A stretch of DNA of 34,582 nucleotides from a virus: positions 1-34,582 of the IMG/VR virus record IMGVR_UViG_3300023174_000407; one strand, written 5' to 3'. Under the pieces are notes generated by a model that saw nothing but the letters and a program-made list of their open reading frames with translations, had not been told where the DNA came from and searched no databases. Shown here piece by piece: positions 1 through 34,582 of this stretch (positions within the stretch are counted from its first letter, which is position 1; each line of letters begins with the position of its first letter). A program made the translations under genes and the position numbers.

Positions 1-606
1 TCTATCTCTGCACTCCTTCCTGCTATCTACTTTGAAAAAGATGGTAGCGAACTTAAAGAACTTCAAGACACCAAGCAAATAGGTGCAGAAGCAAAAGATA
101 TGACACACGCAGTCAAGATGCTTAACTATGCAAACAAAAATACACTGCTTGTTCTTATTTCACAACAGCGTAATAGTTTTGGTGGAATGCATGCAACTCA
201 TATCCCTACTGGTGGTATGGCTGTTAAGTTCTTTTCAAGCACCATCGTAAAGCTCTGGTCAAGTGAATCAGAAGCCAGTTCTATTAAAGACAAAGTAACT
301 GTTGGTGATCGTTTAATTGAGCAAAAGGTTGGTCGCCCAGTTAATTGGACTATTGATTACAATAAGACAGGACCACAGTTTATTGGTGGGTCATATGACT
401 TCTATTTCCAAGGTGATCACGTTGGTGTAGACACTATCGCTGACCTTGTTGATACAGCAGAACTTATGGGCATTATTGAACGTGGTGGTGCTTGGTATAC
501 AGTTCTAGAACAGCGTTTACAAGGACGTGCAAAAGTGGTAGAATATGTTAGAGAAAATAAAGAAGTATTTGACACTCTTGAAAGTATGGTGTATTCAAAG
601 TTATGA
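1..606 (+). CDS. recA: RecA/UvsX-like recombinase, C-terminal part
   Basis: The frame is open from base 1, so the 5' end lies outside the window. The visible 201 residues begin just after the expected Walker B strand (SISALLP matches the RecA DS-ALTP region). They continue through a RecA-like NTLLVLISQQR strand, then GGMAVKFFSS, the counterpart of RecA GGNALKFYAS. The end (LMGIIERGGAWY, then QGRAKVVEYVREN) matches the RecA C-terminal domain. The P-loop is not visible. In the family this protein forms ATP-dependent filaments on ssDNA and drives strand exchange; here it probably serves phage recombination and replication with the resolvases downstream. Its TGA overlaps the next ATG (ATGA), indicating translational coupling. 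Confidence 0.85.
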   Translation, partial: SISALLPAIYFEKDGSELKELQDTKQIGAEAKDMTHAVKMLNYANKNTLLVLISQQRNSFGGMHATHIPTGGMAVKFFSSTIVKLWSSESEASSIKDKVTVGDRLIEQKVGRPVNWTIDYNKTGPQFIGGSYDFYFQGDHVGVDTIADLVDTAELMGIIERGGAWYTVLEQRLQGRAKVVEYVRENKEVFDTLESMVYSKL

Positions 607-794
607 TAAATCCAAATGATTTTATAAACATTACTCCAAAGAAAGAAGAACCAGAAGAAGAATTAACTATTGTTGGTGGATCATTTGTTTGCCAAGAATG
701 TCTTGTTTCGGTATCAGAGGCTAAACTAAATGAAGATTCAATGACTTTGTTATATATCTGCAAAGATGGACATAAGAATGAGGCAAGTCTTTGA
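603..794 (+). CDS. Small zinc-ribbon-like protein, unknown function
   Basis: 63 residues. The N-terminal third is acidic (PKKEEPEEEL) and is followed by a CQEC pair and a CKDGH motif near the C-terminus, compatible with binding one zinc ion. The ATG overlaps the stop of the RecA gene by four bases, and the stop overlaps the TTG of the next gene, so it is embedded in the recombination operon. I do not recognise a named family. Confidence 0.65.
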   Translation: MINPNDFINITPKKEEPEEELTIVGGSFVCQECLVSVSEAKLNEDSMTLLYICKDGHKNEASL

Positions 795-1096
795 GTGAAG
801 CAGGAGAGTTAAAACGTATTGGTGCTAAAGCACATAAAAACTCTGGTCGTGGTCAATACTATAAAGGTGATGGCAATACAGATGAGTTTATTGTAGATGT
901 AAAAGAAGCAGGTAAAAGTTTTACTCTTAACCAAGATGTATGGGCTAAGATCGTCACAGACACCTTGAGAACGGATAAAAACAAATATCCTGCCCTACTA
1001 CTGGCTATTGGAGAAACACAAAAGATAAGATTAGCAGTTATTGAATGGGCTGCTCTAGAAGATTTAATGGAGAGAGCAAATGGAATCAACACTTGA
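791..1096 (+). CDS. PD-(D/E)XK Holliday-junction-resolvase-like protein
   Basis: 101 residues starting at TTG; the TTGA overlap with the preceding stop supports this start. A Gly/Lys-rich N-terminus leads into a GDG (D27) and then FIVDVKEA (D36, K38), which reads as the D...(D/E)xK active site of the PD-(D/E)XK fold. It is followed by the amphipathic SFTL-QDVWAKI helix and a PALLLAIG strand. This order resembles small archaeal Hjc-like or phage resolvases. It sits between RecA and a Cas4-like nuclease, which fits recombination-intermediate processing. The fold is fairly confident; the resolvase substrate is inference. Confidence 0.6.
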   Translation: MSEAGELKRIGAKAHKNSGRGQYYKGDGNTDEFIVDVKEAGKSFTLNQDVWAKIVTDTLRTDKNKYPALLLAIGETQKIRLAVIEWAALEDLMERANGINT

Positions 1097-1415
1097 GTTT
1101 ATTAGTCAAGTCACAGAATTTAATGACCTGCACGAGTTTATGGCAGACCCAGAACTTGATGAAGCATTGGCATTGATTGTAAAGATTATGATGAAGCCAG
1201 ATATTCCATCTGTTCAAGCAGTAGCCCTAATTGGAAAACTACAAGCAATGTCTGCTAAGTTTGCTATTCTTGCAACTTATTATACAACGATTGCAAAAGG
1301 TCCATCGGGAAGTGTGAACAACACAAAAAAGAATGTATACTATACAATGAAAGAATCAATAGACAAAATCGTAGATGCTCTAAAGTATCTTGCACGATAC
1401 AACTTAGGAGCATAA
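1080..1415 (+). CDS. Alpha-helical hypothetical protein
   Basis: 111 residues with no motif I recognise. The composition suggests an all-helical protein: acidic N-terminal helices, a central hydrophobic stretch (VQAVALIGKLQAMSAKFAI), and a basic C-terminal helix. The ATG follows a GGAGAG ribosome site inside the end of the previous gene, overlapping it by 17 bases. It belongs to the same recombination operon and may be an accessory of the nucleases on either side; that is inference from position only. Confidence 0.6.
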   Translation: MESTLEFISQVTEFNDLHEFMADPELDEALALIVKIMMKPDIPSVQAVALIGKLQAMSAKFAILATYYTTIAKGPSGSVNNTKKNVYYTMKESIDKIVDALKYLARYNLGA

Positions 1416-1416
1416 A

Positions 1417-2199
1417 ATGGCTAAAAATTTAATAGGAAGTTTAGTAACAAAACCAAGAGATACAAAGTTAGATGCAAAGAAATATCGTCTTGCATTAGGT
1501 AAGGCATATCTAGCAGGTAAGAATGGTATTCAGTTTACAACAAAGAAAACATTTTCACCGTCCACCGTTGGTTATGGTTATGGAACTTGTCCAAGATACT
1601 GGAACCTTGCATTTAGCGGTGTAGAGTTTAAGAATAGTTTTAATGCTCAAGGTATGGCTGCAATGAATGCAGGTACACAAGCACACGACCGTATTCAGGC
1701 TGCTATGGGTAAGATGGAGTATGGAAAGTTAGTTGAACTTGAGCGTGAAGTAAAAGTAATTGATCCACCTATTCGTGGTTTTGCAGATGCAATTATTGAG
1801 ATTGACGGTGAAGAGATCGTTGGTGAAATCAAAACGGTTAAGTCTGAAGGTTTTGATATTCGTAAAGATACTTCTACTGGTGCAGATAGTCACGTTGTTC
1901 AGCTACTTATCTATATGAAGGCTATGAATATGAATGAAGGTTTTTTCCTTTATGAAAATAAAAATAGTCACGAGATTGCCTGTATCCCTATCGTAATGTC
2001 TGAGGAAAATGAAAAGTATGCAGACTATATCTTTGAGTGGATGCGTGAAGTTCACAAGGCTTGGGCTGACAAGAAAAACATTAAGCGTCCTTTTAGCGAA
2101 AAGGATAGCAAGTGTACTTACTGCCCAATTAAAACTGCTTGCTGGTCAATGCCAGATGGTCGTACAAAGATTGAACCACTGGAGGTTAGATCATTGTGA
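1417..2199 (+). CDS. Cas4/RecB-type PD-(D/E)XK nuclease with Fe-S cysteines
   Basis: 260 residues. The RecB-nuclease motifs are in order: H90, D124 in GFADAIIEID, E137-x-K139 in EIVGEIKTVKS, and Q162 in VVQLLIYM. One cysteine near the N-terminus (C58, GTCPRYW) and three near the C-terminus (C233, C236, C242 in CTYCPIKTACW) are placed like the 4Fe-4S ligands of Cas4/AddB-type nucleases. Family members degrade or resect DNA ends. Next to RecA and two resolvase-like genes, an end-resection role in phage recombination is likely. No CRISPR array or other cas gene is in the window, so a CRISPR adaptation role is not supported. Confidence 0.8.
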   Translation: MAKNLIGSLVTKPRDTKLDAKKYRLALGKAYLAGKNGIQFTTKKTFSPSTVGYGYGTCPRYWNLAFSGVEFKNSFNAQGMAAMNAGTQAHDRIQAAMGKMEYGKLVELEREVKVIDPPIRGFADAIIEIDGEEIVGEIKTVKSEGFDIRKDTSTGADSHVVQLLIYMKAMNMNEGFFLYENKNSHEIACIPIVMSEENEKYADYIFEWMREVHKAWADKKNIKRPFSEKDSKCTYCPIKTACWSMPDGRTKIEPLEVRSL

Positions 2200-2498
2200 A
2201 AGATTGCGTACAATGTAAGCAACCTTTTAAGTTTAAAACACATAACCAAAAGTATTGTTCTAAAGAATGCTGTAGGCTTGCTACAAATAAAAAAATTATG
2301 GCAAAGTACTACATAAAGAAACAAAGACTTGCAGGTAAATTAAGGCTGTGTAAGACCTGTAATAGTGAATTAAGCAGGTATAATTCAGATAGTTCTTGTA
2401 GTATGTGTCAAGAAAAGAAAAGAAAAAACAAAGCAAATATAGTTATAGGAGATATTGAAAATGTTATTAGCAAGCTTAACAAAACCAAAAGCAGCTAG
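2196..2498 (+). CDS. Double zinc-finger small protein
   Basis: 100 residues from a GTG that overlaps the previous stop (GTGA). There are two cysteine clusters: CVQCKQPF with YCSKECC, and CKTCNSEL with CSMCQEKKRK. The rest is strongly basic. This looks like two zinc-binding modules of a nucleic-acid-binding protein. No named family is recognised. Its last 38 bases overlap the RuvC-like gene. Confidence 0.65.
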   Translation: MKDCVQCKQPFKFKTHNQKYCSKECCRLATNKKIMAKYYIKKQRLAGKLRLCKTCNSELSRYNSDSSCSMCQEKKRKNKANIVIGDIENVISKLNKTKSS

Positions 2499-3027
2499 AG
2501 TTTTAGGCATTGATGCTTCTACTGGATCTATTGCATTTTGTTTATTTGAAGATGGTGTTCCTGTCAAATATGGCAAGTTTCCTTTAGAAGGAATGGACAT
2601 TTATGAAAAGGTTGCTGATGCAGGAAAAAAAACAAGAATTGCATCAGAGTTTTTAAAGCCAGACTATGTTGCTATTGAATCAGCAATTATGGTTAAGTCT
2701 GCTGATGCAGGTTTAAAGATTGCAATGATTGTTGGTGCAGCACTTTCTGTGTTGCTAAAGCCAGGAGTTAAAACAGTTTCTATTGCACCTATTCAGTGGC
2801 AAGCATTTATTGGAAATAAAAATCCAACAAAGGCAGATAAGTTAGCATTGGAAAAAGAGATTCCAGGAAAGTCTGTAACTTGGTATAAAGGTGAAATGAG
2901 AAATAGAAGAAAGCAAAAAACTATGGATTTCTTTAATACCACCTTTGGTACAGATATTGAAGACAATGATGTTGGCGATGCTTGTGGTATTGCCTACTAT
3001 GCATACAAGAATATGACGGAGAGATAA
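2461..3027 (+). CDS. RuvC-like Holliday junction resolvase
   Basis: 188 residues. RNase H-fold resolvase motifs: VLGIDASTGS (D18), YVAIESAI (E73) and the C-terminal acidic pair in NDVGDACGIAYYA (D170, D173). This is the four-carboxylate active site of RuvC, which cuts four-way junctions symmetrically. I chose ATG 2461 because TAGGAG (2446-2451) lies 9 bases upstream; the TTG at 2455 is too close to that site. It overlaps the zinc-finger gene and is followed by an HTH gene at a TAATG junction. Probably it resolves recombination and replication intermediates before packaging. Confidence 0.8.
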   Translation: MLLASLTKPKAARVLGIDASTGSIAFCLFEDGVPVKYGKFPLEGMDIYEKVADAGKKTRIASEFLKPDYVAIESAIMVKSADAGLKIAMIVGAALSVLLKPGVKTVSIAPIQWQAFIGNKNPTKADKLALEKEIPGKSVTWYKGEMRNRRKQKTMDFFNTTFGTDIEDNDVGDACGIAYYAYKNMTER

Positions 3028-3194
3028 TGAGTAAATTATATCAATCAAAAACTTGGTTGACAAAAAGATATCTTATTGATAGAAAGACTATTGAAGATAT
3101 TGCAAAAGAATGTTCAACAAGTCACCAAACAATATATAGGTATCTTGTTGAGTTTGATCTAGTTAGGAGTCAGAGAACGTGGAAGAAAAGATAA
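3027..3194 (+). CDS. Small helix-turn-helix protein
   Basis: 55 residues starting at the ATG inside a TAATG junction. The sequence reads as a homeodomain-like/resolvase-type helix-turn-helix: an aromatic N-terminal helix (TWLTKRYLID), then TIEDIAKECSTSHQTIYRYL, where the turn (CSTS) and recognition helix are clear. The same arrangement occurs in phage proteins with an HTH preceding an HNH or as stand-alone DNA-binding proteins. Its end overlaps the glycosyltransferase gene. It probably binds DNA; the target is unknown. Confidence 0.7.
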   Translation: MSKLYQSKTWLTKRYLIDRKTIEDIAKECSTSHQTIYRYLVEFDLVRSQRTWKKR

Positions 3195-4219
3195 AACTTA
3201 ATTTTTCAGGTGTTAGTTTAGATGGTAATTATTCAAAACAAGATACTGGATATTCAAATGCAGGAAATAATATATCTAAGGTATTAATAAAGTCAGGGTT
3301 TGATATAAAAAACTTTGATCCATATCATAGAAAAATTAACCTTTCTTTTTCATCTCCTCATAGTCACGTTATGTTTAGTGGAATGTATAATATTTTATAT
3401 TCTGCTCACGAAACTACTGAGATATCTGATAATTGGGCAAAGGCTTTGTCAAAAGGTGATGAGGTATGGGCTACATCAACTTGGAATGCTGAAATTTTTA
3501 AGAAAAAGTTAGATAAAGATGTTCACGTTTTACCTAATGGTGTATCTGGATCATTTGTTCCAGGAAAAAGAAAATTGCAAAAAGATAAGTTTATATTTTT
3601 ACATTTAGGAGAGCCATATATTAGAAAAGGTGGACAGGCTACTGTAGATGCTTTTTTGCAGGAGTTTGAAGGCAATGATGATGTTCTTTTACTTATCAAG
3701 TCTTATGATCAAGGTCATACTATTCTTGTCCCAGATGCAAAAGGAAATCTTGTAGAGCCACAAACAATTCACAAAAATATAAAAACCATAAGCAAGTCTA
3801 TAAGCCTTAATGATTATTTAAAGATGCTTCACAATACGCATTGTTTAGTTTTCCCTTCTTGGGGAGAAGGCTTTGGAATGATGCCATTAGAAGCTATGGC
3901 AAGTGGTATGCCAGTAATTTCTACTTGGGAATGGGCGGAGTACAAAGATGAAATCAAATATAAAATTGATAGTGATTTAACTCCAGTACCAAATGACTTA
4001 CCTATATACTTAAAAGAAACATATTTGGGTGAAATATATATTGCCAGAATTGAATCTATAAGATACAATATGAGGAAAGTATATGAAAACCACGAACAAG
4101 CATTTGAAGATGCTTGGACTGAATCATTTAAAATACATAGAAAATGGAATTGGGAAGAAGTTGTTGAAACACACGCCATTCCAAAACTTATACAAATAAA
4201 CGGAGATTTAAATGCATGA
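3179..4219 (+). CDS. GT4-family (group 1) glycosyltransferase
   Basis: 346 residues from GTG 3179, overlapping the HTH gene by 16 bases. It has a GT-B fold signature: VLPNGVSGSF, then HLGEPYIRKGG at the start of the C-terminal Rossmann domain, and the donor-binding EX7E motif in EGFGMMPLEAMASGMPV (about residues 229-237). Such enzymes move a sugar from a nucleotide donor to an acceptor. Together with GDP-mannose dehydratase (8339) and the GT2/epimerase cassette (25519-27783), it suggests glycan modification of virion, DNA or host surface. Acceptor and donor cannot be read from the sequence. Confidence 0.8.
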   Translation: MEEKIKLNFSGVSLDGNYSKQDTGYSNAGNNISKVLIKSGFDIKNFDPYHRKINLSFSSPHSHVMFSGMYNILYSAHETTEISDNWAKALSKGDEVWATSTWNAEIFKKKLDKDVHVLPNGVSGSFVPGKRKLQKDKFIFLHLGEPYIRKGGQATVDAFLQEFEGNDDVLLLIKSYDQGHTILVPDAKGNLVEPQTIHKNIKTISKSISLNDYLKMLHNTHCLVFPSWGEGFGMMPLEAMASGMPVISTWEWAEYKDEIKYKIDSDLTPVPNDLPIYLKETYLGEIYIARIESIRYNMRKVYENHEQAFEDAWTESFKIHRKWNWEEVVETHAIPKLIQINGDLNA

Positions 4220-4472
4220 ATATAAAGATGAAAAGTTTCATATTGAAGTAGATCAGGTTAATCACCCAATCCACTATACTTCTGACCCATCTGGAATAGA
4301 ATGTATACAGATTACACGCCACCGAAACTTTAATATTGGTAATGCTTTTAAGTACCTGTGGAGAGCAGGTATCAAGGATGATAAAACACAGATTGAAGAT
4401 TTACAAAAAGCTATCTTTTATATCAATGATGAAATAAACAGACTGGAGGGTGAACAAAATGCCAACTTATGA
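4212..4472 (+). CDS. DUF3310 protein
   Basis: 86 residues. It contains the DUF3310 pattern: VNHPIHYTS, GIECIQITRHRNFNIGNAF, KYLWRAG and a C-terminal EDLQKAIFYINDEI. These small phage proteins are often labelled nucleotide kinase-like, but their biochemical role is not settled. The ATG overlaps the glycosyltransferase stop by eight bases. Its own end overlaps the next gene. Confidence 0.8.
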   Translation: MHEYKDEKFHIEVDQVNHPIHYTSDPSGIECIQITRHRNFNIGNAFKYLWRAGIKDDKTQIEDLQKAIFYINDEINRLEGEQNANL

Positions 4473-4632
4473 ATATACTTGTCTAGAGTGTGATAAAACT
4501 ATTAGCAAAAGCAATGTAAAAGTTGATGATAGAGACCATCAGCAATGTGGAAAATGTGGAAATATTTTAACTAGAAGTTGGACTATTGGCAATGTTGCTG
4601 TATGGGCTCCAACATCTGGTGGATACCGTTAA
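4459..4632 (+). CDS. FmdB-type zinc-ribbon protein
   Basis: 57 residues, MPTYEYTCLECD followed by a second CGKCG pair. This is the FmdB zinc-ribbon pattern found in many small bacterial and phage proteins. I placed the start at ATG 4459 because GGAGG (4445-4449) is 9 bases upstream; a GTG at 4450 would leave no spacing. The stop directly abuts the next ATG. A regulatory or structural zinc module is likely; no target is apparent. Confidence 0.75.
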   Translation: MPTYEYTCLECDKTISKSNVKVDDRDHQQCGKCGNILTRSWTIGNVAVWAPTSGGYR

Positions 4633-4905
4633 ATGGCTAAAAAACAGGTACAGATCAAATATAACCCACTTTGGGAAGTAAAGCATGAATATCTACACGG
4701 TAAAGATTTAATTTGCTCTGGTACATTAGTTAAAATTAAGAATGTTCGTGGTGAATTTAAGTTCCAAAAGTATGTTAAAAACATAGATTCAGGTATGGAA
4801 TGGGTTGATGTTCTTGGCTCAACAGGCTATAGATCCTTTTATGTATACGATTTAAAGGGTATAATTAAGCCTAAGAAGAAAAGAGCAAAGAAAGATAATG
4901 TCTGA
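4633..4905 (+). CDS. Basic hypothetical protein
   Basis: 90 residues, basic, ending in a Lys-rich tail (KPKKKRAKKDNV). The core is predicted beta-rich (CSGTLVKIKNVRGEFKF, then VDVLGSTGYRSFYVYDL). The family is not recognised. It lies between the FmdB protein and the terminase pair with an 8-base overlap to the next gene, so it is probably co-expressed with packaging genes. Confidence 0.6.
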   Translation: MAKKQVQIKYNPLWEVKHEYLHGKDLICSGTLVKIKNVRGEFKFQKYVKNIDSGMEWVDVLGSTGYRSFYVYDLKGIIKPKKKRAKKDNV

Positions 4906-5413
4906 AATAGAATTAGTAGACCGTTGGGAAAATATCAACAAGGTCGCAGAAGAGTTTCTAAAGGGTAACACCAATCCCACAACTATTGCTAAAGCCCTAG
5001 AAATGAAGCGTGTGGACGTTATTGACTATCTAGAAGAATGGCGTATGGTCGTAAGAAGCGACAAACAAGTTCAACTTCGTGCTCGTGAAGCCTTAGTTGG
5101 TGCAGATCAGCACTACTCAATGCTAATTAAAGAGGCTTGGGATGTTGTAAATGAGGCTGGAAATACTAACCAGCTATCACAAAAGACGGCAGCACTAAAA
5201 CTTATTTCTGATGTTCAACAAAAGCAGATTGATATGCTGCAAAAAGCAGGTATGCTAGACAACCACGAGATGGCTGAAAAAATTATAGAAACAGAAACAA
5301 GACAAGAAGTCATTGTCGGTGTTATTAGAGATGTAGTATCTGGATGCGATAAGTGTCGCATTGAGGTAGCAGAAAGACTTTCAAAGATAAGCGACAAAGC
5401 AGAGGAAATCTAA
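4898..5413 (+). CDS. Putative terminase small subunit
   Basis: 171 residues. The N-terminus carries a helix-turn-helix-like segment (EFLKGNTNPTTIAKALEMKR) and the remainder is strongly helical, with a central coiled-coil-like stretch (residues about 75-130). Position decides the call: it directly precedes and overlaps (TAATG) the large terminase gene. Small terminases recognise the packaging site and regulate the large subunit. Sequence similarity alone would not prove this. The C-terminal CDKC pair is unusual and may bind a metal. Confidence 0.55.
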   Translation: MSEIELVDRWENINKVAEEFLKGNTNPTTIAKALEMKRVDVIDYLEEWRMVVRSDKQVQLRAREALVGADQHYSMLIKEAWDVVNEAGNTNQLSQKTAALKLISDVQQKQIDMLQKAGMLDNHEMAEKIIETETRQEVIVGVIRDVVSGCDKCRIEVAERLSKISDKAEEI

Positions 5414-7194
5414 TGTTTGAAGATATGTTAGATCTTCTTGGCGGTGACGAGTTTGATGAAAGACCAGTAGCACTTGAAGAGTTTGTTACAAGTGAAGATT
5501 TTCTTGGCTTGCCCCCACTATCTGACTATCAATACACATCTATTCGTGCAATGAGCCAGATATATAAAAAGGCAACTTTAATTAATCTCTTTGGTGAAGA
5601 AGAGGGTGAAAAAAGATGGAAGCAAACTTGTAATGAAGTAATCCTTCAACTTGGTAAAGGTTCTGGTAAGGACTATATGTCAACTATTTCTGTGGCATAT
5701 ATTGTTTATCTTCTGCTTTGCCTTAAAGACCCTGCTAAATATTTTGGTAAACCTCCAGGCGACTCTATTGATATTCTTAATATTGCTATCAATGCTGAAC
5801 AGGCTAAGAATGTTTTCTTTAAGGGATTTAAAACCCGTATTGAAAAGTCACCTTGGTTTGTTGGAAAATATACTCCAACCGCAGGTGCAATGACATTTGA
5901 TAAAGGTATTACTTGTCACTCAGGACACTCTGAGAGAGAGTCTTGGGAAGGTTACAACGTAATTATGGTAATCCTTGATGAAATCTCAGGCTTTGCTACA
6001 GACTCAACATCAGGACACGATCAGGCTAAGACTGCATCAGCTTTGTATGATATGTATCGTGCATCAGTAGACTCTCGTTTTCCAGACTTTGGTAAGGTTG
6101 TTTTGCTTTCGTTCCCACGCTATCGCAATGACTACATTCAAGAGCGTTACAATGCGGTGATTGCTTCTAAAGAAGTTGTAATGAGACAACACACATTTAA
6201 ACTTGATGAAGAACTTGAAGGTGATGATGATACTGCAGAAAACTATTTTACTATTGAATGGGAAGAAGATATTATCGAAGCCTATAAGTTTCCAAAAGTG
6301 TTTGCTTTAAGAAGACCTACTTGGGAAATTAATCCAACTAGATCTATTAATGATTTTAAGATTTCATTCTACACAAAACCAACAGATGCCTTGTCTCGTT
6401 TTGCCTGTATGCCACCAGATGCTGTAGATGCTTTGTTCCGCTCAAAAGAAAAGATAGATGCTTGTTTTAATCAGGTAAATATTGCGGTAGATCAAGAAGG
6501 AAGGTTTGCTGCATCATTCTTACCAGATAAAGATAAGCAATACTACATACACGTTGACCTTGCACAAAAGCATGACCACTGTGCAGTATCTTTGTCACAC
6601 GTTGAAAAATGGGTAAAGGTAAATAGTTTTAATGATAAAGATGTTGTAAGTCCTATTGTTGTTGTAGATGCTGTTAGATGGTGGACACCAACTGCAGAAA
6701 AAACAGTAGACTTTAAGGAAGTAAAAGCATATATCCTTAGCCTTAGAGAGCGTGGATTTAACATTAAACTAGTAACCTTTGACCGCTGGAACAGCCTTGA
6801 TATTATGAATGAACTAATTGCGGTGGGTATGAAGTCAGAAACTCTTTCTGTTGCCAAAAAACATTATGATGATATGGTTCTATTAGTAGCAGAAGAAAGA
6901 ATTGTTGGTCCTGCTATTTCACTTTTAACAGAAGAGCTATTGCAATTACGCATTATTCGTGATAAAGTAGATCATCCAAGAAAAGGTTCAAAAGATTTAG
7001 CAGATGCAGTTTGTGGTTCAATCTATAATGCTATTGCACGAACACCAAAAAATACTGGAGAAGTAGAAATACAAATACATTCCTATGATCAGTTTGTTGA
7101 TGATTCTGATGTTGATCCAGAAGAATCAAGACCAGGAAATCAAAAAATGCCTATGGACATTATGGACTTTTTGGGAGGACTAAGTGCCATTTGA
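5413..7194 (+). CDS. terL: Terminase large subunit
   Basis: 593 residues, a usual length for TerL. The ATPase domain has a Walker A-like QLGKGSGKD (about residues 80-87) and Walker B with catalytic acid in VIMVILDEISGF (about 184-194). The C-terminal RNase H-like nuclease begins with YIHVDLAQKHDH (about 378-388) and ends with the acidic SKDLADAVCGS motif (about 526-534). It powers DNA translocation into the prohead and cuts concatemers. It is translationally coupled to the putative small subunit by TAATG. Portal and major capsid genes are not in this window. Confidence 0.92.
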   Translation: MFEDMLDLLGGDEFDERPVALEEFVTSEDFLGLPPLSDYQYTSIRAMSQIYKKATLINLFGEEEGEKRWKQTCNEVILQLGKGSGKDYMSTISVAYIVYLLLCLKDPAKYFGKPPGDSIDILNIAINAEQAKNVFFKGFKTRIEKSPWFVGKYTPTAGAMTFDKGITCHSGHSERESWEGYNVIMVILDEISGFATDSTSGHDQAKTASALYDMYRASVDSRFPDFGKVVLLSFPRYRNDYIQERYNAVIASKEVVMRQHTFKLDEELEGDDDTAENYFTIEWEEDIIEAYKFPKVFALRRPTWEINPTRSINDFKISFYTKPTDALSRFACMPPDAVDALFRSKEKIDACFNQVNIAVDQEGRFAASFLPDKDKQYYIHVDLAQKHDHCAVSLSHVEKWVKVNSFNDKDVVSPIVVVDAVRWWTPTAEKTVDFKEVKAYILSLRERGFNIKLVTFDRWNSLDIMNELIAVGMKSETLSVAKKHYDDMVLLVAEERIVGPAISLLTEELLQLRIIRDKVDHPRKGSKDLADAVCGSIYNAIARTPKNTGEVEIQIHSYDQFVDDSDVDPEESRPGNQKMPMDIMDFLGGLSAI

Positions 7195-7570
7195 TGATGA
7201 AAACTTTTATGAAGAAGACTTTGATCAAGATAGATTAGACGACATTATGAAGTACTTAATAGAGGACGGATACTTGTTAGAAACTGGACTAGATCAAAAT
7301 GGAGAAGTGTTATATCAAACTACACAAAAGTTTAGCAAAGACTTCCCAGATATGTTTGAAGAACAAATAGCTGAAACTAACATAATTATCTATGAATTAT
7401 GGATGATGGGTTTATTAGATGTGACGGTAAAGGAAGATGTTAATGATTGGGTAGTAATAGTCAATGATAAAACAATGAACTGTGACTTAGGTCCATTAAC
7501 TCAAGACCAAAAAAATGTAATTTTACAATTAAGATATAAGACTTTGTATCCAAAAGATGATACAATTTAG
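7184..7570 (+). CDS. Acidic hypothetical protein after terminase
   Basis: 128 residues from GTG 7184, overlapping the terL stop by 11 bases. It is very acidic at the N-terminus. The middle (DIMKYLIEDGYL, then IIIYELWMMGLLDVTV) could be a winged-helix-like fold, but this is only a pattern impression. The family is not recognised. It is the last gene of the terminase operon; a new promoter follows. Confidence 0.6.
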   Translation: MPFDDENFYEEDFDQDRLDDIMKYLIEDGYLLETGLDQNGEVLYQTTQKFSKDFPDMFEEQIAETNIIIYELWMMGLLDVTVKEDVNDWVVIVNDKTMNCDLGPLTQDQKNVILQLRYKTLYPKDDTI

Positions 7571-7582
7571 TGTCAAAAACTA

Positions 7583-7611
7583 TTGACATTTTAGATAAAA
7601 GAAGGTAACAT
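7583..7611 (+). promoter_or_regulatory. Promoter giving a leaderless mRNA (gene at 7618)
   Basis: TTGACA (7583-7588), a 17-base spacer, and TAACAT (7606-7611). The hexamer ends six bases before ATG 7618, so transcription should start at or next to the start codon. Confidence 0.55.
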
Positions 7612-7617
7612 ATAACT

Positions 7618-7959
7618 ATGGAAACAACATTTGAAGATAAGGTTGCATATGTAGCAACATCGTTCTATCGCCGTTTTGACGATACCGAAGAGGGCTTTGA
7701 TGCCACTAACGAGTACCCATCAGTACTTCGTACAATTTTTACTCGCAATGATATGGCAGGTCCTCTTGCTCTAGCATTATTTAATGGAGACATTGAACTA
7801 AAGGGTGATAGTGCAAAGAAGTGGATTGAAGAGTCTTTCGACATTCTTACCGCAGTATTTGGAGATCCAAATATTAAAGAAGAGGAAGTTCCAGAAACTC
7901 CAACTCTAGAAACAAAGCCCAAAAAAGCTCCTGCAAAGAAAGCAGCAGCAAAGTCTTAA
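7618..7959 (+). CDS. Acidic protein with Lys/Ala-rich tail
   Basis: 113 residues. The N-terminal 80 residues are acidic and helical (KKWIEESFDILTAVFG). The C-terminus is a Pro/Glu linker followed by a Lys/Ala tail (KKAPAKKAAAKS), like the histone-like tails seen on some phage and actinobacterial DNA-associated proteins. It is preceded by its own promoter and followed within nine bases by tRNA-Glu. Function unknown. Confidence 0.7.
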   Translation: METTFEDKVAYVATSFYRRFDDTEEGFDATNEYPSVLRTIFTRNDMAGPLALALFNGDIELKGDSAKKWIEESFDILTAVFGDPNIKEEEVPETPTLETKPKKAPAKKAAAKS

Positions 7960-7967
7960 GTAGGTTA

Positions 7968-8040
7968 GCCTCGTTGGTCTAGGGGTTAGGACGCTTCCCT
8001 TTCACGGAAGAGATCAGGGGTTCGATCCCCCTACGAGGTA
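7968..8040 (+). tRNA. tRNA-Glu (TTC)
   Basis: A full cloverleaf can be drawn. The acceptor GCCTCGT pairs with ACGAGGT, with a G-U at pair 1-72. The anticodon stem is CTTCC/GGAAG with loop CTTTCAC, putting TTC at 8001-8003. The T-arm AGGGG-TTCGATC-CCCCT is perfect. No CCA is encoded. GAA is a very common codon here. Confidence 0.93.
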
Positions 8041-8055
8041 CAGCAGTGTGTGTTA

Positions 8056-8101
8056 GCCAGTTGCACACATTCCCACATGTTAGGTGGCATGGCAAACTGG
8101 C
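8056..8101 (+). other. Hairpin between tRNA-Glu and tRNA-Gly
   Basis: GCCAGTT (8056-8062) pairs perfectly with AACTGGC (8095-8101). An inner CCAC/GTGG stem (8073-8076/8084-8087) encloses a seven-base loop. A competing stem, TGTGTG (8047-8052) with CACACA (8064-8069), would place GCCAGTT in its loop. It has an acceptor-length outer stem but no T-arm and only 46 bases, so it is not a normal tRNA. It could be a processing element or the remnant of a tRNA. Confidence 0.5.
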
Positions 8102-8104
8102 AAT

Positions 8105-8175
8105 GCGAATGTTGCATAATGGTAGTGCTCCTTCCTTCCAAGTAGGTGGCGAGAGTTCGATCCTCTCCATTCGCT
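8105..8175 (+). tRNA. tRNA-Gly (TCC)
   Basis: Acceptor GCGAATG/CATTCGC is perfect. The anticodon loop CTTCCAA gives TCC at 8137-8139; the anticodon stem has one T-T mismatch. The T-arm GAGAG-TTCGATC-CTCTC is perfect. No CCA is encoded. Confidence 0.9.
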
Positions 8176-8179
8176 CAAG

Positions 8180-8219
8180 GGAAAGAGATTGGCATAATAT
8201 AACTTGCTAGTCTCTTTCC
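8180..8219 (+). other. Stem-loop between tRNA-Gly and tRNA-Asn
   Basis: GGAAAGAGAT (8180-8189) pairs with GTCTCTTTCC (8210-8219): nine Watson-Crick pairs plus one G-U, with a 20-base loop. A short T-containing stretch follows, but there is no clean U-tract. It may be an RNase processing hairpin or a weak terminator inside the tRNA belt. Confidence 0.5.
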
Positions 8220-8224
8220 TTCTA

Positions 8225-8297
8225 TCCCCAATAGCTCAATCGGCAGAGCGTCAAACTGTTAATTTGAATGTTCCTAGTTCAAGTCTAGGTTGGGGAG
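8225..8297 (+). tRNA. tRNA-Asn (GTT)
   Basis: Acceptor TCCCCAA/TTGGGGA is perfect, with discriminator G. Anticodon stem TCAAA/TTTGA with loop CTGTTAA gives GTT at 8258-8260. The T-arm CCTAG-TTCAAGT-CTAGG is perfect. No CCA is encoded. Confidence 0.93.
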
Positions 8298-8338
8298 CTC
8301 GGAGGCAGACGTTCTACAATTACCTAGAAAGGGTTAAA

Positions 8339-9361
8339 ATGAAAAAGGCATTAGTTACTGGAGTTACTGGACAAGATGGTTCTTACCTTGTAGAGTTTCT
8401 TTTAGAAAAAGGATATGAGGTTCACGGACTTAACCGTAGAACATCAACCCCTAATGATGATAGGGTTAACCATTTATCAAAAACACCTAACTTTTTTATG
8501 CATGACGGTGATCTTACAGACTCAGGTTCACTTACAAGACTAATTAGTTTAATTAAACCAGATGAGATTTATAATCTTGGTGCACAATCACACGTTGGAC
8601 TATCTTTTGATTATGCAGAAGTAACTGCAGATATTAATGCTTTAGGACCACTTCGTATTCTTGAGGCTATTAGATTACTGGGTCTTAATACAAAATTTTA
8701 TCAGGCATCTACATCAGAAATGTTTGGTAAAGTTCAGGAAATTCCACAGTCAGAAACTACTGCATTCTATCCACGATCACCATACGGTGTAGCAAAACTT
8801 TATGCTTATTGGATTACAAAAAATTATCGTGAGTCTTATGGAATGTTTGCTTGTTCTGGCATTCTTTTTAATCACGAGTCTCCAAGACGTGGAGATAATT
8901 TTGTTACCCAGAAAATTGTAAAGGGTTTACACGCAATATCAAATAACAAACAAGACTGTTTATATCTTGGAAATCTTGATGCTATGCGTGACTGGGGTCA
9001 TGCCAAAGACTTTATTGAGGCTATGTGGATGATTCTGCAACAAGATGAACCAGATGATTTTGTTATTGCAACAGGTGAAACACACTCTGTTAGACACTTT
9101 ATTGATATTGCATCAAAGCATTTTGATATGAATATTGAATGGCAAGGCGAAGGTTTAGATGAAATAGGCATTGATACTAATACAGGAAATACCGTTATTA
9201 GAATTAGCCCAGAGTTTTTTAGACCAGCAGAAGTAGATATTTTAATTGGAAATATTGACAAGGCTATTACAAAACTTGGGTGGAAGCCTAAGATGTCTTT
9301 TGAAGAACTTGTAGAAGATATGTGTAAAAGCATTACAAAAGAGAGTATACTAGAAGTATGA
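8339..9361 (+). CDS. gmd: GDP-mannose 4,6-dehydratase
   Basis: 340 residues, the normal length for GMD. An extended short-chain dehydrogenase: nucleotide-binding GVTGQDGSY (residues 8-16), HDGDLTD, a catalytic T-S-E (T125-E127 in [10 protein letters not shown]) and YGVAK (Y149, K153). It converts GDP-mannose to GDP-4-keto-6-deoxymannose, the precursor of GDP-fucose, rhamnose or perosamine. The frame is open upstream through tRNA-Asn, but AGAAAGGG just before ATG 8339 and the exact family N-terminus set the start. It is flanked by tRNAs, a typical place for acquired cargo. The epimerase-like gene at 26779 or a host enzyme could use its product (inference). Confidence 0.92.
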
Positions 9362-9579
9362 TTGAAACACAAGAAGTAGTAGATCGTCAGTTAAAGGTTG
9401 CAGATAGATGTGACAGGTGTGGCTCTCAAGCCTTTGTCCTTGTTAAAGGTATTACAGGGGAGCTAATGTTTTGTGGGCATCACTATACAAAGAATCAGAA
9501 TGCGTTGGAAAACTATGCATATGAAGTTATTGATGAAAGGCATTATATAAACAGTCATTCTGCTTCAAGCCCTATTTAA
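9358..9579 (+). CDS. Actinobacterial-type small Cys/His zinc protein
   Basis: 73 residues. The core [12 protein letters not shown], followed by GELMFCGHH, is a pattern I associate with small actinobacterial proteins of unknown function (DUF7455-like). The two cysteine pairs/His probably bind zinc. It overlaps gmd by four bases (ATGA). Its presence supports an actinobacterial host. It is followed within six bases by a tRNA gene. Confidence 0.75.
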
Positions 9580-9584
9580 TTTTA

Positions 9585-9658
9585 GGGGTGGTAGCTTAGT
9601 TGGTTAAAGCCCCGAACTCATAATTCGGTAATCGTCAGTTCAAGTCTGACCCACCCCA
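9585..9658 (+). tRNA. tRNA with CAT anticodon (elongator Met or Ile2)
   Basis: Acceptor GGGGTGG/CCACCCC is perfect. Anticodon stem CCGAA/TTCGG with loop CTCATAA gives CAT at 9619-9621. The T-arm GTCAG-TTCAAGT-CTGAC is perfect. The 1-72 pair and the lack of three G-C pairs below the anticodon loop argue against initiator. Whether the C is modified to lysidine (Ile) cannot be told from sequence. Confidence 0.9.
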
Positions 9659-9660
9659 CG

Positions 9661-9733
9661 CCCTTTGTAGCTCAGTGGATAGAGCGATAGGTTTCTACCC
9701 TACAGGTCGGGAGTTCGAATCTCTCCAAAGGGA
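9661..9733 (+). tRNA. tRNA-Arg (TCT)
   Basis: Acceptor CCCTTTG/CAAAGGG. D-arm GCTC/GAGC. The anticodon loop TTTCTAC gives TCT at 9694-9696, with an A-C mismatch at the base of the stem. T-arm GGGAG-TTCGAAT-CTCTC. It reads AGA, the arginine codon used heavily in this AT-rich DNA. It begins two bases after the preceding tRNA. Confidence 0.9.
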
Positions 9734-9762
9734 CAAATAACAAAATAAGATAGTAGGAAAAA

Positions 9763-10422
9763 ATGGAAAATCTTTTTAGTGAATATTTAATTGAAAACGG
9801 AGAAAGCTCATTTTCTCAAAACAATCAAGACAAGTTGGTATTGTTTTTACTTGGGGAATCTCCTGGATTCTTTGTAGAATTTGGTGCAGTTGATGGCGTT
9901 GCCCTTAGTAATACTTTTATTTTAGAAAAAAGTTTTAACTGGGCAGGTATAGTTTGTGAACCTTCTATTCTTTCTCGTGAAAAATTAATAGCCACTAGAG
10001 ATTGCCACATAGATTTTAATTGTGTTACAAATAAGTCTGGTGAAGTTGTAAGTTTTATTGAGACTGGTAATGGTTTGTCTTCTATGGAAAAGTATGCATA
10101 TGATGATATGTGGTCAGATATGAGAAGAGATGGATATTCCTACAATGTTCCAACAATATCACTGATAGATTTATTAAATAAGTATGATGCTCCAGATGTT
10201 ATAGATTATTTATCTATAGATACCGAAGGCTCGGAGCTTGAAATCCTTACCGCATATGATTTTTTAAGAACATTTAAGGTAATTACTGTGGAGCATAATT
10301 ACACAGATAATAGAGAAAAAATTTATGATTTATTAACCTCTAAAGGTTATGTAAGAGTAATGGAAGATCGTTCAAAATGGGATGATTGGTACATTCACGA
10401 ATCAGTTTCACTTCCCAACTAA
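9763..10422 (+). CDS. FkbM-family SAM methyltransferase
   Basis: 219 residues. The SAM-binding strand and loop are in GFFVEFGAVDGVALSN (about residues 35-50). The conserved second motif is DYLSIDTEGSELEIL (about 148-162), followed by ITVEHNY. This is the FkbM pattern, whose members O-methylate sugars or lipids. GGAAAAA precedes the ATG. It lies directly after the tRNA belt and could act on the glycan built by the sugar enzymes elsewhere in the window (inference). Confidence 0.85.
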   Translation: MENLFSEYLIENGESSFSQNNQDKLVLFLLGESPGFFVEFGAVDGVALSNTFILEKSFNWAGIVCEPSILSREKLIATRDCHIDFNCVTNKSGEVVSFIETGNGLSSMEKYAYDDMWSDMRRDGYSYNVPTISLIDLLNKYDAPDVIDYLSIDTEGSELEILTAYDFLRTFKVITVEHNYTDNREKIYDLLTSKGYVRVMEDRSKWDDWYIHESVSLPN

Positions 10423-10428
10423 AACCAA

Positions 10429-10455
10429 TGATATAATTAACTTGGGATTAATCCC
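10429..10455 (+). promoter_or_regulatory. Extended -10 promoter with palindrome at the expected +1
   Basis: TGATATAAT (10429-10437) is a full extended -10 with no good -35. The perfect palindrome GGGATTAATCCC (10444-10455) begins where transcription should start. It may be an operator or a 5'-end hairpin. It drives the M23 peptidase gene. The same layout recurs at 23099-23131. Confidence 0.6.
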
Positions 10456-10482
10456 TAATTTATTGGAAAAGAGTGATTATTA

Positions 10483-10872
10483 ATGGGTCTACCTATTAAG
10501 GGTGGTAAGGTTACAACACCTTACAAGAAGCTAGGAAAAATGTGGTCAAAAGGCTACCATACAGGAGTAGATTTTGCTTGCAAAGAAGGAACAGATATTG
10601 TTGCTGTTGCAGATGGCAAGATTGAAAATGCTAACTGGGGAGCCAGCTATGGTACACAGTTGGTACAAAAAGTTGATGGTGGATGGGTAATTTATGCACA
10701 TCTATCAAAGGCTCTAGTCAAGGCTGGAGACGTAGTAAAGAAGGGGCAACACATTGGAGAGTCTGGTAATACAGGCAATTCCTCTGGTCCACACCTTCAT
10801 TTTGAAATGAGAAATAACATTAGATGGAGTGCTGGAGAAGATATCGATCCTGCTAAAATTCTAGCTTCCTAG
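10483..10872 (+). CDS. M23/LytM-type peptidoglycan endopeptidase
   Basis: 129 residues, essentially one catalytic domain. The zinc ligands and catalytic His are complete: H26 and D30 in HTGVDF, H73 in YAHL, H104 and H106 in HLHFE. It cleaves peptide cross-links of cell wall. There is no signal peptide or wall-binding domain, so it needs a holin or acts from the virion. A membrane protein gene follows after a terminator-promoter, consistent with a lysis module. Confidence 0.85.
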   Translation: MGLPIKGGKVTTPYKKLGKMWSKGYHTGVDFACKEGTDIVAVADGKIENANWGASYGTQLVQKVDGGWVIYAHLSKALVKAGDVVKKGQHIGESGNTGNSSGPHLHFEMRNNIRWSAGEDIDPAKILAS

Positions 10873-10886
10873 TTTCAAAACATTAC

Positions 10887-10915
10887 AAAAGCCCTTGACA
10901 TTGTTGAGGGCTTTT
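10887..10915 (+). terminator. Rho-independent terminator after the M23 gene
   Basis: AAAAGCCCT (10887-10895) pairs with AGGGCTTTT (10907-10915): nine pairs, an 11-base loop, with the T-run built into the 3' arm. It lies 15 bases after the peptidase stop. Confidence 0.75.
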
Positions 10916-10923
10916 GCTATACT
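10895..10923 (+). promoter_or_regulatory. Strong promoter nested in the terminator
   Basis: TTGACA (10895-10900), a 17-base spacer, TATACT (10918-10923). The -35 starts at the last base of the 5' arm and lies in the hairpin loop; the 3' arm is in the spacer. It drives the membrane-protein operon beginning at 10963. Confidence 0.75.
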
Positions 10924-10962
10924 ATAACAAAGAAAACAATATTGCTTACATAAAGGATTAAG

Positions 10963-11244
10963 ATGGATTACAACGAATGGAAGTTTCAACAACTCAAAAA
11001 TAATACAGAGCAATCATATGAGAAATCAACCACAGCATCAAATATTGGTTTTTTTGTTGTTGCCTTTTTTCTTTGGTCTGCAATACTATTTATAGAGAAC
11101 TGGCTATTAATGATTTTTATTGGATCGTTGCATTCAGTATTTAGCTCTATTCCTGCACCAGGTTTTTGGACAGTGCTTTGGTTTAATATTTTGCTTGGAA
11201 TTGTCTTTAATATCATTAGACAAAACATTAAGGCTTCTAAGTGA
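10963..11244 (+). CDS. Two-helix membrane protein, possible holin
   Basis: 93 residues with a charged, soluble N-terminus (about 25 residues), a long hydrophobic stretch (about 27-56) and a second one (about 67-86), then a short basic tail. AAAGGAT precedes the ATG. The size and topology resemble a class II holin and it is next to the M23 peptidase, but no family motif is visible; it could be any small inner-membrane protein. Its stop overlaps the GTG of the next gene. Confidence 0.55.
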   Translation: MDYNEWKFQQLKNNTEQSYEKSTTASNIGFFVVAFFLWSAILFIENWLLMIFIGSLHSVFSSIPAPGFWTVLWFNILLGIVFNIIRQNIKASK

Positions 11245-11651
11245 ATAAACTAGTCCTAGTTGACATTGATGGAACGGTATCACATAGAACTAATCGTGAA
11301 CCATTTGAATATGATAAGGTCTCATCAGACCGCCCAGATCATAAAACTATTGAGGTAATTACTGCTTTATGGAAAGCAGGATACAAGATTATATTTATCT
11401 CTGCTCGTGATGATTCATGCTTTGAAGACTCATACGAATGGTTAAGACTAAATTGTCCTCCATTTATTAAACTATATATGCGTAAAACTGGTGACTCTCG
11501 TAAAGATGCAGTTATCAAAGAAGAAATATACCGCGAACACATTGAGCCCTTCTATGATGTATTTTGCGTATTTGATGATCGTAATCAAGTTGTAGATATG
11601 TGGAGAAGCATTGGTCTTAAATGTTTTCAGCCTGAGCCTGGTGACTTTTAA
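11241..11651 (+). CDS. Polynucleotide 3'-phosphatase (T4 PNK C-terminal domain-like, HAD)
   Basis: 136 residues. HAD motif I is LVDIDGT (D8, D10). Motif II is IFISAR (S54). The GDSRKDAVIKEEIY segment and CVFDDRNQVVDMWRSIG (D112, D113) match the phosphatase half of T4 polynucleotide kinase, which ends similarly. It should remove 3'-phosphates or 2',3'-cyclic phosphates from RNA or DNA. The N-terminal kinase domain is absent, so this is a stand-alone phosphatase. Start is GTG overlapping the previous stop (GTGA). A tRNA-repair role beside the phage tRNAs is possible, but no RNA ligase is in this window. Confidence 0.8.
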   Translation: MNKLVLVDIDGTVSHRTNREPFEYDKVSSDRPDHKTIEVITALWKAGYKIIFISARDDSCFEDSYEWLRLNCPPFIKLYMRKTGDSRKDAVIKEEIYREHIEPFYDVFCVFDDRNQVVDMWRSIGLKCFQPEPGDF

Positions 11652-11803
11652 TGGGTAGAGGTTTTCAGTTTGATTTCTTTGCAGAAGAATGGTCACACAC
11701 TTGTGGTGCTTGCAGTAAAGAATTGTATGCACCAACTAAAAAGCATATGGAAGGTAACTTCTGGCTACACACCCACTCAAATGACTGTCTTGGAGGATGG
11801 TAA
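11651..11803 (+). CDS. 50-residue CxxC zinc-finger-like protein
   Basis: Starts at the ATG of a TAATG junction. It holds a CGAC pair, then three histidines (KKHMEG, LHTHS) and a final NDCLGGW cysteine, suggesting one zinc site. Its stop overlaps the next ATG. The family is unknown, but the frame fits the operon's overlapping style exactly. Confidence 0.6.
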   Translation: MGRGFQFDFFAEEWSHTCGACSKELYAPTKKHMEGNFWLHTHSNDCLGGW

Positions 11804-12087
11804 TGAATAAAAAAGAACTAGAAAACTATTTATCTTATGAAGATGAAGAAATTATGTTGATGGATGGCTTTGAAGAAGCATTCATTGGTTTATCTAAAAG
11901 ATGTGGTCAGCCAACACTTGCAACATATTCATTTCTTAAGATGCTGGAAGTACTTGTTGAGCGTGATGATATGACATATGAAGAAGCAGATGAATACATA
12001 ATGTATAATTGCGAGGGTGCTTGGATGGGTGAACTAACACCTATCATTTTGCACGAATATAATGATCCTTGGAGAAATGATGTCTAA
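11803..12087 (+). CDS. Acidic hypothetical protein
   Basis: 94 residues, very acidic and probably helical. I chose ATG 11803 because GGAGG (11792-11796) is six bases upstream; an in-frame ATG at 11797 is too close. Unknown family; part of the small-gene operon that starts at 10963. Confidence 0.6.
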   Translation: MNKKELENYLSYEDEEIMLMDGFEEAFIGLSKRCGQPTLATYSFLKMLEVLVERDDMTYEEADEYIMYNCEGAWMGELTPIILHEYNDPWRNDV

Positions 12088-12277
12088 AGAAACTAAAAGT
12101 TATTTTATTAAGTCAACAGATGAGCTAACAGAGATTTTTGTAAAAGGTCTAAGAACATATGTTGAAAATCGTTTAGGTGAAACTGAAATGCATATGGAAG
12201 ACTTTGCGGTAGAAGCAGCAAACTTTGCAGAATGTTTTTATGCTACAATGACTGCACTACCAAAGGACAATGCATGA
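12080..12277 (+). CDS. Hypothetical protein
   Basis: 65 residues, start chosen at the second of two adjacent ATGs because GGAG (12071-12074) gives a five-base spacing. Amphipathic helices (AVEAANFAECFYATMTAL). It overlaps the genes on both sides. Not recognised. Confidence 0.55.
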   Translation: MSKETKSYFIKSTDELTEIFVKGLRTYVENRLGETEMHMEDFAVEAANFAECFYATMTALPKDNA

Positions 12278-12525
12278 ATAAATTAGAATTGCTTGAAAAT
12301 TTTGATAAAGCAAATAATGGAACATACAATCTGGATGATTTGGCAGAACTAATTGTTGAAGCCTATGAACTAGGCAGTGATGATGTATATGAAAAGATTG
12401 AACCAGTACGTCAATACTGCAATGAATTATTTGAAAGAGGTCTGGGTATTGATGCTTCAGATCCAAGATTCACTGCACGTTTAGTTGCTACTCAAGTACT
12501 GAATTATTTAGATGGTGAGGAATAA
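12274..12525 (+). CDS. Acidic helical hypothetical protein
   Basis: 83 residues starting at the ATGA overlap with the previous stop. Predicted helical and acidic (NLDDLAELIVEAYELGSDDV). Not recognised. Stop and next ATG share a TAATG. Confidence 0.6.
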   Translation: MNKLELLENFDKANNGTYNLDDLAELIVEAYELGSDDVYEKIEPVRQYCNELFERGLGIDASDPRFTARLVATQVLNYLDGEE

Positions 12526-12710
12526 TGATAGCACTAGATGGTCCATTTGAAGGCAAGGAATATAGAGATATTCCAGATGAAACAAAGCAAATTATAGATT
12601 TTTATCGTGACTGGCATGTAACTGCAGAAATGCTTGAAGATCCAAACTATTATCCAATTCACAAAGTGGTATATAATAGAACAGAAAATGGTTGGGTGCA
12701 AGAAAAGTGA
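12525..12710 (+). CDS. Hypothetical protein
   Basis: 61 residues with no recognised motif; Trp/Tyr-rich C-terminal half. TAATG coupling upstream and GTGA coupling downstream support translation. Confidence 0.55.
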   Translation: MIALDGPFEGKEYRDIPDETKQIIDFYRDWHVTAEMLEDPNYYPIHKVVYNRTENGWVQEK

Positions 12711-12820
12711 AATTTTCACACTCAGTCGCTGAGTTATTAATTTTAAGTTTTGTAGCATTAAATTGCTATGTTAATGTAAGAAGATATATATGGGACAGGA
12801 GGAAGCGTAATGGAATTTAA
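12707..12820 (+). CDS. 37-residue single-span membrane peptide
   Basis: Starts at GTG 12707 in a GTGA overlap. A short polar start is followed by a hydrophobic span (LLILSFVALNCYV) and a strongly basic tail (RRYIWDRRKR). This is the N-out/C-in pattern of small phage membrane peptides. It overlaps the next gene. Call rests on topology and gene packing only. Confidence 0.5.
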   Translation: MKFSHSVAELLILSFVALNCYVNVRRYIWDRRKRNGI

Positions 12821-13049
12821 TTTGCACCACGATGTAGATAAAGGACCACTAGTTAGATGGGTAGCTAATCAGGCTATGAATATATCTGGTTGGTTGGCAA
12901 AAGTATCCTCCCCATATGCAGATATGTATACAGCGGTGTGGGATGATTATGAGGATGATGAATTATCTGTGCCACATAACCAAATGGGAATATTTGAAGA
13001 TCTTGAACCATTTCCACAATTTGAAAAACTAACAGAGGATTTAATTTAA
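12810..13049 (+). CDS. Acidic hypothetical protein
   Basis: 79 residues, preceded by GGAGG seven bases before the ATG. The C-terminal half is acidic (WDDYEDDEL). Not recognised; part of the small-gene operon. Confidence 0.55.
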   Translation: MEFNLHHDVDKGPLVRWVANQAMNISGWLAKVSSPYADMYTAVWDDYEDDELSVPHNQMGIFEDLEPFPQFEKLTEDLI

Positions 13050-13219
13050 TGACAGATGATATGTATTACTACAGAGACCAAATGAAAGAATTGCAAAATG
13101 TAAATGCTTTTGTAAGAGTAAACACTCTTAGAACTGTTTTAAATAAATTAGAATGGATTAAAGAACAAGGCGGTAGCATAGATCATGCTATTGAATTTCT
13201 TAAGTCGGAGTTAAAATGA
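13049..13219 (+). CDS. 56-residue helical hypothetical protein
   Basis: Starts in a TAATG junction and ends in an ATGA junction. The sequence is helical with a Leu/Val heptad-like centre (VNTLRTVLNKLEWIKEQGG). Not recognised. Its packing between neighbours is the main evidence. Confidence 0.55.
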   Translation: MTDDMYYYRDQMKELQNVNAFVRVNTLRTVLNKLEWIKEQGGSIDHAIEFLKSELK

Positions 13220-13353
13220 TACAAAAGATTTTAAGATATGCTGAACATTTAGGTTTAGATAAAGAAGAATTATTAGAAATGACAATGTTAGAAGCAATGT
13301 TATTAATTGAACAAACAAAAGATATGTGGAAGGAAGTAAAACAAATTGGGTAA
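13216..13353 (+). CDS. 45-residue helical hypothetical protein
   Basis: ATGA overlap with the previous gene. Amphipathic acidic helix with many Leu and Met residues. Not recognised. Its 3' end overlaps a TTG-started basic gene. Confidence 0.5.
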   Translation: MIQKILRYAEHLGLDKEELLEMTMLEAMLLIEQTKDMWKEVKQIG

Positions 13354-13468
13354 GCATCACGATAAAGTTGCAAGAGCATTAGAAATTAGAATTAAAAATG
13401 TTCCAAACAGAGGTGGATATAACACTCCTGGATCAATGAATAAAAGAAAAACTGGATATAAGAAATAA
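13346..13468 (+). CDS. 40-residue basic protein
   Basis: TTG start with GGAAGGAAG about nine bases upstream, overlapping the previous gene by eight bases. Strongly basic, ending in NKRKTGYKK with a Gly/Asn/Pro-rich centre, so nucleic-acid binding is possible. It is the last gene before a new promoter. Confidence 0.5.
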   Translation: MGKHHDKVARALEIRIKNVPNRGGYNTPGSMNKRKTGYKK

Positions 13469-13474
13469 ATTAAG

Positions 13475-13503
13475 TTGACAATCTCTCGGTCATATGCTAA
13501 ACT
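13475..13503 (+). promoter_or_regulatory. Promoter giving a leaderless mRNA (transglycosylase)
   Basis: TTGACA (13475-13480), 17-base spacer, TAAACT (13498-13503), then six bases to ATG 13510. No ribosome site is needed or visible. Confidence 0.65.
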
Positions 13504-13509
13504 AGAATA

Positions 13510-14034
13510 ATGCGATTCAAAACCTTGGTTTTGATTCCCCTTTTTGCGCTTCTTGGAGGGTCTGCAATCCATGCAGAAGCCACCACGCTACCAAAAAGCC
13601 AGAGTCAAACTAGTGCTAATGCACCGCTAAAAACAAATATAACACCTTCCCCAGAAACAACTATTTCGTTGGATTACAGAAATACAGAAGCAGCATCACG
13701 ATCTGCTGCAAGATACAAATATGCCACTCCAGAGTATAATAAACTTTGGGCTAAGTCATATATGTCGTCCAAGTATAAATGGGAAACAAAACAATACCAA
13801 TGCCTAGTAACTTTATGGAACCGTGAAAGCGGTTGGCGTTCAAACGCACATAATAAAAGTTCAGGAGCACACGGTATACCACAGTCATTGCCAGGAAGTA
13901 AGATGGCATCAGCAGGACCTGACTGGAAATCAAATCCACACACACAAATTATGTGGGGTTTGAAATACATTAAAGGGAGATACAAAACACCTTGTGGAGC
14001 CTTAGTTCATTCTAACAACCACAACTGGTACTAG
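13510..14034 (+). CDS. Secreted lytic-transglycosylase-like protein, actinobacterial type
   Basis: 174 residues. A signal peptide (MRFK then hydrophobic LVLIPLFALLGGSAIHA) is followed by a Ser/Thr/Pro linker and a compact SLT-like domain from about residue 90. The catalytic acid is probably E106 in LWNRESGWR. The following SSGAHGIPQSLPGSKM and TQIMWGLKYIKGRYKTPC are typical of actinobacterial wall-active transglycosylases. It would cut glycan strands outside the membrane, in lysis or as a host-derived wall enzyme. It has its own promoter and no SD. Confidence 0.8.
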   Translation: MRFKTLVLIPLFALLGGSAIHAEATTLPKSQSQTSANAPLKTNITPSPETTISLDYRNTEAASRSAARYKYATPEYNKLWAKSYMSSKYKWETKQYQCLVTLWNRESGWRSNAHNKSSGAHGIPQSLPGSKMASAGPDWKSNPHTQIMWGLKYIKGRYKTPCGALVHSNNHNWY

Positions 14035-14084
14035 CAAGATGTCCTGAGCACAGACATTAAACTGCTCGCCATTAATTATTGCTG

Positions 14085-14090
14085 TACAAT
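14085..14090 (+). promoter_or_regulatory. -10 element 6 bases before ATG 14097
   Basis: TACAAT at 14085-14090, preceded directly by TG; no good -35 at 16-18 bases. The gap to the ATG is six bases, the same as in other leaderless genes here. Confidence 0.4.
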
Positions 14091-14096
14091 AATGAT

Positions 14097-14360
14097 ATGC
14101 CCAAAGATGTTGAGCGTCAACGAAATAGGGATTATGTGCGAAAAATTAAAGAGCAAAATCCCTGCACAGATTGTGGAAAATTTTATCATTTTAGCCAGAT
14201 GGACTTTGATCATCTTGGGGATAAGAAAGTTAATGTTGCTACATTAGCTAACTCAACAGCAAAGATTGCTGAAATAAAGAAAGAAATAGCAAAATGTCAG
14301 GTGGTTTGTGCAAACTGTCATAGGCTTAGAACTTGGCAAAGACTACAAAATGAGGTATAA
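14097..14360 (+). CDS. Small HNH-type zinc protein
   Basis: 87 residues. CTDCG at about residue 23, MDFDHLGDKK (the DH of the HNH motif), and VVCANCHRLRTW at the C-terminus fit a compact treble-clef HNH fold. This short type is widespread in phages and plasmids. It may be a nicking endonuclease, or have lost activity since no large DNA-binding part is present. I start at ATG 14097, not the TTG at 14079, because of the promoter spacing. Confidence 0.7.
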   Translation: MPKDVERQRNRDYVRKIKEQNPCTDCGKFYHFSQMDFDHLGDKKVNVATLANSTAKIAEIKKEIAKCQVVCANCHRLRTWQRLQNEV

Positions 14361-14361
14361 T
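14333..14361 (+). promoter_or_regulatory. Promoter giving a leaderless mRNA (Dps)
   Basis: TTGGCA (14333-14338), 17-base spacer, TATAAT (14356-14361), six bases to ATG 14368. The TAA of the upstream gene is part of the -10. Confidence 0.75.
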
Positions 14362-14367
14362 TAGGAT

Positions 14368-14814
14368 ATGGAAGAATTAATTCAAGCACTACGAGTACTA
14401 TTATCAGATACTGTTGCTCTAAAGTTTAAGGCACACGGATATCATTGGAATGTTGAGGGAGATGATTTTCCTCAATACCACGATTTCTTTGAAGATATTT
14501 ATACCGATTATGATGGTGCTATTGATACTTTTGCAGAATGGATTAGAAAACTTGGAGAATATGCTCCATATAAACTTTCTCGCTTCCAAGCATTTTCAGA
14601 TGTTCCTGAAACAGATGTAACATCTGATCCAGTTGCAATGTCAGCAGACCTTCTTATGGCTAATGATATGGTTACTGTAAAACTTTTAGAAGCGTTTGAT
14701 TTGGCTACCGCACAGCGTCAGCAAGCTCTTGCAAACTTCCTTGCAGAACGTCAAGATATGCACCAAAGATGGCATTGGATGCTCGGTGCAGTCGTAAAGC
14801 CAGCAGCAGAATAG
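14368..14814 (+). CDS. dps: Dps-like ferritin
   Basis: 148 residues, four-helix ferritin-like. The inter-subunit ferroxidase set is complete with family spacing: H26 in YHWNVEG, H38, E42, D53 and E57. Dps forms a 12-mer shell that oxidises and stores iron and protects DNA from peroxide. There is no basic tail, so DNA binding is less likely. Phage copies may protect viral DNA or hold iron during infection. It has its own strong leaderless promoter, so probably high expression. Confidence 0.88.
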   Translation: MEELIQALRVLLSDTVALKFKAHGYHWNVEGDDFPQYHDFFEDIYTDYDGAIDTFAEWIRKLGEYAPYKLSRFQAFSDVPETDVTSDPVAMSADLLMANDMVTVKLLEAFDLATAQRQQALANFLAERQDMHQRWHWMLGAVVKPAAE

Positions 14815-14816
14815 TC

Positions 14817-14845
14817 TTGACCGTATAGTATTTATTTGGTATTAT
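14817..14845 (+). promoter_or_regulatory. tRNA-Thr promoter
   Basis: TTGACC (14817-14822), 17-base spacer, TATTAT (14840-14845). The expected start is two or three bases before tRNA-Thr. Confidence 0.65.
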
Positions 14846-14854
14846 TAAGTACCA

Positions 14855-14926
14855 GCCTCTTTAGCTCAGTGGTAGAGCAACGCTCTTGTAAAGCGTAGGT
14901 CTTCAGTTCAAGTCTGAAAAGGGGCT
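14855..14926 (+). tRNA. tRNA-Thr (TGT)
   Basis: Acceptor GCCTCTT/AAGGGGC with one G-U. Anticodon stem ACGCT/AGCGT with loop CTTGTAA gives TGT at 14887-14889. T-arm TTCAG-TTCAAGT-CTGAA. It reads ACA, the main Thr codon in the tail fibre genes. It stands alone, away from the other five tRNAs. Confidence 0.92.
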
Positions 14927-14929
14927 CTA

Positions 14930-15028
14930 GGTGGCAGGAAGTCGTCCTTAGTGATGGTTGATAGTTACAGTTACGAGTCCACGAGACACGTTTGCCTTGC
15001 AGGTAAAACACAAGGTCTTCCTGTCACC
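14930..15028 (+). ncRNA. Candidate structured RNA before thioredoxin
   Basis: GGTGGCAGGAAG (14930-14941) pairs with CTTCCTGTCACC (15017-15028): 12 continuous pairs with one G-U. A second stem, GCCTTG (14994-14999) with CAAGGT (15011-15016), stacks directly on it with an 11-base loop. About 50 further bases lie in between, with weaker pairing options. It starts three bases after tRNA-Thr and ends 11 bases before the AGGAGA of the thioredoxin gene. It could be a riboswitch-like leader or a stand-alone RNA released by tRNA processing. I do not recognise a known class. Confidence 0.5.
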
Positions 15029-15049
15029 GAATACATAATAGGAGAAATA

Positions 15050-15340
15050 ATGAACTTAGTAGAGTTTATAGAAGAGATTAAGTCTGGAACTACAATCGTA
15101 GATTTCTGGGCGGAGTGGTGCGGTCCTTGCAAAATGGTTACACCAGTTCTAGAAGAGATTGCAAAAGAAAATAATGTAAAACTATTAAAGGTTAATGTTG
15201 ATGAAAGCAAAGAACTTTCAAGTGCCTTTAATTTAACAAGCATCCCAGTAATTATGCTATATACAAATGGTGAAAAAGTAAAGCATATCATTGGTGCAAA
15301 GCCAAAACCAGCTTTACAAAAAGCCCTATTTGATGTATAA
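15050..15340 (+). CDS. trxA: Thioredoxin
   Basis: 96 residues, a slightly short but complete thioredoxin fold. The active site is WCGPC (W23-C27), preceded by VDFWAE; the cis-proline strand is SIPVIMLY. It reduces protein disulphides and may feed ribonucleotide reductase. The frame is open far upstream, but AGGAGA (15040-15045) sets ATG 15050. It is one of few genes in this stretch with a real ribosome site and a long, structured leader. Confidence 0.9.
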   Translation: MNLVEFIEEIKSGTTIVDFWAEWCGPCKMVTPVLEEIAKENNVKLLKVNVDESKELSSAFNLTSIPVIMLYTNGEKVKHIIGAKPKPALQKALFDV

Positions 15341-15341
15341 T
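15313..15341 (+). promoter_or_regulatory. Promoter giving a leaderless mRNA (gene at 15348)
   Basis: TTTACA (15313-15318), 17-base spacer, TATAAT (15336-15341), six bases to ATG 15348. The thioredoxin TAA lies within the -10. Confidence 0.75.
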
Positions 15342-15347
15342 TAGATT

Positions 15348-15878
15348 ATGCCTTGGTCAGTTAAAAAAGACTCACGTTGTGGGTCAGGATATGCAGTAGT
15401 AAAAGACTCAAATAATGAAGTTGTTGCTTGCCATAAATCAAAAAAGAGTGCTGTTGCACAACAACGTGCATTATATGCAAGTGAGGCTAAGAAAGCTGAA
15501 ATGCCAATAGAGATGCCACAGGCAGACCCATCAACAGAACAATCAGATGAATGGGATACTCTTAATGAAAGACAACAAGATCTAGCAGAATCATATTTTG
15601 AAAGTGTTCTTGAGTATGGAATGTTTGATCAGTCTTCAAAAGCAAATGGTGCTCATTATGCACCTGCATCAGCAAACCCATTTAAGGCAACAGGTCTTAT
15701 GTGCGGTAATTGTGTATTCTTTAATGATAATACTGGTGCTCAATGTATGATTGTTGAAGGAATGATTGAGCCAGAAGCAGTATGCAAAATGTGGATTATT
15801 CCTGAAGAAAAAATTATTGAACCAACAGCCAAATCAGATGATATTTGGGCTGGACGATTTGTCAAACCAAAAAAATAA
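15348..15878 (+). CDS. Head-associated-type protein with Cys4 cluster
   Basis: 176 residues. The N-terminal 45 residues (PWSVKKDSRCGSGYAVVKD, then VVACHKSKKSAVAQQRALYAS) are a module I associate with phage head maturation proteases and related structural proteins. A Gln/Asp-rich linker follows. The C-terminal part has four cysteines (C119, C122, C133, C146: CGNC, QCM, VCKMW), which resemble a HiPIP-like Fe-S or zinc site. A virion role is inferred from the N-terminal module. Confidence 0.6.
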   Translation: MPWSVKKDSRCGSGYAVVKDSNNEVVACHKSKKSAVAQQRALYASEAKKAEMPIEMPQADPSTEQSDEWDTLNERQQDLAESYFESVLEYGMFDQSSKANGAHYAPASANPFKATGLMCGNCVFFNDNTGAQCMIVEGMIEPEAVCKMWIIPEEKIIEPTAKSDDIWAGRFVKPKK

Positions 15879-15889
15879 AGGAAATAAAA

Positions 15890-16162
15890 ATGTTTAAGAA
15901 AAAGCAGCAAGATAAAGATTTAGTAGAAGAATACCAATATCGTGCAGTTATTACATACCTGCCTGAAAAGAAGGCATACAGAGCATCTGTGCAGCGTAGA
16001 ATTGGTATTAATGAATGGGTAAAGGTTACTTGTGGTCTTAAAGGTGTTAATTTTGCATCTAAAGAACAAGCCGAAGGTGCTGCAAGACATAAGATTAGGG
16101 TACAAAAAAGCCTTGATGATCAAGTAAGTAGCCCGATTTCTTATATAATCTATGACGATTAA
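15890..16162 (+). CDS. Basic hypothetical protein
   Basis: 90 residues from ATG 15890, with AAAGGA upstream. Lys-rich N-terminus, then a beta-rich core (YRAVITYLPEKKAYRASVQ) and an amphipathic helix (KEQAEGAARHKIRVQ). It may be a double-stranded-RBD-like alpha/beta fold, but I do not recognise it. Confidence 0.6.
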   Translation: MFKKKQQDKDLVEEYQYRAVITYLPEKKAYRASVQRRIGINEWVKVTCGLKGVNFASKEQAEGAARHKIRVQKSLDDQVSSPISYIIYDD

Positions 16163-16166
16163 ATGG

Positions 16167-16172
16167 TAAAAT
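16167..16172 (+). promoter_or_regulatory. -10 element before the tail fibre gene at 16180
   Basis: TAAAAT at 16167-16172, seven bases before ATG 16180, no SD and no convincing -35. It fits the leaderless pattern but is weaker. Confidence 0.35.
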
Positions 16173-16179
16173 AGTTATT

Positions 16180-18195
16180 ATGGCTAATAAAAAATTCCAA
16201 GTTCCTATCAATTTACTTAATTTAGCTTCAAATCCAGCAAGTGCATCTGAAGGAGATATTTATTACAATACTTTAGACGACACTATAAGGCTATATGCTA
16301 ATGGAAGTTGGGTAAATGTTGGTGCAGCAGGTCCTAGTGGTGTAATAAATGTAACCTCTCCTATAACTAATTCAGGCACAAGCACATCAGCACAATTAGG
16401 TTTTGATCAAACTGCTCAAAATACAACTAATGATGCACGTTATGCTAGATTATCAGGTGCAACATTTACTGGTGCAATATCTGGAACATCATTAACACTT
16501 TCTGGTGATTTAACAATTAATGGAACAACTACTACAATTAATTCAACTACTCTAACTGTTGATGATAAGAATATTGAATTAGGGTCTATTGCTTCTCCAA
16601 CAAACACTACTGCAGATGGCGGTGGTATTACACTTAAAGGCACTACAGATAAAACATTTAACTGGGTAAATTCTACATCGTCTTGGACATCCTCTGAGCA
16701 TATTACTCTTGCATCAAATAAAAATTTATATGGAGGTTCTAGTGTTTCAGTATTTACTACAACCGATGCTTTAACGATAGGTAAAAATTCATATTTAAGT
16801 ACTGGAACTATTACTAATAATATTTTATCTGGTGGAAATATCCAAGGAAATAGTTCAACCCTTGAAGTAATAGACAATTATTCTGTTAGAAGTGTTTATG
16901 CGCCATCAGGAGATACTACTCAAACTATTAATATTGGAACTGGAACTGTTATTGCTATTCCAGAATCTTCAGTATGCCAATATATTAATATTGGAACAGG
17001 AAGTATTACTTCTGGAAATAAATATATTAGTATTGGTACTCCTGAGGCTTATACAAATATTTATGGAGATTTCTATGTTTCTGGGTGGAGAACAACTATT
17101 GATTCACCAGTAGTAACTATTGCAGATAACAATATTGAATTGGGATCTGTATCAGGAAAAGGCAATACTAGTGGAACAATTACAGCAAGTTTTTCTGGGT
17201 CAACTACTGGACAAATGGCTGTTACAACTACAACTGGATTAATTCCAGGTATGGTTTTAACTAAAGTTTCTGGAACTGGGGCATTTGGTGGAACAACTAC
17301 AATTACACAGATTAATAATACTACATCATTTTCATTTACATCAGCAACTGCAATTACTGCAGGTGCAATAGTATTTACTGTTGGTGGTGCAACTAATTTA
17401 ACAGCAGATGGTGGAGGTATAACAATTAAAGGCACACCCTATAATAAAGAATTTAAATGGGTAAATGCCACATCTGCTTGGACATCATCAGAACATATTA
17501 GTCTTGCATCAGGTAAAAATTTATTATTAAATGGTTCAACATCAGGAACTATTACACTTACTCCTGCTGCAACAGCAGGTACAAATACTATTACCTTACC
17601 AGCAGCAACTGGAACAGTTGCTTTATTAGATAGTCCTGCTTTTACAGGTACTCCAACTGCACCAACAGCATCAGCAAATACAAGCACAACACAGATTGCA
17701 ACTACTGCTTATGTTGTAGAACATTCTGAAACTCTAGTTGCAAAACTAACTGCAACAACTGGTGCTATCGCTAATACACAAACACAAGTTGTTGCATTTA
17801 CTGCACCTGCAAATAGCATTGTTGCTGGAGATGTTTTTAGATTTACTGGATATGCAAATGCTTCTGGTGGTACTACCGCATCACCAATATTGCGAATACG
17901 CATTGGTACCACAACACTTACTGGTGCTATAGTTTCCGAATTAACGGGAACCACTACAACTAGTACAACTCCTTTTAAATTTGAAGCAATAGTAACTTGC
18001 CGTACTGCAGGATCATCTGGAACTGTAGGTGGGGCATCAAGCGTTATTTTTGCAACAGGAAGTTCAACGCAATCAATTACGTCTGCAGTAACAGTAAATA
18101 CAACAGTATCTAATATTGTTGAGGCAACTTTTCAATCTGGTGGTACAAGAACCTATACATTTGAACATGCTATTTTGGAGAAGTTGCCTTCATAA
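16180..18195 (+). CDS. Tail fibre / virion surface protein
   Basis: 671 residues, rich in Thr, Ser, Gly, Ala and Asn. The N-terminus (ASEGDIYYNTLDDTIRLYAN) is typical of phage fibre proteins. Two copies of a module occur (about nt 16504-16712 and 17083-17505), each running from IELGS to WVN-TS-WTSSEHI. The second has an insert of about 80 residues after IELGS. A Thr-rich beta region is followed by a C-terminal domain of about 160 residues that reads like a jelly roll (VAGDVFRFTGYANASG to TYTFEHAILEKLPS). Probably trimeric and receptor-binding or decorating. A related module is in the protein at 19124. Confidence 0.75.
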   Translation: MANKKFQVPINLLNLASNPASASEGDIYYNTLDDTIRLYANGSWVNVGAAGPSGVINVTSPITNSGTSTSAQLGFDQTAQNTTNDARYARLSGATFTGAISGTSLTLSGDLTINGTTTTINSTTLTVDDKNIELGSIASPTNTTADGGGITLKGTTDKTFNWVNSTSSWTSSEHITLASNKNLYGGSSVSVFTTTDALTIGKNSYLSTGTITNNILSGGNIQGNSSTLEVIDNYSVRSVYAPSGDTTQTINIGTGTVIAIPESSVCQYINIGTGSITSGNKYISIGTPEAYTNIYGDFYVSGWRTTIDSPVVTIADNNIELGSVSGKGNTSGTITASFSGSTTGQMAVTTTTGLIPGMVLTKVSGTGAFGGTTTITQINNTTSFSFTSATAITAGAIVFTVGGATNLTADGGGITIKGTPYNKEFKWVNATSAWTSSEHISLASGKNLLLNGSTSGTITLTPAATAGTNTITLPAATGTVALLDSPAFTGTPTAPTASANTSTTQIATTAYVVEHSETLVAKLTATTGAIANTQTQVVAFTAPANSIVAGDVFRFTGYANASGGTTASPILRIRIGTTTLTGAIVSELTGTTTTSTTPFKFEAIVTCRTAGSSGTVGGASSVIFATGSSTQSITSAVTVNTTVSNIVEATFQSGGTRTYTFEHAILEKLPS

Positions 18196-18236
18196 TGAAA
18201 CAAATAAAAACTACAAAGGAGTTAATTAATGGCTAA
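18195..18236 (+). CDS. 13-codon leader-like ORF (uncertain)
   Basis: ATG in the TAATG junction after the fibre gene encodes 13 residues ending at TAA 18234-18236. It runs across the ribosome site of the peptide at 18229, so if translated it could influence that start. No other evidence. Confidence 0.25.
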   Translation: MKQIKTTKELING

Positions 18237-18306
18237 AAAAGCTTACCTTTATGCTTATGCAATAAATGCAAATGGCAATGGACCACAAAATATTTATTAT
18301 CTCTAG
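18229..18306 (+). CDS. 25-residue peptide with strong ribosome site
   Basis: AAAGGAG (18215-18221) is seven bases before ATG 18229, one of the best SD sites in the window. The peptide MAKKAYLYAYAINANGNGPQ plus five residues ends at TAG. Its alternating Tyr/Ala and Asn/Gly content is fibre-like, so it may be a real micropeptide or the remnant of a larger fibre or chaperone gene truncated here. Confidence 0.45.
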   Translation: MAKKAYLYAYAINANGNGPQNIYYL

Positions 18307-18320
18307 ATCTTAATTAAACC

Positions 18321-18349
18321 TTGACACCAATATACAAATATGAGATAAT
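18321..18349 (+). promoter_or_regulatory. Promoter giving a leaderless mRNA (gene at 18355)
   Basis: TTGACA (18321-18326), 17-base spacer, GATAAT (18344-18349), five bases to ATG 18355. Confidence 0.65.
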
Positions 18350-18354
18350 ATAGT

Positions 18355-18720
18355 ATGAAAATTTTGGTATATGGAACAGATAAGTTTGAAGATTACCCTA
18401 CATTTATGCGTGGATTAGTTGTTGCTATTGAAGAAAATATGAATAATAGTGATGGTAGATTAGATGTCTACACCGCAGGTCCTCATAAAATCAATAATTT
18501 TGTAGCAGAATTTATTAATAAAAGCGAGGGAATGTTTAAACAAAATGGCATCAAAGCTAGATTCAATCGTGTAAAAAAGTCCCAAGTAATTGAAGGCTTT
18601 GATTCATATGACTTTGATCATATCTTATCATTTAATTCTAAACAAGACCCAAAACTATTTGACATTCTTTTAGATAAGGCAGAAAATAATAAGATTAAAT
18701 CATCTTATTACAAATATTAG
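18355..18720 (+). CDS. Rossmann-like hypothetical protein between fibre genes
   Basis: 121 residues. It begins with a beta strand MKILVYGTDKFEDY and has VYTAGPHKINNFV, reminiscent of SLOG/DUF2493-like nucleotide-binding folds, but the resemblance is weak. Basic centre (KARFNRVKK). It has its own promoter and lies between tail genes, so it may be a virion or fibre-assembly protein. Confidence 0.5.
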   Translation: MKILVYGTDKFEDYPTFMRGLVVAIEENMNNSDGRLDVYTAGPHKINNFVAEFINKSEGMFKQNGIKARFNRVKKSQVIEGFDSYDFDHILSFNSKQDPKLFDILLDKAENNKIKSSYYKY

Positions 18721-18722
18721 GG

Positions 18723-18728
18723 TATAAT
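18723..18728 (+). promoter_or_regulatory. -10 element six bases before ATG 18735
   Basis: TATAAT at 18723-18728 with a six-base gap to ATG 18735; no convincing -35 at 16-18 bases. Fits the leaderless pattern. Confidence 0.5.
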
Positions 18729-18734
18729 TTAGGT

Positions 18735-19124
18735 ATGGCTACTGAGATTTCCCTTGAACCGACCACTGTTAATTTAACTGTATATAAGGGTGATTCTATT
18801 AATCTTAGGTTTAATTTAACAGAAGATGGCACTGCTTATTCTATACCTGCCCTTGGTGGTGGTGCTGGCTGGCAAGGTAACATTGAAAATCCAACAGGAA
18901 CAATACTAGCATCTACTGGTACAAATAGTGGAACTTTTGTTTTGACTGGTGCAGCAGCAAGTACATTTTTAACAGCAACTGTTCCTAGCACTGCTACAAG
19001 TCTATTTGTTGTTGGAACAACATATAGTTATGATATTCAATATACTTGGATTGAAAGTGCTGTAACATACATTAGAACATTTGTTAAGGGTTCAATTACA
19101 GTTCTTGATGAGGTAACAACATAA
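18735..19124 (+). CDS. Beta-rich tail/baseplate-type protein
   Basis: 129 residues, Thr/Ser-rich and probably an Ig-like or BppU-like beta sandwich: LEPTTVNLTVYKGDSINLRF at the start, and TYSYDIQYTW then GSITVLDEVTT at the end. Such proteins attach to the tail tip upstream of fibre genes. It overlaps the large fibre gene by one base (TAATG), so the two are co-translated and may interact. Confidence 0.6.
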   Translation: MATEISLEPTTVNLTVYKGDSINLRFNLTEDGTAYSIPALGGGAGWQGNIENPTGTILASTGTNSGTFVLTGAAASTFLTATVPSTATSLFVVGTTYSYDIQYTWIESAVTYIRTFVKGSITVLDEVTT

Positions 19125-22042
19125 TGGCTAATCAAACAATAATTTCACTAGATCTTTCATCCTCAACAGTTACAAATGTAACTCTTTCAGATTTATACGC
19201 AACAAAAATAAGTCCAGTATTAACTGGAAATGTTGTTGCAAGTGGTGCTAATTCAGTAATTCTTCCAGCAAACACTAGTATAGGAACTGTAACTGCTGCA
19301 GAAATTGCTTATGTTGATGGTGTAACATCTTCTATTCAGTCTCAAATTAATACACTTAGTTCTCAAATTAGTGGAACTTTAAGTGGAAATCTTGTTTTAC
19401 CACCATATTCAGCATATACTTCTGGCTCCATAGTTTTTGAAGGTTCAACTCCAGATGCGTTTGAATTATTTTTAATTCCTACAGATCCAGTAGCAGATGT
19501 TTATTTAACATTACCTGCAATTACCGATACTATTGTAACAAAAACTTCAACAGATGTGTTTACAAATAAAACTTTTAATACCTCTGCAACAGGAAACGTG
19601 CTTGAGGTTAATGGAAATGGTATAACTGCTGTTACTGGAACTGGAAGCACCGCAGTACTTTCAGCTACCCCAACAATTACTAATCCAGTTATTAATACTC
19701 AATCTTTAACTGGATATACAGGAACTGGAACCAATCTTGTCTTACCTGAATCACCAACTTTTACAGGAACAACAAATTTTGCTGCATTGACTACAAGTGG
19801 CAATGTTATTGTTGGTGGAAATCTTACTGTAAATGGTATAACAACTACGATTAATTCTAATAGTTTAATCGTTGATGATAAGAATATTGAATTGGGGTCA
19901 GTTACCTCTATAGCATCTGTTACTGGAACAATTACTGCAATAACTACTACAACAACAGTAACTGGACTAACATCTACTGCTGGAATGATTCCAGGAATGG
20001 CACTTACTAAATCATCTGGAGCAGGTGCTTTTGGTGGAGCAACTACTATTACTAGCGTAGATTCATCAACACAGATTACTATAACTTCAGCTACTGCAAA
20101 CACTATTGGATCAATTACGTTCTCTGTCGGTGGTGCTACTGATGTTACTGCTGACGGTGCTGGTATAACTGTTAAAGGTGCTACTGACAAGACATTAAAT
20201 TGGGTAGATGCTACAGATGCTTGGACATCTTCTGAAAACTTTAACTTATTAACTGGTAAAGTTTATCAAATTAATGGCACAACAGTTTTATCTTCAACTC
20301 AAGTGCTTGGAAAACCTGTTGCAACTAATTCCAGTGATTCTATTGTAACTCTTGGTGCAACACAAACATTAACTGCTAAAACACTAACTGATCCAATTTT
20401 TACAAATCCTAATAAAACTATGGCTGCCTTGATGGGCTATACTTCAACTGCCACTGCAGCTGGAACAACAACTTTAACAAATGCAAGTTCATACTATCAG
20501 CAATTTACTGGAAGTACAACACAAACTGTTGTATTGCCAGTAACAAATACACTGGCAACTGGATGGACATATCATATTGTAAACAATAGTTCAGGAGTTG
20601 TTACTGTTCAGTCTTCTGGTTTAAATACAGTTATAGCTGTGCCAGCAAATACAACCGCTATGGTTACTTGTATTAATACTGGAGTTACAGATGCAACAGG
20701 TTGGGAATTTGGTATTACTGACTTTAGTACATATACTGGTAGTGGTGCTGTTGTTATGGGAACATCACCAACCTTGACCACTCCAACGATTGCAACAATT
20801 AATGCTTCTGCTGCTGGAGATACAGCAGCATTATGGAATACCACACTAACTACTGGATCAATTTCTGTTGGTGGTGCTTTAACTACTGGTGTTGTTAATA
20901 TTGCAACAGGCACTGCCTTTAATTCTGCAACAGGTGGTCAGTCAGTATTAAATATTGGAACTGGTGCACACACAACAAATACTAAAACTATTAATATTGG
21001 TAGTGCAGGTGCAGGTGGAACATTAGCAGTTAACATTGGTTCAGCAACTGGTACATCAACAACCACTATTAATGGAAACGTGGCTGCAACTACATTTACT
21101 GGAAATATTGCTGTAAATAATAGCACTTCAACAGCAATTACAACCACTGGAACTACAGCAGCAGTATTTAATGCTACTGCCACAACGCTAAATATTGGTG
21201 GTGCAGCAACTACGATTGCTATTGGAGCAGCAACTGGAACCACAACTATTGCTAATGCCACAGTTACGCTGTCAAACGCAACAGCGTTGAACATAAACGG
21301 TGCAGCCCCAACTATTGCATCTACCGCTACAGGTACACTTACATTATTTAATACAAATCTTACAGGCGTTAATGCTTTTGGTGCAGCAACCACATTATCT
21401 ATAGGTGCAGCAACAGGAACTGCAACTATAGCAAACGCTACTGTTACTTTGTCCAATGCAACTACATTAAATATAAATGGTGCAAACCCAACACTTGCTT
21501 CAAGTGCAACTGGAACACTTACATTATTTAATACAAACCTTACAACCGTTAGTGAGTTTGGTGCAGCAACCACATTAACAATAGGTGGAACAACTGCCAC
21601 ATCAACATTAAACTTATTTACTGGTGCAACAGTAAATGGAGCAACAAAAACTATTAATATAGGAACAACAAGTGTTTCTGGATCAACAACAAATGTTAAT
21701 ATTGGCTCTGCTGTATCTGGTTCTGCTGGAACTATAACATTTAATGACAATACTGTTGAAACTGGACTAAAGGCAACTGGTGCTGCTGCTCCAACTATTG
21801 CAAGTGCAACCACTATTGCCCCAACTACACAAATTGTGTTTGTTTCTGGAACAACCGCTATTGCAACTATTACTGCTCCATCCCCAATATCATTGGCTGG
21901 TGGACAAATTACATTAATCCCTACAGGTATATTTACAACTACAACTGCAGGAAACATTGCTCTTGCTTCAACGGCGGTAGTTAATAGGGCACTAATTATG
22001 ACATATGATGCTACAACAACAAAATGGTATCCTTCATATTAA
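19124..22042 (+). CDS. Large repetitive tail fibre protein
   Basis: 972 residues, one of the two largest proteins here. The N-terminal 250 residues are heterogenous beta; about nt 19819-20240 carries the fibre module also found twice in the 16180 protein, with the long insert. From about residue 580 on it is made of short beta repeats (TINIG, LNINGA, TLTLFNTNL), ending with two 60-residue tandem repeats plus a partial third. A short C-terminal cap ends in TYDATTTKWYPSY. A beta-helical shaft is likely, with the tip deciding host binding. Confidence 0.8.
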   Translation: MANQTIISLDLSSSTVTNVTLSDLYATKISPVLTGNVVASGANSVILPANTSIGTVTAAEIAYVDGVTSSIQSQINTLSSQISGTLSGNLVLPPYSAYTSGSIVFEGSTPDAFELFLIPTDPVADVYLTLPAITDTIVTKTSTDVFTNKTFNTSATGNVLEVNGNGITAVTGTGSTAVLSATPTITNPVINTQSLTGYTGTGTNLVLPESPTFTGTTNFAALTTSGNVIVGGNLTVNGITTTINSNSLIVDDKNIELGSVTSIASVTGTITAITTTTTVTGLTSTAGMIPGMALTKSSGAGAFGGATTITSVDSSTQITITSATANTIGSITFSVGGATDVTADGAGITVKGATDKTLNWVDATDAWTSSENFNLLTGKVYQINGTTVLSSTQVLGKPVATNSSDSIVTLGATQTLTAKTLTDPIFTNPNKTMAALMGYTSTATAAGTTTLTNASSYYQQFTGSTTQTVVLPVTNTLATGWTYHIVNNSSGVVTVQSSGLNTVIAVPANTTAMVTCINTGVTDATGWEFGITDFSTYTGSGAVVMGTSPTLTTPTIATINASAAGDTAALWNTTLTTGSISVGGALTTGVVNIATGTAFNSATGGQSVLNIGTGAHTTNTKTINIGSAGAGGTLAVNIGSATGTSTTTINGNVAATTFTGNIAVNNSTSTAITTTGTTAAVFNATATTLNIGGAATTIAIGAATGTTTIANATVTLSNATALNINGAAPTIASTATGTLTLFNTNLTGVNAFGAATTLSIGAATGTATIANATVTLSNATTLNINGANPTLASSATGTLTLFNTNLTTVSEFGAATTLTIGGTTATSTLNLFTGATVNGATKTINIGTTSVSGSTTNVNIGSAVSGSAGTITFNDNTVETGLKATGAAAPTIASATTIAPTTQIVFVSGTTAIATITAPSPISLAGGQITLIPTGIFTTTTAGNIALASTAVVNRALIMTYDATTTKWYPSY
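21200..21600 (+). repeat. 180-bp tandem repeat inside the fibre gene
   Basis: Units start at 21200, 21380 and 21560, an exact 180-base (60-codon) period, each beginning GGTGCAGCAAC. The third is cut short at about 40 bases. Units differ mainly at third codon positions, so they are old enough to have drifted while keeping the protein. Confidence 0.8.
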
Positions 22043-22047
22043 AATAC

Positions 22048-22076
22048 TTGACTTCATAGTAATATAAAGGTATAAT
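22048..22076 (+). promoter_or_regulatory. Promoter of the WhiB operon
   Basis: TTGACT (22048-22053), 17-base spacer, TATAAT (22071-22076). Expected start near 22083, so this operon has a leader of about 43 bases, unlike the neighbouring leaderless units. Confidence 0.7.
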
Positions 22077-22125
22077 ATAATAACGATAAAATCACAGGGA
22101 TTTTTGACTAAACAGAAAGATAAAA

Positions 22126-22338
22126 ATGTTAGTTACAAACTATGCTTATGCACATAAGTTAGTAGACAATAATCAATCCCTATCTTGGGATGGATGGAAT
22201 ATCATAGAATTTAAACCAAACCCAGATGCATATTTTATGCCAAGTGGTGTATTTAAAAACTTTAAATGGGGAACTGTTAATGTTTTTCCAATTACCGATC
22301 AAGGATGGGATGTTCCAAAGCGTTATGCTAGAGGATGA
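22126..22338 (+). CDS. Hypothetical protein upstream of WhiB
   Basis: 70 residues rich in aromatic residues (Trp, Tyr, Phe). No recognised motif. The ribosome site is weak (AGAAAGATAAAA). First gene of the WhiB operon; its end overlaps the WhiB start by 14 bases. Confidence 0.55.
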   Translation: MLVTNYAYAHKLVDNNQSLSWDGWNIIEFKPNPDAYFMPSGVFKNFKWGTVNVFPITDQGWDVPKRYARG

Positions 22339-22606
22339 GTGGGTCTTAAAAGCCCAATGTAGGGCTATGGACAAGGAAATGTTCTTTGATAAGTATGAAG
22401 AAGATGAGGACCTTGCCAAAGCTATTGATGAAAACGTATGTCTGCGTTGCCCTGTAATCAAAGAATGTTTTAATCAAGGCACAACCAATGAAGAATGGGG
22501 TGTTTGGGGTGGAGTCTATCTTGTTGATGGTGAAATTAGTCAAGCAAGAAATGCACACAAATCAAAAGACATTTGGCAAAAAATATTGGAGGCTGTAAGT
22601 GGCTAA
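22325..22606 (+). CDS. WhiB-family Fe-S transcription regulator
   Basis: 93 residues. The four cluster cysteines are C12 (QCRAMDKEMFF), C39 and C42 (CLRC) and C48 (ECF), followed by the invariant GVWGG turn (residues 59-63) and a basic C-terminal region (ARNAHKSK). WhiB proteins are confined to Actinobacteria and their phages; they bind a 4Fe-4S cluster and the sigma factor and adjust promoter choice. It could steer host or late-phage promoters. The start is ATG 22325; no clear SD, and the overlap with the upstream gene suggests coupling. Confidence 0.88.
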   Translation: MLEDEWVLKAQCRAMDKEMFFDKYEEDEDLAKAIDENVCLRCPVIKECFNQGTTNEEWGVWGGVYLVDGEISQARNAHKSKDIWQKILEAVSG

Positions 22607-22856
22607 ATTTACCCCAGAAATGTTAGCAGCATTAAAATCTGTAAAGAAACCATATGCGAAAATTACTGTAGATTTTGTAGAGTTTCCAACATATCTTGCT
22701 GCAAGAACTTATGAAAATGAAATAATGTCAATGAGTGATGGTCAGCAAGTAAGTGTGCTTGAATATCTTCATCAACTTCGTATTATTGCAGAATCATTTG
22801 GAGCTACCTTTCACTTTGACGGTGCTAAGGGCGATCCACCAAGAAGGAACAACTAA
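22599..22856 (+). CDS. Hypothetical protein
   Basis: 85 residues from GTG 22599 with GGAGG six bases upstream, overlapping the WhiB stop. Alpha/beta sequence (KPYAKITVDFVEFPTYLAAR). Not recognised. Confidence 0.6.
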   Translation: MAKFTPEMLAALKSVKKPYAKITVDFVEFPTYLAARTYENEIMSMSDGQQVSVLEYLHQLRIIAESFGATFHFDGAKGDPPRRNN

Positions 22857-23038
22857 TGTTTTATCGTTTAGTTTGGATGATTGAAGAAGAAACAACTGCT
22901 GAATTAGTATCTTTTGGTGCTCATTCTTCCCGTGTACAATTTACATCTAATGGTATTCATTATGATGAAATAGTTATGAATGAAGACTTTATTTTATTAG
23001 ATGACTTAGGTGTTAACTACGAGTTTGTTGAAGAATAA
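22856..23038 (+). CDS. Acidic hypothetical protein
   Basis: 60 residues, acidic, coupled to the previous gene by TAATG. Beta-rich. Last gene of the WhiB operon. Not recognised. Confidence 0.55.
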   Translation: MFYRLVWMIEEETTAELVSFGAHSSRVQFTSNGIHYDEIVMNEDFILLDDLGVNYEFVEE

Positions 23039-23098
23039 TATAAATTATATTAATAGTAGATAGAATATTTGGTAGTTCCTTTTCTTACAATCACCCCG

Positions 23099-23131
23099 TG
23101 ATATAATTAATTTGTCAGAGATTTCTGACAA
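23099..23131 (+). promoter_or_regulatory. Extended -10 promoter with hairpin at the expected +1
   Basis: TGATATAAT (23099-23107), no good -35. TTGTCAGA (23112-23119) pairs with TCTGACAA (23124-23131) around a four-base loop, at the predicted 5' end. The AAGGAG ribosome site (23130-23135) partly lies in the 3' arm. Same layout as 10429-10455. It drives the exported protein at 23147. Confidence 0.65.
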
Positions 23132-23146
23132 GGAGTGTCCCATAGA

Positions 23147-24976
23147 TTGAAGAAAATTCTTTCCTACCTACTGTTAAGTCCAATTATCTCGCTATTAGCG
23201 GTAACAACGCTCTCTACAATACCACCAGCAAATGCGGTAATTCAAGATCAGCCTTGTAATACATACTCTTGGACAGGCGAAGATGACAATGCTCATCAAA
23301 TGATCTTAACAAACCCCTTAACTCTTGGCGATATAACCTATGAAACAACATATGTAACTACAAACGGAACACTTACGTTTGGTGCTCCTGATGCTAACTT
23401 TAGCTCATACCCAAACACGCCATCAATTTCCCTTGCAGGATATGACTGGGTAACATTTGGTGAGGGTGCTAAACTAAGTTATGGTGCTACAGAAACAGGT
23501 TTTTGTATTGAATGGAATGTAAGACCTTATCCACAAAGTACTGGAAATCTTACAATTATTAAACTAACTGTAGATACATCTAGATTACCATCTTGGTCTG
23601 GAATTATTGAGACAACTGGTTGGCTTCCAGCAGACCTTAGAAGAGGTATTAGATTTACATCTGGACAAGAAGTTGTCACTATCTCAGAGGCTTTTTCAAT
23701 TAACGGTGGTCGTCCAGTAGAAATGCAAACCTGTTGGGATAATTCTATTATTCCACTTACCTCAACTTGCCCACCAGAACCACCCCCAGGACAATGTTGG
23801 GATGGATCAACCGTTCCTTGGAATGGAACCTGTCCTCCAATACCACCAGACACCCAATGCTGGGATGGCTCGTGGGCTTCTTGGAGAGAAACCTGTCCAG
23901 CAGAACCTCAGCCAACTATCTGTTGGGATAATTCAGTAGTTCCATACAATCAATCTTGCCCACCAACTCCACCAGATATTGTATGTTGGGATGGTCAGGT
24001 AATATCTTGGGATGCTACTTGTAGGCAGGTTCCCCCACCAATAGAGTGTTGGGATGGATCTCTTGTAAACTGGGATGCTCAATGTACCCCAGAACCACCT
24101 AATATTATTTGTTGGGATAATTCCACAGTTTTATGGAATCAATTATGCCCAGTAGAGCCAACTCCTACTGCCAGCCCTGAGCCACAGCAATCACAATCAC
24201 CAGAGCCAACAATAGAACCGACACCCCAGCCATCAGAGCCAACCCAAGAGCCACAGCCAACTTCTGAGCCATCTTTAGAACCTTCACCTACTCCAACTCC
24301 TTCAGAATCTGAATCAGTGGTTCCAGAACCTGAGCCAAGTCAGACCCAATCTCCTGAGCCAGAGCCTTCAAGTCCATCAGAACCAACTCCAAGTCCAGAA
24401 GAGAGTCCATCTCCTGATCCAGCTCCTGAAGCCACTGATCTTCCATCTAACAATGATATCATAGATGCTGCGGTAGAAGATGCCGTTTCTGACGGTACTA
24501 TCTCAGATGCTGATACTCAAGAAATTATAGGAAACCTATTGGCTGACGGTGATATATCAAATGAAGAATTAACAAACTTGTCAGACACACTTACATCTGA
24601 TGGAGTATTAACACAAGATGAGAAAGAATTGCTTGCAGATGTCCTTGTAGAACAAGCAAATGGAGAAGCAATTAGTTCAGAAATGATTGATGAATTAGGC
24701 TTAGATTTTGAAGACCTTCCAGAAGATCAACCAGTATCTTTGGAAAATGGAGTAGTTTTGCTTGCAGTGGTTGCAGATGCTCTAGAAATATTTGAAAATC
24801 CTTCAGAGATCCTTGGAGCAGTATTTACAGACCCAGGAAAGGCTCTCACAGCCGTTGCAAATATCGGTGCTGATATGACTGATGCTACCAGAAAAGAGTC
24901 TGAGAAGGTGGTTATAGCAGCGGTAATCGCTGCTCAGGTTTTAACGACAGCTAGTATGGTTGGGAGGGTGAGATAA
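23147..24976 (+). CDS. Exported, anchored protein with seven Cys-Trp-Asp repeats
   Basis: 609 residues. A signal peptide (MKKILSYLLLSPIISLLAV to ANA) is followed by a beta-rich domain of about 170 residues. Then come seven repeats of about 20 residues, each CWD(G/N)S ... W ... C(P), then a long Pro/Glu/Ser/Thr linker, an acidic helical part (DADTQEIIGNLLADGDIS), and a hydrophobic C-terminal segment (VVIAAVIAAQVLTTASMVG) with a short Arg tail. I use TTG 23147 because AAGGAG lies 11 bases upstream; GTG 23135 is on top of the ribosome site. This looks like a cell-surface protein made by the infected cell, perhaps for exclusion or host-surface change; a virion role is possible. Confidence 0.65.
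   Translation: MKKILSYLLLSPIISLLAVTTLSTIPPANAVIQDQPCNTYSWTGEDDNAHQMILTNPLTLGDITYETTYVTTNGTLTFGAPDANFSSYPNTPSISLAGYDWVTFGEGAKLSYGATETGFCIEWNVRPYPQSTGNLTIIKLTVDTSRLPSWSGIIETTGWLPADLRRGIRFTSGQEVVTISEAFSINGGRPVEMQTCWDNSIIPLTSTCPPEPPPGQCWDGSTVPWNGTCPPIPPDTQCWDGSWASWRETCPAEPQPTICWDNSVVPYNQSCPPTPPDIVCWDGQVISWDATCRQVPPPIECWDGSLVNWDAQCTPEPPNIICWDNSTVLWNQLCPVEPTPTASPEPQQSQSPEPTIEPTPQPSEPTQEPQPTSEPSLEPSPTPTPSESESVVPEPEPSQTQSPEPEPSSPSEPTPSPEESPSPDPAPEATDLPSNNDIIDAAVEDAVSDGTISDADTQEIIGNLLADGDISNEELTNLSDTLTSDGVLTQDEKELLADVLVEQANGEAISSEMIDELGLDFEDLPEDQPVSLENGVVLLAVVADALEIFENPSEILGAVFTDPGKALTAVANIGADMTDATRKESEKVVIAAVIAAQVLTTASMVGRVR
23732..24160 (+). repeat. Seven CWD(G/N)S protein repeats
   Basis: Coding repeats of roughly 60-66 bases. 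Each unit has two cysteines (CWD and a later C) and ends in a Pro/Glu spacer such as PPEPP. The paired cysteines probably form a disulphide in each unit outside the cell. DNA copies are diverged. Confidence 0.75.
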
Positions 24977-25171
24977 ATGAAAAAGTGGATTGTAGATAAA
25001 TTCCGTGAAATGTTAAACCAGACATTCACCCTATTGGGTATGTTCATTGCTTGGGTAGTTTTAACAGGCAGTGCAAAGACTGTAGTAGGTTGGGCAATAC
25101 TTTGGTCAATAGTTGTTTGGCTGGTTTCAATGAACTTAAGAGAACAAAAAGAAAAAGAAGGAGGTGAATAG
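24977..25171 (+). CDS. Two-span membrane protein, holin candidate
   Basis: 64 residues: short amphipathic start (MKKWIVDKFREMLNQ), a hydrophobic span (TLLGMFIAWVVLTG), a second one (VVGWAILWSIVVWLVSM) and a charged tail (REQKEKEGGE). The ATG is one base after the previous stop. Size and topology fit a class II holin; no signature confirms it. Confidence 0.6.
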   Translation: MKKWIVDKFREMLNQTFTLLGMFIAWVVLTGSAKTVVGWAILWSIVVWLVSMNLREQKEKEGGE

Positions 25172-25172
25172 T

Positions 25173-25484
25173 ATGACAAAAAGAAAAGTAGATTTAGTAG
25201 ACATTGATGCAGAAACTGGTGAAGAAGTAATTGGGTCTTCAGCAGTAACTAATCTTTGGAACATTCTTTTCAGAATTGTTGCAGTATTTGCAGCGTCAGG
25301 ACTATCAATTATTGGTGCAGGTTCGCTTGTTGGTATTGACACAATGACAGCAGTTATTATGGCTGGCACTCTAGGAGTTGCTAATGTTATTGAAAAGCTT
25401 GCAAGAGCATTCCTTGATGACGGTAAACTAAGTGCTTCTGAAATCAACTATGCATTTAGCGCAGTTGACAAAAAAGCAGAATAG
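25173..25484 (+). CDS. Membrane protein, holin-like
   Basis: 103 residues. Polar start, then two hydrophobic spans (ILFRIVAVFAASGLSIIGAG and MTAVIMAGTLGVANVIEKL) and a soluble tail with FLDDGKLSASEINYAF, a pattern I have seen in small actinophage membrane proteins annotated as holins. The start is ATG 25173 after AAGGAGG, not the in-frame ATG overlapping the ribosome site. It forms a pair with the gene at 24977; one could be holin and the other antiholin (inference). Confidence 0.6.
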   Translation: MTKRKVDLVDIDAETGEEVIGSSAVTNLWNILFRIVAVFAASGLSIIGAGSLVGIDTMTAVIMAGTLGVANVIEKLARAFLDDGKLSASEINYAFSAVDKKAE

Positions 25485-25492
25485 AGTATAAT
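25465..25492 (+). promoter_or_regulatory. Promoter giving a leaderless mRNA (minigene and GT2)
   Basis: TTGACA (25465-25470), 16-base spacer, TATAAT (25487-25492), six bases to ATG 25499. Confidence 0.75.
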
Positions 25493-25498
25493 TAGTAT

Positions 25499-25519
25499 AT
25501 GAAAATTGGATATCTGTGA
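25499..25519 (+). CDS. Six-codon leader minigene
   Basis: ATG at the exact leaderless position encodes MKIGYL and stops at TGA 25517-25519. That TGA overlaps the ATG of the glycosyltransferase (TGATG). The downstream gene has no SD, so its translation would depend on reinitiation after this minigene. An alternative is direct initiation at GTG 25516 or ATG 25519 with a 20-base leader. Confidence 0.5.
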   Translation: MKIGYL

Positions 25520-26190
25520 TGAATATACCAGTAATGATTATCCCTGTTTTAAACAGGTTTGACTTATTGGATAAGTCTTTAAAGTCTATCGACTATCCAA
25601 TAGATGAAATACTAATTATTAATAATAGTGGCAATGACGATGAAACAAAAGATATTAAAGAAAATAATCCTAATCTCAATATTAGAATTTTAAATCTTCC
25701 ATCAAATATGGGCATAAGTGGTTCTTGGAATTTAGGAATTAAACTATATCCACATTCTAAGTATTGGTTAATTTCTTCAGCAGATACCAGTTTTTTCCCA
25801 GGATCTTTAGAAAAAATAGCTAAAAATAGTGATAGTGATAAATTAGTTAAAAGTAATGCAAACTATAGTTGTTTTTCAGTTGGTGAATTAATTATTGAAA
25901 AGATAGGTCTTTTTGATGAATTTTATTATCCAGCATACTATGAAGATTGGGATTTTAATGATAGAGTAGCATTAGCAGGACTTTCTGATAATATGTTATT
26001 CCCACAGAATATCTATGTAGATGATAGTGGTGCATCACAAACAATTAAAAGTAATCAAGATTTTGCAAATCGTAACACTGAAACATTTTCAATAAACGGT
26101 GAACACTATTATAATAAAAAAAATACACAAGACTATACTGTTAAAGGATGGGACTTAAAAAGAAGGAGAGAAAATGAGTGGCTTAGATAA
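25519..26190 (+). CDS. GT2-type glycosyltransferase
   Basis: 223 residues. GT-A fold pattern: VMIIPVLNRFDLLDKSLKSI at the start, IINNSGNDDET, then SGSWNLGI and YWLISSADTSF where the metal-binding acidic motif lies. The FYYPAYYEDWDFNDRV segment fits the acceptor/base region of rhamnosyl-type GT2 enzymes. First gene of a three-gene glycan cassette. Start is ATG 25519, coupled to the minigene. Confidence 0.75.
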   Translation: MNIPVMIIPVLNRFDLLDKSLKSIDYPIDEILIINNSGNDDETKDIKENNPNLNIRILNLPSNMGISGSWNLGIKLYPHSKYWLISSADTSFFPGSLEKIAKNSDSDKLVKSNANYSCFSVGELIIEKIGLFDEFYYPAYYEDWDFNDRVALAGLSDNMLFPQNIYVDDSGASQTIKSNQDFANRNTETFSINGEHYYNKKNTQDYTVKGWDLKRRRENEWLR

Positions 26191-26782
26191 TTTTTATAAA
26201 AATGTTGGAAAACCAACAGAAGAAAAAGTAAAGCTTTTTATAGATGCTTTTACAACAAACGGATCTGATAAAACTGGGTATCACAATTATGAATTAATTT
26301 ATTCTGCATTATTTAATGATGAATCTAAAATAAAAAATGTACTTGAAATGGGAGTGCTTAAGGGTGCATCGCTTAAGTCTTGGAAAGATATATTTTTAAA
26401 TGCTAAAATTGTTGGATTAGAATATGACCTAGAAAACTTTTTTACAGAAGACAGAATTACATCCTTTTATGTTGATCAAACTAAAGAGCACACCTTTGAC
26501 AATTTTATTAATTTTATAGAAGATAGAAAATTTGAGTTTATTGTTGATGATGGATCACATCTTTTTGAAGAAACTAAACTAACATTTACAAAACTTTTAC
26601 CGCTTCTTGATATAAATGGATGGTTTGTTGTTGAAGATATTTGTTTAGAGTTTGAACAGTTATGGTTAGATATTGCAGAAAATTTACCAAATAATTATGA
26701 ATCATATTTAGTTAATTTAAATAATTTAGCCCAAACTAATGGTGAAGACAATATTGTATTAGCAGTTAAAAGAATAAAATGA
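26174..26782 (+). CDS. MycE-like sugar O-methyltransferase
   Basis: 202 residues. DKTGYHNYELIYSALF, then VLEMGVLKGASLKSWKDIF (SAM loop), VGLEYD, and FEFIVDDGSHLFEET followed by GWFVVEDI match the MycE/rhamnosyl 2'-O-methyltransferase type, metal-dependent enzymes acting on sugars. It overlaps the GT2 gene by 17 bases after a GGAGAG site. Likely methylates the sugar transferred by its neighbour. Confidence 0.75.
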   Translation: MSGLDNFYKNVGKPTEEKVKLFIDAFTTNGSDKTGYHNYELIYSALFNDESKIKNVLEMGVLKGASLKSWKDIFLNAKIVGLEYDLENFFTEDRITSFYVDQTKEHTFDNFINFIEDRKFEFIVDDGSHLFEETKLTFTKLLPLLDINGWFVVEDICLEFEQLWLDIAENLPNNYESYLVNLNNLAQTNGEDNIVLAVKRIK

Positions 26783-27783
26783 AAGTTTTAGTAACAGGTG
26801 TTGCAGGTTTTATGGGAAGCCACCTAGCAGATGAATTTATTAAGCGTGGACACCAAGTAGTTGGTATCGATAACTTTATTGGAGGATATCCAGAAAACGT
26901 ACCAGATGAAGTAGAGTTTTGGAAATTAGATTTAAATGATTTAGAGTCATTGCATCAACCATTTACTGGGGTAGACTTAGTTGTTCATACAGCCTGTACT
27001 GCATATGAAGGGCTTTCAGTATTTTCACCAGCACTTGTAGTAAAAAATACCTCACAAATAATTACAACAGTTATGAGTGCATCTATTAAAGCAGGTGTAA
27101 AAAAAATTGTACATATGTCGTCTATGGCTAGATATGGTACACAAGAAGTTGTTCCTTTTACAGAAGACTTGTTGCCTTTACCCCAAGACCCATATGGAAT
27201 TGCAAAATATGCTGGTGAGTTGTTAATTAAAAACTTGGCAGAAACTCACGGAATGAAATATACAATTCTTGTTCCACACAATATCATTGGACCTAGACAG
27301 AAGTATGATGATCCATTTAGAAATGTAGCATCAATTATGACAAACCGTATGTTGCAAGGTAAGCAACCTATTATTTATGGAGATGGTAGTCAAATGAGAT
27401 GTTTTTCGTTTATGCAAGATGTAATAGATCCATTAATGATTGCCTGTGAAACAGATGCGGTAGATGGTCAAATTGTAAATATTGGTCCAGATGAGGAGTT
27501 TATAACAATTAATGAATTGGCAGAAAGAATTGCTAAAATCCTTAAGTTTGACCTTGATCCTATTTATATGCCAGGAAGACCACAAGAAGTTAAACACGCA
27601 AATTGTTCAGCAGATAAAGCTAGGAGTCTTTTGGGGTATAAAACAAGCACAACTCTTGATGATGGATTAAAAGAATTAGTTAATTGGATTGCATCTAAGG
27701 GTGAAAAACCTTTTGACTATCATCTTCCATTAGAGTTTATTACTGAAAAAACACCAAAAACTTGGTCTGAAAAACTTATGTAA
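26779..27783 (+). CDS. NAD-dependent sugar epimerase/dehydratase
   Basis: 334 residues, extended SDR. Dinucleotide motif GVAGFMGSH (residues 7-15), HTACTAYEG, HMSS-M (S114), YGIAK (Y139, K143) and VPHNIIGPRQ, GDGSQMRCFSFMQDV are in the right order for UDP-glucose 4-epimerase-like enzymes. It makes or converts a nucleotide sugar. ATGA overlap with the methyltransferase. It might act on the product of the gmd gene, but substrate cannot be inferred. Confidence 0.85.
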   Translation: MKVLVTGVAGFMGSHLADEFIKRGHQVVGIDNFIGGYPENVPDEVEFWKLDLNDLESLHQPFTGVDLVVHTACTAYEGLSVFSPALVVKNTSQIITTVMSASIKAGVKKIVHMSSMARYGTQEVVPFTEDLLPLPQDPYGIAKYAGELLIKNLAETHGMKYTILVPHNIIGPRQKYDDPFRNVASIMTNRMLQGKQPIIYGDGSQMRCFSFMQDVIDPLMIACETDAVDGQIVNIGPDEEFITINELAERIAKILKFDLDPIYMPGRPQEVKHANCSADKARSLLGYKTSTTLDDGLKELVNWIASKGEKPFDYHLPLEFITEKTPKTWSEKLM

Positions 27784-27800
27784 TATATAATTAAATTAGG

Positions 27801-27835
27801 AAGACCAAGGTGATTCTCACGACCATCTTGGTCTT
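27801..27835 (+). terminator. Terminator of the glycan cassette
   Basis: AAGACCAAG (27801-27809) pairs perfectly with CTTGGTCTT (27827-27835); the 17-base loop has a minor GTG/CAC stem. T-rich sequence follows (TCTTGTTG). Confidence 0.65.
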
Positions 27836-27843
27836 TCTTGTTG

Positions 27844-27849
27844 TATAAT
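27844..27849 (+). promoter_or_regulatory. -10 element six bases before ATG 27856
   Basis: TATAAT at 27844-27849, nine bases after the terminator. No good -35; the spacer and -35 positions are taken by the terminator arm. Six-base gap to ATG. Confidence 0.5.
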
Positions 27850-27855
27850 ATAATT

Positions 27856-28515
27856 ATGAATAATATTACAGAAGGTGACTTTGTAACAGGAGATACCGTA
27901 GACGGTATCATTACGGGTCGTGTAGAGCACATTATGAATGAAGGTGGAACCCTTGGAACTCCAGGAGAAGAATACGCTCTTGAGTCAATGCCACCAGAAA
28001 ACCCAGCTATGTCCGTTAGAGTTTATGAAGATGAAGATGGAGAATGGATGCCAACTCCATACAGCATTGGTATGATGTATCAAGATGCAAAAAAGGTAGA
28101 AGTTAATGTAATGATAATGAATGATATGGCAAAAGCAGATATCAATCTTACTCCTACCTCTGGAATGAAAAGTGCTGCTGCCAGAGCACTTGCTTGGCAT
28201 AAAGAAGGTAAGCGTGGTGGTACTGGTGTAGGTCTTGCAAGAGCAAACCAAATCGTAAATGGTGAGAACCTATCTGAAAGCACTGTTGCTCGTATGTATT
28301 CATTTTTCTCTCGTCACGAAGTAGATAAGAGAGCTACTGGATTTAATTCTGGTGAAAAAGGTTTTCCAAGTCCAGGCAGAGTTGCTTGGGATCTTTGGGG
28401 TGGTGACGCTGGTTATTCTTGGTCAAGAGCTAAGTGGAACAGCATTAAGAGTAGAAGAGAAAACAAAATGAATAAGAGCATTTGGTCTGGTTCTCCATTT
28501 AGTGGTTTAAAGTAA
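27856..28515 (+). CDS. Phage head-associated protein (protease-like C-terminal module)
   Basis: 219 residues. The N-terminal part (FVTGDTVDGIITGRVEHI, then PAMSVRVYEDEDGEW) resembles a small beta barrel of the DUF2945 type. The C-terminal part from LTPTSGMKSAAARALAWHKE through VGLARANQIVNG, SPGRVAWDLWGGDAG matches a module often found at the ends of phage prohead proteases. No protease active site is visible. A head or DNA-ejection role is inferred. Starts at ATG 27856 by promoter spacing. Confidence 0.65.
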   Translation: MNNITEGDFVTGDTVDGIITGRVEHIMNEGGTLGTPGEEYALESMPPENPAMSVRVYEDEDGEWMPTPYSIGMMYQDAKKVEVNVMIMNDMAKADINLTPTSGMKSAAARALAWHKEGKRGGTGVGLARANQIVNGENLSESTVARMYSFFSRHEVDKRATGFNSGEKGFPSPGRVAWDLWGGDAGYSWSRAKWNSIKSRRENKMNKSIWSGSPFSGLK

Positions 28516-28916
28516 TGTACGAGTATCATATCAAAAAGGTATTAAAGGTAGTTGATGGTGATACTATTGACGTTGATATTGATCTTGGCTTTGATATTTC
28601 ATATACACAAAGAGTAAGATTAGCTGGCATAGATACCCCAGAAAGTCGTACAAAAGATCTTAAAGAAAAAGCATTGGGTTTAGAATGCAAAGATTTTGTA
28701 AGTAAGCAAATCAAGGCTGCAACAATCGTTACAATTAAGACAGAGAAGCTAGATAGCTCAGAAAAGTATGGGCGTATTCTAGGGTGGGTATATTTAGATA
28801 ACGCCTCTAAGTCATTAAATGAATTAATGATTGATAATGGATATGCTTGGAAATATGACGGTGGCACAAAGAAAAAAGACTTTGATGAATTACTAGCTAA
28901 AAGATCTACTTCTTAA
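28515..28916 (+). CDS. Thermonuclease (SNase-like)
   Basis: 133 residues. Staphylococcal-nuclease fold with complete catalytic set: VVDGDTIDVDIDLGF (Ca ligands), RVRLAGIDTPE (R35, D40, T41, E43), and KYGRILGWVY (R87). It cleaves DNA and RNA with calcium. No signal peptide is present, so it acts in the cytoplasm, perhaps for host-DNA breakdown. TAATG coupling to the previous gene. Its end overlaps a leftward gene tail-to-tail. Confidence 0.88.
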   Translation: MYEYHIKKVLKVVDGDTIDVDIDLGFDISYTQRVRLAGIDTPESRTKDLKEKALGLECKDFVSKQIKAATIVTIKTEKLDSSEKYGRILGWVYLDNASKSLNELMIDNGYAWKYDGGTKKKDFDELLAKRSTS

Positions 28917-29028
28917 CTTTTCCATCTATTAAAAAACACTTGTCGCAAAGATCACGATTATCTTTTTTTGAATTAAACCATATCATAAGTTTTTTTGCTC
29001 CACAATCATTACATATTCTATTTGACAT
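28906..29028 (-). CDS. 40-residue zinc-ribbon protein
   Basis: Leftward; start ATG with TTAGGGG a few bases upstream. CNDCG and LCDKC pairs form one zinc site in a basic peptide. Its stop lies ten bases inside the end of the thermonuclease gene. It marks the convergence of the two gene groups. No named function. Confidence 0.6.
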   Translation of the reverse strand: MSNRICNDCGAKKLMIWFNSKKDNRDLCDKCFLIDGKVKK

Positions 29029-29069
29029 ATATACCCCTAACGGCGTTTCGGCGCGAACCAGAACAAACA

Positions 29070-29122
29070 ATGCAGGACATCCTGCATATATGTGACATAT
29101 GCCACTATATTAATGTGACATA
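29070..29122. promoter_or_regulatory. Operator-like palindrome and direct repeats
   Basis: ATGCAGGA-CA-TCCTGCAT (29070-29087) has 8-base perfect arms. ATGTGACATA occurs at 29090-29099 and 29113-29122, 23 bases apart, about two helical turns. It lies between the Ntn-hydrolase gene and the 40-residue zinc protein and could control the latter. Confidence 0.45.
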
Positions 29123-29127
29123 GATTA

Positions 29128-29646
29128 CTAATTATATAAACTATCTATTGGACCCTTGCAAGATGGTGAGAGCTCTATTGCAGCAGAAACTGCTGTGTAG
29201 GCTCTTTTTTCTGGAGATTTCCAAGAAGCGGTGGTATATAAAGAACCAAGAGCAATAGATGAACCTGATCCAATAGCCATATATTCACACTCTGATACTT
29301 GCCAGTCTTGAGTATCTACAAAGAATAATTTTCCAGATACACCAATTAGAAATGAAGCGTGAGCATTATCTTTTAGGTCTACCCCAGAATCGGTTAATGC
29401 TTTGCGTACCGCAGTTACCCAAGTAGTACGCATAAACTTATCGATATTAGCCCTTGGCGGTGTAGGCAGAGCCATCCAATGAAGTAATTGTCCTGTGCCT
29501 GGAGAATCGGCGTATCCAATAAGATACTTATCATTTATTTTAATCTTAGGCACACTCATTGCAGTAATAACATCATCATCTGATAATCCACGTTCTGCTG
29601 CCATATAGACATTATCGCCATCTGCGATGGCTACAATACAAGTCAC
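29128..29646 (-). CDS. Proteasome-beta/HslV-like Ntn-hydrolase
   Basis: 172 residues starting MTCIVAIADGDNVYMAAE. After Met removal the N-terminal residue is Thr, the nucleophile; K33 (mature numbering, in VPKIKI) is in place, and the usual D17 is Glu. GSGSSIALGSLYTT and RAYTAVSAAIELSPSC match the later conserved region of HslV/proteasome subunits. Members form ring peptidases fed by an ATPase. No ATPase partner is visible. Start is GTG with GGAG eight bases upstream. Last but one gene of the leftward operon; could degrade host or phage proteins in a host with proteasomes. Confidence 0.75.
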   Translation of the reverse strand: MTCIVAIADGDNVYMAAERGLSDDDVITAMSVPKIKINDKYLIGYADSPGTGQLLHWMALPTPPRANIDKFMRTTWVTAVRKALTDSGVDLKDNAHASFLIGVSGKLFFVDTQDWQVSECEYMAIGSGSSIALGSLYTTASWKSPEKRAYTAVSAAIELSPSCKGPIDSLYN

Positions 29647-29819
29647 TTTAAAAACTCCGCAGGTATAACTAACCAGTTATTAGGGTTTTCCCCATTCCAC
29701 TTATCGATAGCACCTTTGATGATAGAACGCTTTTCATCCAGAGATAATTCCCTACCCATATTCTTTTCAATATTTGGCATAGATTCCATAACAATATTCA
29801 TAAAGTCTCTAATGTTCAT
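29643..29819 (-). CDS. 58-residue hypothetical protein
   Basis: Helical, ending in a Trp-containing segment (IDKWNGENPNNWLVIP). GTGA overlap with the Ntn-hydrolase start and ATGA overlap upstream support expression. Not recognised. Confidence 0.55.
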   Translation of the reverse strand: MNIRDFMNIVMESMPNIEKNMGRELSLDEKRSIIKGAIDKWNGENPNNWLVIPAEFLK

Positions 29820-30001
29820 CTTTTTCCATTCTTCTTATGATTTTGGGGGGTAGGAGAAGAAATATTACTTTGATCCATATAGTACATATAATACTTAACA
29901 AACCACTGTTCATAATCTTTATCATCAAGAAATGGACCAATGTCTTGTTGGTGATCAAGCATAGCTTGCTTTACAAGAGCAACAATATTACTTTGAGGCA
30001 T
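29816..30001 (-). CDS. 61-residue hypothetical protein
   Basis: Acidic helical start and an aromatic cluster (WFVKYYMYYMD), then a basic tail (NHKKNGKR). Overlaps neighbours on both sides. Not recognised. Confidence 0.55.
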   Translation of the reverse strand: MPQSNIVALVKQAMLDHQQDIGPFLDDKDYEQWFVKYYMYYMDQSNISSPTPQNHKKNGKR

Positions 30002-30113
30002 CTATAGTCCATTCTGATTTTTCGGCGGTAGGAGGAATATCCCTCAATGATAACCATATAGTCAATATAGCTATAGTAATCCATATAGCAAAGGCTATGG
30101 CATATCTTCTCAC
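29988..30113 (-). CDS. 41-residue single-span membrane protein
   Basis: GTG start. A basic N-terminus (RRYA) and a strong hydrophobic span (IAFAIWITIAILTIWLSL) are followed by a polar C-terminus. First gene of the leftward operon to 29128. A complete promoter places the GTG at the transcript 5' end, so no SD is needed. Confidence 0.6.
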   Translation of the reverse strand: MRRYAIAFAIWITIAILTIWLSLRDIPPTAEKSEWTIDASK

Positions 30114-30120
30114 ATAGACT

Positions 30121-30149
30121 ATGATATCAGAGAATTGTCTGATTGTCTA
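30121..30149 (-). promoter_or_regulatory. Leftward promoter giving a leaderless mRNA (gene at 30113)
   Basis: On the minus strand TAGACA (30144-30149), 17-base spacer, TATCAT (30121-30126), seven bases to GTG 30113. Confidence 0.65.
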
Positions 30150-30326
30150 GTGCTAATTTCCGTCCAAAATATATATGCACACCTGTGGATAACTTGTGGA
30201 AAACTATGATAAAGAACCTATAAGATATTATATACGAATACTTGCATAATATTTGCATAATGTATGTGTAATCGGGTGCATCCAATCGTAATCGTAATGT
30301 TATAAATATACCCTTGACTTGTTATT

Positions 30327-30359
30327 TTCCCTTGAATTTAAACAACTTTCGTAATGTCT
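30327..30359. repeat. Dispersed element, copy D (partial)
   Basis: TTCCCTTGA (30327-30335) followed after 12 bases by TTCGTAATGTCT (30348-30359). It lacks the AGGGTCG block of the other copies. It lies in the origin-like gap. Confidence 0.55.
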
Positions 30360-30383
30360 GGGCATATTGTTATAGAAAAAACC

Positions 30384-30413
30384 TTGACAAAGCTCTCAAA
30401 ATGTGCATAAAAT
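30384..30413 (+). promoter_or_regulatory. Rightward promoter entering the iteron array
   Basis: TTGACA (30384-30389), 18-base spacer, TAAAAT (30408-30413), which overlaps the first repeat. No rightward gene follows, so it could make a primer or antisense RNA, or be chance in AT-rich DNA. Confidence 0.4.
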
Positions 30414-30498
30414 TCATGCATAAAACGTGCATAAAATGCATAAATTATGCATAAAACTTGCATAAAAGTATCAGAAAAGATAAGATTATTATTCATTT

Positions 30499-30630
30499 CT
30501 ATATGGTTTTATATGCATCATATATTTCATTACACTTAATGCATCTTATATAGGTCATATTGGTATATGGGCATTGACTAGCTACCCCCATTTTGTGTCC
30601 TGTTATATAACAGATTAATTTGTTAAACAT
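30499..30630 (-). CDS. DUF1660-like 43-residue protein
   Basis: LICYITGHKMG, then CPYTNMTYIRCIKCNEIY. The C..GHK, CPYT and C-x2-C pattern is that of tiny phage proteins of the DUF1660 type, probably zinc-binding. Overlaps the next upstream gene by eight bases. Function unknown. Confidence 0.65.
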   Translation of the reverse strand: MFNKLICYITGHKMGVASQCPYTNMTYIRCIKCNEIYDAYKTI

Positions 30631-30820
30631 TATTCAAAACTTCCCGTGATTTTTTTGGTTCCTTCGTAATGTCTGGTTTTAATTCTTTAGGGTCGGTGGT
30701 GTTCAATGCTTTGATCCTATCTATAATAGGGATAAGATTAACATTATATACAGCTACACCTGTGTAATGTTCTAATATAGCTAATACATCTGATATAGCA
30801 TCTTCATATGTCTTTGTCAA
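30623..30820 (-). CDS. Hypothetical protein ending in dispersed element C
   Basis: 65 residues from TTG 30820, chosen because TGGAG is six bases upstream; a TTG at 30832 has no site. Helical core (DAISDVLAILEHYTG), basic end (DPKELKPDITKEPKKSREV). The last 18 or so codons are made of a 55-bp element that occurs elsewhere as non-coding DNA, so the C-terminus may be an addition. Confidence 0.5.
   Translation of the reverse strand: MTKTYEDAISDVLAILEHYTGVAVYNVNLIPIIDRIKALNTTDPKELKPDITKEPKKSREVLNNV
30641..30695. repeat. Dispersed element, copy C
   Basis: 55 bp with blocks TTCCCGTGA (30641-30649), TTCGTAATGTCT (30663-30674) and AGGGTCG (30689-30695). Lies inside the 3' end of a gene. Confidence 0.7.
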
Positions 30821-30833
30821 GATATTCTCCAAA

Positions 30834-30888
30834 TTCCAGTGATATTTTTACTTAGTTCGTAATGTCTATGTTTAATTTTATAGGGTCG
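30834..30888. repeat. Dispersed element, copy B
   Basis: 55 bp: TTCCAGTGA (30834-30842), TTCGTAATGTCT (30856-30867), AGGGTCG (30882-30888). Intergenic, just upstream of the gene at 30820 and beside the stem-loop at 30896. Confidence 0.7.
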
Positions 30889-30895
30889 CCCCATC

Positions 30896-30924
30896 CCCAA
30901 GAAAAAGTCAAGCCTTTTCTTGGG
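30896..30924 (-). terminator. Stem-loop after the gene at 30935
   Basis: CCCAAGAAAA (30896-30905) pairs perfectly with TTTTCTTGGG (30915-30924), nine-base loop. It follows the leftward stop at 30935. There is no U-tract after it, so it is a terminator or a 3'-end stabiliser. Confidence 0.5.
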
Positions 30925-30934
30925 TGGGATTTGA

Positions 30935-31165
30935 TTATTCTGGAAACTGTGGCAGTTTTACTTCTCCGCTTAAGTCGTATTCAATCACTTGGTCAAGTAT
31001 GTCCATTTGCCTTAACGCCTGAACCCACTCCTCTGCAACAGCACGACTTGGATTATCCATTTCGTGATGTGTTTCTCTAGCCAACTGAAATCCACTAACT
31101 CTACGGTCAGCAAAAATGTCTGTCAGTTTCTTTCCTAATCTTTTATGGCGAACAATGTATGACAT
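30935..31165 (-). CDS. Basic hypothetical protein
   Basis: 76 residues with a strong AAAGGAG site six to seven bases upstream. Basic start (SYIVRHKRLGKKL), amphipathic middle (SRAVAEEWVQALRQMD). Not recognised. It has its own promoter and a stem-loop after it, so it is a single-gene unit. Confidence 0.6.
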   Translation of the reverse strand: MSYIVRHKRLGKKLTDIFADRRVSGFQLARETHHEMDNPSRAVAEEWVQALRQMDILDQVIEYDLSGEVKLPQFPE

Positions 31166-31185
31166 TATTCTCCTTTCGTGTGTCT

Positions 31186-31214
31186 AGTGTATCAGTTTTC
31201 TAGGTGGTTGTCAA
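31186..31214 (-). promoter_or_regulatory. Leftward promoter of the gene at 31165
   Basis: TTGACA (31209-31214, minus), 17-base spacer, TACACT (31186-31191). Expected 5' leader about 14 bases, including AAAGGAG. Confidence 0.6.
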
Positions 31215-31362
31215 GGGCATACTCAAGTTCTGTTATGTAGGTCCCTATGACTGATTCTAGATTAATTAAGACTGCTAATGTTAATTGATCTTCATCTAGT
31301 TCCAGGGCTCTTTCTAAGTTAGTCACGGTATGTCTAATAAATCTATTAATGTCTTGCTGCAT
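31192..31362 (-). CDS. 56-residue acidic helical protein
   Basis: ATG in a TAATG junction with the upstream gene. Acidic helical sequence with Leu repeats (LERALELDEDQLTLAVL). Its 3' end carries the -35 of the next promoter. Not recognised. Confidence 0.55.
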   Translation of the reverse strand: MQQDINRFIRHTVTNLERALELDEDQLTLAVLINLESVIGTYITELEYALDNHLEN

Positions 31363-31793
31363 TACCAATTCCTATCATCTAGAATGTAATCTATGCCACC
31401 GTCTACTGCCTCATACAGGGTTTCGTAAATCTCTCCCATATCTTGATTGTGTGCAAACACTTCCCACCAAGGATTCATACGATAGATTTCAAATCCACTA
31501 TTACTAATAGTTTTAAGAAACTGCATTAGTTGGATATCATCGTTGATACCTGCTGCTTCTAAGTCGTCTGAATATCTGACGTGTGTAGCACCTTCATCAC
31601 ATAGTTCACCATTAACAAAATAAGGTAATGTTAAATGCATTTCACCATTACGTTCAATCTCTACCACACGATCAAGGTATGTGATAGTTGCATAAGACTC
31701 ATATCCTTCTTGCCAGACATAAAACTCTGCCATTTGCTTGGAGGTAGGGATAACTTCCGTATAGGTCACGGTTACACCTGTTAAATTAGTCAT
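31362..31793 (-). CDS. Acidic hypothetical protein
   Basis: 143 residues, GGAG upstream of the ATG. Acidic, with beta-rich N-terminus (TGVTVTYTEVIPTSKQM) and a Trp-containing middle. Not recognised. Overlaps the upstream gene by eight bases. Confidence 0.6.
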   Translation of the reverse strand: MTNLTGVTVTYTEVIPTSKQMAEFYVWQEGYESYATITYLDRVVEIERNGEMHLTLPYFVNGELCDEGATHVRYSDDLEAAGINDDIQLMQFLKTISNSGFEIYRMNPWWEVFAHNQDMGEIYETLYEAVDGGIDYILDDRNW

Positions 31794-31980
31794 TGATTAT
31801 CTCCGCATGAATTACGTCCATTAGTTCATCTGATGAAACAAATGAATATATGTCGTCAAGGAAACACTCTTTAGCATATTGCATTAGGTCCTCATCACTC
31901 ATTTCCTCATCGTCCCAATTTAGTTCTAAATCACCAGAGGTCATTTGAAAGGATATTGATACTTGTACTTTTCTACTCAT
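31786..31980 (-). CDS. Very acidic small protein
   Basis: 64 residues. A beta strand start (KVQVSISFQM) is followed by a strongly acidic part (WDDEEMSDEDLMQ). A DNA-mimic is possible from charge alone, but that is speculation. A leaderless promoter ends six bases before the ATG. Confidence 0.55.
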   Translation of the reverse strand: MSRKVQVSISFQMTSGDLELNWDDEEMSDEDLMQYAKECFLDDIYSFVSSDELMDVIHAEIIND

Positions 31981-31986
31981 ATGCGT

Positions 31987-32015
31987 ATCCTATACCCTTT
32001 CTGCGGTTAAGTCAA
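31987..32015 (-). promoter_or_regulatory. Leftward promoter giving a leaderless mRNA (gene at 31980)
   Basis: TTGACT (32010-32015, minus), 17-base spacer, TAGGAT (31987-31992), six bases to ATG 31980. The -10 shares TAGGATACG with the promoter at 33224. Confidence 0.6.
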
Positions 32016-32214
32016 GCCTTGTTAGGTTATAAGCCAGGATTTCTTCTAGCCTGTAATATTCAGTTTCTTCTTCTGATTCAGGGTCCAGCCACTCCCAACG
32101 TCCTGTTTCTTTATCATACATAATCTTGTCACGATCAAACTCTGATTCGGCATCAACCATAAAGGCTCCCCAATGTTCATCATATACAACTACCCAATGA
32201 TATTGTTTACTCAT
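31990..32214 (-). CDS. Acidic hypothetical protein
   Basis: 74 residues; AGGAAG upstream of the ATG. Aromatic beta start (QYHWVVVYDEHWGAFMV) and an acidic C-terminal half. Not recognised. ATGA overlap upstream. Confidence 0.6.
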   Translation of the reverse strand: MSKQYHWVVVYDEHWGAFMVDAESEFDRDKIMYDKETGRWEWLDPESEEETEYYRLEEILAYNLTRLDLTAERV

Positions 32215-32339
32215 ACTTCTACTTCCTGTTCTAAATCCATTAGATATCCAGTTTGATTACACTCTACACAATAATCAGCGTCATAGTCTACATAAGAGAT
32301 AGTCATACACCAATTACAGATTACTTTATCTTTAGGCAC
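32211..32339 (-). CDS. 42-residue zinc-ribbon protein
   Basis: GTG start with GAGGAG seven bases upstream. CNWC and CVEC pairs form one zinc site; acidic tail. Its ATGA overlap with the next gene supports expression. Confidence 0.55.
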   Translation of the reverse strand: MPKDKVICNWCMTISYVDYDADYCVECNQTGYLMDLEQEVEV

Positions 32340-32340
32340 A

Positions 32341-32526
32341 CTAATCTCCTCTATGCAAGATTACATCTTGTAGATACAAAACTTCTGGGTCAATCTTGTA
32401 GTAACTCAAAATGTTCTGTCTTGCCTGTTCAATAATAAACTCATCAGATAAGTCTGGCTCATCAAAAGAAACGTGGGTAATCATTACCATAGCCTCTAAG
32501 ACAAACTCTACATTGTAGTTATACAT
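32341..32526 (-). CDS. Acidic hypothetical protein
   Basis: 61 residues; acidic and helical (EFIIEQARQNILSYY). TAATG-type junction upstream. Not recognised. Confidence 0.55.
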   Translation of the reverse strand: MYNYNVEFVLEAMVMITHVSFDEPDLSDEFIIEQARQNILSYYKIDPEVLYLQDVILHRGD

Positions 32527-32771
32527 TAGTTAATCTCCACTTCTACTCCATAGGTTTCTATACCTGTCATAATTACATCTGTGTCTACCGTGTCGTCAAT
32601 CTCATCATAACAACCAATACTCTTAAAATAATCCCACATCTCTTGAATGTCGTCACGATCATTTTCATCAAAGTCTGGGTGCTGTTCTAGATAGTTATCC
32701 CATTCGTATTGGGGTACTTCCATAGACCATACAGACTCAAACGTACCCTCAAAGATACCTCTTAGTTTCAT
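32526..32771 (-). CDS. Very acidic hypothetical protein
   Basis: 81 residues with many Asp/Glu (FDENDRDDIQEMWDY). Short beta start (KLRGIFEGTF). One-base overlap on each side. Not recognised. Confidence 0.6.
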   Translation of the reverse strand: MKLRGIFEGTFESVWSMEVPQYEWDNYLEQHPDFDENDRDDIQEMWDYFKSIGCYDEIDDTVDTDVIMTGIETYGVEVEIN

Positions 32772-33028
32772 TACTTAACCTCTATCTTGTTCTTGGCAAA
32801 GAATAAATCTGTGCCGTCCTCATCTTTAATAGCGATACTAACTGGTACATCGTATCTTGTCAAGAATAAATTATGTTCTATCTGCCACTCTCTATCCTTA
32901 ACAAACTCCACCATAGCCTCATGCGAAATGGGGTGAGCATTGATACCATACTCACCTGTTGCTAACATCTCTTTAATTAAATACTCTTCATCGTAAACAA
33001 CTTCTGTTACTGCTACTAAGTATGTCAT
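32771..33028 (-). CDS. Hypothetical protein
   Basis: 85 residues, acidic overall, alpha/beta (TYLVAVTEVVYDEEYLI). One-base overlaps with both neighbours. Not recognised. Confidence 0.6.
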   Translation of the reverse strand: MTYLVAVTEVVYDEEYLIKEMLATGEYGINAHPISHEAMVEFVKDREWQIEHNLFLTRYDVPVSIAIKDEDGTDLFFAKNKIEVK

Positions 33029-33195
33029 TATCTTTTCTCCCTAATAATAATCTGTACCATTTCCTCTGTGTGATAAAAATGCTTTACAAACTTGTAAGCA
33101 GTTTCCCATTGTTCTAATTCAATACCACCAACATTATGCAGTTCAACAAAGTCGTCTGCTAATGTTTGCAAGATTTTATCATCTGTGTCAATCAT
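33028..33195 (-). CDS. 55-residue acidic helical protein
   Basis: Start ATG 33195 after AAAGGAC; a longer frame upstream lacks a ribosome site and would run into the promoter. Helical, ending in a basic IIIREKR. First gene of the leftward operon that runs to 31990. Confidence 0.6.
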   Translation of the reverse strand: MIDTDDKILQTLADDFVELHNVGGIELEQWETAYKFVKHFYHTEEMVQIIIREKR

Positions 33196-33223
33196 TTTTG
33201 TCCTTTTGTAGGTTGATACCCGT

Positions 33224-33252
33224 ATCCTATCACAAAGGTGTGACATTTACAA
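33224..33252 (-). promoter_or_regulatory. Leftward promoter with operator-like palindrome
   Basis: On the minus strand TTGTAA (33247-33252), 17-base spacer, TAGGAT (33224-33229). The palindrome TCACA-AAGG-TGTGA (33230-33243) fills most of the spacer, where a repressor would block RNA polymerase. It drives the operon from 33195. Confidence 0.5.
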
Positions 33253-33269
33253 TAGTGATTTACCCTAGA

Positions 33270-33318
33270 TTCCCGTGAACTTTTAGCAGCTTCGTAATTA
33301 GATGGTTTTCGAGGGTCG
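33270..33318. repeat. Dispersed element, copy A
   Basis: 49 bp: TTCCCGTGA (33270-33278), TTCGTAAT (33291-33298), AGGGTCG (33312-33318). Intergenic, between a terminator and a promoter. Five bases shorter between the last two blocks than copies B and C. Confidence 0.65.
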
Positions 33319-33342
33319 CCCCGAGCTTTGGGCAAAAGAAAA

Positions 33343-33362
33343 GCCCCCTGTTTCCAGGGGGC
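33343..33362 (-). terminator. Leftward Rho-independent terminator
   Basis: GCCCCCTG (33343-33350) pairs with CAGGGGGC (33355-33362), four-base loop. On the minus strand TTTTCTTTT follows directly. Ends the unit of the gene at 33375. Confidence 0.85.
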
Positions 33363-33374
33363 AATCTAATTTAT

Positions 33375-33536
33375 TTAGCGAGCAACTTCATAAGGAAGTT
33401 CACGTTCGCCTGTTTTCATCTGTCGCTTAGATACATTGTCAACGAAGTGACCATTTGCATCTCGTACAACTACACGATCAGACTTACCAAATCGTGTGTT
33501 CCACTTTTCCTGTGCGATAAATAGTTTCTTAGCCAT
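33375..33536 (-). CDS. 53-residue basic protein
   Basis: Basic and beta-rich (SDRVVVRDANGHFVDNVSKR). It stops 13 bases before a strong terminator. The ATG has only a weak AAGAG upstream. Not recognised; the size and charge suggest nucleic-acid or ribosome binding, unproven. Confidence 0.6.
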   Translation of the reverse strand: MAKKLFIAQEKWNTRFGKSDRVVVRDANGHFVDNVSKRQMKTGERELPYEVAR

Positions 33537-33572
33537 TTATTTCTCTTTTCTATTAGGTGGTGGGGTTTTGTC

Positions 33573-33621
33573 GGTGTGGTTATCCCCTGCCACACCTTTC
33601 CTACCTACTAGGAAACCTAGT
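33573..33621 (-). other. Two hairpins between leftward genes
   Basis: GGTGTGG (33573-33579) pairs with CCACACC (33590-33596). ACTAGG (33607-33612) pairs with CCTAGT (33616-33621) and spans the stop codon of the upstream gene. Neither has a U-tract; they may slow 3' decay or weaken read-through. Confidence 0.4.
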
Positions 33622-34069
33622 ATCTTTCATCTATTGAGTCAATGTCTGCATCAGAGTCTAAAATCTCATAATCATTGTTGTTTGAGGAAATCTCAACATC
33701 AAAATCATAAGTGCTTAGGTCAGACACTTCTTCATTAACTGGCATTGTAACGGTTGCCTTGATTGTTACAGTAAACTCAACTTCAACTTCTTTGTGTAAG
33801 TCAATACCCAAGATGCTTGCAAGTTCTTTTGCATAATCTTCACCAATCTCGTCAAAGTTCTCAACAAGGTAATCTTTTGCTTTTTCGTGTGCTGACTCAT
33901 AGTTTGTTACTCGTTGGGTTAAAGCACTATGCCTCCAGTATTTCATAGAAACATCTTCTGCACTTACAAGGGCGTATTCTGGTGTGCCGTAGTAGTGCTT
34001 GTTAATGACAATAGTTTTTGTCTTGTCATACTCAAATGGTGCTATTGTTGCTGGGATTGGAAAATCCAC
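33617..34069 (-). CDS. Acidic hypothetical protein
   Basis: 150 residues from GTG 34069 with AAGGAG seven bases upstream. The N-terminal half is mixed alpha/beta; the second half has a beta strand pair (VEVEFTVTIKATVTMPV) and a strongly acidic tail (ILDSDADIDSIDERY). Not recognised. Confidence 0.6.
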   Translation of the reverse strand: MDFPIPATIAPFEYDKTKTIVINKHYYGTPEYALVSAEDVSMKYWRHSALTQRVTNYESAHEKAKDYLVENFDEIGEDYAKELASILGIDLHKEVEVEFTVTIKATVTMPVNEEVSDLSTYDFDVEISSNNNDYEILDSDADIDSIDERY

Positions 34070-34101
34070 GTTTTTCTCCTTTGTAGGTTGTTAGTAATAG
34101 T

Positions 34102-34582
34102 TTATCTTACTTCGGCAGGAATGTCAATAGAAATCTCCTGCCATTCGTGTTCTTCATCATTCCACTGGTAGCCAGTGGTATCTACAGGGCAATCCTTGTA
34201 TGCATACTCAATGTCGTCATACTCACAAGGGCATTCCTTATCTCTATCTTTGTAGTCAGCGTGTGACTCTGGAATGTCCCATTGGTCACAGGCTATGTCC
34301 TCTCCACCCAAAAATGTACAAGTTCCACCCCAACCTTGTTCTTCTTCATACTCATAATCAAAGTTAAGGCTAGGATACATCTCTGATAGTTTTAATAGGA
34401 CTTCACCAACAGGACTCCAAGCAGTTTGGAAGTGATACATAACATCACCCTCATCAGTAATTGTTTTAGTAGTGTTTGGATACTCGTCACCATTTACAAC
34501 ACCAATGTCCCACTTAGTTCCCCAATTACGGCAGTTCCAATGATACCAGTCGTTATCATCACGCATAGAGCGAACAAACTCT
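34102..34582 (-). CDS. Api92/DUF1281-like protein, 5' truncated
   Basis: The frame is open to the window edge, so the true start is outside; an internal ATG at 34566 is unlikely to be the start. WYHWNCRNWGTKWDIG and YHFQTAWSPVGEVLLKLSEM followed by YEEEQGW match the ferredoxin-like domain of Api92/DUF1281 proteins. These occur in phages and plasmids, with unknown function. The C-terminal part has several cysteines (CPCEY). Confidence 0.7.
   Translation of the reverse strand, partial: EFVRSMRDDNDWYHWNCRNWGTKWDIGVVNGDEYPNTTKTITDEGDVMYHFQTAWSPVGEVLLKLSEMYPSLNFDYEYEEEQGWGGTCTFLGGEDIACDQWDIPESHADYKDRDKECPCEYDDIEYAYKDCPVDTTGYQWNDEEHEWQEISIDIPAEVR

Follow-up and report, generated by a model that had tools for sequence, protein, structure and literature searches.

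The locus considered here raises the question of what a short noncoding interval is doing in the genome of a lake phage when it combines boxes for the host initiator DnaA with a helically phased repeat array, and, in particular, whether it is a replication origin. The window, i.e., the whole stretch of 34,582 nucleotides under analysis, is a 34.6-kb fragment of a larger tailed phage of roughly 100 kb. The interval itself (30114–30498, 385 bp; hereafter, the gap) fills precisely the stretch from one minus-strand ORF to the next. On its left border lies a 41-aa membrane-like ORF (29988–30113), the first gene of a leftward operon, and on its right border a 43-aa ORF (30499–30630) with a weak similarity, under the Pfam cut-off, to DUF1660/zinc-ribbon proteins. 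An HslV-family peptidase gene further to the left (29128–29646, minus strand) served to find relatives.

A perfect DnaA box, TGTGGATAA (TTATCCACA on the minus strand), occupies positions 30184–30192, and a second, variant minus-strand box, TTTTCCACA, follows at 30195–30203, 11 bp from the first, start to start. Two plus-strand copies of TTGCATAAT, likewise 11 bp apart, are found at 30242–30250 and 30253–30261. Then comes the six-unit plus-strand array of TGCATAAA(A) at 30404–30467, with TGCATAA units starting at 30404, 30417, 30428, 30437, 30448 and 30459, i.e., with a spacing of 13, 11, 9, 11 and 11 bp. All of these positions had been given correctly in the initial annotation, as had a rightward promoter-like pair overlapping the first unit: TTGACA-18-TAAAAT (30384–30413, plus strand) matches the consensus at 11 of 12 positions, has its -10 inside array unit 1, and reads TTGACA-18-TATAAT in the relative G005. 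Three features are to be added, namely a 52-aa minus-strand ORF through the array (see below), a ninth TGCATAA on the minus strand at 30445, within the array, and a leftward promoter, TAGACA-17-TATCAT with TG before the -10 (30149–30121, minus strand), which serves the HslV-side operon and has the DnaA boxes 35 bp upstream of it. Low-stability DNA resembling a DUE (30440–30560) overlaps the array and extends to the right of it; this site is the second-lowest of the window, and its G004 equivalent is the lowest of 71 kb. As a separate observation, an upstream element composed of ACATTACGAA, about 8 nt and AAAAATCACKGGAA (minus strand) precedes small minus-strand genes in the window (30348, 30663 and 30855) and in relatives, resembling start-associated sequences of cluster K mycobacteriophages.

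The number of DnaA boxes in the window as a whole is at chance level (15 found with at most one mismatch, 14.2 expected), and therefore it is their clustering that matters. Two boxes fall in the gap, against a mean of 0.04 and a maximum of 1 in 300 shuffles, and the clusters of four boxes in each of G003, G004 and G005 exceed the shuffle maxima as well. TGCATAA occurs eight times on the plus strand within 517 bp, compared with a mean of 0.22 and a maximum of 3 in 2000 shuffles.

The module is intact in four relatives (L029, G003, G004 and G005), where two or four tandem boxes of the same orientation are followed, about 40 bp on, by a TGCATAA copy, an AT-rich spacer and an array of spacing identical to that in the window. 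The perfect box is kept in all of them, three (G003, G004 and G005) carry four tandem boxes at the corresponding place, and the first TTGCATAAT copy is invariant in five relatives; the G005 array has a substitution in two of its six units. In an alignment of five relatives, 67 of 85 motif columns (79%) are invariant vs. 170 of 374 other columns (45%). Most boxes differ just between TTATCCACA and TTATACACA, both being DnaA-box forms of E. coli oriC; for instance, boxes 2 and 3 are TTATACACA in G004 and TTATCCACA in G003. Outside this group, the picture is patchy. G013 and G011 have five and three array units, respectively, and no DnaA box; L034 and L036 have five boxes in a different layout and one array unit, the array being absent; L074 (G022) has four units and one box; the gap of G017 contains neither boxes nor array; and the whole module is absent from L070 (G018), L072 (G020) and L076 (G024). 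Several contigs end near the gap, which could reflect assembly breaks at a repeated element. Conservation of the gap is thus real but lineage-limited, with boxes and array lost independently in near sisters. The repeat conservation expected by the initial annotation holds in exact spacing for close relatives and fails in several sisters.

As for the phage, its terminase shares 63% identity with the one of the Streptomyces phage Gilson (Stanwilliamsviridae), and its IMG/VR relatives are syntenic genomes of 85–102 kb. One of them, G013, encodes DnaB-, DnaG-, DNA polymerase III alpha (DnaE)- and RecA-like proteins, and the gene order helicase, primase, DnaE, RecA, Cas4-like is common to Gilson. 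Judging by the terminase and the synteny of replication genes, the phage can be regarded as Stanwilliamsviridae-like, and this kinship points to a probable actinobacterial host. No recognisable initiator was found among 68 further G013 proteins (best 25 of 31 families), a set that leaves out large and structural proteins; the genes neighbouring the gap gave no Rep-like Pfam match, and no initiator gene is adjacent. Elsewhere in the window, two separate genes (8204–9361 and 26779–27783) both match the phage nucleotide-sugar epimerase family phrog_540.

Another part of the genome has a stronger claim to be the starting point of replication. In G005, some 12 kb rightward of the gap and outside the window, a leftward block of genes and a rightward one part at a divergent junction. 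In the relatives covering this junction, GC skew reaches its minimum there or close by, and not at the gap, where the test proposed in the initial annotation would require it; the skew maximum falls at a convergent junction, about 1 kb to the left of the gap. DnaA boxes are present at the junction in nine of nine relatives (2–12 each), their count exceeding the shuffle maximum in seven and equalling it in two (G005 and G027); in G017, ten boxes are packed into 190 bp. Six contigs carry at the junction a composite element, GGTRAANAYTWGGTRAA-N(3-7)-TTATCCACA (at most three mismatches); in related form, it recurs in seven Stanwilliamsviridae phages, Streptomyces phages among them, within their large noncoding gap. 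The element is absent from the gap of the window. Scanning IMG/VR with the freshwater form of the composite returned 14 loci, each with at least two DnaA boxes within 600 bp and a maximum of 10; one end of the pattern is itself box-like, and the loci are in several cases near-identical or drawn from contigs that were part of the comparison before. The family's other DnaA-box clusters are likewise noncoding, and the boxes of Streptomyces phages are highly conserved across several genera despite otherwise diverged sequence. In the G013 junction region (L056:9000-12200), a promoter-like unit, TTGTCAGACCCCTATGCTAGAAT, is also repeated before several small genes.

Such evidence suggests that the main DnaA-dependent origin of the phage family is more likely the junction cluster. 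Since the record of the window ends before the junction, its state in the window's own phage is presumed from G005. Skew follows the direction of the genes in these phages, and the DnaA locus of Gilson is separated from its skew minimum by about 14 kb, measured through the ends; for these reasons, we weigh skew lightly, as it cannot locate an origin alone, and the argument rests mainly on the generality of the boxes and of the composite element. Cluster BE1 Streptomyces phages are reported to have direct terminal repeats some 11 kb long (PMC5764925), which may bear on the placing of both loci.

Overall, our tentative interpretation is that the gap is an origin-like element of an accessory and lineage-specific kind and not the main origin; we give this reading a probability of roughly 0.4. 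The boxes, the array, its spacing, the conservation of the motifs and the predicted instability are the observed part of the model. From there, host DnaA would bind the two to four tandem boxes, and a phage- or host-coded protein would bind the phased TGCATAA array; together, they might bend the AT-rich DNA next to the array, melt it and help to load the phage DnaB-type helicase, or else modulate this loading. The gap would then act as an accessory origin or control site, because a more widely shared DnaA-box cluster lies about 12 kb away. Speaking for such a role are motifs far above chance, motif columns more invariant than the rest, the least stable DNA of G004 adjoining the array, and a phage group with DnaB-, DnaG- and DnaE-type proteins and no recognisable initiator among those scanned. 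Speaking against it are the position away from the skew minimum, the missing composite element and Rep-like gene, the losses in sisters and the conserved promoter next to the boxes.

That promoter makes transcriptional control a close rival, since the boxes stand 35 bp upstream of it; we consider this explanation possible but somewhat doubtful. Here, the boxes would modulate the leftward promoter, and a regulator bound to the array would repress the rightward promoter or act remotely. The leftward promoter (TTGACT-17 or TTGACA-17-TATCAT in G013, G011 and L034) is kept even in relatives without boxes, in the window lineage a near-consensus rightward promoter has its -10 under the array, and 11-bp direct repeats suit DNA binders of the OmpR/PhoB or ParR type. 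On the other hand, the rightward promoter has no rightward gene to control and is not preserved in G011, G013 or L074, the array is more than 250 bp from the leftward promoter, and four tandem DnaA boxes are unusual at a phage promoter. An origin-type role is slightly favoured over regulation because tandem boxes of the family are otherwise found at candidate origins. Both might hold together, by analogy with P1, whose RepA sites serve both replication and autoregulation.

The remaining explanations are considerably weaker. The initial annotation took boxes plus repeats in AT-rich DNA as the make-up of an origin, and this is supported in so far as the boxes and the phased array are not due to chance, keep their exact spacing in close relatives and lie next to very unstable DNA; that this is the principal origin of the phage seems improbable to us, given the skew minimum and the more general box cluster elsewhere and the absence of the module from related near-complete genomes, for all the DnaA boxes, AT-rich DNA, phased repeats and low stability that would suit it. 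Equally hard to favour is a datA-like decoy, in which the boxes would titrate host DnaA, hindering the host or tuning phage initiation. Box numbers do differ between gap and junction (4 vs. 2 in G005, 0 vs. 12 in G013, 0 vs. 10 in G017), but the boxes are few, the sample is small and the array would stay unexplained. Finally, a 52-aa ORF (30338–30496, minus strand), whose ATG is 2 nt past the stop of the upstream gene, runs through the array, and an ORF of 50–61 aa does so in all five window-lineage sequences. This ORF may be a gene, but its coding signal is weak: pN/pS is 0.73, array bases are conserved irrespective of reading frame, and the base composition of TTTTATGCA by itself keeps minus-strand frames free of stops. 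The gap gave no credible Rfam match that would indicate a structured RNA.

Returning to the accessory origin, it is tempting to suppose a wider scenario in which probably lytic actinobacterial phages with their own DnaE-type replisome recruit host DnaA at two loci, a conserved GGTRAA-composite site and a fast-changing accessory origin made of boxes and a phage-specific 11-bp array, but in this full form, we regard it as rather unlikely. How replication starts is a question for any phage with a bacterial-type replisome and without an obvious initiator, and the DnaA boxes of freshwater relatives and Streptomyces phages offer a testable answer, the capture of host DnaA. The gap would also illustrate how DnaA sites come and go among close relatives.

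In terms of distribution, perfect DnaA-box pairs 11 bp apart in IMG/VR include at least 47 loci with four or more boxes in 400 bp among the 119 matches listed, some of which may belong to prophages or hosts; clusters of DnaA boxes are, therefore, no rarity in viral DNA. Among the matches listed, the combination of boxes with a TGCATAA array was seen in this phage group only. The gap had no blastn match in 50,697 phage and 72,556 plasmid records, and the array does not behave as a general viral motif, other viral contigs with two units having at most three and no DnaA boxes within 600 bp. Searches of open-access full texts brought up no account of DnaA boxes for these actinobacteriophages.

Among known systems, operator arrays of the ParR/parC and OmpR/PhoB types share with the gap direct repeats of about 11-bp period over a promoter; unlike them, the gap has no identified parM/parR-like gene or dedicated regulator. 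The junction locus of the phage family is similar in being noncoding and in having tandem boxes, often at an 11-bp distance, and differs by up to 12 boxes, the skew minimum, the GGTRAA composite element and the lack of a TGCATAA array. The Gilson noncoding region (NC_048742, 120849-121449) resembles the gap in having conserved TTATCCACA boxes in a large intergenic interval; unlike the gap, it has no TGCATAA array, shares the composite element with the junction locus, and has its boxes on either side of a conserved noncoding block some 170 nt long. This block (L083:40850-41450; L237-L244) is conserved across Streptomyces phages, is also matched by blastn in phages of Arthrobacter and in an 18-kb Streptomyces phage, belongs to no credible Rfam family, and may represent an RNA or a portion of an origin. 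Iteron origins with DnaA boxes (P1 oriR, RK2 oriV and F oriS) are the other point of comparison. Their units are 17–22 bp long and spaced by about 20–23 bp, in contrast to 7–9-bp units spaced by 9–13 bp in the gap, an 11-bp spacing being half that of typical plasmid iterons; unlike them, the gap has no adjacent rep gene and is not universal among close relatives. Like them, it brings together, in some 300 bp, boxes, unstable AT-rich DNA and a direct-repeat array, with six TGCATAA units beside an instability minimum. The joint use of DnaA and iterons, thought unusual for a tailed phage of this type in the initial annotation, has a precedent in phage P1, whose oriR combines host DnaA boxes with iterons.
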